From Pelotomaculum schinkii (GTDB taxonomy: Bacteria > Bacillota > Desulfotomaculia > Desulfotomaculales > Pelotomaculaceae), in contig NZ_QFGA01000004.1 of NCBI RefSeq assembly GCF_004369205.1, forward strand, positions 124,001 through 188,000: DNA of 64,000 bases, given 5' to 3'. Below, piece after piece: positions 1-64,000 of this stretch. Within the stretch, counting starts at the first letter, position 1, and each line of letters opens with the position of its first letter. A model generated the notes under the pieces. That model saw only the letters and a program-made list of their open reading frames with translations. It did not search any database and was not told where the DNA came from. Made by a program: the position numbers and the translations under genes.

Positions 1-318
1 CTCAGAGTTCACCCGAAAAGCATCCGGAAACTCAAAGATAAAATCCGAGAAGTTACCGGACGCAGCAACGGAATGGGCATTGAGGCGAGGAAAACCCGAC
101 TCAACCAAGTTATTAGAGGATGGGTAAACTACTTCAAACTGGCAGATATGAAGAAAACACTCAAAGAACTGGACGAATGGACGAGAAGCCGTATTCGAAT
201 GGTGACCTGGAAACGATGGAAAAAGGTTCGGACGCGTCTCAAACGAGCAGGACTGGATGAGAAAAGGGCGTGGGATGTGGGCAAATACAAGAAAAGGCTA
301 CTGGCGAACCGCCCATAG
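1..318 (+). CDS. Group II intron reverse transcriptase/maturase, C-terminal part
   Basis: The reading frame is open from the first base of the window, so the 5' part lies outside it. About 105 residues are visible. They match the maturase (GIIM/domain X) end of a group II intron-encoded protein: a region reading 'LRVHPKSIRKLKDKIREVTG', then 'WVNYFKLADMKKTLKELDEW' followed by the basic 'RSRIRMVTWKRWKK' segment that contacts intron RNA in this family. The protein ends 'KKRLLANRP' with no DNA-binding or HNH endonuclease domain visible. The intron RNA 3' end follows about 100 bases downstream, the normal arrangement for an ORF in domain IV. Whether the catalytic YADD part is intact cannot be seen. 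Confidence 0.9.
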   Translation, partial: LRVHPKSIRKLKDKIREVTGRSNGMGIEARKTRLNQVIRGWVNYFKLADMKKTLKELDEWTRSRIRMVTWKRWKKVRTRLKRAGLDEKRAWDVGKYKKRLLANRP

Positions 319-416
319 CCCAATCTTGTTAAGAGTCCTATCCAACGAGAGGTTCAAACGTGCCGGATACCTCAGTCTGACGGAATGTTACTCTGCGAAA
401 TAATGTGTAAACTTTG

Positions 417-494
417 GAAGCACCGTATACCGAATGGTACGTACGGTGCTGTGGGAGGTCGGCTACTCAATTAATGGGTAGCCTCCTACCCGAT
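417..494 (+). ncRNA. Group II intron RNA, domains V and VI (3' end)
   Basis: A domain V hairpin is visible at about 417-452: AGCACCGTA pairs with TACGGTGCT around a short internal loop and tetraloop. Domain VI follows at about 455-488, with the GGAGGTCGGCTA / TAGCCTCC arms and an unpaired A in AATTAATGG as the likely branch point. The intron should end at about 494 (CTACCCGAT). This is the ribozyme 3' end that belongs to the maturase just upstream. The exact splice site is inferred from family consensus. Confidence 0.85.
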
Positions 495-585
495 TATAAC
501 GAAAAGGGAGCGTAACGAAATAATATGTACCCCATGTCAAGGACAATTTGGGTTTTTGGCATTCCAATCAAATAGGTATTTATGC

Positions 586-695
586 TATACTAACCGTGCT
601 TTACCACGAGGGAGGATAGGGCAAAGCTGAGGAGCGACCCGAGCGCCCGTGTGGGTTTACAAGGGAGGCGGTGCTTATCAGCACCGTTTCTTTTT
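586..695 (+). ncRNA. Candidate small RNA inside the IS3 element
   Basis: An extended -10 element (TG-C-TATACT, 583-591) without a good -35 is followed by a GC-rich stretch with several complementary segments, then an intrinsic terminator: CGGTGC (669-674), loop TTATCA, GCACCG (681-686) and a T-rich run to 695. There is no open reading frame of note. A transcript of about 98 nt (598-695) is predicted on the strand opposite to the transposase genes. It stops before the orfB 3' end. I do not recognise an RNA family; the function is unknown. Confidence 0.4.
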
Positions 696-765
696 ATTAC
701 AGCCAAGCACTGCCTCCCTGGAAACCAAAGCGAAAAACCTCGGGGTGTGGGGCAGAGCCCCACCT

Positions 766-1719
766 TCAATCTTCACCTTTTGCTTTTGGTATTGTTAAAG
801 GGTATCTTCCTGTAACGAGATACCGGTAATACTCCCTTGGAGCTAATCTTGCCAAATCCCATTGGTATCGGTCTTTATTGTAATAAGCAGTCCAATCGCT
901 GATTATATGGTGAATTTCTTCAAATGTTGTGCATTGAGAAATGTCAATTTCATCTTTCATGTGTCCATAAAAGGATTATTGAGGAGCGTTATCCCAACAG
1001 TTTGCCTTTCGGGACATAGACTGCCTCAGTTCACGGTCTTTTATCAGTTGGATAAACTTTATACTTGTGTAGTGTACCCCTTGATCCGAATTAATCAGAG
1101 TATCGGCTGACAAAAAGATACCATAATTCTCGATGAGCTGGTTCACAGTTTCCAGAACAAAATCGATTTCGAGAGATTTGCTCAGTACCCATGCGAGCAA
1201 CTCTTTTGTACAGGCGTCGATGATAGTAGACATATAGCACCGTGGTGCCTTCCCATTAATGATGTAGGTAATATCCGTAAGCAGAACAGCACGGGGACCG
1301 TGTGTTTCAAATTCCCGGTTCAGCAGGTTGGGGGCAACGTTGTTGGTTCTTAGTGCTTTGGCCATTCTTCTGTACGGATTCGCCTTGCGAATAGGACAGA
1401 TAAGTCCATGTTTCTTCATCAAACGTCGGATCTTCTTAATGTTCATATGCACTGGAGGAGCCATATGAAGAAGCCGCATGTAAATGCCGCGGGCTCCCTT
1501 GTTGTAGCCGCGAAACTTGTAAGCATCCAGAATGCTCAGGAAGTCCTTTTGATCTTGTTCCTCGCGCTGCCGTCTCAGGTCTTCTGTTTCAAGGTAGTGG
1601 TAGTATCCGGACCGCGAAACACCGGCAGCAGCGCACAGCCAGGTAATATTCAATAAGTTGTTATCTCGCTTTGTCATCTCAAGAATGACTCCGTACTTGG
1701 CAGATGCAGGGACATTCAT
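766..1719 (-). pseudogene. IS3-family transposase OrfB with nonsense codon at catalytic Glu
   Basis: This would be an rve-type DDE transposase of about 317 residues. It starts at the ATG at 1719, overlapping the orfA stop (ATGA). An HTH_21-like N-terminal part is followed by the first Asp in 'LLTDITYI' and the second in 'INSDQGVHYT'. The third motif reads 'SRKANCWDNAPQ', then TAA (976-978) in frame, then 'SFYGHMKDE', continuing in frame to the normal C-terminus at 766. The family has Glu right after 'DNAxx', so a GAA-to-TAA change removes exactly the catalytic residue and truncates the protein. The downstream part remains open, which suggests a recent mutation. Confidence 0.9.
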
Positions 1720-2129
1720 GTTTCCGCATCTCCCCGGCCTAAAGACACAATTTTTTTTAGAAACTCTATTTCTTGATCTTTATATGCCAGTTGCTGCTCA
1801 AGGTATTTTACTTTGGCTTCCGGGTCTGTGTAGTCTTTGAGATATGACCCGTATGTTTTTAAGTCTCTGAACCCTTTTCCCGCTCGAACTTCATTTCGGA
1901 TCATACCCTTCAATCCATTTACACGATTTACACGATTTACGCCAAGAATATCTGGATCGATGCCGAGCTCAATAACAATATCTCGTGGCTCTTTTCTTTC
2001 TTGTATTGAATGCCAAAACAGTTCCTTAAATTTGGCTGAGAAATGCACAATACTGGGACTTACATCCAAAACATAAGGACTTGCTCGGAGATGATTCATT
2101 TCTTCTTCAGTAAATTTCTTGTTAGCCAT
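1716..2129 (-). CDS. IS3-family OrfA (HTH DNA-binding subunit)
   Basis: OrfA of IS3-type elements carries a helix-turn-helix that recognises the element ends and is fused to OrfB by frameshifting in many members. The protein starts 'MANKKFTEEE' (chosen start 2129); an upstream extension to 2267 is open but reads unlike the family. The helical C-terminus 'AKVKYLEQQLAYKDQEIEFL' looks like the usual leucine-zipper coiled coil. A tandem 9-base direct repeat (ttacacgat, about 1918-1935) encodes the repeated 'VNR VNR'. It overlaps orfB by four bases, suggesting coupled translation. Confidence 0.8.
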   Translation of the reverse strand: MANKKFTEEEMNHLRASPYVLDVSPSIVHFSAKFKELFWHSIQERKEPRDIVIELGIDPDILGVNRVNRVNGLKGMIRNEVRAGKGFRDLKTYGSYLKDYTDPEAKVKYLEQQLAYKDQEIEFLKKIVSLGRGDAET

Positions 2130-2283
2130 ACGGCCATTCCTCCAATTCAGTTCAGTTTTATTGTAATACCTGTCTGAACTGGAATCAAAACCGTATTTGT
2201 CCGAGGTTAAGGGTTCCAAAAATTCACCTGTCCAAAATGAAGGGTTTTCAAAACCCACGCTGTCCATTTTCTAGGGTACATTT

Positions 2284-2346
2284 TAAAACACAGCCACAAA
2301 ACGCCGAAAACCATTGGTATTAGGCGATTTTTTGGTGGTGTTTTGT
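2284..2346. terminator. Long AT-rich hairpin outside the IS3 right end
   Basis: AAAACAC..CCACAAAACGCC pairs with GGCGATTTTTTGGTGGTGTTTT around a 17-base loop, with a few mismatches. It may be an intrinsic terminator or a remnant of another element end. A related phrase (tttaggcgattttt...gcagcccc) occurs again near 47397-47432 next to other IS debris, which favours element debris. Confidence 0.4.
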
Positions 2347-2753
2347 TACAGCCCCCTTCCAAAGAGCTTTAGCTAAGAGAAGATCTATTAAGATTTTAGC
2401 CTAACAATGGTTTAAAGTATTTGCGGTTAACAATAATGGACAGGATTACCTGCTATATCTCTATTATAAAGAGTTTTTATTGATATGCCTTGATATTCCT
2501 GGAAATTGGCTGTTTATCAGTAAATTTAGATGTTGACAATATCGAAACTTGTTAATGCAACATTAGTGGAATTGTATATGAATTTAACAAAAAAATTTAT
2601 TTATATCAGTCGCAGAATATGACAAATCTCTCATTATTTGCATGATATAGTAAATATATTACAAATAAATCCATTGCAACCATATTGTTCCGAGTAAAGA
2701 GGGAGGTGAATCCAATGGGCCTTGTCAATTAAAATTCTATATACCAGTGATTA
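2347..2753. other. AT-rich intergenic stretch
   Basis: No gene is supported here. The stretch is markedly AT-rich. Near its end a strong ribosome binding site (GGGAGGTG, 2701-2708) is followed by a six-codon frame starting at 2718 (Met-Gly-Leu-Val-Asn-stop). It is too short to call, but could be a leader peptide ahead of the structured segment downstream. Confidence 0.3.
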
Positions 2754-2755
2754 TT

Positions 2756-2899
2756 GGTCAGGGTATTCGGACAGGACGGGAGGGATGTTTTGCATAGAAG
2801 CCATCCACTAGCACCTGGGCAACTAGGAAATCAAATAAGTAATTACGATGAAGGTGGCTATGGCTGGATACTTTGGAATAACGAACGACCGTCCTGACC
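2756..2899 (+). promoter_or_regulatory. Structured 5' leader of the propeller gene
   Basis: CAGGACGG (2772-2779) pairs with CCGTCCTG (2889-2896), and a competing outer pairing GGTCAGG (2756-2762) / CCTGACC (2893-2899) shares the same 3' strand. Inside are GGATG/CATCC (2783-2787/2801-2805) and a CTAG..CTAG arm. This mutually exclusive pairing about 100 bases ahead of a secreted-protein start looks like a cis-regulatory RNA. I compared it from memory with GEMM/c-di-GMP, cobalamin, TPP and SAM consensus features and found no match. Confidence 0.35.
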
Positions 2900-2987
2900 A
2901 TATTCTGAACATATCTTTAATAGTTACTGTTTGGTGACATCGGCAGCTGGAAATTCACAAAAAATAATGTTTCAAGGGGGAGTTCAA

Positions 2988-3872
2988 TTGAAAAAGTCAA
3001 TTCAAAAGCTATTAGTCGTTTTATTAATGACAGTTATGACTCTGGGGGGTGGAGTAAGCGGAGCATGGGCTTCCTCATGGTCACAGGTAGGAAGCCTTTC
3101 AGGTGACGCGGCAAGCGTCAATACACTTGTTACGATTAACAACACATTATACGCTGGGACTGATAATGGTGTGTGGACATGGAATGGTACAACATGGTCT
3201 CAGTTAGGCACCCTCGCTTATGATGTCCAATCATTAGTCATGCTTAATGGTACATTGTATGCGGGTTCATTTTATTATGGTGTTTGGGCTTGGAACGGCA
3301 GTACATGGGCACAAGTTGGCACCCTTTCTTCACATGTTCAAGATCTTGCAGTTGTAAATAACAATTTATATGTTGCGACAGGTGATGGTGTTTATGCCAA
3401 GTCTGGTTCAAATTGGACTATATTAGGATTGGCAGGTAAACAAGTTCTTCGTCTCCTTGCAGCCAACGATACACTATACGCAGGGACGGCCCAGAACGGA
3501 GTCTATTACTATTACTATGGTGATTTTCAACCTTGCGGAAGCAACAACAAGCCATGGGGAACGCAAAACGTAGGTGACCTACATCTATACAATTATGAAG
3601 TATATGCGGGTACAAAAGGAGGCGGGGTATGGTCTTTCATTGGTTCAACTTGGTATCAAAGAGGAGGAGCCCTAAGTGATGACGTTTTTGTTCTTACTTC
3701 TGATGAGCCATTCGGAACGCTTTACGCAGGTACTAATAGTGGAGTAAAGTATTTAGGCGGTGGCACATGGAACCAAGTCGGGAGTCTCTCAAACAGAGTA
3801 GTAGGGCTTACAACAATAAACAATATATTATATGCAGGTACAAGTAATAACGGCGTGTGGGTTTATCAATAA
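2988..3872 (+). CDS. Secreted seven-bladed beta-propeller repeat protein
   Basis: The protein has 294 residues from the TTG at 2988, chosen because AAGGGGGAG precedes it and a signal peptide starts there (LKK, then a hydrophobic core and 'AWASS'). An in-frame ATG-type extension to 2931 lacks such support. The mature part is seven repeats of about 37 residues. The consensus is W-x-Q-x-G-x-L ... V-x-x-L ... N-x-x-LYAGT-x-x-GVW-x-W-x-G-x-x. Seven such units predict a closed seven-bladed propeller, probably extracellular and ligand- or surface-binding. No catalytic motif is visible. It stands alone between mobile elements, so it may be accessory cargo. Confidence 0.75.
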   Translation: MKKSIQKLLVVLLMTVMTLGGGVSGAWASSWSQVGSLSGDAASVNTLVTINNTLYAGTDNGVWTWNGTTWSQLGTLAYDVQSLVMLNGTLYAGSFYYGVWAWNGSTWAQVGTLSSHVQDLAVVNNNLYVATGDGVYAKSGSNWTILGLAGKQVLRLLAANDTLYAGTAQNGVYYYYYGDFQPCGSNNKPWGTQNVGDLHLYNYEVYAGTKGGGVWSFIGSTWYQRGGALSDDVFVLTSDEPFGTLYAGTNSGVKYLGGGTWNQVGSLSNRVVGLTTINNILYAGTSNNGVWVYQ

Positions 3873-4020
3873 TATGAGTTCCCAATGTATTATAGACCGA
3901 TCTCAAAGTCTTCAGAAATACTAGATAATATCGTGGCTCAGAACGGCTCCAGCTTCAGAGGCTGCCAGGTTCACTTTTAAAAAGATTAGGATCTGGATCT
4001 AGAATTATCCTGGCGAACAA

Positions 4021-4064
4021 CAATCCCCCTGGAGGTATAAATTCTTTAGGGGGATTGTTTGTTT
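4021..4064 (+). terminator. Intrinsic terminator
   Basis: CAATCCCCCT (4021-4030) pairs with AGGGGGATTG (4048-4057), followed by TTTGTTTTG. It lies 150 bases downstream of the propeller gene on the same strand and is its likely terminator. Confidence 0.7.
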
Positions 4065-4214
4065 TGCTAGAAATAGGATAAGGAGCAAGTGAAAGGATTG
4101 TGGGTTTGCGGATAACTCCTACAGAGCTGGGAGTGTACACGATTATGTGTAAATGGGAATTCCTCTTTGAAATTGGTAAGCTATAAATGGCTCTTACCCG
4201 CCTGGAGGACAGCG

Positions 4215-4330
4215 ATAGGTAAGGGTCATCCTCGTCATTACCCGTTAGGACGCCCTTTTCCCCCGCCTCGCACCGTGCGTGAGACTTTCAACTCACACGG
4301 CGCTCCATCGTACAGTGGCACTTGTCAGGC
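4215..4330 (-). ncRNA. Group II intron RNA domains V/VI (3' end of split intron)
   Basis: Read on the minus strand, 4306-4267 gives a domain V hairpin: GGAGCGCCGTGTGAG, a GAAA-type loop region, then CTCACGCACGGTGCG. Domain VI follows with the CCTAAC branch region, and the intron should end near 4215 (CTTACCTATC). It belongs to the intron whose 5' half lies at 18421-20536. Confidence 0.75.
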
Positions 4331-4333
4331 ACC

Positions 4334-4870
4334 TTATGAGGGCAAGTTCAGTTTTTCTCTGTAGCGCAGAATTTTCTTCCAGATAATCTTCGGCAAGGAC
4401 GAGTAATCGTGACCATCATGAACCTTTTCATGACATTCGCTATGAACACTGGCTAGATTGGATACCCGGTTGACCAGGTTCCGGGAGAGATTGGGGTTAA
4501 TGTGGTGAAAATGAATTTTATCCATGATAAAATCACCACATACCTTGCATTTTCCCCTATCCCGGTTGAAGGCGTAGGCACGATTGAGATAGAATTCGAA
4601 GTTGTAGAGTTTTGAATCTCTGCTTTTAACCTCGGACCGTTGTGGGAGTAATAACTCGTCTGCCCTCGCCAACAACTGCTTACGAGAGGTTCTCTTCTGG
4701 TACATATCTCGACCTGTCTTGGTATAAGGCGATTCGCTCTGATTCTTCTGTCCAGCCCTAGTCCACCTGCAGAATGCCAGCAAAGTTATACCGATCGTGT
4801 ATCCCCGTGACGTTATAGCTGGTGTAATCTTGCTCGTAAAGTAGTCCTGGCAGGCAGGATTTTTTTGCAC
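4334..4870 (-). pseudogene. Group II intron-encoded protein, C-terminal half with HNH domain
   Basis: This is the DNA-binding and endonuclease end of a group II intron protein. 'CKVCGDFI' and 'HFHHINPNLSRN' followed by 'NLASVHSECHEKVHDG' form a zinc-binding HNH endonuclease that nicks the bottom strand during retrohoming. The N-terminal reverse transcriptase is missing here. It is found at 18421-19822 on the same strand, beyond the transposon that starts near 4860. The first codons (near 4858-4870) are probably transposon end sequence rather than native start. The protein as it stands has no start signal and should be silent. Confidence 0.8.
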
Positions 4871-4954
4871 ATTGATTATCTAAAAGATGATTCAGAACCC
4901 TCCCCAATCTGCTAAAATATTTGCAGTTTCTTTGGGGAGGTTATTATTTTGCAA
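4861..4954 (+). repeat. Left-end repeats of transposon X
   Basis: TTTTTTGCACA (4861-4871), TATTTGCAG (4917-4925) and ATTTTGCAA (4946-4954) resemble the motifs at the right end. They are the likely transposase binding sites. A hairpin CCTCCCC (4900-4906) / GGGGAGG (4934-4940) lies between them. The IS91-like copy A begins immediately after the third site. Confidence 0.5.
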
Positions 4955-5055
4955 ATTGAACGAAACCGCTCCGCGGTGGATAGAAACCCAAGATAGTATC
5001 AAAGCGAAATGATCCGATCTGCTCATAGTAGATACAAAAGTCATGGCTAACACAA

Positions 5056-5115
5056 AACAACCCCTTTAAAATGAGAATGCGGCCTGTCCGCAATATCAAA
5101 CAAAGGGGTTGTTTA
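5056..5115 (+). promoter_or_regulatory. Leader hairpin ahead of the recombinase gene
   Basis: AACAACCCCTTT pairs with AAAGGGGTTGTT (12 bp) with a nested small hairpin GCGGCCTGTCCGC. The 3' arm ends eight bases before the first ATG and contains the only purine-rich ribosome-binding candidate (AAAGGGG). The fold could block translation from read-through transcripts, a common transposase safeguard. Copy B has the same structure. Confidence 0.5.
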
Positions 5116-5119
5116 TTTA

Positions 5120-5992
5120 ATGATGACTAACCGTCAGGCGCTGCAACGCCTGAAAGCTGACATCCAGCTTAGGGGGCTATCCAGAAACACACTCGATTCC
5201 TATACGACTCATGTTGGGATCTTCCTTAATCACTTCAAAAAACCTATCGAGAAGCTCAATGAAATGGACGTTCGAAGTTTCCTGGGACACTTGATTGTCG
5301 AAAAGAAATTATCGCCAGGCACGGTCAATGTTTACAGTGCTTCCATTCGCTTCTTCTTCGCAGTTACGCTGAACCGGACGATGAACTATCTACAAATTCC
5401 ACGCCTTAAGCGGCCTAAGAAGCTACCGGAGATTTTAACGCGGAATGAAGTTGCAGAACTAATTTCCCAGACAACGAATGCCAAACACAAAGCCCTGCTC
5501 TTAATGGCGTACGGTTCCGGCTTACGAGTCAGCGAACTTGCCAGTCTCAAAACGACGGATATTGATTCGGCATCCATGCGGGTTTTGGTGCGCGGCGGCA
5601 AAGGCCAAAAGGATCGCTATACTCTTCTGCCCGAAAGCGCTTTATTCGCGTTGCGTGACTATTGGCGCAAGTACCGCCCGAAAAGCTCAGATGGATACAT
5701 TTTTCCCGGAATCAAAAATGTTGGGCATATCACAACAAGCGCAGTAGCACGAGCGATTAAAGAAGCGCTTGCCAAGACAGCTATCCAAAAGAGTGTGTCG
5801 CCGCATACCCTTCGGCACTGTTTCGCCACTCACTTATTAGAGGACGGGCTAAGTCTACTCCAAATAAAGGCTTTGCTCGGACACGCCAGCATTTCCTCAA
5901 CCACGATCTATCTTCATCTGGCAAACACCACGAACGGAATAACCAGTCCGGCGGACAACATGCCTCAGAAGTTTGTGGACTGCCCATTATGA
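5120..5992 (+). CDS. Tyrosine recombinase/integrase of IS91-like element (copy A)
   Basis: A phage-integrase family protein of 290 residues. The SAM-like N-terminal domain (about residues 8-95) leads to the catalytic domain. Arg is in 'GSGLRVSELASL', the His-x-x-Arg box in 'PHTLRHCFATHLLE', the second His in 'LLGHASISST' and Tyr in 'TIYLHL'. All catalytic residues are therefore present. Two ATG codons open the frame; either could be used. The stop overlaps the transposase start (ATGA), so the two are translated together. Its role in an otherwise HUH-driven element is not established; dimer resolution or circle integration are possible. Confidence 0.9.
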   Translation: MMTNRQALQRLKADIQLRGLSRNTLDSYTTHVGIFLNHFKKPIEKLNEMDVRSFLGHLIVEKKLSPGTVNVYSASIRFFFAVTLNRTMNYLQIPRLKRPKKLPEILTRNEVAELISQTTNAKHKALLLMAYGSGLRVSELASLKTTDIDSASMRVLVRGGKGQKDRYTLLPESALFALRDYWRKYRPKSSDGYIFPGIKNVGHITTSAVARAIKEALAKTAIQKSVSPHTLRHCFATHLLEDGLSLLQIKALLGHASISSTTIYLHLANTTNGITSPADNMPQKFVDCPL

Positions 5993-7110
5993 TTGAAGTG
6001 CAGGACATCTTTCGGGAACATGGCGATGAATACTTGCGCCAGCATCCGCTTAATACCGTTCAAATAAAGGCATATCGCGCTATCTTGAACTGCCGGACTC
6101 ATGCTTTGGGCGGGCATATAGATACATGTGACCAATGTGGCCATCAACGTATCTCTTATAATTCCTGCCGAAACAGACATTGCCCCAAATGCCAAATGCT
6201 TGCCAAAGAACAATGGATCGAAAGCCAGGAACGTTGCCTGCTTAACATTGGCTATTTCCATGTCGTGTTTACGGTGCCGAACGAATTGTATATGGTATTC
6301 CGGCAGAACCAGGAAACGATGTACACTTTATTCTTCAAAGCTGTCTCGGAAACCTTGTTAGAGTTAGGCCAAAATCCAAAATATCTCGGCGCCAAACTCG
6401 GAGTAACCGCAATTCTCCACACATGGGGGCAGAACCTTCTGTATCATCCCCACATCCATTGTGTTGTACCGGGCGGCGGGTTGACCAGCGCCGGTCATTG
6501 GAAAAACTCGCGCAAGAAGTTCTTCATTCCGGTTAAGGTATTGTCCAAGAAATTCCGGGGGAAATTTCTCGCTCTCATGCGTGCGGCTCAATTACGCTTC
6601 GATGAATCTACGAACAAACTCAATAGTTCGAGAGAATATGCCCTCTTTCTGCAGGATTTGTATAACAAGGACTGGGTAACCTATTGCAAACCGCCCTTCG
6701 GCAATACCGGCAAGGTGATTCAATATTTAAGCCGCTACACACATCGCGTGGCTATTTCCAACAATCGGATTCTGGCGCTTCAAGATGATAAAGTCACATT
6801 TAGTTGGCGGGACTATGCCGACCATAACAAGGTCAAGCAGATGACTATTACAGCCGAAGAATTTATCCGCCGCTTTATGCTCCATGTACTGCCTCGAGGA
6901 TTCCGGAAGATACGACACTACGGACTTTTGGCTTCCGGAGGGAAAACCAAACGGATACAGTTATGCCGGCAACTTACGAATACACCTTTTAGCATATTCT
7001 CTAAGCCGCGTTCATTATTCGAAATCCTCATTGACAAGTTCAATGATACATTTCGTAAATGTCCCTGCTGCAGAATAGGAATGATGATACGCGCATCTCC
7101 TCTTCCGTAA
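5989..7110 (+). CDS. IS91-family HUH (Y2) transposase (copy A)
   Basis: A protein of 373 residues. An N-terminal zinc-ribbon (CDQCGHQ ... CRNRHCPKCQ, about residues 45-70) is followed by the Y2 transposase core. The HUH metal motif is 'HPHIHCVVPGG' (about residue 155). The nucleophile region is 'YLSRYTHRVAISN', with tyrosines four residues apart. The C-terminus has a second CxxC ('CPCCRIGM'), which may bind zinc. It nicks one strand at the origin end and drives rolling-circle transposition. The start overlaps the recombinase stop. The sequence looks intact and identical to copy B, so both copies may be active. Confidence 0.92.
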   Translation: MIEVQDIFREHGDEYLRQHPLNTVQIKAYRAILNCRTHALGGHIDTCDQCGHQRISYNSCRNRHCPKCQMLAKEQWIESQERCLLNIGYFHVVFTVPNELYMVFRQNQETMYTLFFKAVSETLLELGQNPKYLGAKLGVTAILHTWGQNLLYHPHIHCVVPGGGLTSAGHWKNSRKKFFIPVKVLSKKFRGKFLALMRAAQLRFDESTNKLNSSREYALFLQDLYNKDWVTYCKPPFGNTGKVIQYLSRYTHRVAISNNRILALQDDKVTFSWRDYADHNKVKQMTITAEEFIRRFMLHVLPRGFRKIRHYGLLASGGKTKRIQLCRQLTNTPFSIFSKPRSLFEILIDKFNDTFRKCPCCRIGMMIRASPLP

Positions 7111-7298
7111 AAACAAATTCCTTATACAAAAAAGCCCCTTCTATGGGGGAGGGGGAAACTATGCCCATCGACAGGCGAATTTCCCAATAATGACCCTGTT
7201 CTTTGACTGAGATTTCGCCCCATAACATCGGAACCCTTTTAGCGCCAGAAATTCTGCAACTTATACAGTTCCTTTTTCCCCATAGCACCTACCGACAT

Positions 7299-7382
7299 CG
7301 GCGGTTCCGTTCAATCAAATTATCTGAAGCCCTACGTAGCCTCTGCTTACATGGGGTTTCTTTTTTGGGCTTCAGATAATTT
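7299..7382 (+). repeat. Terminal hairpin of IS91-like copy A
   Basis: CAAATTATCTGAAGCCC (7316-7332) is perfectly complementary to GGGCTTCAGATAATTTG (7366-7382). It lies next to the inverted copy of the left end (7301-7315). A hairpin near the 3' end of the transposase is typical of the origin end of IS91-type elements. Assigning it as the origin is an inference. Confidence 0.65.
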
Positions 7383-7926
7383 GCTATTCATTCCTTGGAA
7401 TCTACCTGTTAAGCTATCAATCTATGCCAAGGACAGATACTCAGTGGTCTTTCCCGTACTTATCAAGTGCCCTTGCTGCAATTCTGCAGTCAAGCTGAAA
7501 CGGCACGGCTTCTATGAACGCAATGCACTAGCCAACAAACGATGTTACCGTATCAGCATCTGCCGGTACCTGTGTCCTGCCTGCTTAAAGACGGTATCTC
7601 TTTTGCCCTGGTTTCTTCTGCCTTACTTCCAACATAACCGTAATGCCATATTAAAAAGCCTGCGGGAGAGTTTTAGAAAAACAACTGCTGCCGTTGGCCG
7701 CCAACTAGCCGCTTTTTACCATAAGCGTTTCTTAGCCAATACCCCCGCCATTGTCAGTGCTTTAAGAGAACAGCACTGGCGAGAGCGACTTCCTGCGGAT
7801 AAAAACAAAGGGGCCATAAAGATAGTCCGCCGGTTAAACTTCACTCGGGCAAGTGAAACGACCTTGGCAGAGGTCAATAGTTTATCCAACCGGATCTTGG
7901 CTAACTTTATGGCAAGATCATTTTAA
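7351..7926 (+). CDS. DUF6431-type zinc-binding protein of transposon X (N-terminus replaced)
   Basis: A basic protein with a zinc-ribbon near its start ('IKCPCCNSAVKLKRHGFYER' and 'CRYLCPACLKTV'), a pattern found in DUF6431 proteins encoded next to DDE transposases. It probably binds the transposon ends or target DNA; the function is not known. The first 14 codons (7351-7392) lie within the IS91-like copy A, so the native start was cut off. Any product now starts in IS sequence or at the GTG at 7451. It is the first gene of X, 140 bases ahead of the DDE transposase. The 3' part is low in recognisable motifs. Confidence 0.6.
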   Translation: MGFLFWASDNLLFIPWNLPVKLSIYAKDRYSVVFPVLIKCPCCNSAVKLKRHGFYERNALANKRCYRISICRYLCPACLKTVSLLPWFLLPYFQHNRNAILKSLRESFRKTTAAVGRQLAAFYHKRFLANTPAIVSALREQHWRERLPADKNKGAIKIVRRLNFTRASETTLAEVNSLSNRILANFMARSF

Positions 7927-8064
7927 CATCTCCCCTGGGGTATGCGGCAAGTATATTTTATCCACACAACTTTTGCGTGGCGGTATATGGCCTTTTTACC
8001 ATATAATTTTCACCGTGAGGTTAACCGGTTATCCTCCAATACATCTGTTGGAGGTGCTTTAAAA

Positions 8065-8562
8065 ATGGCTTTGACCGAAGAACAGAAAATGGAGGTGGCC
8101 CTTTTCCGTTTCGGCTTGATCGCTCCCTTGCTAAACAATCAAGTTGATAATCCGAAAGTCTACCTGGAGAAGGTTTCCGCCCTAGTCTATGACGTCCCCT
8201 ACTACGGAAGAAAAGAGTTCTGTGACAAAACCTTTCGCCGTTGGCTTTTGGACTACCGCAAAGACAATCTGGAAGGGCTTAAGCCTCAAAACCGTAAAGA
8301 CAAGGGACAGTCAAGAGTAATCAGCGAGGACCTTGCTGAGAAAATTATAGCTTTTAGGCATGAAAACCCAGGCTTGAGCGTTATGCTTCTTTACGACCAA
8401 ATGGCCAAAGAAGGGCTAATCTTGCGCTCCGAGGTTTCTTACCATTCGGTCTACCGCTTTCTCAAGAAGAAAAATCTGGCCAAACCCCTGGCGGATAAAG
8501 TCGTGGTTAAGGACCGCAAGCGCTTTGCCTACGATGAGGTAAACCGGATGTGGCAGGGCGAT
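8065..8562 (+). pseudogene. DDE transposase of transposon X, N-terminal half
   Basis: The start at 8065 follows GGAGGTG. The fragment has the N-terminal helix-turn-helix region and ends '...FAYDEVNRMWQGD'. In rve-type transposases this 'WQxD' Asp is the first catalytic residue. The coding sequence stops matching directly after that Asp codon (8560-8562), where the RIT1 end begins. The rest of the gene resumes at 16643 with 'MMTGPYVIVNGKKKPTYLFAF'. The open frame runs on to 8607 in RIT DNA, adding 14 foreign residues. Confidence 0.88.
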
Positions 8563-8749
8563 TATCCCGAGTTTTTTGTTATCCCGACTTTCAGATGTGA
8601 GAGGTGAATGATCGACGGGAAGTTGGCTTTTTTTGTAACCTGTTGCATCAAAAAGTCGGGATAAAAATTGAGGTTGATGGTTCCATAAATCAACTCCAAT
8701 AATGAAAGTTACAGACCGTGGTCTGAATTTCAATATTGGAGGGTTTTAA

Positions 8750-9984
8750 TTGCAAATTCCATTGGAAAGACACATCGAGCGCGTGCTAGAAGAATTAGAA
8801 AAACTAGGCATGGCGGACATTACCATTAAATCTTATGCGGGTAGTGCGTATGGCCCCATGAGAAACTACTGTGCTAGAAACGGAACCACAGATTACGAAC
8901 CCGCTACGCTGAATGCTTTTCTGTGTTCCCAGAAAGAGCGTCTTGAAAAATCCGAAATATCGGAGAGGCATTTCAGGAAATTGCGCAGGGCCGTACTAAT
9001 GGTTCACGATCTTTATCAGTCTGGAACACTTCATTATTGCCGATATGATGCGGGCCCCAAATACGAAATAAGCGAATATTTCGGTCTTTGTCTGCAACAG
9101 TTTCTTGAGGCGCAGCACCTAACTGAAAGGACCATCTCCAACCTCAGATCTAAAATTCTACAATTTCTTTACTATATGGAGCGTGCCGGGCACCGTGATT
9201 TCAGCGCCATATCTCCGAAGGATGTTAAGGATTATCTCTTGGTGGCCGCTGAAAAAAACAAGGGTGGAATGCCAAATGTTCTTCACGCCCTGCGACTTTT
9301 TTTCGACTATTTAAAATCGAATTCACTCATGTCAAAAGATTTCCGGCCTGTGCTGAACAAACCTGCACGTCGAAAGAAGAAATTTCTGCCATGCTTTACT
9401 CATGAGGAAGTTGAAGCTATTCTCAGGCAGATAGATACCAATACAAAACAAGGAAAAAGGGATTACGCGATCCTTTTGCTGGCATCCCATACGGGACTGC
9501 GCTCCATCGACATCGTGAATTTACGGCTTTCTGATCTCGATTGGCTAAACGACAGCATTCGTATGTTCAAAAGAAAACGGGCCGGCCATTGACACTTCCT
9601 TTGGAAACAAGCGTAGGCAACGCAATTGCCAAGTACATATTGGAAGCAAGGTCCGAATCTACTTCGGAATATGTTTTTTTAAGAACATCTGCGCCCTACA
9701 GGAAGTTGTCTGATTGCGGTTCTATGGACAACATCCTGGAGAAATACGTAAAAAGCGCTGGTATTTTACGACAACCAGGCGATGGGAAGAGTTTTCATGC
9801 CTTGCCCCGCTCCATGGGAACTTGGATGTTGGAATCCGGTGTTCCTTTGACAACAATTTCACAGGTGCTGGGCCACAAAGAACAGGATTCAGCAAAACAA
9901 TACCTTTCCATGGATTATGAGAAACTTGTGTCATGTGCGCTGGATTTCCAGGAGATCCCCTTAGGAAAGGGGATCTTCGAGTGA
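8750..9984 (+). pseudogene. RIT1 tyrosine recombinase RitA (frameshifted)
   Basis: A tyrosine recombinase of the RIT type. The start TTG at 8750 is preceded by GGAGGG. Arg is in 'SHTGLRSIDIVNLRL'. The frame breaks near 9564: 'SIRMFKRKRAGH' ends at 9592, while the family-like 'KKTGRPLTLPLE' continues in another frame to 9984. Loss of one base in 'cgtatgttc' (expected 'cgtatggttc') would explain it. The second half has 'FHALPRSMGT' (His-x-x-Arg), 'LGHKEQDSAKQYL' with the third His and the Tyr nucleophile. The reading ends overlapping ritB (GTGA). Confidence 0.85.
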
Positions 9985-10740
9985 TAGATTCTTTTAAAAG
10001 TTGCTTTGCGTCGCAAATGGAGGATTTCATCCAGTACAAAAAGGCCCTGGGTTATTCTAGGAGCAGTTATGAGAAATTTCTTGCTCTCTTCGATCGTTTC
10101 TGCCTGAGTGCTTTTCCTGAAGAAAGATCGTTAACGCAAGAACTCGTGATGCAATGGGCGCGTCTCCGTCCAAACGAAACCGCGAACGGATTGAAAAGAC
10201 GAATGGTCGCCATTCGCGAATTTGGGAAATACCTCAATGCCATCTGGATTGAGGGGTATGTGCTTCCCCCGGAAATGCTCGGCCCATTTAAACCATTTTT
10301 TCCATACCTCTTCAGCGATGAGGAGTTAACTGCTTTTTTCACGGCGGCGGACAACATGACTCCGCATAAGCTCTCGCCGTACAGGCAGTTTGTCGTGCCT
10401 GTGCTTTTCCGCCTTCTCTACTGCTGTGGACTGCGACCGCACGAGGTACGGCTGATCCGCTGTGCCGACATTAATCTGGAAACAGGTAGCGTCTATATCA
10501 GCGACACCAAGGTTCACCATGATCGAATAGTCGTAATGTCCTCTGATATGCTGTCTTTGTGTCGTCAATATGATACAAAGATGCGTGCTATTATGAAAAA
10601 CCGGGAGTATTTCTTTTCGAGCCCACAAGGAACCGTTTACTCCGTAGCATGGGTGCAGGAGCAGTTCCGGAAGTGCTGGAAAAAAGCCGGCATTCAAAAT
10701 TTCCGGGGAGCAACCACGCCACGCGTCTATGACTTTCGTT
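9981..10740 (+). pseudogene. RIT1 tyrosine recombinase RitB, truncated by RIT2
   Basis: The GTG start at 9981 overlaps the ritA stop. A SAM-like domain and the catalytic Arg ('CCGLRPHEVRLIR') are present. The sequence ends in 'TPRVYDFR', where the family continues 'H-x-x-A' as the His-x-x-Arg box region. RIT2's terminal repeat begins right there (10741). The His and the Tyr nucleophile are lost, so the protein is inactive. The open frame continues for about 75 residues in RIT2 DNA. The rest of ritB has not been found in the window. Confidence 0.85.
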
Positions 10741-10822
10741 ATCCGTACATAAATAAAATCCGAACCTTTCGCCAAAAGCCCGATAATCGAAGAAGGTTCA
10801 GAGCAAAAGGTTCGGATAATAT

Positions 10823-11868
10823 TTACCGCTTCATCGCTCGCACACCGCAGAACATGGACAAGCTGCCGTCTGCGTTGCGCCACTTTTTAGGTGTGGATTT
10901 GTCGTTATCGTCTTCGAGCGTTGCCAAGGCCTTTGCCTCCTGCTCGGTGGTTATGTCCAAATAAACCATCGTTGTTTGAAGCTGGGCATGACCAAGGAGA
11001 AAGGATATTTGGACGATGTTCATGCCGTCATCCAGCCAGTGAGAGGCTTTGGCATGGCGAAGCTGATGAGCGTGAATGTCTGTGGGGACTTCGCCGCATA
11101 CTGACCGCGCCGCTTGTGCATGCTTGCGAAGCTGCTTGTTAACAGCTTTCTGGCTCATCTTCCCGGCTGGACCTGTGTTCCTTGAGTAGAACACGAAAGA
11201 TGACGGATTGGGTGTGGCCCCGTGAGAGTCTTTGATGTACGCCCTGAGGTGAGCCATGGCCTTTGGCAGCAAATACAGCGTTCGGATTTTGCCCCTCTTG
11301 CCGATGACTATGATGTTTGGCTTATCAACATCCAAGTGCAGTTGCTCAACTTTCATAGACAATATTTCGTCTATCCGTGCGGCGGTGCTATACATGACGA
11401 CCATCAAGGCAATATCCCTGCGGCCAGCCTTTGTAGTCGGATCAGGGGCTTCAAGCAAGGCACTCACCGCTTTTTTACTCATACCAGTCACTTTTTTGGC
11501 GTGTGCTTTCCTTCGCTCAATCTGTGACGCCCCCTGCGACAAGTGAAGGTATGAAATGTCTCTGCCGCCGAGATACTTGAGAAAAGCCCTAAGCGAGGCC
11601 AACCGGTTGTTGCAGGTTTCAGAGCTGCACGTACGACTCTCCATCAGCCAAACAAGCCATTCCTCAATGTTAACGGCGCAAAAGCAAGCACCGTTGAGAG
11701 TGCTTGGATTTATGCCTTTTTCCGTTTCAAGAAAGCCAACATATAGACTGAGCGCATCACTATACGCTTTCAATGTGTGAGCGCTCCTGGTCTTCTGGGA
11801 AGGAACATATCGTTCAGGAAAGCGTTAATGTGCCTCGCAATAACGATGGACTCGTTAGTAGCTCTCAT
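10823..11868 (-). pseudogene. RIT2 tyrosine recombinase RitC (N-terminal frameshift)
   Basis: The expected start is the ATG at 11868, which overlaps the end of ritB and follows GGAGGT. From there 'MRATNESIVIARHINAFLND' is read before the frame runs into a stop. The second frame continues the protein as 'YVPSQKTRSAHTLKAYSDAL' through to 10823. A one-base deletion near 11806-11812 explains the break. The remainder carries Arg ('STAARIDEILSM'), the HxxR box ('HAHQLRHAKASHWL'), 'LLGHAQLQTTMVYL' with the Tyr. The only start for the downstream part is a TTG at 11773 without a clear ribosome binding site. Confidence 0.75.
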
Positions 11869-12820
11869 AGTCCACCTCCGGGATGACATCGCCCTCGCCG
11901 GTTTGAGCTTCGATGATGTCGGCCAGCCCCGGAACAAGCGAATAGTAGTATTTCGTACTTTCCAAAACGCGATGACCCATGCTCTTGCTCAGGTAAAGCA
12001 GTTTCGCGTTAAAATCAAACCCTATGCCCATCCAACCGTTGATGTTCTCAACGGCATAATTATGTCGGAGTTCGTATGGGACAACGTTTCTGCAGTTATG
12101 CTGACGCCACATTTTGTGGAAATTTTGTTGTACCCAGGATGCTCTGTGGAAGCCTCCGTTTCTTTCTCTGGCAGGAAAGAAGTAGACCCGGTTCGGGTAC
12201 ATTTTATCAATAGCGCCATCGTACTGCCGCATCAATAAAAGCATAGAATCATGCAGCACAACATAATGCTGTGCATGACCCTTGGAGTAGCGGATGTTCA
12301 CAATACCGCTGTCAAGGTCAACGTCTTCACGCATCAGCGCCCGTGCCTCATTCGTCCGGATTCCACTTGAGTACAGCAGCCGGAAGAATACGGGGACTGT
12401 TATCCGCCGCGACAACTGTTCTTCTGTGGGCGGATCGGCGGATATTGAGTCACAAGCCGTAAAGAAGTTCTGTAGTTCCGCTTCAGTAAACGCGTGTGGG
12501 ATATAGTCTCTTGGCTCTTTTCGGGGGACTGTTGGCTCCGTAACGGCAGTCATCCCGCGTTTACGCAGATAACGTATGAAGCTGACAATAGGATATATTC
12601 TTGATCGGCATGAATTGTTTTCTTCCGTTTCGCGCTGGGCGCACCATGAATCCGCCATATTCTGTGACAACTCAGAAACATTGGGAAAATGCTTATCACA
12701 ATACTTGTCGAACAGACTCAGATTAACTTCGTAAGAGGCTTCATTCCAACGTCCGGAAGCCTTCCGATAAGAAACAAACGCCCGCATGAGCGGTGCAAGG
12801 GAGGATATAAACTCACTCAT
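11855..12820 (-). CDS. RIT2 tyrosine recombinase RitB
   Basis: A protein of about 321 residues starting 'MSEFISSLAPLMRAF' (12820; an ATG two codons upstream is also possible). The start overlaps the end of ritA. Catalytic Arg is in 'YSSGIRTNEARAL', the His-x-x-Arg box is 'PYELRHNYAVE', the third His is in 'SMGHRVLESTKYYY', which supplies the Tyr. All residues are present. RitB is needed together with RitA and RitC for RIT mobility; individual roles are not established. It overlaps ritC by 14 bases. Confidence 0.88.
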   Translation of the reverse strand: MSEFISSLAPLMRAFVSYRKASGRWNEASYEVNLSLFDKYCDKHFPNVSELSQNMADSWCAQRETEENNSCRSRIYPIVSFIRYLRKRGMTAVTEPTVPRKEPRDYIPHAFTEAELQNFFTACDSISADPPTEEQLSRRITVPVFFRLLYSSGIRTNEARALMREDVDLDSGIVNIRYSKGHAQHYVVLHDSMLLLMRQYDGAIDKMYPNRVYFFPARERNGGFHRASWVQQNFHKMWRQHNCRNVVPYELRHNYAVENINGWMGIGFDFNAKLLYLSKSMGHRVLESTKYYYSLVPGLADIIEAQTGEGDVIPEVDYESY

Positions 12821-14054
12821 GTGCAAATACCCCCTCCGGCATCGGGAACCGTTCTATACTGAGCGCACACTCTTTTAGATGCTTAAAGTCGGCGCTCAAA
12901 TATGTTTCCAGGGAATCGGGTGACGTATGACCAAGTGTTCTGCTGATAACCGGTTGAGGAACGCCGCTGCCTAGAAGTTCTGTTGCCACCCGATGGCGAA
13001 AGATGTGAAATCCCCTGCGGTCGCCAGTGCTTTGTCTGGTGTTTGCGGCTTTCATGATCTTGTTGGAAATGTTACCGATACTTCCGCTCATCAAACGCCC
13101 GTATGGCCGGTTTTCTGAAATAAATACGTATTCACACCCGGTTTCCGGGCGTTCGGACACAAGATAGTCATAAATGGCGTTGCCTACGGTAATGGAAAGC
13201 GGCAATTCGAGGGGAGCACCAGTCTTCTGCTGCCTGATACAGATTAGCTCTTTCTCCCAATCAATATCATCTATTGTCAATCCGGCAATGTCACAGCATC
13301 GCATCCCTGTATAAAGCGCTAGAGAACCAACCGCCCTGTCCCTGAACGATAGCCCCGAATCCCCATTTGCGAGAGCCTGTTTGATCTGCTCCGCTTCATC
13401 TGGCTTCAAATACTGGATGTTCTTACGGTACTCGCGCAATTCAGGCAGGTAAGCTAATATCCTTGTGAACTCCGGGCGATCAGGGTTCTCCCTTATGCAG
13501 GCTTTGAGAACTGCTGCGATGTCCTTTTTGTATGAGCAGCTTCGGCGCAGGGTGTTGTCATCGCCTATGAAAACGGATAACACAGACGCCTCTGTAATCG
13601 CGTCAAGAGTATTTATGCCTTTCTGCTGCAAAGCGTACAAAAAACTCGCACCATGGCTCGCTTCGCCTATGATTGTGGTTGCCTTCTTGTTCCGCTTGCT
13701 TTCGGATGCCCGGTAACAGTCAACTACGGCTTTGAACTTCGGCAACAATAAGTGATACAGGCCACGTTTTACAATCTGCTGTCGCTGTCGTCCGTCGGGG
13801 TACTGGCTGCGATTGTCAAAGCGTTCGATAATACCAAGACAATTCAGTTTGTCTCGCAGATAACCTCGGGAGCTTGATTTATTTGCGTACTCCAGATAAA
13901 TATCCGTATACGACACATAGCCCTTTGATTCCGCTCTGGAAAGAACGTGGTCAATCTCTCGGCGCACTTTTTTAATATATGTGGCGCTATAACCGGCCTC
14001 TTCCATGTAGCCAATCAGTTTGGGATAATTATCCCTCAATTTTTGTGTATTCAT
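12813..14054 (-). CDS. RIT2 tyrosine recombinase RitA
   Basis: A protein of 413 residues. The start 'MNTQKLRDNYPKL' at 14054 is chosen because GGAGGT lies seven bases upstream; the frame is open for 20 more codons. The N-terminal half is helical DNA-binding. The catalytic domain has Arg in 'ALYTGMRCCDIAGL', Lys region 'IRQQKTGAPLELPL', 'FHIFRHRVATELL' (His-x-x-Arg) and 'LGHTSPDSLETYL' (His and Tyr). The gene is intact. It is first in the ritABC run, 90 bases inside the right terminal repeat, which should hold the promoter. Confidence 0.88.
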   Translation of the reverse strand: MNTQKLRDNYPKLIGYMEEAGYSATYIKKVRREIDHVLSRAESKGYVSYTDIYLEYANKSSSRGYLRDKLNCLGIIERFDNRSQYPDGRQRQQIVKRGLYHLLLPKFKAVVDCYRASESKRNKKATTIIGEASHGASFLYALQQKGINTLDAITEASVLSVFIGDDNTLRRSCSYKKDIAAVLKACIRENPDRPEFTRILAYLPELREYRKNIQYLKPDEAEQIKQALANGDSGLSFRDRAVGSLALYTGMRCCDIAGLTIDDIDWEKELICIRQQKTGAPLELPLSITVGNAIYDYLVSERPETGCEYVFISENRPYGRLMSGSIGNISNKIMKAANTRQSTGDRRGFHIFRHRVATELLGSGVPQPVISRTLGHTSPDSLETYLSADFKHLKECALSIERFPMPEGVFAHE

Positions 14055-14454
14055 GCTGTACACCTCCTGCTCGGAGTATACAGCATGAAAATAAAATCCA
14101 CACCTTTCCATCAAGGAAGGGCTTATTATTGCGCTATTTTACAGAAGGTTCGGATTTTATTTATGTACGGATAATGAATAGCAAATTATCTGAAGCCCAA
14201 AAAAGAAACCCCATGTAAGCAGAGGCTACGTAGGGCTTCAGATAATTTGATTGAACGGAACCGCCGATGTCGGTAGGTGCTATGGGGAAAAAGGAACTGT
14301 ATAAGTTGCAGAATTTCTGGCGCTAAAAGGGTTCCGATGTTATGGGGCGAAATCTCAGTCAAAGAACAGGGTCATTATTGGGAAATTCGCCTGTCGATGG
14401 GCATAGTTTCCCCCTCCCCCATAGAAGGGGCTTTTTTGTATAAGGAATTTGTTT

Positions 14455-15576
14455 TTACGGAAGAGGAGATGCGCGTATCATCATTCCTATTCTGCAGCAG
14501 GGACATTTACGAAATGTATCATTGAACTTGTCAATGAGGATTTCGAATAATGAACGCGGCTTAGAGAATATGCTAAAAGGTGTATTCGTAAGTTGCCGGC
14601 ATAACTGTATCCGTTTGGTTTTCCCTCCGGAAGCCAAAAGTCCGTAGTGTCGTATCTTCCGGAATCCTCGAGGCAGTACATGGAGCATAAAGCGGCGGAT
14701 AAATTCTTCGGCTGTAATAGTCATCTGCTTGACCTTGTTATGGTCGGCATAGTCCCGCCAACTAAATGTGACTTTATCATCTTGAAGCGCCAGAATCCGA
14801 TTGTTGGAAATAGCCACGCGATGTGTGTAGCGGCTTAAATATTGAATCACCTTGCCGGTATTGCCGAAGGGCGGTTTGCAATAGGTTACCCAGTCCTTGT
14901 TATACAAATCCTGCAGAAAGAGGGCATATTCTCTCGAACTATTGAGTTTGTTCGTAGATTCATCGAAGCGTAATTGAGCCGCACGCATGAGAGCGAGAAA
15001 TTTCCCCCGGAATTTCTTGGACAATACCTTAACCGGAATGAAGAACTTCTTGCGCGAGTTTTTCCAATGACCGGCGCTGGTCAACCCGCCGCCCGGTACA
15101 ACACAATGGATGTGGGGATGATACAGAAGGTTCTGCCCCCATGTGTGGAGAATTGCGGTTACTCCGAGTTTGGCGCCGAGATATTTTGGATTTTGGCCTA
15201 ACTCTAACAAGGTTTCCGAGACAGCTTTGAAGAATAAAGTGTACATCGTTTCCTGGTTCTGCCGGAATACCATATACAATTCGTTCGGCACCGTAAACAC
15301 GACATGGAAATAGCCAATGTTAAGCAGGCAACGTTCCTGGCTTTCGATCCATTGTTCTTTGGCAAGCATTTGGCATTTGGGGCAATGTCTGTTTCGGCAG
15401 GAATTATAAGAGATACGTTGATGGCCACATTGGTCACATGTATCTATATGCCCGCCCAAAGCATGAGTCCGGCAGTTCAAGATAGCGCGATATGCCTTTA
15501 TTTGAACGGTATTAAGCGGATGCTGGCGCAAGTATTCATCGCCATGTTCCCGAAAGATGTCCTGCACTTCAATCAT
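14455..15576 (-). CDS. IS91-family HUH (Y2) transposase (copy B)
   Basis: The translation is identical to the copy A transposase over all 373 residues: N-terminal zinc ribbon, 'HPHIHCVVPGG' HUH motif, 'YLSRYTHRVAISN' tyrosine motif, C-terminal CxxC. Identity at this level implies recent duplication or gene conversion. The start overlaps the recombinase stop (15573-15576). Confidence 0.92.
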   Translation of the reverse strand: MIEVQDIFREHGDEYLRQHPLNTVQIKAYRAILNCRTHALGGHIDTCDQCGHQRISYNSCRNRHCPKCQMLAKEQWIESQERCLLNIGYFHVVFTVPNELYMVFRQNQETMYTLFFKAVSETLLELGQNPKYLGAKLGVTAILHTWGQNLLYHPHIHCVVPGGGLTSAGHWKNSRKKFFIPVKVLSKKFRGKFLALMRAAQLRFDESTNKLNSSREYALFLQDLYNKDWVTYCKPPFGNTGKVIQYLSRYTHRVAISNNRILALQDDKVTFSWRDYADHNKVKQMTITAEEFIRRFMLHVLPRGFRKIRHYGLLASGGKTKRIQLCRQLTNTPFSIFSKPRSLFEILIDKFNDTFRKCPCCRIGMMIRASPLP

Positions 15577-16445
15577 AATGGGCAGTCCACAAACTTCTGA
15601 GGCATGTTGTCCGCCGGACTGGTTATTCCGTTCGTGGTGTTTGCCAGATGAAGATAGATCGTGGTTGAGGAAATGCTGGCGTGTCCGAGCAAAGCCTTTA
15701 TTTGGAGTAGACTTAGCCCGTCCTCTAATAAGTGAGTGGCGAAACAGTGCCGAAGGGTATGCGGCGACACACTCTTTTGGATAGCTGTCTTGGCAAGCGC
15801 TTCTTTAATCGCTCGTGCTACTGCGCTTGTTGTGATATGCCCAACATTTTTGATTCCGGGAAAAATGTATCCATCTGAGCTTTTCGGGCGGTACTTGCGC
15901 CAATAGTCACGCAACGCGAATAAAGCGCTTTCGGGCAGAAGAGTATAGCGATCCTTTTGGCCTTTGCCGCCGCGCACCAAAACCCGCATGGATGCCGAAT
16001 CAATATCCGTCGTTTTGAGACTGGCAAGTTCGCTGACTCGTAAGCCGGAACCGTACGCCATTAAGAGCAGGGCTTTGTGTTTGGCATTCGTTGTCTGGGA
16101 AATTAGTTCTGCAACTTCATTCCGCGTTAAAATCTCCGGTAGCTTCTTAGGCCGCTTAAGGCGTGGAATTTGTAGATAGTTCATCGTCCGGTTCAGCGTA
16201 ACTGCGAAGAAGAAGCGAATGGAAGCACTGTAAACATTGACCGTGCCTGGCGATAATTTCTTTTCGACAATCAAGTGTCCCAGGAAACTTCGAACGTCCA
16301 TTTCATTGAGCTTCTCGATAGGTTTTTTGAAGTGATTAAGGAAGATCCCAACATGAGTCGTATAGGAATCGAGTGTGTTTCTGGATAGCCCCCTAAGCTG
16401 GATGTCAGCTTTCAGGCGTTGCAGCGCCTGACGGTTAGTCATCAT
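15573..16445 (-). CDS. Tyrosine recombinase of IS91-like element (copy B)
   Basis: Identical over 290 residues to the copy A recombinase, with all catalytic residues (Arg, 'HTLRH', 'GHASIS', Tyr) present. It is preceded by the same leader hairpin (about 16450-16510). It is read first, then the HUH transposase by ATGA overlap. Nothing distinguishes it functionally from copy A. Confidence 0.9.
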   Translation of the reverse strand: MMTNRQALQRLKADIQLRGLSRNTLDSYTTHVGIFLNHFKKPIEKLNEMDVRSFLGHLIVEKKLSPGTVNVYSASIRFFFAVTLNRTMNYLQIPRLKRPKKLPEILTRNEVAELISQTTNAKHKALLLMAYGSGLRVSELASLKTTDIDSASMRVLVRGGKGQKDRYTLLPESALFALRDYWRKYRPKSSDGYIFPGIKNVGHITTSAVARAIKEALAKTAIQKSVSPHTLRHCFATHLLEDGLSLLQIKALLGHASISSTTIYLHLANTTNGITSPADNMPQKFVDCPL

Positions 16446-16610
16446 TAAATAAACAACCCCTTTGTTTGATATTGCGGACAGGCCGCATTCTCATTTTAAA
16501 GGGGTTGTTTTGTGTTAGCCATGACTTTTGTATCTACTATGAGCAGATCGGATCATTTCGCTTTGATACTATCTTGGGTTTCTATCCACCGCGGAGCGGT
16601 TTCGTTCAAT

Positions 16611-16640
16611 CGCCCTTATTCCGATATCGGAATAAGGGCG
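16611..16640. repeat. 30-bp perfect palindrome at the copy B / DDE gene junction
   Basis: CGCCCTTATTCCGAT is followed directly by its exact reverse complement. The right arm runs into the Asp codon of the DDE gene. AGGGCGAT occurs at both ends of the whole insertion (8555-8562 and 16635-16642), consistent with an 8-bp duplication of the target, but the palindrome itself is unexplained. Confidence 0.7.
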
Positions 16641-16642
16641 AT

Positions 16643-17440
16643 ATGATGACAGGCCCTTATGTCATAGTCAATGGTAAGAAGAAGCCTACTTATCTTTTTG
16701 CCTTTATTGATGACTGTTCCCGTTTGGTTACTTTCGCCCAGTTTTCTTTTGAACAAAATTTCGACGCCATGAAAAAAGTCTATATCGAAGCGGTTATTCG
16801 CCGGGGTATACCCAAGATTGTTTACCTGGACAACGGTAAGGTTTACCGCTCTCAATTATTTCACTGGGCCTGTGCCCAAATGGGTACCACGGTTTCCCAT
16901 ACCGAGCCTTTCGATGCACCCAGCAAGGGGAAAATCGAACGGATTTTTCGTACGGTAAGAGAACGTTTCCTGCCACTTCTGTCTTATCCGGTGACATCCC
17001 TGGATGAATTGAACCGTGCTTTTGGAAAATGGCTGGAGGAAGACTACCATCGACGTGTTCACTCATCCCTGGGTATGTCTCCCCTCGACAAGTACTTGAG
17101 CTTGGTAAACCAGGTTAAGTTCGCCCGGGAGCCGGATTTGGTCCGGGAGTTATTCTTAAAAAGGGAGTCCCGCCGGGTTCACAATGATGCCACCGTCTCT
17201 ATCGGGGGCAGGCTCTTCGAAGTGCCGCCCGCTCTAATCGGCCAGAAGGTGGAGGTGCGGTTTGAACCAAACGACTTAAGCAAGATATTGATTTATGCTA
17301 ATGACAAGTTTGTAGGTAAGGGTTTACCGGTTCAATTGGCGGATAACGCCAGAATGAAGCGCAACCGCAGTGAAAATGATATTTCTCCCCAGGTATTATC
17401 TTTTCATGAAGCCCTTTTAAAAAAGGAGAGTGGTAAATGA
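16643..17440 (+). pseudogene. DDE transposase of transposon X, C-terminal half
   Basis: It continues the protein that stops at 8562: 'MMTGPYVIVNGKKKPTYLFAFIDDCSRL'. The second Asp is in 'PKIVYLDNGKVYRS' and the Glu in 'DAPSKGKIERIFRTVRER'. The C-terminus is basic and beta-rich, like the Mu-C domain. Joined at the Asp codon, the two halves make a normal rve-type transposase of about 430 residues. The first catalytic Asp codon is partly duplicated here (16640-16642). The frame is open upstream into copy B, but the 16466 start lies in foreign DNA. Confidence 0.88.
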
Positions 17441-18240
17441 TGTTTACCGCCTTCTACTCCCTTGCTGCCAGACCTTTTGCGAAAGATATCAAAGCAGAGG
17501 AGATGTACCTGTCATCTTCCCACCAGGAACTTCTGGCCCGGCTAAATTATCTAAAACACAGCCGTGGTATCGGCATGGTGGTGGGCGAACCCGGTTCCGG
17601 CAAAACTTCCGGTCTGCGTACTTTTGTGGTTTCCCTCAATCCCTCTCTCTACCGGGTGGCCTACTTCCCGCTTTCTACGGTTACTGTTACGGATTTCTAC
17701 AGGGGGCTGGCTTTTAGCCTGGGTCTTGAACCTGCTTTCCGCAAAGTGGATTTGTTCAATCAAATTCAGGAGGCTATCCAAAACAACTATTCCGGCAAGA
17801 AAGTTGTTCCTGTTATTATTCTGGACGAACTGCAGTTGGCCAGTACGAAGTTTTTCAGTGACCTCCATTTGTTGTTCAATTTTTCGATGGACTCTGAAAA
17901 CCCATTTGTATTGGTACTCTGTGGAATGCCTGCTCTGGCAATTAAAATGTCGTTGACCCATAACCAACCTTTAAATCAAAGGTTAATTATGCGCTACAAG
18001 ATGGCTCCCTTGACAAAAGAGGAAACAAAAAATTACTTGGAGCACCATATGCGCCTAGCCGGCTCCAACTACCCGATCTTTTCAGACACTACCGTAGAAG
18101 CTATTGCTACAGTGAGCCGGGGCTGGCCCCGCTTAATTAACAACCTTGCTACTACCAGCTTAATCTTTGGCTGTCAGAAGTTGCTTAAATATATTGATGA
18201 GGAGGCTGTGAGGCAGGCTGCTGTTGAATTAGGCATGTAA
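17437..18240 (+). CDS. AAA ATPase of transposon X (ExeA/TniB-like)
   Basis: A protein of 267 residues overlapping the DDE gene by four bases (ATGA). Walker A is 'GEPGSGKTSG' (about residues 50-59), Walker B is 'VIILDELQLA' (about 127-136) and an arginine-finger region follows ('QRLIMRYKM'). A C-terminal helical domain ends the protein. In two-component transposons such ATPases choose and deliver the target and stimulate the transposase. The gene itself looks intact, although its partner is split. RBS AGGAGAG lies just upstream in the DDE gene. Confidence 0.88.
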   Translation: MMFTAFYSLAARPFAKDIKAEEMYLSSSHQELLARLNYLKHSRGIGMVVGEPGSGKTSGLRTFVVSLNPSLYRVAYFPLSTVTVTDFYRGLAFSLGLEPAFRKVDLFNQIQEAIQNNYSGKKVVPVIILDELQLASTKFFSDLHLLFNFSMDSENPFVLVLCGMPALAIKMSLTHNQPLNQRLIMRYKMAPLTKEETKNYLEHHMRLAGSNYPIFSDTTVEAIATVSRGWPRLINNLATTSLIFGCQKLLKYIDEEAVRQAAVELGM

Positions 18241-18293
18241 CCATTATCCTATTTCGGGTCGGTCGTTGGCCGGCCTTTTCCTTAACTCATACA

Positions 18294-18420
18294 TTTTGCA
18301 AAACATATATTGTGCAATTTTATAGTTATGCTAAACAAAAATTGTGCAAATTTTGCAGTTTGAATAGAAATTTTAAGCCTAATTATTGTGCAAATCGCTA
18401 GGACAAAGATTCTGCAAAAT
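18294..18420 (+). repeat. Right-end repeats of transposon X
   Basis: Six related motifs occur: TTTTGCAAAA (18294), TTGTGCAATT (18310), TTGTGCAAA (18342), TTTTGCAG (18351), TTGTGCAAAT (18386) and TTCTGCAAAAT (18410). Arrays like this at transposon ends are transposase binding sites in Tn7/Mu-type systems. The host intron gene starts to match again at about 18421. The exact terminal base is uncertain. Confidence 0.6.
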
Positions 18421-19822
18421 TACAAGCTGGTATTCCGGTTTTGTACTGAGAATGCACTGAAGTCAGATTGCTTACCTTGCTGGCTGCCACCCATTTGCCA
18501 CTATGACGCTTAAGCGCTTTGTATGCGTCATAGTCTAGTATGTGACTGTATTTCCTTAGGGCTGGGTTGACTTGGGTCGCCGCCTGATAGTATTGGATAA
18601 CCCCCCGAATCTGGGAGTTGACCAGGTTTATACCGGTAATGAGACGTTCTTTTCCCTTGACGCCAATTTCCGGCCTAATCCGTTTCAACCTCTTGATGTT
18701 CCAGTGGATTTCCTTGACCTTTGCCTTCAGCCTTTGTGGGGCCGGGCTCGTCTTTGTGATATAGCCAGTTCTACTCTTTCCCCGGAGCACCTTGTAGGTG
18801 AATTCCAGGAAGTGAATCGGTTTCTTGCGGATGTCCGTGATGACGGTTTTTTCCTCAGACAGGGACAGCTTGATTTCTTCATCGAGATACTTGGCAATTC
18901 TTTGCTTCCACTTCTCCGCATTGCTCCGGGCTGACGTGATTAGTACCCAATCGTCAGCATAACGCACCAGATACGCAGGTTTGAGATTGCTATTTTTCCT
19001 GAGTGTGTTATGCCACGCATACTCGGTTTTGGTTTTCTTGTTCTCCCATTCCCGAGTGACCCACTGGTCGAAGGTATCGAGGTATGCGTTGGCAAGAATT
19101 GGCGAAATCACCCCGCCCTGCTGGGTTCCCAGAGGGTTTTCCTCTAGTTCTCCCATGATTCCGGCTTTCAGCATTGTCTTGATAATCATCAGCACTCTCC
19201 GGTCACGGATACCCTTGCTCCAGAGCTTTTTAACCATTCTGGCATGGTTCACATTATCGAAGAACTTGCTGATGTCACCCTCGATCACCTAGTGGTAACC
19301 TGTTTGGTGTACCACCTCCACAACCCTTGCAAGTGCCATATGGGCGTCGCGCATGGGTCGGAAGCCGTAGGAGTGGGCAAAGAACTGAGCCTCTAATATG
19401 GGTTCGATTACTATGCGCACACACTCCTGGATTACTTTGTCGATGGCGGCAGTTATTCCTAATGGGCGCTTCTCGGTTTTACCAGGCTTGGGTATGTATA
19501 CCCTGCGCACCGGAGCCGGGTGGTAATCCATCAGGGTGTCCTTAACCCGGGCAATGACATCCTGGTAGTCCTGCTCCAGGATGCTTCTCATGGTTTCGCC
19601 ATCGCTGCCGGGAGTCTCGCTTCCCCTGTTTGCCTTGATGTTGTGCACTGCGGTCAGGATTACCACCTCTGATGAGATGATTTCCAGCAGTCCCTTGAAA
19701 CGAGGTGATTCCCCGTTTTGTTTTGCTTCAATAGTGACGCTGTACATCCTGTCCAGTAACACCTGAAGTTCTGTTTCCGTCTGCGGTTCCCGATAGTTCA
19801 GTTGTTGTCCCGTGGCGGCCAC
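18421..19822 (-). pseudogene. Group II intron reverse transcriptase, N-terminal part with amber codon
   Basis: A retron/group II type reverse transcriptase. 'DIITRVKDTLMDYHPAP'-like N-terminal sequence is followed by 'PLGITAAIDKVIQ' and 'HSYGFRPMRDAHMA'. The polymerase motif is 'YLVRYADDWVLI' (YADD), then 'LSLSEEKTVITDI' and the thumb/maturase region. A TAG (19289-19291) stands between 'VVHQTGYH' and 'VIEGDISKFFDNV', where the family usually has Trp, so one TGG-to-TAG change breaks the gene. At the far end the frame runs into transposon X after '...KTGIPAC'. The missing HNH half is at 4334-4857. Confidence 0.85.
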
Positions 19823-20536
19823 CTCCTTTCGGAGATTTGCGCCAGACGGCGTTAGTCAGGTATGCGCAACGGCTTCCTGAACAGTTGAACTCCTTTCCTC
19901 GTAATCTGTACGACTATGCCCCTTGGCTCCGCGGGCGTTACCCCGGTTCATCGCTACTACGGGCTGATGCCCCCTGATTTTGAAGGCCATTTCCTGCCTT
20001 CGAGTTGCATCGAGTTCTATTCCCCTTCACTATCAGGGTTCCACTGTTCCCAGCGTCCCAGCCTTACATTTGCGACTTTAGCCCCCATCTCTAACCCGTC
20101 AGCCATCCCTTCGCCCACGGTTGGAGGACTCGGGACGCCGGACGTCAGAGCGACCGGCGCAGCCATCAAACCCTATATTTTGGTGGCCGCGACTGAACCC
20201 GCTTTCTGCGGCAAAGTGCCTTTCGGCACCTTGCATTTTACGAGCCGTACAGACGATGGTTCCTGATTGGTCAGCTTGGCCGCTTTGTGACCCCCGACTT
20301 ACTCGACTCCATGGAGATTGCTCTCTATAGGAGCCTTTCAGCCGCCTTTACCGAGCTTCATACCCCTGCGCAATAGCACGTAGGCGCATGTCGGAGTTTC
20401 AGGGCGAGGTTGCCAACCTTCAACCCGTGCAGGAACTTCCCCTGCCAATTCAGACGCAGAGTTCGGTTTATGTAAAATGCAAACCGCCTGGTTTTACTAC
20501 ACATTTCTGTGTAGGCTGTCCAGGAACAGTGCACAC
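19823..20536 (-). ncRNA. Group II intron RNA, 5' part (domains I-III and start of IV)
   Basis: On the minus strand, a GUGYG-type 5' splice site (GTGTGCACTG) lies at 20536, followed by about 700 non-coding, strongly structured bases before the reverse transcriptase start at 19822 (GGAGGT ribosome binding site at about 19830). Domain V/VI for the same intron is at 4215-4330. The full intron, without transposon X, would be about 2.8 kb. The 5' end position is from consensus only. Confidence 0.65.
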
Positions 20537-20732
20537 ATAGGGCTCTGCTGGAGAGCAACCCGAGGCCTAGCAGGGTTCTGCCGGGGATAGAGGGTGCATA
20601 AAAAGTCAACTATGTTCTTTTTTTCCTACTATCCTTGCCAGAACTAAAACGAAAAACTCGTTTTTTAATTATACAAGATTGCAAGTTGGCATAGTATTTT
20701 TATAGAGTTTTTGGTTTAATGCCAGTTAGTTC

Positions 20733-20762
20733 TTGACACAGTAAAAAACACCAGGATATACT
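20733..20762 (+). promoter_or_regulatory. Sigma-A promoter of the stalk-domain gene
   Basis: TTGACA at 20733-20738, an 18-base spacer and TATACT at 20757-20762. A leader of about 90 bases precedes the start codon. Confidence 0.75.
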
Positions 20763-20857
20763 TTACCCAGTGAAGCACCAAGGCCGGATAATGATGTTTG
20801 TAAGGGCCCGGAACAACTGCGTGTTGGAGATTCCAGGCTGAAAAAGGGGGATTGTTT

Positions 20858-21979
20858 ATGTTCATTAAGAACAGGCGCGGGATTACTCTGCTGGCCGCTC
20901 TGCTGTGCTGCACGGTATTTCTGGCTGCGGGGGCGGGTGCCGCCCTGGCTTCGGATGATACCTACCAGGTTCTCCAGTCACCCGTGGTTAAAGACAACGC
21001 GGTATACGAACTGGGGACCATCATGGCCAGGTTTACAGCCGGGCAGCTGCAGACCAAGGATGTGCTCATTGTCCGTTTGCCCGAGGACTTTATCTGGACC
21101 ACCGCGCCGCTGAAAGCGGGCCAGGCTGAGGCCGGTTCCTCCCGGCAGGGCACAGGCGACTGGAACACCATGACCGCGACATCCGATTACGTGCGGTACG
21201 GTACGGCTAATTACATTGAGGTGCCGAAGAGGATCGCAGGCGACGAGAATGGTTTGTTCCAGGATGAGGCGCCGGTCCTCAGCTTTTCTCTTCTCAGCGG
21301 CAACGAGGTCAGGATGGAGGTTACCGGCAATATAACCCCGGGCCAGGAATGCGTATTTTTCCTTTATGCCAGGCGGGTGTATGTTCCGGGCGGTTTCACC
21401 GGGCAGATACAGGTGACGTTTGACGCGCCCTCCAGTTCAGGATTTGCCGGGAACGTTTCTTCCGGCCGGACCAGCGGGACAACCTCACAACCGTCAGTTA
21501 CAACGGTTCCTGAAGTCACTCCGGAACCGGCAGTAGAAGTCACTCCAACACCGGTAGTAAATGAGCCGCCCGTTGAGAATGAGGTCCAGGCAGTCTTCAC
21601 CGTCGGCAAGTCCGCCTTCACCCTCAAAGGAGTGGAAACCTCCATGGATGTTGCGCCTTACCTGAAAGACGGGCGGACCTATCTCCCCATCAGGTATGCT
21701 GCCCAAGCCCTGGGCATTGAAGAATCCGGCATCGAGTGGGACGAGGCTGACCAGAGTGTGGCTATAACCGGTGAAGGCCGCAGGGTCAAAATGACCGTCG
21801 GAAGTGGAACTATGACGGTGGATGACCGGAGCGTCACCATGGACGCCCCGCCTGAATTGTCAGCGCCGGGCCGCGTCATGGTGCCTCTGAACTGGGTAAC
21901 CGGGGCGTTTGGGGCCGAGGTCCAATGGGACCCGGCTTCCAATACGATAACGGTAGCAAAGATAGCAAATACCAAATAA
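20858..21979 (+). CDS. Secreted copper-amine-oxidase-N (stalk domain) protein
   Basis: 373 residues from the ATG at 20858, chosen for its seven-base spacing from GGGGG; a TTG two codons earlier is possible. The N-terminal signal peptide is 'GITLLAALLCCTVFLAAGAGAALA'-like. A domain of about 170 residues without recognised family follows, then a Pro/Thr/Val/Glu linker (about 205-240). The C-terminal stalk domain (about 245-373) has the typical 'DGRTYLPIRYAAQALG' and 'VMVPLNWVTGAFGAEVQWDPASNTI' repeats. Such domains are common on exported proteins of anaerobic Firmicutes and are thought to bind the wall or form a stalk. It is monocistronic. Confidence 0.8.
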   Translation: MFIKNRRGITLLAALLCCTVFLAAGAGAALASDDTYQVLQSPVVKDNAVYELGTIMARFTAGQLQTKDVLIVRLPEDFIWTTAPLKAGQAEAGSSRQGTGDWNTMTATSDYVRYGTANYIEVPKRIAGDENGLFQDEAPVLSFSLLSGNEVRMEVTGNITPGQECVFFLYARRVYVPGGFTGQIQVTFDAPSSSGFAGNVSSGRTSGTTSQPSVTTVPEVTPEPAVEVTPTPVVNEPPVENEVQAVFTVGKSAFTLKGVETSMDVAPYLKDGRTYLPIRYAAQALGIEESGIEWDEADQSVAITGEGRRVKMTVGSGTMTVDDRSVTMDAPPELSAPGRVMVPLNWVTGAFGAEVQWDPASNTITVAKIANTK

Positions 21980-22010
21980 CAATAACATTTTCTTGATCCC
22001 CTTTTTAGGC

Positions 22011-22039
22011 TTGACAGCCCATATCAAGGGAAATATACT
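22011..22039 (+). promoter_or_regulatory. Sigma-A promoter of the TolC-like gene
   Basis: TTGACA at 22011-22016, a 17-base spacer and TATACT at 22034-22039. The start codon is about 55 bases downstream. Confidence 0.8.
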
Positions 22040-22095
22040 TATAATGGTTGATAATTAACCAGCTTAACTAATTTGTCTACAAGCGAGGTGTAACC

Positions 22096-23190
22096 ATGCG
22101 GCGTCCGTTCATACTACTGGTAATCCTGGCGTTGCTCGCCGGTCTGTTCCCAGCCTCAGTCTGGGCCGACGAATCTGAAACTGCCCGGACGGAACTTACG
22201 TTACAGGCGGCGGTGGATAAAGCGCTGAGTATCAACAAGGGACTCAGGCAAGCGAAAAACGACTTGGAACGTTCAGCGGAAGTTAGAGATTATCTTGCTG
22301 ACAGGGTTGACTATGTGCCAAGCTCGTCCTCAGCTTCTTCCGGCGCAATAAAGTCCTATCTTAACCTGACCTCAGCGGAAATATCCCGCAGTATGGCCAA
22401 GCGGTCTTTAACCGTCGAGGAAGATAAGGTGTTAATGTCCGTATACCAGGCCTATAACAGTATCCTGCAAGCCCAGGAAAAGGTGAAGGTGGACGAATTA
22501 AGTTTACAGAACAAACAATGGTTGAGGTATGTCGCTTCAGCCAGCCTAAGGGTGGGGACTATCGATCCTGTTGCCATGGCCAAGGCTGAGACTGAATACA
22601 CCTCGGCCAAGACCACCCTGGAGGCGGATAACAAGGCCCTGGATGACGCCTACCAAAAATTAAACCAGCTGGTGGGGGTGTCAGCGAAGGAACGACCGGT
22701 GCTGGTGGATATCCCTGAAATTGTTCCGATGGACGTAAAAGACCTGGAAGCCGAGGTGAACAGGAAAGTAACCGGAAGTCCGTCCGTCTGGTTAAGCGAA
22801 CAACAGGTTGACCTGGCCAAGCTAACCAAGAAACTGTATGATTTTACCAATACCAGTAACAGCGAACCCTATAAAGCAAAAGAAATCGATGTTGAGCAGA
22901 AAGAAATCAGCGCCAACGATACCAAGGACCAGGTGGCAAAATTGGTGCGCACCATCTACTATTCCGCAACCCAATTGGAGGAACAATATGCCGGAGCGAA
23001 GGAAGCGGTACGCCTGGCCGAAGAAAACCAGCGCGTGACTCAAGTAAAATATGACGTCGGTATGGCCACCAAAAGCGACCTTTTGAGCGCCGAGCTGGAA
23101 CTCGCCCAGGCCAATCAAAAGCTGGTGGATATCAGCGCCCAGCACCAGATTTTAGTTTTGGCATTTGAGAAACCCTGGTCATATAGTTAA
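22096..23190 (+). CDS. TolC-family (outer membrane efflux-like) protein
   Basis: 364 residues with a signal peptide ('LLVILALLAGLFPASVWA') and two long helical hairpin regions typical of TolC/OEP proteins. Repeat-like segments read 'LTLQAAVDKALSINKGLRQAKNDLERS' and 'ELSLQNKQWLRYVASASLRVGT', then 'AVRLAEENQRVTQVKYDVGMATKSDLLSAELELAQA'. The protein is shorter than Gram-negative TolC (about 430-490) and no beta-barrel strands are obvious. In Firmicutes related proteins occur without an outer membrane; their role is unknown. RBS GAGGTG lies before the ATG at 22096. It stands alone between its own promoter and terminators. Confidence 0.8.
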   Translation: MRRPFILLVILALLAGLFPASVWADESETARTELTLQAAVDKALSINKGLRQAKNDLERSAEVRDYLADRVDYVPSSSSASSGAIKSYLNLTSAEISRSMAKRSLTVEEDKVLMSVYQAYNSILQAQEKVKVDELSLQNKQWLRYVASASLRVGTIDPVAMAKAETEYTSAKTTLEADNKALDDAYQKLNQLVGVSAKERPVLVDIPEIVPMDVKDLEAEVNRKVTGSPSVWLSEQQVDLAKLTKKLYDFTNTSNSEPYKAKEIDVEQKEISANDTKDQVAKLVRTIYYSATQLEEQYAGAKEAVRLAEENQRVTQVKYDVGMATKSDLLSAELELAQANQKLVDISAQHQILVLAFEKPWSYS

Positions 23191-23244
23191 AATGCTCCAA
23201 ACCTGACCGTTGGAGCTTGTTAGTACGGTTTAAGAAAGAAAATG

Positions 23245-23293
23245 GAAAAAGGCTTTTTCATATCCTGCAACAGGTGTGAAAAGGCCTTTTTTC
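23245..23293 (+). terminator. Intrinsic terminator after the TolC-like gene
   Basis: GAAAAAGGCTTTTTCA and TGTGAAAAGGCCTTTTTTC form a stem with several arms ending in a T run. A smaller hairpin GCTCCAA / TTGGAGC (about 23193-23217) precedes it. Confidence 0.6.
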
Positions 23294-23435
23294 TATTTAA
23301 AACCCGGCGCTCCAGGAACGGATTAAGCGTACGTCCCATTAGGGTTAAGGCGATAAGACAAAAAAATAAGGATTTGGGAGGTTTTATTGCGTATTTGTGG
23401 AATATTTTTATTAATATATCAACTGGGGGGGTTTT

Positions 23436-24248
23436 ATGAAAAAGTTTATTATCGGGCTGCTCATTGGGGTAATACTCGCTTCAGCGGGTATGGCGGCAGG
23501 GGAGGAAAAACCGGTGAAAATTGTTCTCAACGGTAAGGAAGTTCAACCGGATACACCGCCTCAGATTATCGACGACCGTACCTTTGTGCCGTTGCGGTTT
23601 GTGGCTGAGTCGCTGGGGATTAATGTCAGTTGGGATGCTGATAACTGGACGGTAGTGATGACTACACCCGAGAATATGCCTCCTTACAGCCTGGTCTCAT
23701 ATCAGAAAATTAACGATGAGTATGGTTATGTGATCCTGGGGGAGGTTGAAAATGGGTCCAATAAAACTTACAGCGAAGGCAAGGTCAAGGCTGAAGTACT
23801 GGATGCCGGTGGCAACGTCATTGAAAAGCTGACCGCTACCTTGCCGCCTGGGATAACCCCCGGAGAAACCGCTTATTTCAAGATGCGGTCTGACTCGGAT
23901 AAAAGAAACCTGGTCAGTTCAGTAAAATTCAGCTTTTCAGCAAAAGGCGAAATAGATATAACTCCTGCCGAAGTGAGTTTTAGTGAAGTAAGGTTCTCCA
24001 GAGATCCCGATATTTACAATGACTTTACCTATGTAACAGGGGAAATCGAAAGGTCTGACGATGATCTTAAAAGAAAATACAATCACCCGCTGGTGCAGGT
24101 GGCTTTGTTTGACAAAGATGGTAAATTAGTCAACTTTGGCGAAAGAGACGTGGATGATTTTGAACAGCGAAAGTACGGGGAGTTTAAGATAACTTTGGAA
24201 AAAGGACCTGACTATGCGTCCTATAAATTAAAGTGTTTTTCTGACTAG
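23436..24248 (+). CDS. Secreted stalk-domain protein with FxLYD-type C-terminal part
   Basis: 270 residues. A signal peptide ('FIIGLLIGVILASAGMAA') is followed by one copper-amine-oxidase-N repeat ('VQPDTPPQIIDDRTFVPLRFVAESLGINVSWDADNWTVVM', about residues 37-76). The rest is two beta-rich units of about 90 residues. The first ('GYVILGEVENGSNKTYSEGKVKAEVLDAGGNVI') resembles the FxLYD domain often paired with stalk domains. The function is unknown; the cell surface is likely. The ATG at 23436 follows a strong GGGGGG tract in the AT-rich leader. Confidence 0.75.
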   Translation: MKKFIIGLLIGVILASAGMAAGEEKPVKIVLNGKEVQPDTPPQIIDDRTFVPLRFVAESLGINVSWDADNWTVVMTTPENMPPYSLVSYQKINDEYGYVILGEVENGSNKTYSEGKVKAEVLDAGGNVIEKLTATLPPGITPGETAYFKMRSDSDKRNLVSSVKFSFSAKGEIDITPAEVSFSEVRFSRDPDIYNDFTYVTGEIERSDDDLKRKYNHPLVQVALFDKDGKLVNFGERDVDDFEQRKYGEFKITLEKGPDYASYKLKCFSD

Positions 24249-24289
24249 CCCAAAGTAAGCCATGCCGGAGGCGGGTAGGATTATGAAAC

Positions 24290-24330
24290 GTAAACGCGCT
24301 GCGTCCTTTCGGCTCACGTAGCGCGTTTAC
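24290..24330 (+). terminator. Intrinsic terminator
   Basis: GTAAACGCGCT (24290-24300) pairs perfectly with AGCGCGTTTAC (24320-24330). The U tract is weak, so it may act in both directions or be a repeat element. Confidence 0.55.
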
Positions 24331-24388
24331 TATAATGGTGTAAGGTTGGTTCCGCCTTCAAAGATTTGAAGTTGCGGCCGGCGGTTTC

Positions 24389-24417
24389 TTGACAAGCATA
24401 AAACAGCAACATATACT
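24389..24417 (+). promoter_or_regulatory. Sigma-A promoter of the marR-like gene
   Basis: TTGACA at 24389-24394, 17-base spacer, TATACT at 24412-24417. The AT-rich region just downstream (24418-24440) is a plausible place for autoregulation, but no clear palindrome was found. Confidence 0.8.
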
Positions 24418-24465
24418 TAACCTAATAAAATATTTAGCTGTTTAAGAGTTGCGAGGAGGTCCACG

Positions 24466-24924
24466 ATGGAAGATTCAAGCATAGAAAGATATTACTCTCG
24501 CCTTGAGGCAGTCTTTATGGAGATGGTCCGCAGGCTGCACGTTGAACTGGCCGATCAGATGATTTCGGGTATTACTGGCAGCCAGTTTTTCGTTTTAAAA
24601 ACAATTCAGGGTCCAGGTCGCCTGACCGTTTCTGAGGTAGCGGAGAAACTTGGCGTGTCCCTCAGCGCCATTACCGCCCTGGTAAACCGCCTGGTTAAAG
24701 CAGGGCTGGTGGTGCGTTCCCGCGATGAACAGGACCGCAGGCTGGTCTGGCTGGAAGCAACAGCCAGGGGCAAGGAGATCCTGGCCAATTGTATAGAAGC
24801 CAGGAGAAAAGTTTCGAACAAGTATTTTGGCCAGCTGACCGTGGAGGATATGGAAAAGCTGGTGGAAATCTACGAAAAAGTCTTAACCGCGATGCGCGCG
24901 GAAGAAAAAAAGAAAAAACCTTGA
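24466..24924 (+). CDS. MarR-family transcriptional regulator
   Basis: 152 residues. Helical dimerisation ends flank a winged helix-turn-helix: 'GRLTVSEVAEKLGVSLSAITALVNRLVKAGLV' is the recognition part and 'VRSRDEQDRRLVWLEATARGKEIL' the wing with the Asp-x-Arg-x-x signature typical of MarR. GGAGGT precedes the ATG. It is alone, so its target is not evident; autoregulation through its promoter is likely for this family. The C-terminus is very lysine-rich. Confidence 0.88.
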   Translation: MEDSSIERYYSRLEAVFMEMVRRLHVELADQMISGITGSQFFVLKTIQGPGRLTVSEVAEKLGVSLSAITALVNRLVKAGLVVRSRDEQDRRLVWLEATARGKEILANCIEARRKVSNKYFGQLTVEDMEKLVEIYEKVLTAMRAEEKKKKP

Positions 24925-25212
24925 GGGTTAAGCTTAACCAAGATTATTCTAAATGGCTATTTAGGATGGAGCGATGATTAATAAATAATTAGTTGATACT
25001 TTTCATAAGCTAAGCCGGGCTGACTTATTGTAGCCTTTTCCCGCCCTGCAGGCGGGTTCTTTATTAGGGGACGAAGTTTAGCGATGGGGTGCAATTTTGT
25101 ACCTTTTCTGCAGCATAACAGCCGGTAATCTGGAGAATTAAGCAAATCTGTGATAGAATAGTCAAAGCATTGGCGTAATAGAGATGATAAATGAGAAAAA
25201 AGGACTTTGGCG

Positions 25213-25935
25213 ATGAAAACGACTCTCCTTGGGGCGCCAATAGATACGCTCACCATGGAAGAAAGCGTCGAGAAGGTAGCCGGCTTCATAAAGAGCGGCC
25301 AACCGCACCGGGTATTGACGCTTAACCCTGAATTTTTATACCGGGCCCAGTTTGATCCTGAGCTGATGGAGTTTGCCAGGCGGGCTGCTCTGGTCACGCC
25401 TGACGGAATAGGTATAGTATGGGCCTGCCGGATGGCAGGTCGCCGGGTGGTTGAACGGGTCACCGGTATAGACCTGATGCTCTCTTTAGTTCACCGGGCC
25501 GCTAATGAAGGCTGGCGGGTTTACCTGTTGGGCGCGGCGCCCGGTGTGTCCGAAGAGGCTGCAGGCAGGCTGTGTCAAGGCTACCCGGGCTTGCAGGTGG
25601 CAGGTACCCACCAGGGTTATTTCAGCGATGAAGAGGCCGCCGGCGTGGCCGAAATAGTACGGCAAACCCGGCCCCAGTTGATCTTTGTGGCGCTGGGCGC
25701 GCCGAAACAGGAACAGTGGATTGATCGTTATCTGGAGCAAACAGGCGCGTCCGTTGCGGTAGGGGTAGGAGGCAGCTTTGACGTTATTGCCGGAAAGGTA
25801 CGGCGGGCCCCTCGATGGCTGCAGCGCCTGCACCTGGAATGGCTGGCCCGCCTGCTCCGGGAGCCTTCCCGCTGGCGCCGCCAGCTGATCCTGCCCAGGT
25901 TTGTCTGGATGGTAATAAAAAAGTACAGGCTCTAA
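25213..25935 (+). CDS. tagA: WecG/TagA/CpsF-family glycosyltransferase
   Basis: A GT26 family enzyme of 240 residues that adds N-acetylmannosamine(-uronic acid) to a lipid-linked GlcNAc, an early step in wall teichoic acid or enterobacterial-type polysaccharide synthesis. Family marks are 'VLTLNPEFLY', 'VTPDGIGIVWACRMAG', 'ERVTGIDLML', 'VALGAPKQEQWI' and 'VGGSFDVIAGKVRRAPRWLQRLHLEW' with the C-terminal membrane-associating basic part 'LLREPSRWRRQLILP'. The ATG at 25213 (after AAAGGAC) is preferred over the TTG at 25207. It opens the envelope-polysaccharide cluster; WecA at 34.9 kb would make its lipid acceptor. Confidence 0.88.
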   Translation: MKTTLLGAPIDTLTMEESVEKVAGFIKSGQPHRVLTLNPEFLYRAQFDPELMEFARRAALVTPDGIGIVWACRMAGRRVVERVTGIDLMLSLVHRAANEGWRVYLLGAAPGVSEEAAGRLCQGYPGLQVAGTHQGYFSDEEAAGVAEIVRQTRPQLIFVALGAPKQEQWIDRYLEQTGASVAVGVGGSFDVIAGKVRRAPRWLQRLHLEWLARLLREPSRWRRQLILPRFVWMVIKKYRL

Positions 25936-26194
25936 AGGACTTTAGTATCGTCCGGTACTGCTGCCGGATTATGAAAGCTGTTTGGATTCAGGTCGCAGGG
26001 CGTAAAACATAAAGATTTGTTTAATTTGTTTCCGGGATTGTCGCGGTTCAATTGAAGACCTGGAAGGAATGCAGTATAAATTACGCCCTACGCCCTACGG
26101 CTTACGACATCTTTTAACACGATACTATTCTATATAAAATGCCGGCGGACGCCTAATGAACCGGTCCAAGGCACAATCTTGCGGGAGACTATAC

Positions 26195-27295
26195 ATGCCC
26201 AGGGTGGTTATATCAGGATACTACGGTTTTGACAACATCGGCGACGAGGCCGTATTGCATGCCATGCTGCAGGCTTTGCGGGCTGCTGTTCCCGGCCTGG
26301 AGGCGACCGTCCTGTCGAAGGACCCGGTTTGCACAGCCAGGCAGTTCAGCGTGCGCTCGGTTTTGCGCGACAACCTTGGGCAGGTATGGCGGGCGTTGAG
26401 GGAGGCAGACCTTTTAATCAGCGGGGGCGGCGGGCTTTTGCAGGATGTGACCGGACCCAAAAGCATCATCTATTACCTCAGTATTGTGGCCATGGCCAGG
26501 CTTCTGGGCAGACCCGTATTCTTTTACGCGCAGGGTATCGGTCCGGTTCATACCACCTTGGGCAAAAACATGGTCAGGATTGTAGCCAACCGGGTTGACG
26601 CAATAACCGTCCGTGACACCGACTCCAGGGAGGAACTGACAGCCCTTGGCGTGACGCGTCCGGCCATCGAAGTCACCGCAGACCCCGTCCTTGGCCTGGA
26701 CCCTGCTCTGATTGACATTGCCAGGGGGAAGGAAATTCTCTCCTCGCTTGGTCTGGGCAGTGGTCCGGTGGCCGGCATTTCCGTGCGGCCGTGGAAAAAT
26801 GCAAAGGGTTATCTTGAGGTTTTGGCGCGGGGTGCCGATGATCTGGCGGCCTTAGGATGGCAGGTCCTTCTGGTGCCCATGCACCGCAACGTCGACCTGG
26901 ACTGTTGCCGGGAGGTGGCGGCCCGCATGTCTGAGCCCGCCTTTCTCCTGGAGAAAAGCGCCGATTATATGGACATCCTGGCATTGACGGCCAACCTGGA
27001 CCTGGCCATCGGGATGAGGCTGCATTTTCTTATTTTCAGCTCGCTCTTTGGCGTTCCACTGGTCGGCATCCCTTACGATCCCAAAGTCAACCGCTTTCTT
27101 CAATCAGTCGGCCTGCCGCCCGGCCTCAGCGCCGAACAGCTTGATTATAAGGAATTGTCGGCGAGGCTCGCGCAAGTACTGGCGGAACGGGCAAAACTGG
27201 GTTCTCAGTTGCGGGAGCGGGTTGCGCCTTTGCAAAAAGAAGCCCTGAAAAATGCTGAACTGGCAGCTGAACTTTTACGCGGCTGCGGCGTCTAA
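26195..27295 (+). CDS. csaB: Polysaccharide pyruvyl transferase CsaB
   Basis: CsaB adds ketal-linked pyruvate to a wall polysaccharide so that SLH-domain proteins can bind. The 366-residue protein starts 'MPRVVISGYYGFDNIGDEAVL', as in the family, at 26195 after GGGAGA; an upstream start at 26156 lacks support. The GT-B-like fold shows 'LISGGGGLLQDVTGPKSIIYYL', 'FFYAQGIGP', 'GISVRPWKNAKGY' and the C-terminal 'GMRLHFLIFSSLFGVPLVGIPYDPKV'. Pyruvylation fits with the neighbouring tagA and LCP genes. SLH proteins are not seen in this window. Confidence 0.9.
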   Translation: MPRVVISGYYGFDNIGDEAVLHAMLQALRAAVPGLEATVLSKDPVCTARQFSVRSVLRDNLGQVWRALREADLLISGGGGLLQDVTGPKSIIYYLSIVAMARLLGRPVFFYAQGIGPVHTTLGKNMVRIVANRVDAITVRDTDSREELTALGVTRPAIEVTADPVLGLDPALIDIARGKEILSSLGLGSGPVAGISVRPWKNAKGYLEVLARGADDLAALGWQVLLVPMHRNVDLDCCREVAARMSEPAFLLEKSADYMDILALTANLDLAIGMRLHFLIFSSLFGVPLVGIPYDPKVNRFLQSVGLPPGLSAEQLDYKELSARLAQVLAERAKLGSQLRERVAPLQKEALKNAELAAELLRGCGV

Positions 27296-27377
27296 TAAGT
27301 AGGGAGACGTTTTGCCAGTTCGTGCCTGCAGGATTTGGGAGAAACATGTGGAACTCTATGCCTAGGGGGAGTGGACG

Positions 27378-27791
27378 ATGAAATTAAACAGGATCACTTT
27401 GCCGGCAGTAGTTGTGGTTACAGTTGCGCTGGTACTTGCATTATGGGGATTTACAGCCTTTGCAGGGGACGCTGACCCCGGGGGCAGCGGGGACCCGCTG
27501 GTAACTCAGAGTTACGTGGATCAGTACGTGCAGTGGAAAGTAGCCGACCTCAAAGCCGGTCAGGTGTTAAAGGGCAAGGCCGGGACGGAACTGCTGGTCA
27601 GGCGCGGGCAGGCCGTGGTTGTTGACAGTTCCGGGAACGGTATCCCCGATGTGACTGCCGGTGTGGATATTGCCGCCAATGATAAAGTAGCTCTCAATCA
27701 CCTGCTGATTATTCCGCGGGAAGACGGTCGCGGCATCAAAGCAATAGATTTCGCGGTGGTCATGTACCGTGGCGGCGCCAGCATCCAATAG
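27378..27791 (+). CDS. Secreted or membrane-anchored hypothetical protein
   Basis: 137 residues with an N-terminal hydrophobic segment ('LPAVVVVTVALVLALWGFTAFAG') that is a signal peptide or anchor. A Gly/Asp-rich linker is followed by about 100 residues with a regular alternating pattern ('VLKGKAGTELLVRRGQAVVVDSSGNGIPDVTAGVDIAAN'), which looks beta-rich. I do not recognise a family. It follows csaB by 80 bases and precedes the LCP gene by 25, so it is probably in the same transcript and acts at the wall. GGGGGAG precedes the ATG. Confidence 0.65.
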   Translation: MKLNRITLPAVVVVTVALVLALWGFTAFAGDADPGGSGDPLVTQSYVDQYVQWKVADLKAGQVLKGKAGTELLVRRGQAVVVDSSGNGIPDVTAGVDIAANDKVALNHLLIIPREDGRGIKAIDFAVVMYRGGASIQ

Positions 27792-27815
27792 ACCTGCTGA
27801 TGAATGGGGTGAATC

Positions 27816-29147
27816 GTGTTGAAAGTTAGAAGGCGAAAGCTCAAGCGCAAGGCGCCTTTCATCATATGCTGCCTGTTGCTGGTGGCCCTGCTGGCAGCAG
27901 GGGGCTACGAGCTGTTCAAAAATGATATCCTTCCGCCTGTAATCGATGATCCGAACAGCCCGGATTTTAACAAGGGAAACAGGCTGAATGTCCTTCTTTT
28001 GGGCAATGACGCCCGCGGCGGCGAAAATATGGCCCGGTCCGACACCATCATCCTGGCCAGCGTGGATCCCAAAAGCAAGCAGATGTCCCTGTTGTCCATC
28101 CCGCGGGACACCAGGGTAAATATCCCCAGGCACGGTTGGGACAAAATCAACAGCGCCTCCGTGTATGGCGGTACCGATATGTCCATGAAGGTGGTTTCGG
28201 ACCTGCTGGGGATACCGGTCAAGTACTATGTCCAGGTCAATTTCAACGGCTTTAAGGATATCGTGGACGCGCTCGGCGGAGTCACGCTCGATGTCGAGCA
28301 GGATATGAACCACTATGACCCGGATGATGGCGGCATTTACTCGATTAACCTGAAAAAGGGCGTCCAGCGCCTGGATGGGGATAAGGCGCTGCAGTATGTT
28401 CGCTTCCGGGACTATGCCATGGGTGACATTGAGCGCACCGCGCACCAGCAGAAATTCCTGGTGGCCCTGGCCAAAGAGATGCTGCAGCCCAGTACCATTC
28501 TCAAGCTGCCGGCGCTGGTCCCGGAAATAAACAAGTATGTTAAAACCAACCTGAGCCTCGGCGATATGATGACCCTGGCCTCAGCCGGCAAAAAATTGGA
28601 AAGCGGTAGCATTGTGGCCCAGACATTGCCGGGGCGGCCTATAAATATTGACGGGGGAAGCTACTGGGGAGTAGATCCGGATGAAGCCAAGCAGATGGTG
28701 GCCAATCTTTTCAATGGGGAGACCGTAACCAACGTTGTCCTGACCACCCCGTTGAGCGGCCTGCCGGCGAGCGCCGGGACTTCCGGCCGGTCTGAACAGC
28801 CTGAGGATGAGGAAGCCTCACCGGCCACTGAGCAGGCATCTTCCACCTCCCCGCCGGACCAAAGCGAAGACAAGGAGACAACCCCCGCCAAGCCGGGGCA
28901 GGGGTCTAAAAACGGCTCCTCGGATACCTCTGCTTCAGACGACGGTGCGATTACCATCACGCCCGTTGACGAAGACGGGGAGGATGAGGAAGAAACTTCA
29001 GGCGAAACAGAGAGCAGCAGTGACCCCCGGACCGGCTCACAAACGGGCAAGACCGGTAAGAGCGGTGTTTCCCAGGGCGACAGCGCAGAGGGATATAACC
29101 CGGGCATCCCGGGAACAACTAAAACCAGCAGTTCAGGGCGAACTTAG
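27816..29147 (+). CDS. LytR-CpsA-Psr (LCP) family wall polymer ligase
   Basis: LCP proteins transfer lipid-linked polymers such as teichoic acids or capsules to peptidoglycan. The 443-residue protein has a cytoplasmic basic start, one membrane helix ('PFIICCLLLVALLAAGGYELF'), then the LCP domain (about residues 55-260): 'NVLLLGNDARGG', 'RSDTIILASVDPKSKQMSLL', 'SIPRDTRVNI', 'GVTLDVEQDM' and 'RTAHQQKFLVALAKEML', with the Arg/Asp residues that bind pyrophosphate. The C-terminus (about 315-443) is an unusually long Ser/Thr/Glu/Pro-rich tail, likely disordered in the wall. The start is a GTG after GGGGTG. Confidence 0.9.
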   Translation: MLKVRRRKLKRKAPFIICCLLLVALLAAGGYELFKNDILPPVIDDPNSPDFNKGNRLNVLLLGNDARGGENMARSDTIILASVDPKSKQMSLLSIPRDTRVNIPRHGWDKINSASVYGGTDMSMKVVSDLLGIPVKYYVQVNFNGFKDIVDALGGVTLDVEQDMNHYDPDDGGIYSINLKKGVQRLDGDKALQYVRFRDYAMGDIERTAHQQKFLVALAKEMLQPSTILKLPALVPEINKYVKTNLSLGDMMTLASAGKKLESGSIVAQTLPGRPINIDGGSYWGVDPDEAKQMVANLFNGETVTNVVLTTPLSGLPASAGTSGRSEQPEDEEASPATEQASSTSPPDQSEDKETTPAKPGQGSKNGSSDTSASDDGAITITPVDEDGEDEEETSGETESSSDPRTGSQTGKTGKSGVSQGDSAEGYNPGIPGTTKTSSSGRT

Positions 29148-29214
29148 TCAAGTTATATGTGTAAATAGTTATTGGGAAAAATGGTTATGTATGTAAAATA
29201 AGCTTAATATGTTA

Positions 29215-29448
29215 TTGACAATCTTGTTTTTTTAATGATATATTAATCCTATCAACAAGGATGTCTTAGAATAGTCAGGCGGTTGGGGTGACACTCATCA
29301 GGTTGACGGTTATGGCTCTACCTGTAACCTTTAGGCTTTGTGCCGGAGAACCTGACATTGCCCAAGAGGCAGTCCTATGGAAGGATAGAGTCGCTAAGTA
29401 GCGCCCCCTAAGACACGACATGCAGACAGTAATGTCTGCTTTTTCTTT
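29215..29448 (+). promoter_or_regulatory. Promoter and structured leader ahead of a 46-codon ORF
   Basis: TTGACA (29215-29220), 18-base spacer and TATATT (29239-29244) predict a start near 29250. The following 170 bases fold into a closed multibranch: TGTCTTAG (29262-29269) pairs with CTAAGACA (29408-29415). Inside, CAGGTT/AACCTG encloses two hairpins (GGTTA..TAACC and GGC..GCC), and GCC..GGC, TCCT..AGGA and CGCT..AGCG hairpins follow. Then GCAGACAGTAATGTCTGC plus TTTTTCTTTT (29422-29449) forms an intrinsic terminator. This layout is riboswitch-like. I do not recognise the class. Confidence 0.5.
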
Positions 29449-29560
29449 TGATGTTAAAAAAAAGAGGCCAAGAGATAGATTTTGGTTAGAGCAGATCATT
29501 TCCATTATTGATGAAGAGATAGGGTTGGCGTTTGAAGAAGCTGCAACAACAAAAAGATGA
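29420..29560 (+). CDS. Small ORF, 46 codons, after the structured leader
   Basis: The frame from ATG 29420 (or the ATG at 29432 inside the terminator hairpin) encodes a 46-residue peptide: 'MQTVMSAFSF', then 'DVKKKRPRDRFWLEQIISII' and an acidic-amphipathic end 'DEEIGLAFEEAATTKR'. The composition is protein-like, with a predicted amphipathic helix. No clear ribosome binding site precedes either ATG, which lowers confidence. Read-through of the terminator would be needed for translation. I do not recognise the sequence; a fragment of a lost gene is the main alternative. Confidence 0.4.
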   Translation: MQTVMSAFSFDVKKKRPRDRFWLEQIISIIDEEIGLAFEEAATTKR

Positions 29561-29583
29561 TTAAAATAAGCCGCCATGGTGTA

Positions 29584-29650
29584 ATGATATGCTACCCCCA
29601 GATAGGACAGTGAAAAAGAAAAACTGACCTATCTGGGGGTAGCATATCAT
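29584..29650. repeat. Perfect 23-bp inverted repeat with 21-base loop
   Basis: The left arm 29584-29606 (ATGATATGCTACCCCCAGAT...) is exactly complementary to 29628-29650, and CAGT/ACTG extends the stem inward after one mismatch. It lies between the small ORF and the convergent ligase gene. It may be a two-way terminator, or two ends of a collapsed insertion sequence, or a miniature element. No T tract follows on either side. Confidence 0.7.
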
Positions 29651-29678
29651 AACGACCGGTAGCTTTTTGGTTTTGTTT

Positions 29679-31205
29679 CTAGTCTACCGGTGGGGTCTCT
29701 TGTCCTTCCAGGTAGGGCAGCGCGGCGGTCATGCCTAAAAGCAGCCAGAAGTAGACGGTCATCATCGGGACTTCGAAGATGTTTTCCACGCCGTTGTGCA
29801 GGAGGACGCCCAATAGACCGGATATCAAGCCCATGGCAAGCCCCTTCAGGTAGGTATCGGTGAGCCTCCGGTAGGAGTTCAGGGCGCACCGGATACCGCA
29901 CAGAAGAAGCCAGAGCAGGGCGGCAACGCCCAGTAAGCCTGATTCGGCGGCTGTCTTGAGGTAAAAGTTGTCCACGTAATTACTGCTGGGAATATGGCGG
30001 GCCGCGACCGCTCCGCCGAAACGGCCGAACCCCTCGCCAACCAGCGGGTGGTTTTGCAGCTTGTTCAGAGCCATGTTCCAGCGGGCTACACGTCCCGCCC
30101 GGGCGCTGCTGAGCAGGTAAGCGGGGGACAGCATGTAGCCGATGCGGGAGGCGATACCCGGAATAACCTTTGGCGCCGTGTAGGCGGCCGCCGCCAGGGC
30201 CAGCAGGATGCGCCAGTTGTAAAGCAGACCGTAAATAGCCAGGGCGCCGGCCATGGCCAGCCAGGCCCCGCGGGAATAGGTAAAGAAGAGACTCAGCACC
30301 ATCGGCGCCAGACAAAGGGCGTAAAAATACTTCAGCAACCTGCCTCTGGCGGACAGGACCTGGCTCACCGTGATGGGGATGACCAGCACCAGGAAGCTGC
30401 CCAGGACATTGGGGCTGCCGACGATGGAAAAGACCCTGGTCCTGACGCTTTCCGTGCTGTCCAGCCAGGTGGACGGTATTTCAACCCCGATGATGTACTG
30501 GTAGACACCGTGCAGCGCCACCAGCGTGCCAAGCAGTACCAGCCAGTTCACCAGCGCCCGGACCTGCCTCTTGTTAAGCAGGAGGTTGCTGGCCACGAAG
30601 AACCAGAACAGGTACTCCACATAAACCCGCACTCCCTCCACGGCTATTTCGAGCTGTGGTGAGCGGACCAGGAAAAGGAAGGCCGCTGCCGCCAGGTAAA
30701 GCAGTATTGGTAAATCCAGCGGGGTAAGACGGTAGGTCAGCTTTCCCCGCAAGGCCATCTGCACAGGCCAGGCCAGGAAAGTGGCGACGAGCAGCAGCTC
30801 ATCCCAGTAGCTTGCCAAAGAGGAGGTAGTTCCCAGTGACTCGCGCAATGCGTAGTCAATCAGGATATATGAAAAGACCAGCCACAGCAGTGTCTCCACA
30901 CGGATACCGGCGAGGCTGCGCAAGGCCAGGCTGTTATTGAACACGGGCGGGAATTTGATTTTAGAAAACAGGCTTTCGGCCAGACCGCGCCTGATTGCTG
31001 CGCCGGTTATCTCAAGCGGGCGCCCTAAAGTCCCGGCAGCGGCAGTTGTTATCCGTCCCAGCAGGGAAAGGCGTACCGCTTCCTGACGGCTATAGGCTGG
31101 AGTGCCGTAAGTCCACCCGTAAACCGCGCTTTGCTGCCATGCCCGCATTGTCCCCGCAGTCAAGCGGCCAACCAAACTTTCCTGCCATACCTGTGCTTTG
31201 GCCAC
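29679..31205 (-). CDS. O-antigen ligase-family (WaaL/RfaL-type) membrane protein
   Basis: About 508 residues starting at the GTG at 31205, chosen because AAGGAGG lies six bases upstream; the longer open frame to 31454 is not family-like. After a cytoplasmic region of about 100 residues there are 10-12 hydrophobic segments. The Wzy/ligase signature loop is large and contains 'GEGFGRFGGAV' and 'NYVDNFYLKTAAESGLLGV', matching the extracytoplasmic loop with conserved Arg/His-type residues of Wzy_C proteins. In Gram-positives such proteins polymerise or transfer lipid-linked repeat units. It is convergent with the LCP operon and divergent from the glycosyltransferase genes. Confidence 0.85.
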   Translation of the reverse strand: MAKAQVWQESLVGRLTAGTMRAWQQSAVYGWTYGTPAYSRQEAVRLSLLGRITTAAAGTLGRPLEITGAAIRRGLAESLFSKIKFPPVFNNSLALRSLAGIRVETLLWLVFSYILIDYALRESLGTTSSLASYWDELLLVATFLAWPVQMALRGKLTYRLTPLDLPILLYLAAAAFLFLVRSPQLEIAVEGVRVYVEYLFWFFVASNLLLNKRQVRALVNWLVLLGTLVALHGVYQYIIGVEIPSTWLDSTESVRTRVFSIVGSPNVLGSFLVLVIPITVSQVLSARGRLLKYFYALCLAPMVLSLFFTYSRGAWLAMAGALAIYGLLYNWRILLALAAAAYTAPKVIPGIASRIGYMLSPAYLLSSARAGRVARWNMALNKLQNHPLVGEGFGRFGGAVAARHIPSSNYVDNFYLKTAAESGLLGVAALLWLLLCGIRCALNSYRRLTDTYLKGLAMGLISGLLGVLLHNGVENIFEVPMMTVYFWLLLGMTAALPYLEGQETPPVD

Positions 31206-31344
31206 AAGGATCCTCCTTAAACAATAATCCTTATTATTATAAAGCAAAGCACCGGGGAAATCCAGAAGGATTGGAGGCAGGGTTCTTGTGGAAAGGCCTG
31301 TTAATTGATAAAATGGGAAAAGCAAAGTAAGGGAGCTATTTTTT

Positions 31345-32475
31345 GTGGGTTTGATCAAAGTTGTCCATATTATCGGCGGCGGTGAATTCGGCGGCGCCGA
31401 AAGACATATTATTAATCTGGCCGGGGCTCTTAATCCGCAAATGGTGGAGGTCACCGTTTGCTGTCTCTTTAGCGATCCCTTTGTAGGTATTGCCGCTCAA
31501 GCCGGGCTAAATGCCTTTGACGTGACCATGAGAAACAGGACTGATTTGAGTGTGGTGGGCAAGCTGGCTTCTATCATCCGCAACAATAATTTTGATATCG
31601 TCCATACCCATGGTGTTAGAGCCAACCTGCTGGGCAGGCTGGCCGCCCGCCAGGCCAATAGAAAGCCGGTGGTGACGACCGTGCACAGCCTTCTGGAAAG
31701 GGATTACCCGGGTTTCTTCAGGCGGCAGGTCAACAGCATTACCGAACGGGCCACGCGAGGCTGGACCGACCAATTTATCGCGGTTTCCCAGGGACTCAAG
31801 GCAAAGCTGGTTGCCGGCGGCGTTCCGGCCGACCGGGTTACGGTGATCTATAACGGCATTGTCATAGAGGACTTCAGTCCTTCCTCAGAAACAGCCGGCG
31901 CGAGGACTATGCTCGGCTATGGTCCTGCCGTGCCGCTGGTGGGTATCGTGGCCCGCCTGCATCCTGTCAAGGGACATCAATATTTTTTAGAGGCGGCCAG
32001 GATTGTCCTGGAGCAGCATCCGGAGGTCCGCTTTGTAGTGGTGGGCGAGGGGCCCCAGCGGCCGGCCCTTGAGGAGATGGCCGGTCAACTTGGCATAGCA
32101 GGCCAGGTTGCGTTTACCGGATTTGTATCTGAGGTGCGTTCTGTGATGGCGGATTTGGACCTGCTGGTGATATCGTCGCTCTGGGAGGGCTTTGGTCTGA
32201 CAGCGGTTGAGGCTATGGCGCTGGGCATACCCGTAGTTTCAACCGAAGTCGGCGGGCTGCCTGAGGTGGTATTGCACGGGGAAACCGGCTTGTTGGCGCC
32301 GCCTGCCAATTCGGCGGCCCTGGCCAAAAATATCATCTGGATGCTGGAACATCCGCAGGCAGCCGCGGAAATGGCTAAAAAAGCAAGTCAAGTCGTTGGC
32401 GAAAAATTCACAGCCCAGGTCATGGCACGCCGTACGGAGGAGTTATATCGCCGGGTAGCGGGGTGTGAAAATTGA
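31345..32475 (+). CDS. GT4-family glycosyltransferase
   Basis: 376 residues, GT-B fold. The N-terminal half has 'VVHIIGGGEFGGAERHIINLAGAL' (acceptor side). The linker to the C-terminal half reads 'VIYNGIVIEDFSP'. The donor-binding part has 'PLVGIVARLHPVKGHQYFLEA', 'VVVGEGPQRPALEEMA', 'VAFTGFVSEVRSVMADLDLLVISSLWEGFGLTAVEAMALGIPVVSTEVGGLPEVV'. The E-x7-E motif of retaining GT4 enzymes is present. It likely builds the wall polysaccharide or teichuronic-type polymer. The GTG start at 31345 follows AAGGGAG. It overlaps the next glycosyltransferase by four bases. Confidence 0.9.
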   Translation: MGLIKVVHIIGGGEFGGAERHIINLAGALNPQMVEVTVCCLFSDPFVGIAAQAGLNAFDVTMRNRTDLSVVGKLASIIRNNNFDIVHTHGVRANLLGRLAARQANRKPVVTTVHSLLERDYPGFFRRQVNSITERATRGWTDQFIAVSQGLKAKLVAGGVPADRVTVIYNGIVIEDFSPSSETAGARTMLGYGPAVPLVGIVARLHPVKGHQYFLEAARIVLEQHPEVRFVVVGEGPQRPALEEMAGQLGIAGQVAFTGFVSEVRSVMADLDLLVISSLWEGFGLTAVEAMALGIPVVSTEVGGLPEVVLHGETGLLAPPANSAALAKNIIWMLEHPQAAAEMAKKASQVVGEKFTAQVMARRTEELYRRVAGCEN

Positions 32476-33650
32476 GAGGAGAAACGATTGTCTGCCTTTC
32501 GGCCGCCAACTGGGAAGGCATGTGGGCCCGGGCGCAACAATTCATGTCTATCTTTGCCGGCCAGGGCAACCGGGTGCTCTACGTTGACCCTCCCATCACG
32601 TATCTCTCCCCCCTGAAGAATCCTGAACTGCGCAAACAGCCCCATGACCATGTACGCAGTGTTGATGACCGGATCCGGGTTTACAGTCCTCCGGTATTAT
32701 TGCCGTTCGGCAACATCTACCGGGTAGTAAACCGTTTCAACCAGCGGATACTTGCCGCCGGCCTGAAAAGAGTCTGCCGTGAACTGGGGTGGCAGCCCAC
32801 CATATACTGGACCTACCTGCCCAACACGGTGGACCTGCCGCTGTCGCGGGACCTCCTGCTGGTATATGATTGCGCGGATGAACACACGGCCTTTCCCGGA
32901 CTCATTAAGAGGGAAACCGTGGCGGGCATGGAAAGGGAACTGTTTGGCCGCGCCAACGTCACGCTAACCAGCGCCGGCGAGTTGTACCAGAGTAAGAAAG
33001 ACCAGGCGCCGGACCTGTTATTGGCTCCCAACGGCGCCGATGTCACGCATTTCAACAAAGCCCTGCAGCCCGAACTGGAGATCCCGCCGGAAATAGCCTC
33101 CCTGCCCCGTCCGGTCGCCGGTTATGTTGGGGCGGTGAGCCGGTGGCTGGATCAGGAGCTGCTGGCAGCGGCGGCCCGTACGCACCCGGAATGGTCGCTG
33201 GTGTTGATCGGGCCTGTCGATACCGACGTGACGATTCTAAAGGCGTTGCCCAACGTCCACCTCCTGGGCCGCAAGAGTTACGCGACCCTTCCTTCCTACC
33301 TGAAAGGCCTGGACCTGGCCTTGATCCCGTTTAAAATCAACGAACTGACGCGAGGAGTGAACCCGGTTAAGCTTTATGAATACCTTGCTGCCGGCAAACC
33401 CGTGGTTTCCTCAGATTTGCCCGAGGTGCGTCCTTTCCAGCCTGCTATTGCGGTTTACCGTAATCAGCCGGAGTTTTTGAAAAAGATGGAGGAGGAACTG
33501 GCCAAAGATTCACCGCAAAAAGCAGCCGGGCGGCTGCGGCTGGCTGAGGAGAATTCCTGGCAGGCCAGAGCCGCGGTCATTGAAGAGGAGATTGCCCGCA
33601 AATTGGGCGTAGAGCGTAGGAAGCAGGGGGACGGTTCTTTTTATTCCTAA
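32472..33650 (+). CDS. Glycosyltransferase (TuaH-like, GT4 fold), C-terminus altered by a repeat
   Basis: 392 residues. 'VYDCADEHTAFPG' and 'LLAPNGADVTHF', then 'PRPVAGYVGAVSRWLDQELLAAAARTHPEWSLVLIGP', 'VHLLGRKSYATLPSYLKGLDLALIPFK', and 'NPVKLYEYLAAGKPVVSSDLPEV' are typical of the TuaH-type group. It starts at a TTG overlapping the stop of the previous gene (TTGA), so translation is coupled. The last dozen residues ('RRKQGDGSFYS') are coded by the left arm of a 22-bp inverted repeat, so the native C-terminus appears to have been replaced. The substrate is unknown. Confidence 0.88.
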   Translation: MRGETIVCLSAANWEGMWARAQQFMSIFAGQGNRVLYVDPPITYLSPLKNPELRKQPHDHVRSVDDRIRVYSPPVLLPFGNIYRVVNRFNQRILAAGLKRVCRELGWQPTIYWTYLPNTVDLPLSRDLLLVYDCADEHTAFPGLIKRETVAGMERELFGRANVTLTSAGELYQSKKDQAPDLLLAPNGADVTHFNKALQPELEIPPEIASLPRPVAGYVGAVSRWLDQELLAAAARTHPEWSLVLIGPVDTDVTILKALPNVHLLGRKSYATLPSYLKGLDLALIPFKINELTRGVNPVKLYEYLAAGKPVVSSDLPEVRPFQPAIAVYRNQPEFLKKMEEELAKDSPQKAAGRLRLAEENSWQARAAVIEEEIARKLGVERRKQGDGSFYS

Positions 33651-33687
33651 TTAGGAAGCAAAAGAACCGTCCCCCTGCTTCTTTTTA
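33620..33687. terminator. 22-bp perfect inverted repeat acting as terminator
   Basis: GAAGCAGGGGGACGGTTCTT... (33620-33641) is exactly complementary to 33660-33681, followed by TTTTT. The stop codon of the upstream gene lies in the loop. The same GGGACGGTTCTTTT phrase recurs at 51168-51181 and GGGACGGTTTTTT at 51221-51233, which points to a dispersed repeat. The downstream DUF4330 gene converges on it. Confidence 0.75.
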
Positions 33688-34167
33688 TTCAATAGTCACG
33701 TCCAGGATCATGCCCTTGAATTCGTAGTCAAGGGACTTGATATAGTAATCCTTGCTCCTGCGGATTTCCTGATCCCCGAGGTTGATGGTGGCGCCGGAGA
33801 TGTTGGTTTTCCCCTCAACTACGACAATCAAATCCTTTAAATACGGGTCGGTCGCTTCCACCCGCCGCCCGGCGCTGTCCGTGGTAATACTGTAAGCCGG
33901 CCGGATTTTGATGTCCTTGATAACCACGTTGGTGAAGCTGGAGCCTGACGCCATCCTGTCACCTACTTTGATGCTGGTCAGCATTTCAGGCCTGATGCCC
34001 GGGGCGAGAACAGTCACCCTGACCGTCTTGCTGGCAGTGTCGCCGCCGGTCCCCCCCTTTAATTTGTAGGCGGCCCCGCCCAGGACCAGCAGTACAGCTA
34101 ACAGAACCAGGAAGTCAACAATATTAATCAACCCAAAAAGTTTTCCTTTTTCGTCAACTAGTTTCAT
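33685..34167 (-). CDS. DUF4330 membrane-anchored protein
   Basis: 160 residues. The family pattern 'MKLVDEKGKLFGLINIVDFLVLLAVLLVLGGAAYKL' gives a short cytoplasmic start and one membrane helix. The extracytoplasmic remainder (about residues 45-160) is beta-rich: 'VRVTVLAPGIRPEMLTSIKVGDRM' and 'LKDLIVVVEGKTNISGATINLGDQEIRRSKDYYIKS'. DUF4330 genes are regularly found with wall polysaccharide genes; the function is unknown. GGGGACAG precedes the ATG. It is transcribed against the glycosyltransferases and ends in their terminator repeat. Confidence 0.85.
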   Translation of the reverse strand: MKLVDEKGKLFGLINIVDFLVLLAVLLVLGGAAYKLKGGTGGDTASKTVRVTVLAPGIRPEMLTSIKVGDRMASGSSFTNVVIKDIKIRPAYSITTDSAGRRVEATDPYLKDLIVVVEGKTNISGATINLGDQEIRRSKDYYIKSLDYEFKGMILDVTIE

Positions 34168-34323
34168 GTCTGTCCCCTTTCCACTTTCTTATTACAATAT
34201 AAATCAATTCTCCCGGCAGATCAACTTGAAGTTGGTGTGAGGAGACATTGACCGTGCTGGCAAAACAAATGTTTTATTTTGTAACAACCGGGTTTATAAT
34301 ATAGACAAGGAGGGGTTGTATTT

Positions 34324-34758
34324 TTGTTGGATATTAACCAGATTCAGTCAATATTGCCCCACCGCTACCCTTTTCTTCTTGTTGACAGGATCGTTGCCGT
34401 GGAGGAAGGGCGCAAGGTGGTGGGGATTAAGAACGTCAGCGTCAATGAACCGTTCTTTCAAGGACATTACCCCGGTTATCCGGTTATGCCGGGGGTATTG
34501 ATTATAGAGGCCATGGCCCAGGTGGGAGCGACGCTCCTTTTATTAATGCCTGAATTTGCCGGGAAGATTCCTCTTTTTGCCGGGATTGACAAAGCGCGCT
34601 TTCGCCGGCAGGTGGTACCGGGCGACCGGCTGAGAATTGAAGTGGAAATCCGCAAACTGCGCGGGCGGGTCGGTAAAAGTTACGCCGCTGCTTATGTGGA
34701 TGAGGAAATGGCTGCCGAGGCCGAGCTGATGTTTGCGATACCTTTGGAGAAAACGTAA
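34324..34758 (+). CDS. fabZ: 3-hydroxyacyl-ACP dehydratase FabZ
   Basis: FabZ removes water from beta-hydroxyacyl-ACP in type II fatty acid synthesis. The 144-residue hot-dog protein has '[14 protein letters not shown]', the catalytic His in '[22 protein letters not shown]' and the Glu in the same helix, and '[19 protein letters not shown]'. The start is a TTG (34324, with another TTG next) after GGAGGGG. A TATAAT at about 34293 may serve as -10. It stands apart from other fab genes, amid envelope genes, as often in clostridia. Confidence 0.93.
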
Positions 34759-34766
34759 GATCTTGC

Positions 34767-34820
34767 GAAATAGGGAAATATAAAGAGCATTTTAGTGCTA
34801 ATTGTCCTATTTCGTTTATT
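34767..34820 (+). terminator. Hairpin after fabZ
   Basis: CGAAATAGG and CCTATTTCG pair across a loop that itself contains AGCA..TGCT, followed by a TTTATTA tract. It is a probable terminator between fabZ and the wecA-like gene. Confidence 0.55.
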
Positions 34821-34933
34821 AATCGATTATTTAACCGTAAAGATTTCCTTTTCATTATTGTCACCAAGGGACGTATTACGATAAAATACGTATGATATCG
34901 TGCTTGTACTATGGGTTTTGGAGTGATGCCTGC

Positions 34934-36040
34934 GTGCAGATACCGGTCACGGCTATCCTGCTGGCATTAGGGGTGGTCCTGTTGATTACCCCCCTGGTCA
35001 GGAAGTGGGCTTTTAAATGGGGCGCCCTGGATCGTCCGAATCAGAGAAAAGTGCACCAGCAGGTAATGCCCAGGCTTGGCGGCCTGGCTGTTTTTATCGC
35101 CTTTACAACGGCGGTCCTGCTGACGCAGCAGATCTCCGGCCACATCATAGGCTTGCTGCTGGGCGGGGGTCTGATTATACTTCTGGGCTTTGTTGACGAC
35201 ACCCGGGGGATCAGTCCCAGAGTCAAGCTGGCCGGTCAGCTGGTTGCCGCGTGTGCCGTTGCCGTTATACCATTCTTCGGACTCAGGGTGGAAATTTTGA
35301 CCAACCCCTTTTCCGAGGAATATTTTGCGCTCGGCCTGCTGAGTATCCCGGTAACCGTGCTGTGGATTGTTTCAGTCACCAACGCGGTGAACCTTATCGA
35401 CGGGTTGGACGGTCTGGCCGGGGGCACCGTTTGCATTGCCAGTCTGACCCTGGCCGCGGTGGTTTGGATTGAGACGAACAGAAACGCTGCAGGCGCTTCC
35501 CCGGGACAGTACGAGGCCATAGCCCTGGCGCTGATCCTGGCTGCCGCGGTGCTTGGTTTCCTGCGCTACAATTTTTATCCGGCCAAGATCTTTCTCGGGG
35601 ACACGGGTTCGATGTACCTCGGGTTCAGTGTAGCCGTCCTGTCTGTGATGGGTCTGGCAAAAAGCGCAACCTTCATTTCAGTTATCATACCTGTGGTTAT
35701 TCTGGGGATACCCCTGCTGGATACTATCTGCGCTATTATCAGGCGTTTCAACGGGCAAAAGCCAATCTTTCAGCCGGATAAGCAACACCTGCACCACCGC
35801 CTGATGAAAATGGGACTCAACCACCGTCAGGCCGTTTTGTGCATCTACGGGGTAAACATCGTGCTGGGCCTGAGCGCCATATTGCTGACTCTGCTTACTC
35901 CCAAACAGGCCATTATCTTCCTGGTGGTTTTATCGACCGCCGTGCTGATATTGGCGAACAAGCTGGGCGTCACCGGAGCGAGAAGCCGGGCGGCCTATAC
36001 AACTCAACCGAATAAACAGCAGCGGTCCTCACACATGTAG
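34934..36040 (+). CDS. tagO: Undecaprenyl-phosphate GlcNAc-1-phosphate transferase (WecA/TagO type)
   Basis: An MraY/WecA family enzyme that loads N-acetylhexosamine-1-phosphate on undecaprenyl phosphate, the first step of lipid-linked wall polymer synthesis. It has about 10-11 membrane helices. Key loops are 'WGALDRPNQRKVHQQVMPRLGG', 'GFVDDTRG' (metal-binding Asp pair), 'NAVNLIDGLDGLAGG', 'FYPAKIFLGDTGSMYLGF' and the 'HLHHRLMKMG' motif that marks the WecA/TagO group. The GTG at 34934 (after GGAG) is preferred; the ATG at 34892 has no ribosome binding site. It supplies acceptor for TagA at 25.2 kb. Confidence 0.88.
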   Translation: MQIPVTAILLALGVVLLITPLVRKWAFKWGALDRPNQRKVHQQVMPRLGGLAVFIAFTTAVLLTQQISGHIIGLLLGGGLIILLGFVDDTRGISPRVKLAGQLVAACAVAVIPFFGLRVEILTNPFSEEYFALGLLSIPVTVLWIVSVTNAVNLIDGLDGLAGGTVCIASLTLAAVVWIETNRNAAGASPGQYEAIALALILAAAVLGFLRYNFYPAKIFLGDTGSMYLGFSVAVLSVMGLAKSATFISVIIPVVILGIPLLDTICAIIRRFNGQKPIFQPDKQHLHHRLMKMGLNHRQAVLCIYGVNIVLGLSAILLTLLTPKQAIIFLVVLSTAVLILANKLGVTGARSRAAYTTQPNKQQRSSHM

Positions 36041-36052
36041 GACCGCTGTTTG
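36020..36052 (+). terminator. Terminator overlapping the end of the tagO-like gene
   Basis: AGCGGTCCT (36021-36029) pairs with AGGACCGCT (36039-36047), followed by GTTTGGT. The stop codon lies within the hairpin. The U tract is weak. Confidence 0.55.
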
Positions 36053-36111
36053 GTCATCAGGAGTTAAATTGCTCGAAGTATCTCATTTATTAGCGTAAAA
36101 GGAGTGGTTTT

Positions 36112-37008
36112 ATGATAAAAAAAGTAAGAAAAGCGATCATCCCGGCTGCGGGCAGGGGCCTGCGTTTTTTGCCCGCCACCAAGGCCCAGCCGAAGGAAAT
36201 GCTTCCCATAGTAGATAAGCCTGCCATTCAGTACATTATTGAGGAGGCAGTTGGCTCCGGTATAGACCAGCTCCTGATCATAACAGGAAGTAACAAGCGT
36301 GCTATTGAGGATCACTTCGATAAAGCCCTCGAGCTGGAGGCGCATCTGAAAGAAAAAGGGAAAAAAGATCTTCTGGAACTGGTTCGGGACATCAGTGATC
36401 TGGTAGACCTCCATTACATACGCCAAAAAGAGCAGCTGGGTCTGGGCCACGCCGTTTATTACGCCAGGCAGTTTATCGGTGAAGAACCCTTTGGCGTGCT
36501 GTTGGGTGACGATATCGTGCAGAGCGACACACCCTGCCTGCGGCAGTTGACGGACCTTTACGACGAGGTACAGTCCTCGGTGATCGCGGTGATGGAAGTG
36601 CCTTTAGAGGACGTGAGCAAGTACGGGATCCTGGATGCGGTTGAGGAAAGCCCCGGGGTCTACCGGATTAAGGATTTGGTGGAGAAGCCTCCTGTGGATA
36701 AAGCTCCTTCCCGCCTGGCCGTGATGGGACGCTATGTGATTGAACCTCGCATATTTCCGGTTTTGGCTGAAACCAGGCCCGGAGCCGGAGGAGAAATTCA
36801 GCTTACCGACGCCCTGCGGGTCCTGTGCCGTGAGAAGCCCATTTATGGGCTGGCTTTCCAGGGCAGGCGCTATGATGTTGGTGATAAGCTTGGGTTTCTC
36901 AAAGCAACGGTGGAGTTTGCTTTGGCCCGGCCGGACCTTGCCGGCGAATTCAGGAAGTACCTGCTGGCCTTGGGCAGCCGGCTCTCCAGTGAGGGGGCTG
37001 TCGATTGA
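36112..37008 (+). CDS. galU: UTP-glucose-1-phosphate uridylyltransferase GalU
   Basis: GalU makes UDP-glucose from UTP and glucose-1-phosphate. The 298-residue protein has the nucleotide-binding start 'KAIIPAAGRGLRFLPATKAQPKEMLPIVDKPAIQYIIEEAV', 'YIRQKEQLGLGHAVYYAR', 'VLLGDDIV', 'GILDAVEE', 'LVEKPPVDKAPSRLAVMGRYVIEP' and 'GGEIQLTDALR'. The ATG follows AAAAGGAG. The stop overlaps the epimerase start (TTGA), so a UDP-glucose to UDP-sugar step is translationally linked. Confidence 0.95.
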   Translation: MIKKVRKAIIPAAGRGLRFLPATKAQPKEMLPIVDKPAIQYIIEEAVGSGIDQLLIITGSNKRAIEDHFDKALELEAHLKEKGKKDLLELVRDISDLVDLHYIRQKEQLGLGHAVYYARQFIGEEPFGVLLGDDIVQSDTPCLRQLTDLYDEVQSSVIAVMEVPLEDVSKYGILDAVEESPGVYRIKDLVEKPPVDKAPSRLAVMGRYVIEPRIFPVLAETRPGAGGEIQLTDALRVLCREKPIYGLAFQGRRYDVGDKLGFLKATVEFALARPDLAGEFRKYLLALGSRLSSEGAVD

Positions 37009-37925
37009 AAGTTGTGGTAACCGGGGGCGCCGGGTTTATCGGTTCCCATATTGTAGACACATTGTTGGAATCGGGTATGCAGGTTGCGGTTGTGGACGAC
37101 CTTTCCACCGGCCGGTTTGAAAATATAAACCCGGCGGTTGATTTTTACCATGTCAAGGTTGAGGACGCGGAATTGGGCGAGGTATTGGCGAGGGTCAAAC
37201 CGGACGCCGTAATCCACCAGGCCGCGCAAATTGACGTCCAGCGCTCTTTGCAGGAGCCTCTCGCCGACGCCAGAATTAATATTCTGGGCGCCATCAACCT
37301 GCTCGAAGCCTGCCGCCGCAATCGTGTCGGCAAAGTTATTTACGCCTCTTCCGCAGCCGTGTACGGCAGGCCGGCCTACCTGCCTGTTGATGAGGACCAC
37401 GTGATTGAACCCCAATCTCCATATGGGGCTTCAAAGCATACCGTGGAGCATTACCTGAAAATCTACAGTGAGATTTACGGGATTAAAACCACCGTCCTGC
37501 GCTATTCCAACGTTTGCGGCCCCCGCCAGGACGCCTCCGGGGAAGGCGGCGTGGTGGCGGTATTTGCGGATCGTTTTTTAAACGGCAAGCGCCCCAAGAT
37601 TTTTGGAGACGGCGAGCAGACCAGGGATTTTATCTATGTGGGGGACGTGGCTTCAGCCAATCTGGCCGCGCTATTCCAGGGCCACGGAAAAATACTGAAC
37701 GTCAGTACGGGTACCAGGATCTCCGTCAACAACTTGTTCAAGATTATGAAGGAATTGACCAATAGCCCGCTGGAGCCCGAGTATTGCCCGCCCCGTCCCG
37801 GTGATATTACTCATAGTTACCTGGCCAACAACCGGGCCCGGGAGGCTCTGAACTGGGCTCCCCGCGTCAGCCTGGAGGCTGGACTGCGGCGGACGTTGGA
37901 ATATTACCGGGTGGAAAACAAGTAA
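37005..37925 (+). CDS. NAD-dependent nucleotide-sugar epimerase (GalE-like)
   Basis: An extended short-chain dehydrogenase of 306 residues. The Rossmann motif is 'VTGGAGFIGSHIVDTLL' at the start and the catalytic Tyr-x-x-x-Lys is 'SPYGASKHTVEHY', with 'IYASSAAVYG' (Ser) before it. 'LRYSNVCGPRQDASGEGGVVAVF' and 'DGEQTRDFIYVGDVA' are typical of UDP-glucose/GlcNAc 4-epimerases. Coupling to galU suggests UDP-glucose as substrate, but UDP-GlcNAc is also possible. It starts at a TTG overlapping the galU stop. Confidence 0.9.
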   Translation: MKVVVTGGAGFIGSHIVDTLLESGMQVAVVDDLSTGRFENINPAVDFYHVKVEDAELGEVLARVKPDAVIHQAAQIDVQRSLQEPLADARINILGAINLLEACRRNRVGKVIYASSAAVYGRPAYLPVDEDHVIEPQSPYGASKHTVEHYLKIYSEIYGIKTTVLRYSNVCGPRQDASGEGGVVAVFADRFLNGKRPKIFGDGEQTRDFIYVGDVASANLAALFQGHGKILNVSTGTRISVNNLFKIMKELTNSPLEPEYCPPRPGDITHSYLANNRAREALNWAPRVSLEAGLRRTLEYYRVENK

Positions 37926-37967
37926 AACAGGAGTGTAGTATTAGCGATAGCAACTCTTGCATAATTC

Positions 37968-38000
37968 AGGCTGCGGGACTTAAATCCGGCAGCTTTTTTG
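37968..38000 (+). terminator. Terminator of the galU-epimerase operon
   Basis: GCTGCGGGA (37970-37978) pairs with TCCGGCAGC (37985-37993, one mismatch), followed by TTTTTT. Confidence 0.75.
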
Positions 38001-38034
38001 TCTTCCTATGGGTTCATGTGGGCGCCCCGGAATA

Positions 38035-38181
38035 TTATTTCCAGGCTTTCCTGGGTGTGTTGACGCGATATGGGCGGTCCTTATGGACCGGTAGCCGGGG
38101 TTGCCGTCTGACTAGTTCCAGGTAGTCTTCAAACATTTTTTTGCGTTCTCCCAGTTTATGTATAACTTCCTGCTTTCGCAC
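38035..38181 (-). CDS. Small conserved-looking basic protein, 48 residues
   Basis: On the minus strand a GTG at 38181 follows a strong AGGAGGGG. The product starts 'MRKQEVIHKLGERKKMFEDY', continues 'LELVRRQPRLPVHKDRPYRV' and ends 'NTPRKAWK'. The first half is a charged amphipathic helix and the second half is basic and proline-rich. Codon use is normal for the region and the Shine-Dalgarno is excellent, so it is probably a real gene. I do not recognise a family. It fills part of the 535-base gap between the epimerase and phosphohexomutase genes. Confidence 0.55.
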   Translation of the reverse strand: MRKQEVIHKLGERKKMFEDYLELVRRQPRLPVHKDRPYRVNTPRKAWK

Positions 38182-38463
38182 AGTTACCCCTCCTGCTTCA
38201 AATTTGCCTTAAGGCAAAGAGACGCGCGGCTGTGCATAATCACAACTCCCCCCGGAAAACTTAGCTTTGGGATGAAGGAAAGTTATGAGCATGTTTGATC
38301 GGCGCCATTTTATAGATTATACTGGGAGGAGCGGCAGAATATGAATCATCGTCTGGAAAATTTTACCCGGGCAGCATATATTTAAGAAACGAACTGTATA
38401 AAAGGCTTTAAGCATAGTGATTAAAACAGGGATTCCAATTACTTAGTTACCGGGAGGATTGTG

Positions 38464-39882
38464 ATGAAGAGGATATCGTTTGGCACTGATGGCTGGCGCG
38501 GCATTCTTGCCGAGGATTTCACTTTTGACAACGTGAGGCTGGTGGCGCGGGCCGTAGCCCGCTATATAAACGCCCACAACCTGGCGGCGAAGGGCATTGT
38601 GGTGGGTTACGACAACCGCTTTATGTCTGAGCGGTTTGCATCTGAGATAGCGAGAGTATTGGCTGAACAGGGCATAACCGTTTATCTGACCGCGCGTTCA
38701 ACTCCTACCCCGGTAGTTGCCCTGGCAGTGTGGCTGCAGCAGGCGGGAGGCGCTGTGATGCTTACAGCCAGCCACAACCCGCCGGAATACAACGGTTTTA
38801 AATTCATTCCGGAATACGCCGGGCCTGCGCTGCCCCATATTACCGCGGAAATCGAAGACAACATCAGGCAACTGCAGGGCACGGGTACAACCGGTGAAGA
38901 CGGCCGGACGGTATCCTCCAAAGCCTCCGTCATTACTATCGATCCGCATAGCGATTATGCCGAGCACCTGGCCAGTCTGGTGGATTTGAACGCTATCGGC
39001 AAGGCCGGGCTGAAGATCGCGGTAGATCCCATGTGCGGAGCGGGCGTGGGGTACCTGGAAGACCTATTAACCAGGGCCGGGGCGGAAGTAGTGGCCATCC
39101 ACTGCCACCGTGACCCGCTATTTGGAGGAAGCCTGCCGGAGCCAACCGCCAAGTCTCTCCAGGAACTGCGGCGAATAGTGGTAGAGGGAGGCGCCCGGCT
39201 GGGCCTGGCGCTGGACGGCGACGCCGACCGTTTTGGAATTATTGACGCCAACGGAGAATTCATTACCCCCAACCAGTTCCTGCCGCTTTTGTATTACCAC
39301 CTGCTCACCTTCCGGGGGCTGGAGGGTCCTGTGGCGCGGACCGTAGCCACCACCCACCTGCTGGACCGCATGGCTGATCGGAAGGGGCTCAAAGTGTTTG
39401 AAACCCCGGTGGGCTTTAAGTACATCGGGCAGTGCATATTGGAGCAAGGCGTAATAGTGGGCGGTGAGGAGAGCGGCGGTTTATCCATACAGGGTCACGT
39501 TCCGGAAAAAGACGGCATCCTGGCGGGGTTGCTGGCAGCGGAAATGGTGGCTGTGCACGGCAAGAGCCTGACCGATCTGCTGGAAGATATCGCCGGAGAA
39601 TACGGCCACCTCTACAGCGAACGCCTGGATGTGCATACTTCCCCAGCCGATAAGGAGAGAGTATTGGGTGTTCTGCAAAGTTTCATGCCGGAGGAGGTTG
39701 CCGGTCGAAAAGTGACCGGGAGTTCCTCCGTCGACGGGGTTAAGCTGCTGCTTGAGGGAGGCGCATGGTTGTTGATCCGGGCCTCAGGGACCGAACCGTT
39801 GTTTAGAATTTACGTGGAAGCCGAAAGCCATGAAGAAATCAAAGAAATCCAGGCGGCAACAAGAAGTTTGCTGGGGATTTAG
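38464..39882 (+). CDS. Phosphoglucomutase/phosphomannomutase family protein
   Basis: An alpha-D-phosphohexomutase of 472 residues that interconverts hexose-6- and hexose-1-phosphates. The active-site phosphoserine lies in 'VMLTASHNPPEYNGFKF'. Metal binding is 'LALDGDADRFGIID', sugar binding 'GGEESGGLSIQGH' and phosphate binding 'WLLIRASGTEPLFRIYVE'. Start: GTG-ATG at 38461/38464; the ATG has the better spacing from GGGAGG. It would feed glucose-1-phosphate to GalU upstream. Whether it acts on glucose, mannose or glucosamine phosphates cannot be told. Confidence 0.92.
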   Translation: MKRISFGTDGWRGILAEDFTFDNVRLVARAVARYINAHNLAAKGIVVGYDNRFMSERFASEIARVLAEQGITVYLTARSTPTPVVALAVWLQQAGGAVMLTASHNPPEYNGFKFIPEYAGPALPHITAEIEDNIRQLQGTGTTGEDGRTVSSKASVITIDPHSDYAEHLASLVDLNAIGKAGLKIAVDPMCGAGVGYLEDLLTRAGAEVVAIHCHRDPLFGGSLPEPTAKSLQELRRIVVEGGARLGLALDGDADRFGIIDANGEFITPNQFLPLLYYHLLTFRGLEGPVARTVATTHLLDRMADRKGLKVFETPVGFKYIGQCILEQGVIVGGEESGGLSIQGHVPEKDGILAGLLAAEMVAVHGKSLTDLLEDIAGEYGHLYSERLDVHTSPADKERVLGVLQSFMPEEVAGRKVTGSSSVDGVKLLLEGGAWLLIRASGTEPLFRIYVEAESHEEIKEIQAATRSLLGI

Positions 39883-39938
39883 ATTAAGCCTGTTATAACG
39901 GACAAAAGTTTTGAGAGTAGGTAATCTGCTCTGAGAAT

Positions 39939-40052
39939 GTAGGTGCGAATTCATTCGCACACTGACCTGCTGAAAATGCACTATGAAAAGGTCTTTGTAG
40001 AAGTCCCTTAAACTGCTCCGCAGTTTTTGTGCGATTGAAATCGCACCTACAT
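39939..40052. repeat. Imperfect palindromic intergenic repeat
   Basis: TGTAGGTGCGA at 39939 is inverted at 40042-40052 (TCGCACCTACA), with nested GTGCGA/TCGCAC arms. A related phrase (GCGCGATTTCAATCGCACC) occurs at 59885-59903 before secA. Next to it (40120-40150) is the tandem phrase 'cacgtctcacgtcccatgtctcacgtctc'. No gene lies in 39883-40203. Confidence 0.5.
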
Positions 40053-40203
40053 CGCTTAGCATCAATGCTCTGCTGACCTATTATTAGATTGTTTTGACCC
40101 TAAAGGAATACAGCATATTCCCACGTCTCACGTCCCATGTCTCACGTCTCAAAAAAGAAGGATTTGCCGGACTGTTGTAGAAAGAAGTATGCGGTGTTGA
40201 AAT

Positions 40204-41754
40204 ATGACGACAGGTAGATTTATTTTCAAGGCGACGTTACTGCTCGCCTTTTTTAGCTTAATGTCAAAGGTGCTGGGGCTGGTGCGCGATATTGTGATAG
40301 CCAACCAGTTCGGTACCTCCATGCCCTATGACTGCTACCAAATAGCTATAAAAATGCCAAATATGCTTTTTACTATCGTTAGCGGGGCGCTGGCCACGGT
40401 GATCGTGCCGGTGTTTGTCGAGTACGCTGGCAAGGGAAGGAGAAATGAGGCCTGGAAGATATTCAACACGGTCATGGTCGTCGTTTCCCTGTTTTACCTG
40501 GCAGCCTCTTTAGTCGGCATCCTGGGCGCGCCTCTCCTGGTTAAGCTGCTGGCGCCCGGTTATCAGGGTGAGCAATGGCGGTTGATCGTGGAACTGCTTC
40601 GCATCCTGCTGCCGCTGATGGTTTTTACCGGACTGGCTTCTCTCTTTACAGGTCTTTTAAATGCCAATAATACCTTCGGGTTGCCGGCTTTTAGTACTTC
40701 GGTCAACAATATTTTAATAATTATATTTACGCTTACCCTTTACTCTTTTTACGGTATTTACGGGCTGGCTCTGGGTACGGTGCTGGCCGCTGTCGGGATG
40801 GCCCTGGTCCAGCTGCCGGTCTTGTTCAAGTCCGGCTTCCGCCTGAATCTAGACATTGACCTCAAGCATCCTGGAGTACGGCAGGTTTATTACCTGGCTT
40901 TGCCGTCCGTACTGGGCATAACCATCAACCAGGCCCCTATTCTGATTAACGTAGTGCTGGGTACCTGGCTGCCGGAGGGAAGCCTCTCAGCGCTTAGTTA
41001 CGCCGACAGGTTGAACCAGTTTCCCCTGGGTTTATTCGGGATGGCTTTGAGTACAGCTGTTTTCCCCACGCTGTCGGCGCGGGCTGCGGGAGGTGACCGG
41101 GACGGGGTTGCCGTTGTTCTGGCCAACTCGCTCAAAGCCGTAGCGCTGATTACTGTTCCCGCCAGTGTGGGTTTGATGGTCCTAAGTAAACCTATCGTGT
41201 CCCTGACCTTTGAGAGAGGGGCTTTTAATCAAGGCTCAGCAGAAATAACTTCTGCAGCCGTCTTTTTTTACGCCATCGGCTTGCTGGGACAAGCTGGAGT
41301 ATTCCTGCTGACGCGGGTCTTTTACTCTCTCCAGGACACCCGTACGCCGGTAAAAATTGCTGTTGTGGCGGTTCTGCTCAACCTGGTCATGAGTTTAATC
41401 CTGATCAAACCCCTGCAGCTGGGGGGCCTGGCCCTGGCCAGTTCTCTGTACAGCCTGGCCAACATGACCCTGTTGATGGTGTTCCTTGGGAAAAAATTAC
41501 CTGGTCTTTACCATAATGGATTGCTAAAATTCGGTCTGGCCGTGCTGGTCTCCGCCGGATTGATGGCTGCAGCCACCTATGCGGCAAACCGCGCACTGGA
41601 TGGTTGGCTCTCCGGTACTGCCGGGCTGGTTCTCCAGGTTGGGCTGGCCGGCGCGGCCGGTCTGGCGGTTTACCTGGCCGCCGTCCTGCTGCTGGGGGCT
41701 CGCGAGGTCCGGTATTTCTGGCGTACGGCCAGAGGAAGCAGGGCGGACAGCTGA
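40204..41754 (+). CDS. murJ: Lipid II flippase MurJ (MviN)
   Basis: MurJ moves lipid-linked peptidoglycan precursor (or other undecaprenyl-linked sugars) across the membrane. The 516-residue protein has about 14 membrane helices. It starts 'LLLAFFSLMSKVLGLVRDIVIANQFGTS' with the conserved Arg, and has 'GLLNANNTFGLPAF', 'SALSYADRLNQFPLGLFGMALSTAVFPTLS' and 'LTRVFYSLQDTRTPVKIA' motifs. In this cluster it could flip a wall-polymer intermediate rather than lipid II. It starts at an ATG with a weak ribosome binding site. Confidence 0.93.
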   Translation: MTTGRFIFKATLLLAFFSLMSKVLGLVRDIVIANQFGTSMPYDCYQIAIKMPNMLFTIVSGALATVIVPVFVEYAGKGRRNEAWKIFNTVMVVVSLFYLAASLVGILGAPLLVKLLAPGYQGEQWRLIVELLRILLPLMVFTGLASLFTGLLNANNTFGLPAFSTSVNNILIIIFTLTLYSFYGIYGLALGTVLAAVGMALVQLPVLFKSGFRLNLDIDLKHPGVRQVYYLALPSVLGITINQAPILINVVLGTWLPEGSLSALSYADRLNQFPLGLFGMALSTAVFPTLSARAAGGDRDGVAVVLANSLKAVALITVPASVGLMVLSKPIVSLTFERGAFNQGSAEITSAAVFFYAIGLLGQAGVFLLTRVFYSLQDTRTPVKIAVVAVLLNLVMSLILIKPLQLGGLALASSLYSLANMTLLMVFLGKKLPGLYHNGLLKFGLAVLVSAGLMAAATYAANRALDGWLSGTAGLVLQVGLAGAAGLAVYLAAVLLLGAREVRYFWRTARGSRADS

Positions 41755-41835
41755 TAATTCCAGATGAAATTATTTGAGGCTGACAGGCGCCAAATCGTTG
41801 CTCCCGGCATAAGGTGTGGGGAGGAGGTGTCAGCA

Positions 41836-42114
41836 ATGGCTTTTAAAATTTCAGAACTCGTCCAGAGAGATATTGTCAACCTGATCGATGGTTCTAAATT
41901 AGGAGCTGTAAAAGATGTCCAAATCGACCTGGCAACCGGACAGGTGCTTGCCCTGGTTCTTGGCTCAGGCGAAAGGAAATTCTATGGGCTTCTGGACGCG
42001 GGCCGGGATGTAGTGGTTCCCTGGGAAAAGATCAGAAAAATCGGGATCCACACCGTGCTGGTTGAAGCAGAGACTCCATCTACTCGTCCATTAATGGCAA
42101 AGTGGTCCGGGTAA
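41836..42114 (+). CDS. YlmC/YmxH-family sporulation protein (PRC-barrel)
   Basis: 92 residues from the ATG at 41836, chosen because GGAGGAGGTG lies just upstream; the open frame extends 24 codons further without support. The PRC-barrel fold reads 'ELVQRDIVNLIDGSKLGAVKDVQIDLATGQVLALVL' then 'VVVPWEKIRKIGIHTVLVE'. YlmC/YmxH proteins are conserved in endospore formers with unclear function. It is one of the signs that the organism sporulates. Confidence 0.85.
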   Translation: MAFKISELVQRDIVNLIDGSKLGAVKDVQIDLATGQVLALVLGSGERKFYGLLDAGRDVVVPWEKIRKIGIHTVLVEAETPSTRPLMAKWSG

Positions 42115-42123
42115 ACCGTTTTG

Positions 42124-42230
42124 TTGACAATGTTTACCCGTTTTTGTTAGAATTACTGTGATTCCTGTTATGTTGTGTTAAGAGGGAGTCTACTGCCCCC
42201 CATTCGAAACCTCTGCCCAGGGGGTTTATT
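42124..42230 (+). promoter_or_regulatory. metK promoter and leader hairpin
   Basis: TTGACA (42124-42129), 18-base spacer and TAGAAT (42148-42153). In the leader CCCCCC (42196-42201) can pair with GGGGG (42220-42224), followed by TTTATTTT, an attenuator-like hairpin. No S-box (SAM-I) core was recognised, so any control by SAM is not shown. Confidence 0.5.
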
Positions 42231-42267
42231 TTATGGATGGGCTAGTCTTACATAAGGGGGAGTTAAA

Positions 42268-43458
42268 GTGAGCAGACGACTTTTTACCTCTGAGTCGGTA
42301 ACTGAGGGTCACCCCGACAAAATTGCCGACCAGATTTCCGATGGAGTGCTGGATTCCATATTTGAAAAGGACCCGTCAGCCAGAGTAGCCTGTGAGACTC
42401 TGGTTACCACCGGACTGATCCTGGTCAGCGGTGAGATTACCTGCAACTGCTATGTGGATATTCCCAAAATAGCCCGCGAGACGGTGCGGGAGATTGGCTA
42501 CACGCGAGCCAAGTATGGCTTCGATTGCGATACCTGCGCGGTCTTGACTTCCATAGATGAGCAGTCCAGTGATATCGCCCAGGGTGTAGACCGTGCTCTT
42601 GAGGTCCGTGACGGCCGGGACCTTGAAGATATTTTGGAAGCCACCGGGGCCGGCGACCAGGGGATGATGTTCGGCTACGCTGTAAATGAGACGCCGGAGC
42701 TGATGCCGATGCCGATATCACTGGCGCACCAACTATCCAGGCGGCTGGCCGTAGTCCGCAAGGCGAAATTGCTGCCATACCTGCGCCCCGACGGTAAAAC
42801 TCAGGTGACTGTTGAGTATGAGGACAACCGTCCGGTACGCGTCGACACTATCGTAGTATCGACCCAGCATGATGCCAAGATGACCCTGGAGGAAATTCAA
42901 AAAGACATTATAGAACATGTAATCATGCCGGTAATTCCGCCGGAATATGTCGACGGGACTACCCGTTTCCTGGTTAACCCGAGCGGACGCTTCGTCATTG
43001 GCGGTCCCCAGGGTGACACCGGCCTGACCGGCCGTAAAATTATTGTGGATACTTACGGCGGCATGGCCCGCCATGGCGGCGGGGCCTTTTCAGGCAAGGA
43101 TCCCACCAAAGTTGACCGCTCAGCCAGCTATGCCGCCCGCTATGTGGCCAAGAATATCGTAGCCGCGGGACTGGCCGACAGGTGTGAATTCCAGGTGGCT
43201 TACGCCATCGGGGTGGCCCGTCCGGTGTCTATTGCCGTAGAAACTTTTGGTACCGGCAAGGTTGATGAAAATACCCTGGTCAATCTGGTCCGGGAGCACT
43301 TTGACTTGAGGCCAGCCGGCATCATCAAGGAACTGGACCTGCGCCGCCCCATCTACCGGCAGGTTGCCGCGTACGGGCATTTCGGGCGCAACGACCTTGA
43401 TTTGCCATGGGAGCGCACCGATAAGGCGGAAGCGCTCCGGCGCGGGGCAGGACTGTAG
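42268..43458 (+). CDS. metK: S-adenosylmethionine synthase MetK
   Basis: MetK makes S-adenosylmethionine from ATP and methionine. It has 396 residues, the usual length. Motifs are '[20 protein letters not shown]', '[15 protein letters not shown]', the hexapeptide '[12 protein letters not shown]', '[29 protein letters not shown]' and the P-loop-like '[17 protein letters not shown]'. The start codon is a GTG after GGGGGAG. It is the last core gene before the accessory island. Confidence 0.97.
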
Positions 43459-43467
43459 CATTTTTCA

Positions 43468-43501
43468 ATGCAGGTGGAAAATTAGCGCCTGCATTTTTCT
43501 T
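43468..43501 (+). terminator. metK terminator
   Basis: ATGCAGG (43468-43474) and CCTGCAT (43488-43494) pair around a short loop, followed by TTTTCTTTT. Confidence 0.75.
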
Positions 43502-43648
43502 TTCAGATAGACATTGCGACCAACCCATCGTTACTGCATTTATAGGTGAAAATAACATCGCAACCGCCGGTTGACAAATCTCTAAGTGCAGATGGTGGCA
43601 ACGCAACTGCCAGCTTTTTTATAATGGCATTACCAAACGAAAGGGGTG

Positions 43649-43996
43649 TCAGTCTTCACTTTCCCCGGACGCCTGCCAATAGCGGATATAATTGGTCAGC
43701 TTATCCACGTGGTTGTCGAACCGTTGCTCACCCTCGCATACGCTCCAGACGGATACGCCGTTATTAACTAAATATTCAACGACAAAGGGCGTCTCATCGT
43801 CGCGCCAGCCGATCCGGTCAAACATAAAGACCAGGAGAATATCGAATTTTCTGAGGTAGGCGTCCTCTCGAATTAACCGTAATGCGTTCCGCTCATTTAG
43901 GGCCGATTTATACCCGGATATTCCCTTCTCGGTGAATTCCCGTATAATTTCCCACCCCTGCTTTTTTGCAAACGCGCAGTAGACGGTTTGCTGCAT
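43649..43996 (-). pseudogene. Serine recombinase fragment
   Basis: A middle piece of a resolvase/large serine recombinase catalytic domain: 'VYCAFAKKQGWEIIREFTEKGISGYKSALNERNAL', 'FDILLVFMFDRIGWRDDETPFVVEYLVNNGVSVWSV' and 'DNHVDKLTNYIRYWQASGESED'. The N-terminal segment with the catalytic serine and the whole zinc/DNA-binding C-terminus are missing. The protein ends where relatives continue. It lies at the metK edge of the island and is likely debris of the integration module. Confidence 0.8.
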
Positions 43997-44096
43997 AGGG
44001 ATGTCGTTTTCCTCTTTTTATTTCCATTGGAAATACGATACAAACAATAAACTCTGTTCATGGTACTCAATCTTTTCCTGTTTTTTCAACCACAGC

Positions 44097-44270
44097 CTAA
44101 GTGTCGGCGCCTTCGGCAGCCCACGCCTCAAATAAAAAATGCCATAAACATTTGGACGGGTCTTCCGCTTGGAAATGGAGCGTGACTTTGTGATCATCGA
44201 TGAGCATTTGGGCGGTGCCGGCTTTGGGGTCATATGAAACCTTTGTCGTTGGAAGTTGCATATCATGCAT
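44097..44270 (-). CDS. Small protein, 57 residues, next to the recombinase fragment
   Basis: An ATG at 44270 follows a perfect GGAGGT with eight-base spacing. The product starts 'MHDMQLPTTKVSYDPKAGTA', continues 'QMLIDDHKVTLHFQAEDPSK' and ends 'CLWHFLFEAWAAEGADT'. A different frame over the same bases is longer but reads like noise. It looks like a compact beta-hairpin followed by a helix. Small genes of this kind are often found beside serine recombinases of mobile elements; that association is from memory and unproven here. The function is unknown. Confidence 0.55.
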   Translation of the reverse strand: MHDMQLPTTKVSYDPKAGTAQMLIDDHKVTLHFQAEDPSKCLWHFLFEAWAAEGADT

Positions 44271-44543
44271 GGACAGTTACCTCCTGTGTTTTTAGATATA
44301 TAAAAAACCGCCTGACGGCGGCTGAGTTTCAGTATTTAAGCGGATTGATTCGCTTTTGGTATTATGTGTTTTGAATGCCATGCAGTTGGGAGCGTGAATG
44401 AGTTACACCTAAAAAGTGAAATACAGAATATAATCTTTGGGAAGCAACGAGCGATCTTTACTTTAATTTAATTGCTTCACAGATTTACCCTTACCCTTGC
44501 GTCGTAATATGGTTTTGCCGTTTTGGGTTGGGTGTCTGCTATG

Positions 44544-44572
44544 TTTACTCTCATGCCCATTTTGGATATAAT
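44544..44572 (+). promoter_or_regulatory. Promoter of the abiE operon
   Basis: TTTACT (44544-44549), a 17-base spacer and TATAAT (44567-44572), 28 bases ahead of the antitoxin start. AbiEi-type antitoxins repress their own promoter; the operator is not obvious. Confidence 0.65.
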
Positions 44573-44599
44573 AAGGGCGTGAAAGTAAGGTGATTTTTA

Positions 44600-45193
44600 A
44601 TGAGTAAATTTGAAATCCTCGATTGTCTTTTGCAAGAGAATAATGGCTTTTTGAAAACTTCCGATGCTACCAAAGCAGGAATCTCAAGAACGTATCTGGG
44701 TGAATATGTTCGTGACAGGGGTCTCGCCCGTGTCACTCAAGGCTTGTATATGGCACAGGATGCATGGGATGACGGGATGTATGTCATCCAGGTGCGCTAT
44801 CCTGAAGCGATCTTTTCTCACGAAACCGCCTTGTACTTGCTAAAACTCGCAAACCGCGAACCGCTCCAATATACCGTGACGCTAAAGACCGGAGCAAATT
44901 CGGCAGGACTGACGAAACAAGGTATAAAGGTCTATAAGGTCAAGGATACCCTCTTTGAAAAAGGCATTACGGAAGCTCAATCCCCTGCGGGGCATACGTT
45001 GAGAGTTTATAACCCTGAACGGACGATCTGCGATTTATTCCGCAGCAGGAGGAATATCGAAATTCAGGATTTGCAAACGGCAGTCAAGGAATATGTGCGC
45101 CTTAAGAATAAAAATATCCCTTTGCTGATGCGTTACGCAAAGTCTTTTTCTGTTGAAAAAACTGTCAGGCAGTATTTGGGGGTGCTTCTGTAA
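44600..45193 (+). CDS. abiEi: AbiEi-family antitoxin (type IV TA)
   Basis: 197 residues. An N-terminal winged helix ('NGFLKTSDATKAGISRTYLGEYVRDRGLARVTQGLYMAQD') is followed by the C-terminal antitoxin domain ('RTICDLFRSRRNIEIQDLQTAVKEYV'), the two-domain plan of AbiEi. The N-terminal domain binds the operator; the C-terminal one counters the toxin. It overlaps the toxin gene by one base (TAATG). It probably stabilises the island or aborts phage infection. Confidence 0.9.
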   Translation: MSKFEILDCLLQENNGFLKTSDATKAGISRTYLGEYVRDRGLARVTQGLYMAQDAWDDGMYVIQVRYPEAIFSHETALYLLKLANREPLQYTVTLKTGANSAGLTKQGIKVYKVKDTLFEKGITEAQSPAGHTLRVYNPERTICDLFRSRRNIEIQDLQTAVKEYVRLKNKNIPLLMRYAKSFSVEKTVRQYLGVLL

Positions 45194-46035
45194 TGCTTCG
45201 TACTTTAACGCAATTGAAAGCCTTGGTACGCAACATGTCAAAAGGTGATAGCACAAAAGCGCAGATAATTATCCGCAATTACGTTATGGAGCGTTTCCTT
45301 GAACGGTTGTCACTGTCTCCATACAGAAACAATCTCATATTGAAGGGCGGCACTTTGGTTGCCGCCATGGTCGGGCTGGACAACCGCTCGACATTGGATA
45401 TTGACGCAACGATCAAAGACTTGCCTTTATCTGTTGAAAGCGCCAGGAAAATCGTTGAGGAAATTACTGCCGTTGAAATAGAAGATGGGATGTCATTCGA
45501 GATAAAAAGCGTTGCAACGATTATGGATGAGTTGGACTATCCCGGAATTCGGGTCATGCTGGACACCATGCTTGAAAAGATGCATACACCCCTAAAAATC
45601 GATTTCTCCACGGGAGACATGATAACACCAGGTGAAGTATCTTACTCATTCAGATTGTTATTCGAAGATCGCTCCATATCCATACTGGCCTATAACCTGG
45701 AAACGGTCCTGGCCGAGAAGATTGAAACCCTTCTCTCCCGCGGAACAGCCAATACCCGTATGCGGGATTTTTATGATATTTTTGCCCTCGAAACCACACA
45801 GTCTCACAACATCGACAAAGATGTGCTACGTGCGGCATTTACTAACACTAGTGAAAAAAGAGGTTCTTTGGCCGTCGTCAGTAACATGGATTTGATTCTG
45901 GATGAAATTGAGAGCAGCCCTGATATAGCGGCTCTATGGAAAAGCTATCAGCGCAAATTTGATTATGCTACCGATATCGGTTGGGAAGATGTGATACAGG
46001 CGGTCAGGGGACTGTGTAATGCCGTTAAACCATAG
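45193..46035 (+). CDS. abiEii: AbiEii-family nucleotidyltransferase toxin
   Basis: 280 residues. The nucleotidyltransferase core is complete: 'NLILKGGTLVAAM' (GG motif), 'RSTLDIDATIKD' (metal-binding Asp-x-Asp), 'MDELDYPGIRVMLD' and 'IDFSTGD', then 'LETVLAEKIETLLSRGTANTRMRDFYDIFAL', the Lys and Asp signature of AbiEii. The toxin acts in the cytoplasm and is thought to modify RNA with nucleotides. It is coupled to the antitoxin by TAATG and looks intact. Confidence 0.92.
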   Translation: MLRTLTQLKALVRNMSKGDSTKAQIIIRNYVMERFLERLSLSPYRNNLILKGGTLVAAMVGLDNRSTLDIDATIKDLPLSVESARKIVEEITAVEIEDGMSFEIKSVATIMDELDYPGIRVMLDTMLEKMHTPLKIDFSTGDMITPGEVSYSFRLLFEDRSISILAYNLETVLAEKIETLLSRGTANTRMRDFYDIFALETTQSHNIDKDVLRAAFTNTSEKRGSLAVVSNMDLILDEIESSPDIAALWKSYQRKFDYATDIGWEDVIQAVRGLCNAVKP

Positions 46036-46289
46036 AATATAGTAGAAAGTAGTACTGCTAAAGGATACGTTATATCTGCTATAACAAAACAAGGCATAAA
46101 TTATGTGGACTCCCACATCATAAGTCCTTCTGGCTCAGGATTGATCATCCACGGCGTATTTTTAATGTAAATACTGCCTCTTTGATTGCCTTAATCCCTT
46201 GATTTACTGACTTTTTCAAAAAATGCTATAGTACCACTCGCACCATTGAAAAGACCGTTGACATAATCGACGGTCTTTTCGACGGTTTT

Positions 46290-46778
46290 CTATTTTTTGG
46301 TGAACTCTTGCGCGAGCGCACACCCCCATTTTTTCGGCAACAGTGAATATATCCAGCAGCCGAGGCAAAACCCTAAAAAAGACTCCAATGCGGCGCATAT
46401 CAATAAAATGCCTAAAACGGCACTACCTGCGTACAGGAGATTGGCTGAATATAGAATAGCTGTAAGCACCGAGAAAATCACACCGATTCGCGCCGCAAAC
46501 ACTTTAGGCCCGCTGTCAACCAATTTTTGAGGGAGTTTTAAACCGGAGACGGTCCCCCTTGCCAGTGTTGCCAGCGGACTGTATTTGGGCTTGAGAAACT
46601 CTCTAATAATAAAATCCAGCGCCAGAATCACGGAGATAATAGCGGCTGCCCGCGTCGAGACCAGTAATGCTGCCAATAAAGCCGACCCGGCAATGACAAA
46701 TACGAAACCGGCGGCCACGCGAACTGTTGTATTGTCGCGCTGTTCGCCTGAAACAGGACATGAAAAACTGATCGCCAT
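46290..46778 (-). CDS. DUF4395 membrane protein
   Basis: 162 residues. The family pattern 'CPVSGEQRDNTTVRVAAGFV' starts it. Four hydrophobic segments follow, with the central cytoplasmic loop 'FIIREFLKPKYSPLATLARGTVSGL'. The C-terminal 'ESFLGFCLGCWIYSLL' contains two Cys in Cys-x-x-Gly/Cys spacing. DUF4395 proteins often occur with thioredoxins or sulfur-handling genes; the function is unknown. GGAGGT precedes the ATG. Upstream there is a strong promoter with a palindrome. Confidence 0.85.
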   Translation of the reverse strand: MAISFSCPVSGEQRDNTTVRVAAGFVFVIAGSALLAALLVSTRAAAIISVILALDFIIREFLKPKYSPLATLARGTVSGLKLPQKLVDSGPKVFAARIGVIFSVLTAILYSANLLYAGSAVLGILLICAALESFLGFCLGCWIYSLLPKKWGCALAQEFTKK

Positions 46779-46795
46779 ATATACCTCCTCGTAAA

Positions 46796-46855
46796 ATACA
46801 TATAATACCTATATGTTATATGTATTATATTACATTAATTTCCAGATCTTGTCAA
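46796..46855 (-). promoter_or_regulatory. Promoter and 10-bp palindromic operator of the DUF4395 gene
   Basis: On the minus strand TTGACA (46855-46850), a 17-base spacer and TAATAT form a promoter. Just downstream ATACATATAA (46796-46805) is exactly inverted at 46816-46825 with a 10-base gap, a good operator position for a dimeric repressor. No repressor gene is next to it. Confidence 0.65.
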
Positions 46856-46861
46856 GGGACC

Positions 46862-47063
46862 TTTGCGGATTTTGCGATCTTTCTTGCATGGAAATTAAAG
46901 CTTGATGATGAAAATCCGATCCGCGATATTGCCGGTCTACTTGAATCGTGCGGAATAAAAGTGTTAACGCTATTGAAGAAGATAAAATCACCATGAGCCG
47001 TGGAGCAGAAATTCTTAGGCAGGATCTGGAATCAATGCGGAATATGATTTCTTCATGGGTGTG
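46862..47063 (+). pseudogene. Remnant of an ImmA/IrrE (COG2856)-like regulator-protease
   Basis: One frame reads 'FADFAIFLAWKLKLDDENPI' and 'RDIAGLLESCGIKVLTLLKK' (46862-46981); a second continues 'MSRGAEILRQDLESMRNMIS' to 47063. The phrase pattern (Pro-Ile-x-Asp-Ile-x-x-Leu-Leu-Glu-x-x-Gly-Ile-Lys-Val) resembles ImmA/IrrE proteins, which cleave phage or ICE repressors. Catalytic HExxH is not visible. It is weak evidence for a lost prophage- or ICE-type regulatory module. Confidence 0.35.
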
Positions 47064-47080
47064 AATAAATGGGGAGAAAA

Positions 47081-47377
47081 ATGGATGCGACAATCCTGGT
47101 GTTCCACATACCGCCAGCGCGGCGGCAGAAAATGGAATGATTTCCTGCTTGCACAGAAATCACCCCAGGCCCCCCCGCTGCATAGGGTGCAGTAAAAACT
47201 CCGGGGGGTGAGCCATTGAAGCTTTTCTTGCTGACACTGGCAGCGCTGTTGCTGGCAGGGGCTTACTACTTGAGCAAACTGGGCGAGCGTTACCGTAAAT
47301 CCGGTAATGAAGCAGTCAGGCTCATAATTGTGATGAAGGACCAGGAGCCGTGGGCGGAGGGCTTTATGCGCAAACTC
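47081..47377 (+). repeat. 297-bp duplication, left copy
   Basis: It matches 53970-54266 with about a dozen substitutions and no length change. It covers a 19-codon ORF, a leader and the first 54 codons of the glycosyltransferase-like gene at 54105. The sharp common edges suggest a duplication event when the 47.4-54.0 kb segment was acquired. Confidence 0.85.
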
Positions 47378-47386
47378 TGCCGTTAA
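47216..47386 (+). pseudogene. 5' fragment of the glycosyltransferase-like gene
   Basis: It encodes 'LKLFLLTLAALLLAGAYYLS' and continues to 'DQEPWAEGFMRKLCR', then stops. It is the duplicated N-terminal membrane anchor of the gene at 54105. After residue 54 the sequence departs from the parent. It is not functional. Confidence 0.85.
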
Positions 47387-47664
47387 ACCCTTTGGTTTTA
47401 GGCGATTTTTGTAGTTTGTTTTGTGGCAGCCCCATAAATTCATGGTCCCGTTAACATGGTTTTTCCGGTTTTTAATCCAAATTGTTGTTTATATGATAAA
47501 ATTATACAAATGTTTCGGTTGCATTTTAGTTAGTAGATGCTAACATATAAGTGACCAACTGATTGAAAGATTAATAACCGGTTTTTTATTGAACTAGGAG
47601 GGTGTTGCAAAACTCCGTAATATTGACTTAATGGGACCATAAAATCCATTAAATAATAGGCAAA

Positions 47665-48382
47665 AACCCCTGTTTCATTGGGATCGGAGTTCTGATTTCA
47701 TCAAGAAGCTGGTATGGCTTTTCATCCATGCAGATGACCGGATACAGTCTACAATATTGTTTCTGATACAGATCTAAAACGTCTTCCATGCAAGCAACGA
47801 AGGCAGCGTTCTGTTCGGGCGGAATGCACCAACATTTACGGAGGTGAGGCTTGAGTTCGTTTTTTTAAAAGCCGTCCCACGGCTACATGGGAGATGCTGT
47901 CAATGTAGTGCAGTCCGACCGCCTTATCGGCCAATAATCTCAATGTCCATCTGGACCACCCCGGTGGTGGAGCGCTGCAGCTGAGCGCAATAATCTTTGC
48001 TTCCACTTCTCCGGTAAGCTTGGGTTCAACCGGAGGCGTCTTGCGTTTCTTTCTGTCGAGTGCAACCTGAAGCCCGTGCTCTGAATACTGCTGCCGTTGG
48101 TATGTACTGTCCGCGGGTGGACATGAAAGAGTTCTGCAATCTCGGCTTCGCTCTTTTTGCCACTTTCACTGTTCTCATCGGCGGCCAGCAGCACATTGGC
48201 GTGCATGATAGATTTGGCTGAAGCTGTGCCTTTGGAGATAATCTTTAAAAGTGTTTTACGTTCGCTCTCAGAAAGACGTACATGGTTTCTTACTTTTGGC
48301 AAGGCATACCCCTCCCCTCTGGGAAGAGTATATCATGGAAATCAGTTCTTATGTAGTTTTAGTATTAACAAACTACTAGTTT
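47665..48382 (-). pseudogene. IS630-family transposase, degraded copy
   Basis: On the minus strand the start 'MPKVRNHVRLSESERKTLLKIISKGTASAKS' at 48302 matches the better copy at 49633. Frameshifts follow after 'LFHVHPRTVHT', and further pieces in other frames reach the 'MDEKPYQLLDE' region near 47700. The 3' third with the last catalytic Glu is gone. The outer repeat (ACTAGTAGTTTG on the minus strand) ends at 48382. The A7 run of the frameshift site is kept (47861-47867). Confidence 0.75.
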
Positions 48383-48780
48383 GCCCGGTACCTGCAAACA
48401 TTGGACAAAATGGTTGCTTTCCCAAATCGGCTTTTAAAATTGATTTGGAGGCTAAAACCTGTCAGTGTCCTGTCGGTAAATTGGCAGTTGAAATAATCTA
48501 TGACAAGAAAACAAATCGGCTGAAAGTATTTGTCTTTTCCCAGGAAGAATGTCAAAACTGGCCTTTGTTAAGCCAGTGTACCAAAAGCAAAAAAGGCAGA
48601 CGCACCGTTACGGTGAATCAGTATGAGCGTTATCTGCAGGAAGCACGGGTCTTTCAGCAAACTGAAGAATTTAAGCAAGAATATCCCGAGCGCTGCAAGA
48701 TCGAAAACAAGCAGGCAGAGATGGTGCATCACGGTCTTCACCAAGCCCATTCAATTTTTAAAATTCACCATAGGCAGTGA
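48383..48780 (+). pseudogene. IS1182-family transposase, C-terminal fragment
   Basis: It reads 'VCPVPANIGQNGCFPKSAFKIDLEAKTCQCPVGKLAVEI', then 'KGRRTVTVNQYERYLQEARVFQQTEEFKQEYPERCKIENKQAEMVHHG', the typical C-terminal half of IS1182/DDE_Tnp_1_6 transposases including the late catalytic Glu region. The N-terminal DDE part is absent. There is no start codon at the break. Confidence 0.75.
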
Positions 48781-48825
48781 GCTTAAAAAAACAGGTTTTA
48801 TGCAACACCCTCCTAGAAAGCTGTC

Positions 48826-49418
48826 GGTGAAGTCCGTTCTCATATAGGTGGAGTGGTAAAGGAAAACCTGGAGATGAACCTTCAGAAGCCTTTGAATTGT
48901 CATTTGATTTAGAAAATAATAGTTATAAAACAGAAAAAATAGTAGATCCTCAAAAACTAGAAAAGATAAATTCCGAATCTACTAAGGCAACTGAAATGAA
49001 ATCTCAATCAGCTAGAGCTAGTTCATCAGTCGGGTTAACACTAAAAACTTCTGATCCTATAGGTATTGTTGTTTGTGAGACTTGGCAATGCATGTATTAC
49101 GATTATAATGGGACAAGCATAAGTAACGTTTCTCGTAATGGAGATGACTGGGCCGCCAATCCTACAAGTGCAGGTACTCATTGGTATAAGTATGGACTTA
49201 CTTGGGGGCCGCTTGAAGTATATAGTTGGTATGCGAGGTCTAATTCAAAAGGCGAGTACTATAACTATGACTTTGGAAATAAAAATGAAATAACTGAGGT
49301 TACACACGACATAACATTAAAAGCGTATTATGATGGATCTTGTGAATGGTTTTGGGTATGGGAATATTCTGGTGAAGCTTGGCAGTTGCTTAGACTAAGT
49401 GTTGTGCCATGGCAATAG
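48826..49418 (+). pseudogene. 5'-truncated secreted-type protein of unknown function
   Basis: The frame is open from the IS1182 edge (48826) to 49418, about 197 residues, with the first possible start a TTG at 48897. Acidic-basic sequence ('DEPSEAFELSFDLENNSYKTEKI') is followed by an aromatic-rich C-terminal domain with many Trp and Tyr ('WQCMYYDYNG', 'GTHWYKYGLTWGPLEVYSWYAR', 'CEWFWVWEY'). It looks like an extracellular beta-sandwich domain. The signal peptide would have been lost with the 5' end. The region is AT-rich compared with the core. Confidence 0.5.
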
Positions 49419-49502
49419 TGATCATTATGTGCATTACAGCAAAACTAGTATATTATCAACATTAAAACGATAATATAAATTGTTTTCATGGTATACTCTT
49501 CT

Positions 49503-49602
49503 CAGGGCCTCGTCAAAGTCACTTTTTAACACAATATATAGTATTTCTATAGACAATGGACATCTATATATCGTAAAAAAGTTTGACTTTGACGGGGCCC
49601 TG
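49503..49602. mobile_element. 100-bp MITE inserted in the IS630 promoter region
   Basis: The ends CAGGGCCTCGTCAAAGTCA and TGACTTTGACGGGGCCCTG are inverted with one mismatch over 19 bp. ATACTCTTC lies before and ATACTCTCC after it, a near-perfect 8-9 bp target duplication. The other IS630 copy has the uninterrupted sequence here. It has no coding capacity. Confidence 0.8.
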
Positions 49603-49632
49603 ATACTCTCCCTAGAGGGGAAGTGATATGCC

Positions 49633-50773
49633 TTGCCGAAAGTGAGATACCATGTCCGTCTTCCTGAGAGTGAACGGAAAACCTTGCTCAAGATGGTTTC
49701 CAAAGGTTCCGCCTCAGCAAAATCCATCATGCACGCCAATGTGCTGTTGGCTGCTGATGAGAACAGTGAGGGCGGTAGAAAGAGCGAAGCCGAGATAGCA
49801 CAACTCTTTCATGTTCACCCCCAGACTGTTCACACCATTCGGCAAATGTATTCTGAAAAAGGGCTACAGGCTGCGCTCAGCAGAAAGAAGCGGGAGACAC
49901 CGCCCGTTGCACCCAAGATTACCGGCGAGATAGAGGCCAAGATCATTGCGCTCAGTTGCAGATCTCTGCCACCGGGACGATCCAGATGGTCATTAAGGCT
50001 GCTGGCAGATAAGGCGTTTGAACTACACTACATTGACAGTATCTCCTATGAGGCCGTGGGACGGCTTTTAAAAAAACGAACTAAAACCTCATCTTCGTAA
50101 GTGTTGGTGCATTCCGCCTGAACACAACGCCGCCTTCGTCGCCTGTATGGAAGACATTCTGGACTTGTACCAGAAGCAATATTGTAGACTATATCCGGGC
50201 ATCTGCATGGACGAAAAACCTTACCAGCTTCTTGATGAAACCAGGGGCCCGATCCCGATGAAGCCCGGGAAGGCGGAACGCCGGGACGGAGAATATGTCA
50301 GAAACGGAACCTGCAGCATCTTTGTCTTCACAGAACCACTGGCCGGTTGGAGGCACGTGGCAGCCTGTGAAAGAAGAACTCGGGTTGACTGGGCAAATCA
50401 AGTCCGGGAACTGCTTGAGGTTTATTATCCAAAAGCACATAAGATCCGATTAGTGATGGATAACCTGAACACTCATACTCTGGCATCGCTCTACGAAGCA
50501 TTTACGCCGGATATGGCCAGAAGCCTGGCCAACCGTTTGGAAATCCACTATACACCCAAGCACGGAAGTTGGCTCAACATAGCCGAAATCGAACTGAGCG
50601 TAATGACCAAACAGTGCCTGGAACGCCGGATTTCTTCAATCAATTCCCTCAGCCTTGAACTGGCGGAATGGGAAACTACAAGAAATAGAAACCAAAAAGC
50701 TGTTGACTGGCAGTTCACGACCGATGATGCAAGAATCAAGCTAAAGCGGCTTTATCCACAGTTTAAGAGTTGA
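49633..50773 (+). CDS. IS630-family transposase, two frames joined at an A7 run
   Basis: The N-terminal frame (TTG 49633 to 50100) has the HTH ('KSEAEIAQLFHVHPQTVHTIRQMYSEKGLQAALSRKKR'). The second frame continues 'NELKPHLRKCWCIPPEHNAAF' and holds the DDE triad: Asp in 'GICMDEKPYQLL', Asp in 'RLVMDNLNTHT' and Glu in 'SWLNIAEIELSVM'. The frames meet at CTTTTAAAAAAACGA. Loss of one A in the transcript, or a +1 shift, joins them. The same A7 run is kept in the diverged copy, supporting a programmed event rather than decay. Confidence 0.75.
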
Positions 50774-50828
50774 CACTGTACTAGTAAAGTTGTATTTAAT
50801 TTATAATAAAGATGGTGTAATTAGTAGT

Positions 50829-51158
50829 ATGAATTTATTGATTCTTATCATATTATTTTTGGGCATTGTTTTGTTTTTAATGATATTTTTTTTAATGATA
50901 AAAACATCTTTCCCTAACTGCTTTAATGGTTTAAGGTTAGACACGGATTTACTTATAAAAGAAATTAAAAAAAAGTTGACATTCTTCATAATCATAACTT
51001 TTTTATTTTTTTTATGGAGTTTATGTATTTCCACGGGAATAATTTTTTTCTACTTGTACCCATTAGTTCAAACGTGGTTTTACGACAATCTGCTATTAAC
51101 TTGCCTCTTTATCATAGCTCCTTATTCGATTATCTTAATGGTATTAAAGAAAAAATAA
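50829..51158 (+). CDS. Small hydrophobic membrane protein
   Basis: 109 residues from the ATG at 50829; no strong ribosome binding site. Three hydrophobic segments are predicted: 'LLILIILFLGIVLFLMIFFL', 'LTFFIIITFLFFLWSLCIST' and 'LLLTCLFIIAPYSIILMVL', separated by a short basic loop. No family is recognised. Base composition is much more AT-rich than the core genes, which suggests foreign origin. It directly follows the IS630 element. Confidence 0.4.
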   Translation: MNLLILIILFLGIVLFLMIFFLMIKTSFPNCFNGLRLDTDLLIKEIKKKLTFFIIITFLFFLWSLCISTGIIFFYLYPLVQTWFYDNLLLTCLFIIAPYSIILMVLKKK

Positions 51159-51164
51159 GGTTTC

Positions 51165-51420
51165 AACCAAAGGGACGGTTCTTTTGGTTGGATAGACCTT
51201 TATGTCTTTGGAAACAATAGGGACGGTTTTTTAAAGGGTCCAATTGGAAGTTTGCTGAGAAAAAAGGCTCAAATATCAGGTAACACCTGGTTTTGAGCCT
51301 TAATCATCTAACGTTCAAGTTCAAGGGGGCAAAGGTGACCAATTGTTGCCGAGAATCAATCAATAATAATATGCTTAAGATGATTTTAGCCCGGCAATGC
51401 CGGGCTAAAATCCCCCCCAT
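51165..51420. repeat. Cluster of hairpins and GGGACGGTT repeats
   Basis: GGGACGGTTCTTTT (51168) and GGGACGGTTTTTT (51221) belong to the repeat family seen at 33620-33681. They are followed by an inverted repeat AAGGCTCAAA / TTTTGAGCCTT (51266-51303) and a perfect palindrome TTTTAGCCCGGCA / TGCCGGGCTAAAA (51388-51413). The stretch to 51536 has no supported gene and marks a junction of unrelated DNA. Confidence 0.55.
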
Positions 51421-51536
51421 AAATCATACCGCCCACCGCCCCACACACATGGCAGCACCGGACAGCACCTGCACAACCCTCGGCAGGCGAAGCCAACGCG
51501 CGAAGAAGAGGAGCGCCCAGGCGGGTATATGCAGCT

Positions 51537-52439
51537 GTGAGGAATATTACTGTGGAGTCCAGTACGGTAAATATGATTTACACCGTCTCCTTGATACCTT
51601 TTGTATATGTTTTTCTAACGGAGACCCATCAAGAGAATGGCAACTTGGGATTGAGTCGGATGGAGTTCATGCTGTTGAGGAGTTCGTCTTTGCTCGGTAC
51701 TGGATGTTTTTGCAGGTTTACTTCCATAAAACACGCCGTATCTACGATTATTACTTAGTAAATTTTTTAAAGTTAGCCCTTGACAGAGAAAGGAGACAAT
51801 CCTACCCAATTGATTTAAAAGAATATCTAAGCTGGAATGATCAAAAGGTTTTACAATTAATTGAAAAATATAGTATTAATGGTAGTAATATTTGGGCGCA
51901 TAATTTAAACAGGAGACAGCACATTAAAGAAGCATTTGTATCAACCCCTCATCCCGAGGAAAATGAAGATGAGAGAAAAGATGAGTTAGGCAGGATTGCC
52001 TTTGTGATTAGTGAAGCTAGAAAGAAATTTCCCGTAGACAAGGAACCTGATAGGTATTACATAGATCAATCCAAAACATCATCATCAAAATATCTTATTG
52101 AAATACCTAAATTCATTACGGAAACACAAGAAGATGAGGACAATAAGCTTTTTGCTGTTCCTGTCTTTGATAAATTAACAAAAAAAATTAAATCTATACA
52201 GGATTTTTCAAATACCAGTGAAGAATTTATCAGATAAGAAAAAAATAAATGTTTTACGTATTTATGCTGATAAAGATATTATTGTAGACGTTAAAGAGTT
52301 TTGCAATCAAATGTTTGAAGATGGTTATAATAAATACATTGTAGAATTACAGCAATTAAGAAAAGAATTTGAAGAAGCCAAAAATAAACTTGATAACATG
52401 GAATTAGAACGAAAGAAAAGCAAGGATGAAATTAAATAA
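51537..52439 (+). pseudogene. HD-superfamily phosphohydrolase (YwfO/COG1078-like), truncated and frameshifted
   Basis: It begins abruptly at 'CEEYYCGVQYGKYDLHRLLDT', an internal family motif, so the N-terminal half with the His-Asp metal site is missing. 'DGVHAVEEFVFARYWMFLQVYFHKTRRIYDYYL' is the signature after the HD core. The first frame stops at 52237; the next frame continues 'NLSDKKKINVLRIYADKDIIVDVKEF' to 52439, the expected C-terminal domain, so a frameshift lies near 52212. YwfO-type enzymes hydrolyse dNTPs. The fragment cannot be active. It precedes a ywgA-like gene, as in Bacillus. Confidence 0.75.
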
Positions 52440-52451
52440 GGAGGTGATAAC

Positions 52452-52973
52452 GTGGAAGCCAAGACATTTGCAGCCTTTCTGGTGGACTCACTGGGTCAGA
52501 TAAAAGGGAAGAAGGCTTTTCAAAAGTTTGTTTATCTAGCTAAAGCACATGGAATATCTATAAATCATGCTTATAAAATGCATTATTACGGACCATATAG
52601 CGAGACTTTAGCGGAAGAGTTTGATGATATTTACCGTGAAGATGTGGTTGACCTAAAAAAACAAAATGATTATATTTATGTCAAAGGTTCAAAAACCAAA
52701 GAAGCTCTAACCCAGGGACAGGAAGAAATTAAGGATCACCAAGCGCCGCTTGAGCTTCTCTTACAAAGGTTTGGCCACATGACACCTCGCGAACTTGAAA
52801 TTTACTCAACAACACATTTTGTATGGAGAATCCAATTGATATTCAAGAGACCAACAGACAGAAACACTATAATAGAAGAAACCAAGAAAGCAAAATTCCC
52901 GAAATTTAATATCCATGAAATAGAACGTGCCTATGATGATTTAGTAGAATGGGGTTTAATAAATTCCAAATGA
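52452..52973 (+). CDS. YwgA-family (SocA/Panacea-like) protein
   Basis: 173 residues. The GTG start at 52452 follows AAGGAGGTGATAAC. 'GKKAFQKFVYLAKAHGISINHAYKMHYYGPYSETLAEEFDDIY' matches the YwgA family and resembles the GP-containing motif of Panacea/DUF4065 antitoxins. In Bacillus ywgA lies beside ywfO, the HD gene that is broken here. It might neutralise or regulate the HD enzyme; this is an inference. The gene appears intact although its partner is not. A hairpin GCCCGGCTAAGCCGGGC (52990-53006) ends the unit. Confidence 0.7.
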   Translation: MEAKTFAAFLVDSLGQIKGKKAFQKFVYLAKAHGISINHAYKMHYYGPYSETLAEEFDDIYREDVVDLKKQNDYIYVKGSKTKEALTQGQEEIKDHQAPLELLLQRFGHMTPRELEIYSTTHFVWRIQLIFKRPTDRNTIIEETKKAKFPKFNIHEIERAYDDLVEWGLINSK

Positions 52974-52989
52974 TTTTCCTGCTATAAAC

Positions 52990-53423
52990 GCCCGGCTAAG
53001 CCGGGCTATATTTATACCAAAAGAGGGCTCCCCCATGTCCGACACCCCGCTCTCAAAGAAAACAAAACAAAATACTTCATCGCCCAAGGCCACTTTCTGA
53101 TACAGAAGAAAATCAGGATTTTTTCGCTATAGTAAAAGAAGCAGACAAAAGAGCAGCCTGGAAAATTGTTAAGGTTGAGTTAGCATTAAGCATGACAAGG
53201 ACAAGTATAAAATAGACCGTATTGATGAATTAAGCGATCCTGGGGAAAAGGGCTCATAACCATCGTTCACGCTCTTCCTGACAAAAAGGCTTATATAGTT
53301 AAGCTTGCTTAGCGGGAAACAGCGGGAAACAGCGGGAAACGTTTTTCTGGCAAAATACCATGTTGTTTAAAACAAAAAGCTCAAAGGTTAAGTGAGAGCT
53401 TTAAGTTATATACAGGTGTTATT
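52990..53423. other. Non-coding remnant region
   Basis: After the hairpin at 52990-53006 only short broken frames remain. One reads 'ENQDFFAIVKEADKRAAWKI' at about 53108-53190, protein-like but without start or family. A 10-base unit AGCGGGAAAC is repeated three times in tandem at about 53310-53340. No gene is supported. Confidence 0.4.
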
Positions 53424-53618
53424 TTGTCTTTCCTCGTACGTTTAAGCCTGGCGCCTATCCATCTTGCAACTCATCCAAGACTTCATTGCTTGCCATGTCC
53501 CGGTCTCCGAAAAGGCCACCCGGCCCGGATTAAATCGTTTGCGCAAACCGGCAATGATTTGCTGCATAGTATACCTACGCACCGTTATGGGAGTGGCTGG
53601 CCTTTCCGTTATGTCTTG

Positions 53619-53942
53619 TCATGCCTTTGTGCAGGCCTGCGGGGAGCCGCCGGTTGGGTGCCGGGGGGAGTCGACCAGGGTAATGCTGTTTAAAATAATT
53701 TCTTCTTCAGCGGTTAGCCTGCCGTTGCTGTAGTATCGGCGGCGAATCTCAGCCCGCGGGATGATCGCGCTAAGCTCATTGACAGGCGGGAAAGCTGAGC
53801 AGCGGTTTATTTTGACCCGGACACCCCCTATGGTGATTTCCAGCTGGTTTTCAAGTTCGCAGTTTTGAGCTGCTTCACCATGAGATGGTTTAACGTTTTT
53901 CTTTGGTTGTTTCTTTCTGCTAAAGGGTTTAAAAAGAAACAT
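53619..53942 (-). CDS. Small protein of recombinase-module type
   Basis: 107 residues from the ATG at 53942 (AAAGGGA upstream); an ATG at 53969 exactly at the duplication edge is the alternative. A basic N-terminus ('FKPFSRKKQPKKNVKPSHG') is followed by 'LEITIGGVRVKINRCSAFPP' and 'AIIPRAEIRRRYYSNGRLTAEEEIILNSITLVD'. The middle pattern recalls small ORFs located next to serine recombinases in mobile elements; this is from memory and unproven. It lies at the right edge of the island, mirroring the recombinase fragment at its left edge. Confidence 0.5.
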   Translation of the reverse strand: MFLFKPFSRKKQPKKNVKPSHGEAAQNCELENQLEITIGGVRVKINRCSAFPPVNELSAIIPRAEIRRRYYSNGRLTAEEEIILNSITLVDSPRHPTGGSPQACTKA

Positions 53943-53969
53943 GTTTCGCAATCCCTTTTTACCTAGCAT

Positions 53970-54266
53970 ATGGACGTGACAATCCTGGTGTTCCACATAC
54001 CGCCATCGCGGCGACAGAAAATGGAATGATTTCCTGCTTGCACAGAAATCACCCCAGGCCCCCCCGCTGCATAGGGTGCAGTAAAAACTCCCGGGGGTGA
54101 GCCATTGAAGCTTTTTTTGCTGACACTGGCAGTGCTGTTGCTGGCAGGGGCTTACTACTTGAGCAAACTGGGCGAGCGTTACCGTAAATCCGGTAATGAA
54201 GCGGTCAGGCTCATAATTGTGATGAAAGACCAGGAGCCATGGGTGGAGGGCTTTATGCGCAAACTC
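53970..54266 (+). repeat. 297-bp duplication, right copy
   Basis: Counterpart of 47081-47377. This copy is joined to the full-length gene at 54105, so it is the parental one. The left edge coincides with the start of the small gene on the minus strand. Confidence 0.85.
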
Positions 54267-54536
54267 ATTCGTTTCACAAGGGGGATGCCCTACCTGAAAA
54301 TTCTGGTGGTTGACGACGGGTCCAGCGACCAAACGCGGGAAGTGCTGGCGCGCCTGCAAAGGGTCTATCCCTTCGGCCTTACCCACGAACGAAATGCTAT
54401 GGAGGCGGAAAGGAACCCTGCCGGCGATCATTTTTTTGACGCCAGAGGGCTGACCGGCAGCGCCCTGCTCAACGCGCCTGTATTTTGCCAACTTAAAGCT
54501 TTAAACGCAGGTAAATCCTCCGGTTTGTCGAAATAA
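54105..54536 (+). CDS. Membrane-anchored glycosyltransferase-like protein
   Basis: 143 residues starting at a TTG after GGGGGTGA. One N-terminal membrane helix ('FLLTLAVLLLAGAYYLS') is followed by a short nucleotide-sugar-binding-like domain: 'AVRLIIVMKDQEPWVEGFMRKLIRFTRGMPYLKILVVDDGSSDQTREVLARL'. 'LVVDDGSSDQT' is the classic GT2 DxD-like strand. The protein is much shorter than active GT2 enzymes, so it may be regulatory or degenerate. It is followed by the GGDEF gene after 20 bases, likely cotranscribed. Confidence 0.7.
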   Translation: MKLFLLTLAVLLLAGAYYLSKLGERYRKSGNEAVRLIIVMKDQEPWVEGFMRKLIRFTRGMPYLKILVVDDGSSDQTREVLARLQRVYPFGLTHERNAMEAERNPAGDHFFDARGLTGSALLNAPVFCQLKALNAGKSSGLSK

Positions 54537-54555
54537 CCAGGCGAGGTGGATTTTC

Positions 54556-56247
54556 TTGCGCCCTAAAGAGGGTTTTTTCCATTTTACAACTAGCTGGCTG
54601 GTAGTGATCCTGGCGGTGTGGCAGCTCTGCCGCCTTTTCCCGTCCCTGGATTTAGACCAGACCGGTGAGCTGCTGGTAATTGTTTTTCTGGGAGTGCTGG
54701 CCGAATTGCTGGCCGTGTCCTTTCCGCACGGGCAGCTTTCGGGTTCCTTTACCTTGATCATAGCAACATTTTTGATTTACGGCCCGGCAGCCACGGCCTG
54801 GGTTAGCGGGCTTGCCACGATTTTTGGTCAGGGCATTGCCAACCGGGGCAACCCCCTGCGTACCACCCTTTTCAATACCGGACAGTACGTTCTGGCAGCG
54901 GTGTCCGCCGGCTGGGCTTTTTACTTATGCGGCGGCGCTCCGGGCCTGGTCAGCCTGCCCAATGCCTTGCCCCTGATAGCCTTTACGGGCGCCTATATTG
55001 TTGTTAACCACCTGCTGGTATATTTGTATTTACTGCCGCAAAGGCGACGCATGCCGCATCTGGCCTGGCTTGACACGATCAAGTGGGACGGGTTGACCTA
55101 CCTCTTTACCGTGCCCCTGGGCCTGTTGGTCGCCATGATTTACCCGTTTGTCGGCATGGCCGGCGCGCTGATGCTCTTTTTTTCCGTACTGGGACTGCAG
55201 GTTATTCTACGTTTCTACGTGCGGCTCCAGGTTACCAATAAGGAACTTACAGCTTTTTATGAAACCGCGCGTTACCTGGAAGAAAACCCCGGCTCGGTTA
55301 AAATTCTCGAGCAAGTCCTGACCAACGCCAGGAAGGCTATTCACTACCATAGCGCGGCAGCCTACTTCCGGTCCGGCGAAAGGGATACTTACCTTCCGGC
55401 GGCCATTGACGGGCCATACGCTAAACAGCTTGGTTCCACGGCAGTTTACACCGGGGAGGGTATAACCGGGTCGGTAGTTGCCAACAGGGAGCCGGAAATC
55501 ATTTACGATGCCAGGCTCGATCCCCGTACAAGGAGTGATACCGGCCTGTGCCAGGTGATGCGTTCGTTAATCGTGGCGCCGCTGTGTGCGGGGGGGGAAA
55601 CCCTGGGAGTAGTGGTGCTGGGCGATAAGCGGCCGCTGGCCTTTGATCAAAACCACCTGCATATCGTGGCCGTACTGTGCAGCCAGGCAGCCGTGGCGGT
55701 TGAAAACTCCGTTTTGCATGACCGGTTGGGACAGGTGTTATCCCATGATACCCTCACCGGATTGATCAATTTCAGCAGTTTTGCCGAACTGGCGGCAGAA
55801 CTGTGTGATAGCGCTGGTGAGGCCGGGTATCCGGTGGGGATGCTCCTGGTGGACATAGACCGTTTTAAAAACTATAACCTGCGTTACGGGCGCCAGGCCG
55901 GGGAAAGGGTTCTGGCCGAACTGGCCGCGCTGGTTGAAGAGGACGCCCGCAGGGACGACCTGATTGCCCGCTACGGCGGGGACGAGTTTGTTCTCCTCCT
56001 GCCCGGCGCGGAGGGGGCGCGGTTGATGGGTATAGCAGAAGACTTGAGAGTAAGAGTTCGCGAGCATGCTTTCCGGCGTGCGGGGGGTGTGAGTACGAGG
56101 ATTACCGTCAGCGTCGGATTGGCTGAATTTCCCCGGGACGCCGGGGACCTGACCGGCCTGCTGCTGGCCGGCCAGCGCGCCCTGGACAAGGCCAAGGAGG
56201 CTGGCGGGAACCGGGTCGTTGCAGCCGCCGTCTCCATTGTCGAGTAA
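54556..56247 (+). CDS. Membrane GAF-GGDEF diguanylate cyclase
   Basis: 563 residues; TTG start after GAGGTGG. Residues 10-215 form about seven to eight membrane helices, a possible sensor. A GAF domain follows (about 235-390; 'YTGEGITGSVVANREPEIIYDARLDPRTRSD'). The C-terminal GGDEF domain (about 400-560) has 'HDTLTGLINFSSFAEL', the active site 'IARYGGDEFVLLLPG' and an intact inhibitory I-site (Arg-x-x-Asp, 'RRDD', five residues upstream). It should make cyclic di-GMP with product inhibition. No EAL domain is present. Confidence 0.9.
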   Translation: MRPKEGFFHFTTSWLVVILAVWQLCRLFPSLDLDQTGELLVIVFLGVLAELLAVSFPHGQLSGSFTLIIATFLIYGPAATAWVSGLATIFGQGIANRGNPLRTTLFNTGQYVLAAVSAGWAFYLCGGAPGLVSLPNALPLIAFTGAYIVVNHLLVYLYLLPQRRRMPHLAWLDTIKWDGLTYLFTVPLGLLVAMIYPFVGMAGALMLFFSVLGLQVILRFYVRLQVTNKELTAFYETARYLEENPGSVKILEQVLTNARKAIHYHSAAAYFRSGERDTYLPAAIDGPYAKQLGSTAVYTGEGITGSVVANREPEIIYDARLDPRTRSDTGLCQVMRSLIVAPLCAGGETLGVVVLGDKRPLAFDQNHLHIVAVLCSQAAVAVENSVLHDRLGQVLSHDTLTGLINFSSFAELAAELCDSAGEAGYPVGMLLVDIDRFKNYNLRYGRQAGERVLAELAALVEEDARRDDLIARYGGDEFVLLLPGAEGARLMGIAEDLRVRVREHAFRRAGGVSTRITVSVGLAEFPRDAGDLTGLLLAGQRALDKAKEAGGNRVVAAAVSIVE

Positions 56248-56288
56248 ATCGTAGCAAGCAGCAGTAAGCAGATGGAGGGAGACACTAT

Positions 56289-57032
56289 TTGCTGACCATC
56301 TGGAAAGATCTGCTGGATTTGATTTTCCCTCGCAGGCCGGAATGTCCGTTTTGCGGCGCAGCCAGCCCAAGAGGAGAGCCCTGCGGCGGTTGCCTGGCTA
56401 CTATGGGGAGCTATCATGGGGAACGGCCTTGCACCCGCTGTGGCCGGCTGGCTGAAAAGGGGGCGGCGCTAAGGCATAACGGCGCCGGACACCTTTGTTA
56501 CGACTGCCGTAAAAGGGACTGGCCCTTTACCCTGGCCCGGGCCGGCGGACCATATGAAGGGGTATTAAAAGAAGCTATCCACCGCTTCAAGTATGCCGGG
56601 CGCCGCAGCCTGGCCATCCACCTGGCGGCGCTGATGGTTGATGCGTACAGGTTGGAACCCCGCTACCAGACGGCCAGCCTTATTGTACCGGTGCCCCTGT
56701 CCAGGGAAAAGCTGCGCTTAAGGGGGTTCAACCAGGCAGAGCTGTTGGCTGTTGAGGTGGGCAGGGCGCTGGGTATGCCTGTTAACGGGAGTTGCCTGGT
56801 CAAGGACTTTGATACTCCTCCCCAGGCCGGGCTGAACCGGGTTGCCAGAGAATCTAACCTTAAAGGCGCGTTTAGCGTGAAGAGGCCTGATGTAATCCGG
56901 GATCAGGTGGTTGTAATCATTGACGACGTTTTCACCACCGGCAGCACCATGTCTGCGGCTGCGGCAGCACTAAGGCGGGCCGGGGCCAGGCAGGCGCTCG
57001 GCCTGACTGCGGCCACGGGCCGTTATATTTAA
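56289..57032 (+). CDS. comF: ComF-family protein
   Basis: 247 residues; TTG start after GGAGGGAG. The N-terminal double zinc ribbon is 'CPFCGAASPRGEPCGGC' and 'CTRCGRLAEKGA...CYDCRKRDW'. The phosphoribosyltransferase-type C-terminal domain has 'LIVPVPLSREKLRLRGFNQAELLA' and the PRPP loop 'VVVIIDDVFTTGSTMSAAAAALRRAG'. ComF helps take up single-stranded DNA and binds DNA in competent bacteria; in many clostridia the gene is kept near hpf and secA, as here. Confidence 0.92.
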   Translation: MLTIWKDLLDLIFPRRPECPFCGAASPRGEPCGGCLATMGSYHGERPCTRCGRLAEKGAALRHNGAGHLCYDCRKRDWPFTLARAGGPYEGVLKEAIHRFKYAGRRSLAIHLAALMVDAYRLEPRYQTASLIVPVPLSREKLRLRGFNQAELLAVEVGRALGMPVNGSCLVKDFDTPPQAGLNRVARESNLKGAFSVKRPDVIRDQVVVIIDDVFTTGSTMSAAAAALRRAGARQALGLTAATGRYI

Positions 57033-57215
57033 GGAGTTTAATAATCGGTGAACGATGGATATGTCTATAAACACAGGTTCAGGTACGCGCTGTGTGCGAG
57101 CCGGCCTATATGAGCAAAAAGACGATATCCATACGGCATGTTTTGCTTAATGTGAAAGCCTAAGAATAACCAAGCAATTATCATAAAAAGTGAGATTATA
57201 AGGGAGAAGATCAAT

Positions 57216-58115
57216 TTGCGTAAATATTTTTTCGTCGTTATTATTCTGTATATACTGTTTTCCTTTGCTGGCTTTGCCCAAGCTGCGCCCCAGGTGGTTC
57301 TTGATGGGCAAACCCTCAGCTTCGATGTCCAACCAACTATTGAAAACGGTAGAACATTGGTCCCTCTCAGGACTATATTTGAAGCCCTGGGTGCGGAAGT
57401 CAATTGGGACGATACTACACAGACTGTGACAGCAAAAAAGGATCATACTGAATTAAAATTGGTTATAGGTGGTCAGGCATTTAAAAACGGCGCACCCGTT
57501 CACCTGGATGTTCCAGCGCAGGTGATAGACGGCAGGACTATGATACCGGCCCGGTTCGTCGCTGAGGCGCTGGGGGCAAATGTTGGTTGGGATGAAGCCA
57601 CGAACTCGGTACTTATTACAACCTCATCGGATCCTGTATCTTCCACACCTGCAGGGCCGGCAGGTCTTAGCCGGGCCAATCCGTTACCGGCCGGCCAGAG
57701 TCTTATAACGCAAGACGGCTTACAGATAAGCGTCAAAGGCTGTATCCAGGGTACTGAGGCCTGGAAGATGGTTAAAAATGTAAATACATCTAACGAACCG
57801 CCCGAGGATGGGAAAAAGTATATTCTAATTTCCATAAACGTAAAGAATATTTCCGGCCAAAAATCGCCACTTGTTAATTCTTATGACTTCCAATTAGAGG
57901 GGCGCCTAGATGAAAATGAAGTATTTAGATCCTATCAAGCATCTGTTGAGTTACCTGACAGCGGGCGCTTCAAGGAGCTATACGGAGAAATATACAACGG
58001 GAAAGAAATTACCGGTGGAATTTGTTTCTATGTACCCGCAAATGAAAGTAGCTTTGTTTTAAAATGGTTGAAACCATCGGACCCTGCAAATTGGAGGTAT
58101 TTTGAGGTGAAGTAA
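57216..58115 (+). CDS. Secreted stalk-domain protein with DUF4352-like C-terminus
   Basis: 299 residues; TTG start after GGGAGAAG. A signal peptide ('YFFVVIILYILFSFAGFAQA') is followed by a full copper-amine-oxidase-N domain with two repeats ('ENGRTLVPLRTIFEALGAEVNWDDTTQTV' and 'IDGRTMIPARFVAEALGANVGWDEATNSV', residues about 25-130). A Pro/Ser linker leads to an immunoglobulin-like domain ('KYILISINVKNISGQKSPLVNSYDFQLEGR'), as in DUF4352 proteins. A decayed copy of the comF tail follows it at 58181. The gene seems to have been inserted between comF and the hpf region. Confidence 0.8.
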   Translation: MRKYFFVVIILYILFSFAGFAQAAPQVVLDGQTLSFDVQPTIENGRTLVPLRTIFEALGAEVNWDDTTQTVTAKKDHTELKLVIGGQAFKNGAPVHLDVPAQVIDGRTMIPARFVAEALGANVGWDEATNSVLITTSSDPVSSTPAGPAGLSRANPLPAGQSLITQDGLQISVKGCIQGTEAWKMVKNVNTSNEPPEDGKKYILISINVKNISGQKSPLVNSYDFQLEGRLDENEVFRSYQASVELPDSGRFKELYGEIYNGKEITGGICFYVPANESSFVLKWLKPSDPANWRYFEVK

Positions 58116-58180
58116 GATTAGCCCATTGAGAGCAGTCCATCATAGAGGAAGAGGAACTTGCCTTTGAGAGTGTTTTGGAA

Positions 58181-58282
58181 TATTCACCACCGGCAGCGCT
58201 ATGTCTGCAGTTGCCGCAACTTTACGGCAGTAGGGGCCTGGCAGGTCCTGGGCTTGACTCGCGGCAACAGGTCGTTATATTT
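58181..58282 (+). pseudogene. Degenerate copy of the comF 3' end
   Basis: The stretch runs parallel to 56935-57030: 'ttcaccaccggcagcrcyat' then 'gtctgc' and so on to 'gttatattt'. It corresponds to the last 30 codons of comF ('FTTGSTMSAAAAALRRAGARQALGL'), with about 25 percent changed bases and frameshifts. It is non-functional. Confidence 0.75.
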
Positions 58283-58703
58283 GAGGTTTCAGTATAAATA
58301 ATGGCTTTCTACACCTGGTTTTTTACGAATCTGCAGTTTTTCACCACTGAGAGAAAACCAATCGCCAAGGGGTGTGTCCTTTTCGCCAGGACCTCCTGGC
58401 ACAGGTGTTTGGGTGTTGCCCTTGAGGCATTCTTTTGTTTCAAATATTCTACAAGAAACGTGCCAGCGATTTACATATTATGACAAAACATTTTGTTCGT
58501 TAAGGAAGTATTCAACACTTCAGCTGTTGATTTTATAAGTTATTAACACGTTTATCCACATTATCCACAGGCTTTTCTTCACAAACACTGATCAACAAGG
58601 AATTTTTCGACATTCCATGGCCAGCATGCTTTACTTCAACCTGGTGTGATACCGGCGCCGTGATCCCGTCGATTTTAGAAACCAGGATCAATAGTGGCAA
58701 CGC
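58283..58703. other. Intergenic region before cspA
   Basis: No gene is supported. It contains two tandem DnaA-box sequences (58552-58569) in an AT-rich setting, listed separately. Several short open frames on both strands read like noise. Confidence 0.4.
58552..58569 (+). promoter_or_regulatory. Two tandem perfect DnaA boxes
   Basis: TTATCCACA occurs twice head to tail without spacer. Both match the bacterial DnaA consensus exactly. AT-rich sequence lies on the left (58535-58551). They could be DnaA-titration or regulatory sites; a replication origin is unlikely in this context (no dnaA or dnaN). Confidence 0.6.
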
Positions 58704-58731
58704 TTGACAATGATATTTTCCCTGTGATACT
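58704..58731 (+). promoter_or_regulatory. cspA promoter
   Basis: TTGACA (58704-58709), 16-base spacer, GATACT (58726-58731) with an extended -10 TG. The leader is about 45 bases, short for a cold-shock gene. Confidence 0.65.
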
Positions 58732-58784
58732 ATTTCCTTAGTTAGGTTGAATGCTCGCAGTAACAAGCTTTAGGAGGTATGTTT

Positions 58785-58982
58785 GTGTTAGGTAAGGTCA
58801 AGTGGTTCAACCAGGAAAAGGGTTATGGTTTCATCGAGCGGGAGGATGGTGGAGATGTTTTTGTCCACTTCTCGGCGATTAATGAAGAAGGCTTTAAGAC
58901 CTTAAACGAGGGTCAAAAGGTTGAATTTGATATCGTCGAAGGCGCGCGGGGGCCGCAGGCGGCCAACGTTGTTAAATTATAA
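58785..58982 (+). CDS. cspA: Cold-shock protein CspA family
   Basis: 65 residues from the GTG at 58785. The ATG at 58779 overlaps the AGGAGGT ribosome binding site, so it cannot be used; the GTG has proper spacing. The RNA-binding motifs are '[16 protein letters not shown]' (RNP1 'KGYGFIE') and 'DVFVHFSAI' (RNP2). It acts as an RNA chaperone and antiterminator. Its own promoter and terminator make it monocistronic. Confidence 0.93.
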
Positions 58983-58994
58983 ATGTTCGCTACG

Positions 58995-59018
58995 CCCCAG
59001 CTAAAGCCTGGGGTTTTT
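58995..59018 (+). terminator. cspA terminator
   Basis: CCCCAG and CTGGGG pair around CTAAAGC, followed by TTTTT. Confidence 0.8.
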
Positions 59019-59099
59019 GCTTCTCCGCCCTTATTTAGCAGGATTTTTTACTTGTTTGGGTAATAATATACTAATAGAGAGTGGAAGGAGTGTTGGTGG

Positions 59100-59618
59100 A
59101 TGAACGTACAAGTACGCGGCCGGAACATTGAAGTCACGAGCGCATTAAAGGAATACGTCGGTAAGCGAGTCGGCAAGCTGGATAAATACATTGACAATCT
59201 GGGGGACGCCCAGGTGACCATGACGGTTGAAAAGGATTCGCACCGGATTGAAGTAACCATTCCCATTAACGGGATGATTTTGCGGGGGGAAGAATCAACC
59301 GGCGATATGTATGCCTCCATCGACCTGGTGGTGGAAAAGCTTGAGAAGCAGATTGGCAAATACAAGGGCAAGCTGCAAAAGAGAGGCGTCCGCTATGTCA
59401 ACGACCAGCGGGTTCCGGCAGCGCTTGAGGAAGATACACCGAGGATGGTAAGGACCAAGCGCTTTGCCATCAAACCTATGCCGGTGGATGAGGCCGTTCT
59501 CCAGATGAACCTCTTGGGCCATAATTTCTTTGTGTTCTCCAATGCTGAGACAGAGCAGGTGAACGTAGTTTACAAACGCAAGGACGGTAACTACGGCCTG
59601 ATCGAGCCTGAGTTTTAA
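59100..59618 (+). CDS. hpf: Long-form ribosome hibernation promoting factor HPF
   Basis: 172 residues. The S30AE N-terminal domain (1-100) reads 'VQVRGRNIEVTSALKEYVGKRVGKLDKYI' and sits in the decoding site. The C-terminal dimerisation domain (about 115-172) reads 'VRTKRFAIKPMPVDEAVLQMNLLGHNFFVFSNAETEQVNVVYKRKDGNYGLIEPE' and joins two ribosomes into 100S particles. The length and both domains mark the long form of Firmicutes. The ATG follows GGAAGGAG. A hairpin GGCGCGCC / GGTGCGCC (about 59663-59683) follows. Confidence 0.95.
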   Translation: MNVQVRGRNIEVTSALKEYVGKRVGKLDKYIDNLGDAQVTMTVEKDSHRIEVTIPINGMILRGEESTGDMYASIDLVVEKLEKQIGKYKGKLQKRGVRYVNDQRVPAALEEDTPRMVRTKRFAIKPMPVDEAVLQMNLLGHNFFVFSNAETEQVNVVYKRKDGNYGLIEPEF

Positions 59619-59699
59619 CCGGAAAATTATATCTTTACAACCTGTTGGAATCAGTAAGACTTTTCGGCGCGCCCTGGGGTGCGCCGTTCTTGGTCTCTC

Positions 59700-59996
59700 A
59701 AACATTGACGATTTCCAGTTGGATGAAGTATAATATTTGGATAGTTAATATAGTTAAACGTTTTGTGCCTGCCTCCTGTTTCCGGGAACTTCCTACATGG
59801 CTGGTTTTCCGGATGGAGGGGCGTTCAGGGTAGTTCACATAACGCTGCTGTGCCGCCGGCAAAGGATAAGATATCACGTGCAGGCGCGATTTCAATCGCA
59901 CCACAATTGTTGTTGAATTGCTCCGCGCGCCGTACTCTCTTATTAGGAATGAACTAAAGATGCTTTGACAGGATTTGCTGGAAAGAGGTGGTTTAA
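59700..59996. other. Intergenic region before secA
   Basis: No gene is supported. It contains the phrase GCGCGATTTCAATCGCACC (59885-59903), related to the palindromic repeat at 39939-40052. TTGACA at 59966 is close to the secA start and may be accidental. Confidence 0.35.
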
Positions 59997-62657
59997 ATGC
60001 TCGGGTTTATAAAGAACTGGCTTGACGATAATGCCCGCGAGGTCAAAAAGCTGCAGCGGGTCGTGGATGAAACCAATCAGCATGAACCTGCCATGATGCG
60101 TTTATCGGAGGACGAGCTTAAGGCCATGACGCCTGCCTTCAAGGCCAGGCTGGAGCGGGGGGAAACGCTGGACGAGATCCAGCCCGAGGCCTTTGCCGTA
60201 GTGCGGGAGGCTTCCCGGCGGGTGCTGGGAATGAGGCATTTTGACGTCCAACTGATGGGCGGCATGGTGCTGCATCAGGGCCGCATCGCCGAAATGAGGA
60301 CCGGTGAAGGGAAAACCCTGGTAGCCACATTGCCGGTTTACTTGAACGCCCTGACCGGCAAAGGGGTCCACGTGGTTACGGTGAACGACTACCTGGCCCG
60401 CCGCGACAGCGAGTGGATGGGCCAGATTTACCGCTACCTGGGTTTAAGTGTGGGACTGATCGTACACGGGCTGGACTGGAATGAGCGCAGGCGTTCTTAC
60501 CTTTCCGATGTCACCTACGGGACCAACAACGAGTTTGGTTTTGACTACCTGCGTGACAATATGGCCCATCACCCGGACCACCTGGTCCAGCGGGAACTCA
60601 ACTACGCCATCGTGGACGAGGTGGACAGCATCCTCGTCGACGAGGCCAGGACCCCTCTGATTATCTCCGGCCAGGCGGAGAAATCGAACGACCTGTACTA
60701 TACTTTTGCGAAGATTGTACCGCGGCTAAGCCGTGATGTAGACTACAACGTGGATGAAAAGGCCCACAGCGCCACGATCACCGAGTCCGGAGTGGCCAAG
60801 GTGGAGAAAATCCTCGGCGTGGAAAACCTGTATGATGATAAAAATATCGAGCTGACCCACCATTTAAACCAGGCTCTTAAGGCTCACGGGCTGATGAAGA
60901 GGGATAAGGACTACGTGGTGAAGGACGGCGAGGTCATTATCGTCGACGAGTTTACCGGCCGGCTGATGTTCGGGCGCCGTTACAGCGATGGACTGCACCA
61001 GGCTATTGAAGCGAAGGAAGGCGTCAAGATCGAGCGGGAGTCCCAGACCCTGGCCACGATCACCTTCCAGAATTACTTCAGGATGTACGATAAGCTGGCC
61101 GGTATGACCGGTACCGCGGAAACCGAGGAACAGGAGTTTAAAAAGATTTACGGCCTGGACGTGGTGGTCGTTCCGACCAATAAGCCGATGATCCGTAAAG
61201 ATTTGTCCGACGTGATCTATAAAACGGAGCAGGCCAAGTTCCGCGCGGTGGTCGATGAGATCGCCGAGCGTCACGCCAAGGGCCAGCCGGTCCTGGTCGG
61301 CACCATCTCGATTGAAAAATCAGAAGTCTTAAGCGGTATGCTGAAGCGAAAAGGTATTCCCCACCAGGTCCTCAACGCCAAGTACCACGATAAAGAGGCC
61401 GAGATCGTGGCGCAAGCCGGGCGGCGCGGCGCCGTGACCATTGCCACCAACATGGCCGGACGCGGTACCGACATCGTGCTGGGCGGCAACCCCGAGTTTC
61501 TGGCCCGCCAGGAGCTAAGAAAGCAGGAACATAATTTCGAAACAGCGGGTGAACTCACGGGCGCTCCGGCCGAAACAGATGAACAAGCTTATCAGGCCTT
61601 GCTTGAGAAATACCAGCGGCAGACTGAAGAGGAACGGCAGCGCGTGGTGGCGCTTGGCGGCCTGCACATCTTTGGGACCGAGCGCCATGAAAGCAGGCGG
61701 ATTGACAACCAGCTGCGCGGCCGTTGCGGGCGGCAGGGCGATCCCGGCTCCACCCAGTTCTACAGCTCTCTGGAAGATGACCTGATGCGCCTGTTCGGTT
61801 CGGATAATATTTCGGGCATCATGGACCGTCTCGGCATTGAAGAGGACGTGCCGATTGAGCACAGCATGATCACCAAGTCAATTGAGACAGCCCAGAAGCG
61901 TGTGGAGAACCGCAACTTCGACACCCGCAAGCACGTACTCGAGTACGACGACGTAATGAACCAGCAGCGGGAACTGATCTACGCCCAGCGGCGCCAAGTC
62001 CTTACCGGAGAGAATTTGAAAGACAATATCCGGGACATGATTGAAAGCTGCGTCCAGCGGGCTGTTGGAAACTATGCCCCGGAGGGGGTTATACCCGAGG
62101 AATGGGATTTAAAAGGACTCCTGGAATATGCCGAACAGTATTTCCTGCCCGGCCACACGTTTACCCCGGATGACCTGGAAGACATGGGCCGCAACGAACT
62201 GCAGGAATTCCTGGTGGAAAAGTCACGTGAGGCTTATGAGGCCAGGGAAGAGGAACTTGGTCCGGAAACCATGCGGGAGATTGAGCGGGCGGTCATGCTC
62301 CGCATTGTTGACGAAAAGTGGATGGACCACCTGGACGCCATGGACCAGCTGCGTGAGGGTATCAACCTCCGCGCCTACGGACAGAAGGACCCCCTCATTG
62401 AGTACAAGTTTGAAGGCTATGAGATGTTCCAAAACATGATCGATACCATCCAGGACGAGGTGGTCCGCTACATTTTCCGGGTGAACCTGGTCCGGCCCCA
62501 GCAGGAAAAAGCTCGCCAGGTGGTGGAAAACCGCTATGCGGAAGAGGGCCAGAAACAGCCGGCCCGCCGGGAAGACAAAGTGGGAAGGAATGACCCGTGC
62601 CCCTGCGGCAGCGGTAAGAAATACAAGAAGTGCTGCGGCCGGGCGGCAGCGGTTTAA
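59997..62657 (+). CDS. secA: Preprotein translocase ATPase SecA
   Basis: SecA drives unfolded preproteins through SecYEG. It has 886 residues, the usual size. Walker A is '[14 protein letters not shown]' (about residue 100), Walker B '[21 protein letters not shown]', the preprotein cross-linking domain follows, then NBD2 with '[18 protein letters not shown]' and '[27 protein letters not shown]'. The C-terminal zinc tail '[20 protein letters not shown]' is complete and would bind SecB-like partners or ribosomes. The ATG follows AGAGGTGG. It is followed by prfB after 22 bases, as in many Firmicutes. Confidence 0.98.
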
Positions 62658-62679
62658 ATAGCAAAAAGGTAGGTGTGCC

Positions 62680-63796
62680 ATGTTTTCAGAATTAAAACGG
62701 GACCTGGAGCCCCTTGGCAGACGAGTTGAAGATTTGAGGGTTTCTCTTTGACATAGCTGAAAAAGGGAACGAAATCGAGCGTTTGGAAAAGCAAATGCTG
62801 GACGGGGGTTTTTGGGACGAACCCGAAAAGGCCCAGAAGGTGGTCCAGCAGGTGTCGGCATTGCGGGATAAGGTCGCTGTCTTTGAGACGCTGGCCAGAG
62901 ACTTTGAGGAATTGGAAATACTTTGTGAACTCGGCGAGGAGGCTGATGACCAGGAAATCGCCGCGGAAGTAAAGGAGGGGCTCAACGCTGTCCAGCAAAG
63001 GATAGCGGATTTGGAACTGGCCGTGCTCCTGAACGGGCCTTACGACCGTGGCAATGCTATCCTGGCCCTGCACGCGGGGGCCGGGGGCACCGAGGCGCAG
63101 GACTGGGTGGAAATGCTCCTGCGCATGTACAGCCGGTGGGCCGAGCGGCGCCGCTTCAAGGTGGAAATCCTGGATCTGCTGCCGGGAGATGAGGCCGGTA
63201 CCAAGAGCGCCACCATCGAGGTCAGCGGCCCCAATGCTTATGGTTATCTCCGTTCAGAAAAAGGAGTGCACCGGCTGGTGCGGATTTCTCCCTTTGACGC
63301 GGCCGGACGCCGCCATACCTCTTTCGCATCCGTGGATGTCCTGCCTGAGGCGGAAGATGACGTAGAGGTAGAGATTAACCCGGAAGATTTAAAGATTGAC
63401 ACCTTTCGTTCCGGCGGAGCGGGAGGCCAGCACGTTAACAAAACTGATTCGGCGGTACGGATTACCCATCTCCCTACGGGGATAGTGGTGAACTGCCAGA
63501 ATGAACGCTCCCAGATCTCCAACCGTCTGGCGGCCATGAAGATGCTCAGGGCCAAACTGATCGATATTGAGCTGCGCAAGAAAGAGGCTGAAATTGCCGC
63601 CCTGCGCAGTGACCAGCAGGAAATAGCCTGGGGCAGCCAGATCAGGTCCTATGTTTTTCACCCGTACAGCCTGGTCAAGGACCACCGTACCGGGGAAGAA
63701 GTGGGCAATGTCAACGCGGTAATGGACGGTGAAATAGACTCCTTCATCTCCGCCTACCTGAGGGAAAAGGCCCGCGGCGCGAGTAATAAAATATAG
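62680..63796 (+). CDS. prfB: Peptide chain release factor 2 with programmed +1 frameshift
   Basis: RF2 ends translation at UGA and UAA. The gene starts at ATG 62680 and reads 'MFSELKRDLEPLGRRVEDLRVSL' up to an in-frame TGA (62749-62751). The sequence CTT-TGA-C with AGGG a few bases upstream is the classic prfB autoregulatory site; a +1 shift continues 'DIAEKGNEIERLEKQ' to 63796. The rest has the stop-codon recognition tripeptide in 'VRISPFDAAGRRHTS' (SPF) and the catalytic 'GGAGGQHVNKTDSAVRI' (GGQ). The full product is about 371 residues. Confidence 0.96.
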
Positions 63797-63803
63797 CTGT
63801 TGG

Positions 63804-63832
63804 AAGAAGCTCCTGCGGGAGCTTCTTTTTTT
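63804..63832 (+). terminator. prfB terminator
   Basis: AGAAGCTCC and GGAGCTTCT pair around TGCG, followed by TTTTTT. It probably ends the secA-prfB transcript. The last 170 bases of the window show no complete gene; an ATG near 63991 may open the next one. Confidence 0.85.
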
Positions 63833-64000
63833 ACGGGAAATATTTAAAGAACAACTGGTTCTCAAAAAGCCTCTGGGGTAGTGGGTTTGGGGTTAGGACT
63901 CCCAAGTCATTGTCTAAAAATATGCTTTTCTCCACATGATAAAGTTTAGGTTGCTGACAGTAAGTTCATCTATGCGGGATGGAGCCTTGATGAAAACAGT

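Follow-up and report, generated by a model that had tools for sequence, protein, structure and literature searches.

The window analysed here, 64,000 nt of Pelotomaculum schinkii DNA, contains, between two cell-envelope genes, a unit made up of a promoter-like sequence, a structured RNA and a terminator (29215–29449; Table 1). A folded RNA is most likely made from this region, and the preferred explanation, with a probability put at about 0.6, is a stand-alone gene for a structured RNA, a solo copy of an RNA-terminator-protein cassette. Transcription would start at a sigma-A-type promoter belonging to the unit and stop at the unit's intrinsic terminator; the resulting RNA of about 190–200 nt would itself be the product and would probably act in trans. 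Its shape would be closed by P1, with P2 beside P1 on the 3′ strand, P3/P4, P6 and P7 forming the multibranch and a pseudoknot possible. Elsewhere the cassette would run promoter, RNA, terminator and a protein of 102–110 aa, and partial read-through of the terminator would yield little protein and much RNA, for which reason the probable role of the RNA is to bind, restrain or serve the protein. In the window the RNA unit would stand alone, and the 46-codon frame behind it would be accidental.

The RNA is taken as the product because the promoter-like sequence, the RNA and the terminator stay together as a unit, because the terminator is near-invariant and no antiterminator partner beats shuffled sequences, and because the copy in the window occurs in the absence of the protein. 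Against this, three of the four known copies are in leader position, with no room for another promoter before the conserved open reading frame (ORF) that follows, and a cis-acting attenuator would have the same appearance. Tentatively, the cassette could also be a new mobile two-part system, composed of a large structured and possibly pseudoknotted RNA, a terminator that sets the ratio of the products and a protein of a new family, in which case the window would hold a protective or domesticated solo RNA remnant.

Table 1. Features of the RNA unit and its surroundings, in window coordinates
Feature	Position	Strand	Basis or remark
LytR-CpsA-Psr (LCP) gene	27816–29147	+	upstream neighbour of RNA unit
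Unit absent from G013	29150–29461 (approximate ends)	+	alignment with G013 LCP-Wzy intergene
Promoter-like TTGACA-18-TATATT	29215–29244	+	11 of 12 consensus positions
Structured RNA core, 154 nt	29262–29415	+	G009 and G015 relatives; covariation
P1 arms	29262–29269 TGTCTTAG / 29408–29415 CTAAGACA	+	pairing in all four copies
Possible pseudoknot	29278–29282 GGCGG / 29391–29395 TCGCT	+	crosses P2; weak
P2 arms	29285–29290 GGGGTG / 29402–29407 CGCCCC	+	3′ arm directly 5′ of P1 3′ arm
P3 arms	29298–29304 TCAGGTT / 29349–29355 AACCTGA	+	cross-copy pairing
P4 hairpin GGTTATGG..CTGTAACC	29308–29329	+	loop CTCTAC; CGCTAT in relatives
P6 hairpin TTGCC/GGCAG	29358–29372	+	helix comparison across copies
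P7 hairpin TCCT/AGGA	29373–29385	+	lowest-energy fold; register varies among copies
46-codon ORF, judged non-gene	29420–29560	+	no visible Shine-Dalgarno, no family match, broken frame in G013
Predicted intrinsic terminator GCAGACAGTAATGTCTGC + TTTTTCTTTT	29422–29449	+	hairpin 29422–29439, T-rich tail
O-antigen-ligase-like gene	29679–31454	-	converging, downstream of RNA unit

Relatives of the RNA and database searches

The window's own genome contains a single copy of the RNA. A BLAST search of 25 genomes of the family revealed a relative in genome G009 (66% identity over 185 nt, E 0.003), and the G009 copy, used as query, identified two copies in genome G015, a near copy that shares 98% identity with the G009 one and a diverged copy. 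Both genomes are of the same family as the window genome. A terminator-free covariance model, R2, placed the total at four copies in 3 of the 113 genomes of the order; the search set for the class also comprised 113 genomes and returned the same copies. The first-pass annotation had named a lack of homologous RNA as an argument against its own proposal. The covariance-model search that it suggested was run, and homologous RNA exists in G009 and G015.

Neither of two covariance models found copies beyond those known from BLAST. R2 gave a weak partial match in G006 (E 0.09, L061), judged by eye to be chance, and across 398 phylum-sampled genomes recovered only the copy of the window genome. The model that includes the terminator, R1, marked ten extra places in the order, six of which (L056, L057, L058, L061, L062 and L063) were dismissed by eye as bare terminators or chance. 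Eight extra places in the phylum sample scored 23–29 bits, with spans of 49–124 nt compared with the 191 positions of the model. The model runs scored 6–26 first-look candidates per genome with the filters tightened, and divergent copies may therefore have escaped them. Short, weak BLAST matches beyond the four copies (E about 0.01–1) were taken as chance.

The first-pass annotation knew of no described class with this layout, and in Rfam no family rises above chance at the RNA, in the window or in its relatives. A search of the whole window produced no gathering-level match at the RNA, and the relatives' copies in L048 and L002 had no match at E up to 5. With the limit raised to E 10, only two chance-level matches touched the unit, namely ctRNA_p42d, which overlaps the terminator (15.1 bits against a cut-off of 50, E 3), and sR55, which lies on the opposite strand (11.8 bits against a cut-off of 35, E 6.4); both were rejected. 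Most of the chance-level Rfam matches around the locus sit on a nearby long hairpin. Rfam matches to group II introns were seen in the window at 418–494, 4209–4305 and 20283–20466; as these are situated away from the RNA, a retron or group II intron RNA was dropped from consideration.

Pattern scans returned one stretch from the genome_contigs collection, which is the G009 record, and 0, 0 and 1 stretches from viral_contigs, the last inside a long ORF and lacking a model match. A plasmid DNA search for the locus gave no match, and the only match in phage DNA, 30 bases in the promoter region, was taken as chance. None of the titles listed by the literature searches describes this RNA; in the main text of PMC11109978, a word search showed that Pelotomaculum, Peptococcaceae and Desulfotomaculum are not named.

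A long near-perfect inverted repeat, with arms of about 26 bp by eye, lies at 29580–29656. At that place G013, a genome of the same genus, carries only a simple terminator, AAGCTGCC..GGCGGCTTTTT, and a second copy of the repeat was not found in the window's own genome.

The consensus promoter of the first-pass annotation was recovered as a prediction from sequence, and 1% of 2000 Markov resamples drawn from the 111 bases that precede P1 had a best score as high. The best matches in the other copies are TTGACT-17-TAATAT (two copies) and TTGACA-17-TACATT, and the distance from the second hexamer to P1 is 17, 7, 7 and 19 nt across the four copies. Resamples reached the match in 31% of cases for G009, 43% for the first G015 copy and 8% for the second. 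On these figures the matches prove little alone, and two of the three cassette promoter matches, taken by themselves, are at chance level.

Fold, covariation and the question of a leader

The closed multibranched RNA that had been proposed was confirmed as a fold, with a core of about 154 nt and the closing stem TGTCTTAG/CTAAGACA. Its energy does not stand out (z −1.15): of 200 shuffled sequences, 28 folded at least equally well. The case for structure is therefore comparative, in that the relatives carry covarying helices. P1, P2, P3 and P4 are fully paired in all four copies despite changed letters, as expected of compensatory change: P1 reads GGCCTTTGT/ACAAGGGCC in the second G015 copy, as against TGTCTTAG/CTAAGACA in the window, and P2 reads GGGATTC/GAATCTC in G009, as against GGGGTG/CGCCCC. 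Hairpins P6 and P7 are possible in every copy, with a shifting register. The pseudoknot candidate has five standard pairs in each of the four copies (AGCGG/YCGCU; GGCGG/UCGCU in the window); two of the five pairs vary, and since they do so on one side only, the support that they lend is weak.

Covariation was counted in two ways. A table compiled by hand, covering 50 helix positions in three distinct copies (P1–P4, P6, P7, the pseudoknot and the terminator), allowed 148 comparisons, which comprised 35 both-sided changes with pairing kept, 17 one-sided changes, 92 unchanged pairs and 4 broken ones; this count is biased towards helices, because the helices were chosen in building the table. In a model-fitted alignment, in which the second G015 copy has its P1 shifted by one base, 90.0% of 130 cells were paired, compared with 38–51% when partners were slid. 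Both-sided change was observed in 8 of 33 pairs, a figure matched in 6 of 500 shuffles; one of the five covariation measures, 'further pair types', was not above shuffles (331 of 500). As two of the four copies are 98% alike, the covariation comes from three distinct sequences.

The predicted terminator, a hairpin with a T-rich tail, is present as the first-pass annotation had described it. It is near-identical across the copies, and the outer six stem pairs are the same in all four. This bears on the main rival reading, in which the RNA is a cis-acting leader that senses a ligand, a protein or a tRNA and sets read-through into the 102–110 aa gene, with the window holding a stranded leader. 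Such a reading draws on the direct placement of RNA and terminator before a conserved ORF in three of the four copies, with an RBS-like sequence between them, and on the likeness of a multibranched, possibly pseudoknotted fold to aptamers. However, the best upstream partner for the 5′ arm of the terminator was no better than in shuffled sequences (261, 175, 173 and 201 of 300 mononucleotide shuffles reached it in the four copies), and its position differs among the three distinct copies. No conserved riboswitch expression platform, sought in its antiterminator form, was found in any of the four copies. Near-invariant terminator arms and the lack of an antiterminator do not suit a switch, and the switch of read-through that had been claimed is accordingly not upheld. 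In addition, the cassette protein is not a recognizable enzyme or transporter, and the window copy retains the whole unit without the gene. A leader role is possible in the three cassette copies, because RNA and terminator there lead into a protein gene. As an account of the feature as a whole, the leader is considered unlikely.

Protein cassettes and the 46-codon frame

In the three other copies, the RNA and terminator precede an ORF of 102, 107 or 110 aa, which starts within about 20 bases of the T run of the terminator, not inside the terminator; the RBS-like sequence in the interval was recognized by eye. The downstream ORF of the relatives thus differs from the one claimed for the window, both in its length and in beginning after the terminator. 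The protein occurs at three places in 2 of the 113 genomes of the order and was not found in the window's genome, where the RNA structure is intact. None of the three proteins matched Pfam or NCBIfam at a curated cut-off; for two of the three, the best E value against PHROGs was 0.013, and PADLOC gave no match. A fold search with predicted models of the 110-aa protein (one of five with a pLDDT of 85, the others 58–64) revealed nothing clear (best E 1.0, best Z 4.5). Plasmids, phages and viral contigs yielded no match to the protein, the alignment used in the first viral scan being led by a doubtful 46-aa ORF.

The diverged cassette protein is 50% identical to that of G009. Between the near copies, dN is 0.015 compared with a dS of 0.135 (84 codons), and between G009 and the diverged copy dN is 0.41 with dS saturated; judged by these substitutions, the protein is under purifying selection. 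G009 and G015 represent different genera, and 839 aligned bases around the cassette are 93% identical between them, which suggests a recent transfer. In the G015 near copy (L048 1421–1729), the C-terminus of the protein has been replaced beside a TTCGTACGAA repeat, and the RNA is intact.

Several features adjoin the cassettes. In G009 the neighbours include genes resembling S24 peptidases and HTH proteins, whose scores narrowly miss the Pfam cut-offs. Genes with a common N-terminus, VKNYFRHI, lie upstream of the cassette at L049 9134–9865 in G009, where the gene is weakly S24-peptidase-like, and at L048 474–983 in G015; matches to this type of gene were found in just these 2 of the 25 family genomes, at two places in each. 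The S24-like neighbour had no plasmid match. Many distinct short palindromes (GACAAAATGTC, GTGCACCCGGTGCAC, GTCGCCCGGCGAC and TTCGTACGAA) were seen by eye beside the cassettes, at L048 1680–2750 in G015 and L002 700–1060 in G009.

It was also considered that the 102–110 aa protein might be a toxin held in check by the RNA, as in type III toxin-antitoxin systems, and that the window might carry an orphan antitoxin, either protective or a remnant. The apparent movement of the cassette across genera and the weakly matching HTH and S24-peptidase genes that flank the G009 copy are in favour of this, and an antitoxin can outlive its toxin. The order of parts also fits, as it matches that of the type III loci in PMC8860590: a promoter, the RNA, a short terminator hairpin and then the toxin ORF. 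In the three cassette copies, a putative promoter is situated upstream and a predicted terminator between the RNA and the gene. However, the RNA is without tandem repeats: Tandem Repeats Finder reported no row in window 29150–29700 and, in L048 1–4500, three rows, none in either RNA copy. Nor does the protein match a toxin or defence family in the libraries searched or show a clear fold, the check for ToxN/CptN/TenpN-type toxins giving a best E of 0.013 in the family search and the values cited above in the fold search. For want of tandem repeats, and of a toxin match as well, the cassette was not filed as type III, and a toxin-antitoxin pair is regarded as quite improbable.

The 46-codon frame is very probably not a gene. 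The ATG noted within the terminator hairpin is real, in that it begins at 29420, the terminator stem starts with its G, and 46 codons follow in an open frame that extends to 29560; its standing as a switch-controlled gene was lost on comparison with G013, the one genome found to share the flank of the ORF. There the RNA unit is absent, the promoter, RNA and terminator all being missing after the LCP gene, and the counterpart of the window from 29463 onward follows the LCP stop codon almost at once. Over 116 bases this counterpart has four single-base gaps, three of them within the ORF, so the frame, whose conservation the first-pass annotation had made a test of its claim, is not kept in this genome of the same genus. 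About two thirds of the ORF is flanking DNA. As G013 has the flank alone, with gaps, the ORF joins the terminator to an independent flank. No Shine-Dalgarno sequence was visible by eye upstream of the ORF (TAAGACACGACATG), searches of its product against Pfam, NCBIfam, PHROGs and PADLOC with an E limit of 1 found nothing, and tblastn against plasmids gave no match. When the neighbouring LCP gene was sought in G012, another genome of the genus (77% complete), nothing matched. Three different frames of G013 contain residues similar to KRPRDRFWLEQ, IIDEE and ATTK, and the flank may for this reason be the remnant of an old gene.

A riboswitch whose terminator hairpin also carries the start of a 46-codon gene, as favoured by the overlap of the ATG with the stem, the open frame and these G013 residues, is highly improbable given the missing Shine-Dalgarno, the three gaps in frame, the flank without an RNA unit in G013 and the start of the ORF after the terminator in the other three copies. 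An open frame that runs from a terminator into unrelated flanking DNA can thus mimic a switch-controlled gene.

Comparison with known systems

The stand-alone RNA gene preferred here resembles the raiA motif RNA (ModT, RF03072), for which PMC11706538 describes a sigma-A promoter, a predicted terminator and pseudoknots in Bacillota: both would be stand-alone structured RNAs of similar length, with promoter and terminator, in that phylum. They differ in that RF03072 is missing from the Rfam matches of every copy, and in range: raiA is reported in PMC11706538 from more than 2,500 species, as compared with 3 of 113 genomes of the order here.

Terminator-controlled riboswitches, such as the HMP-PP (thiS) riboswitch with its terminator-embedded aptamer described in PMC6478431, share with this unit a structured RNA upstream of a terminator, followed in three of the present copies by an ORF. 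They differ in that, for the RNA described here, no antiterminator was found, the terminator is near-invariant, no recognizable metabolic gene lies directly downstream and a solo copy exists without a gene.

The ToxIN system, as presented in PMC8860590, is alike in having a promoter, a structured RNA, a short terminator and a small gene apparently reached only by read-through. Here, in contrast, the RNA is a single multibranched molecule of about 154 nt or more, not a set of tandem repeats, the cassette protein has no toxin-family match in the libraries searched, and the window copy is without the protein. These data add a structured RNA that is absent from the searched copy of Rfam, together with a link, open to testing, to a small protein that fits no family in the libraries searched. 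If RNA and protein are a pair, they would have a layout like that of the repeat-based type III loci, with an RNA unlike theirs.
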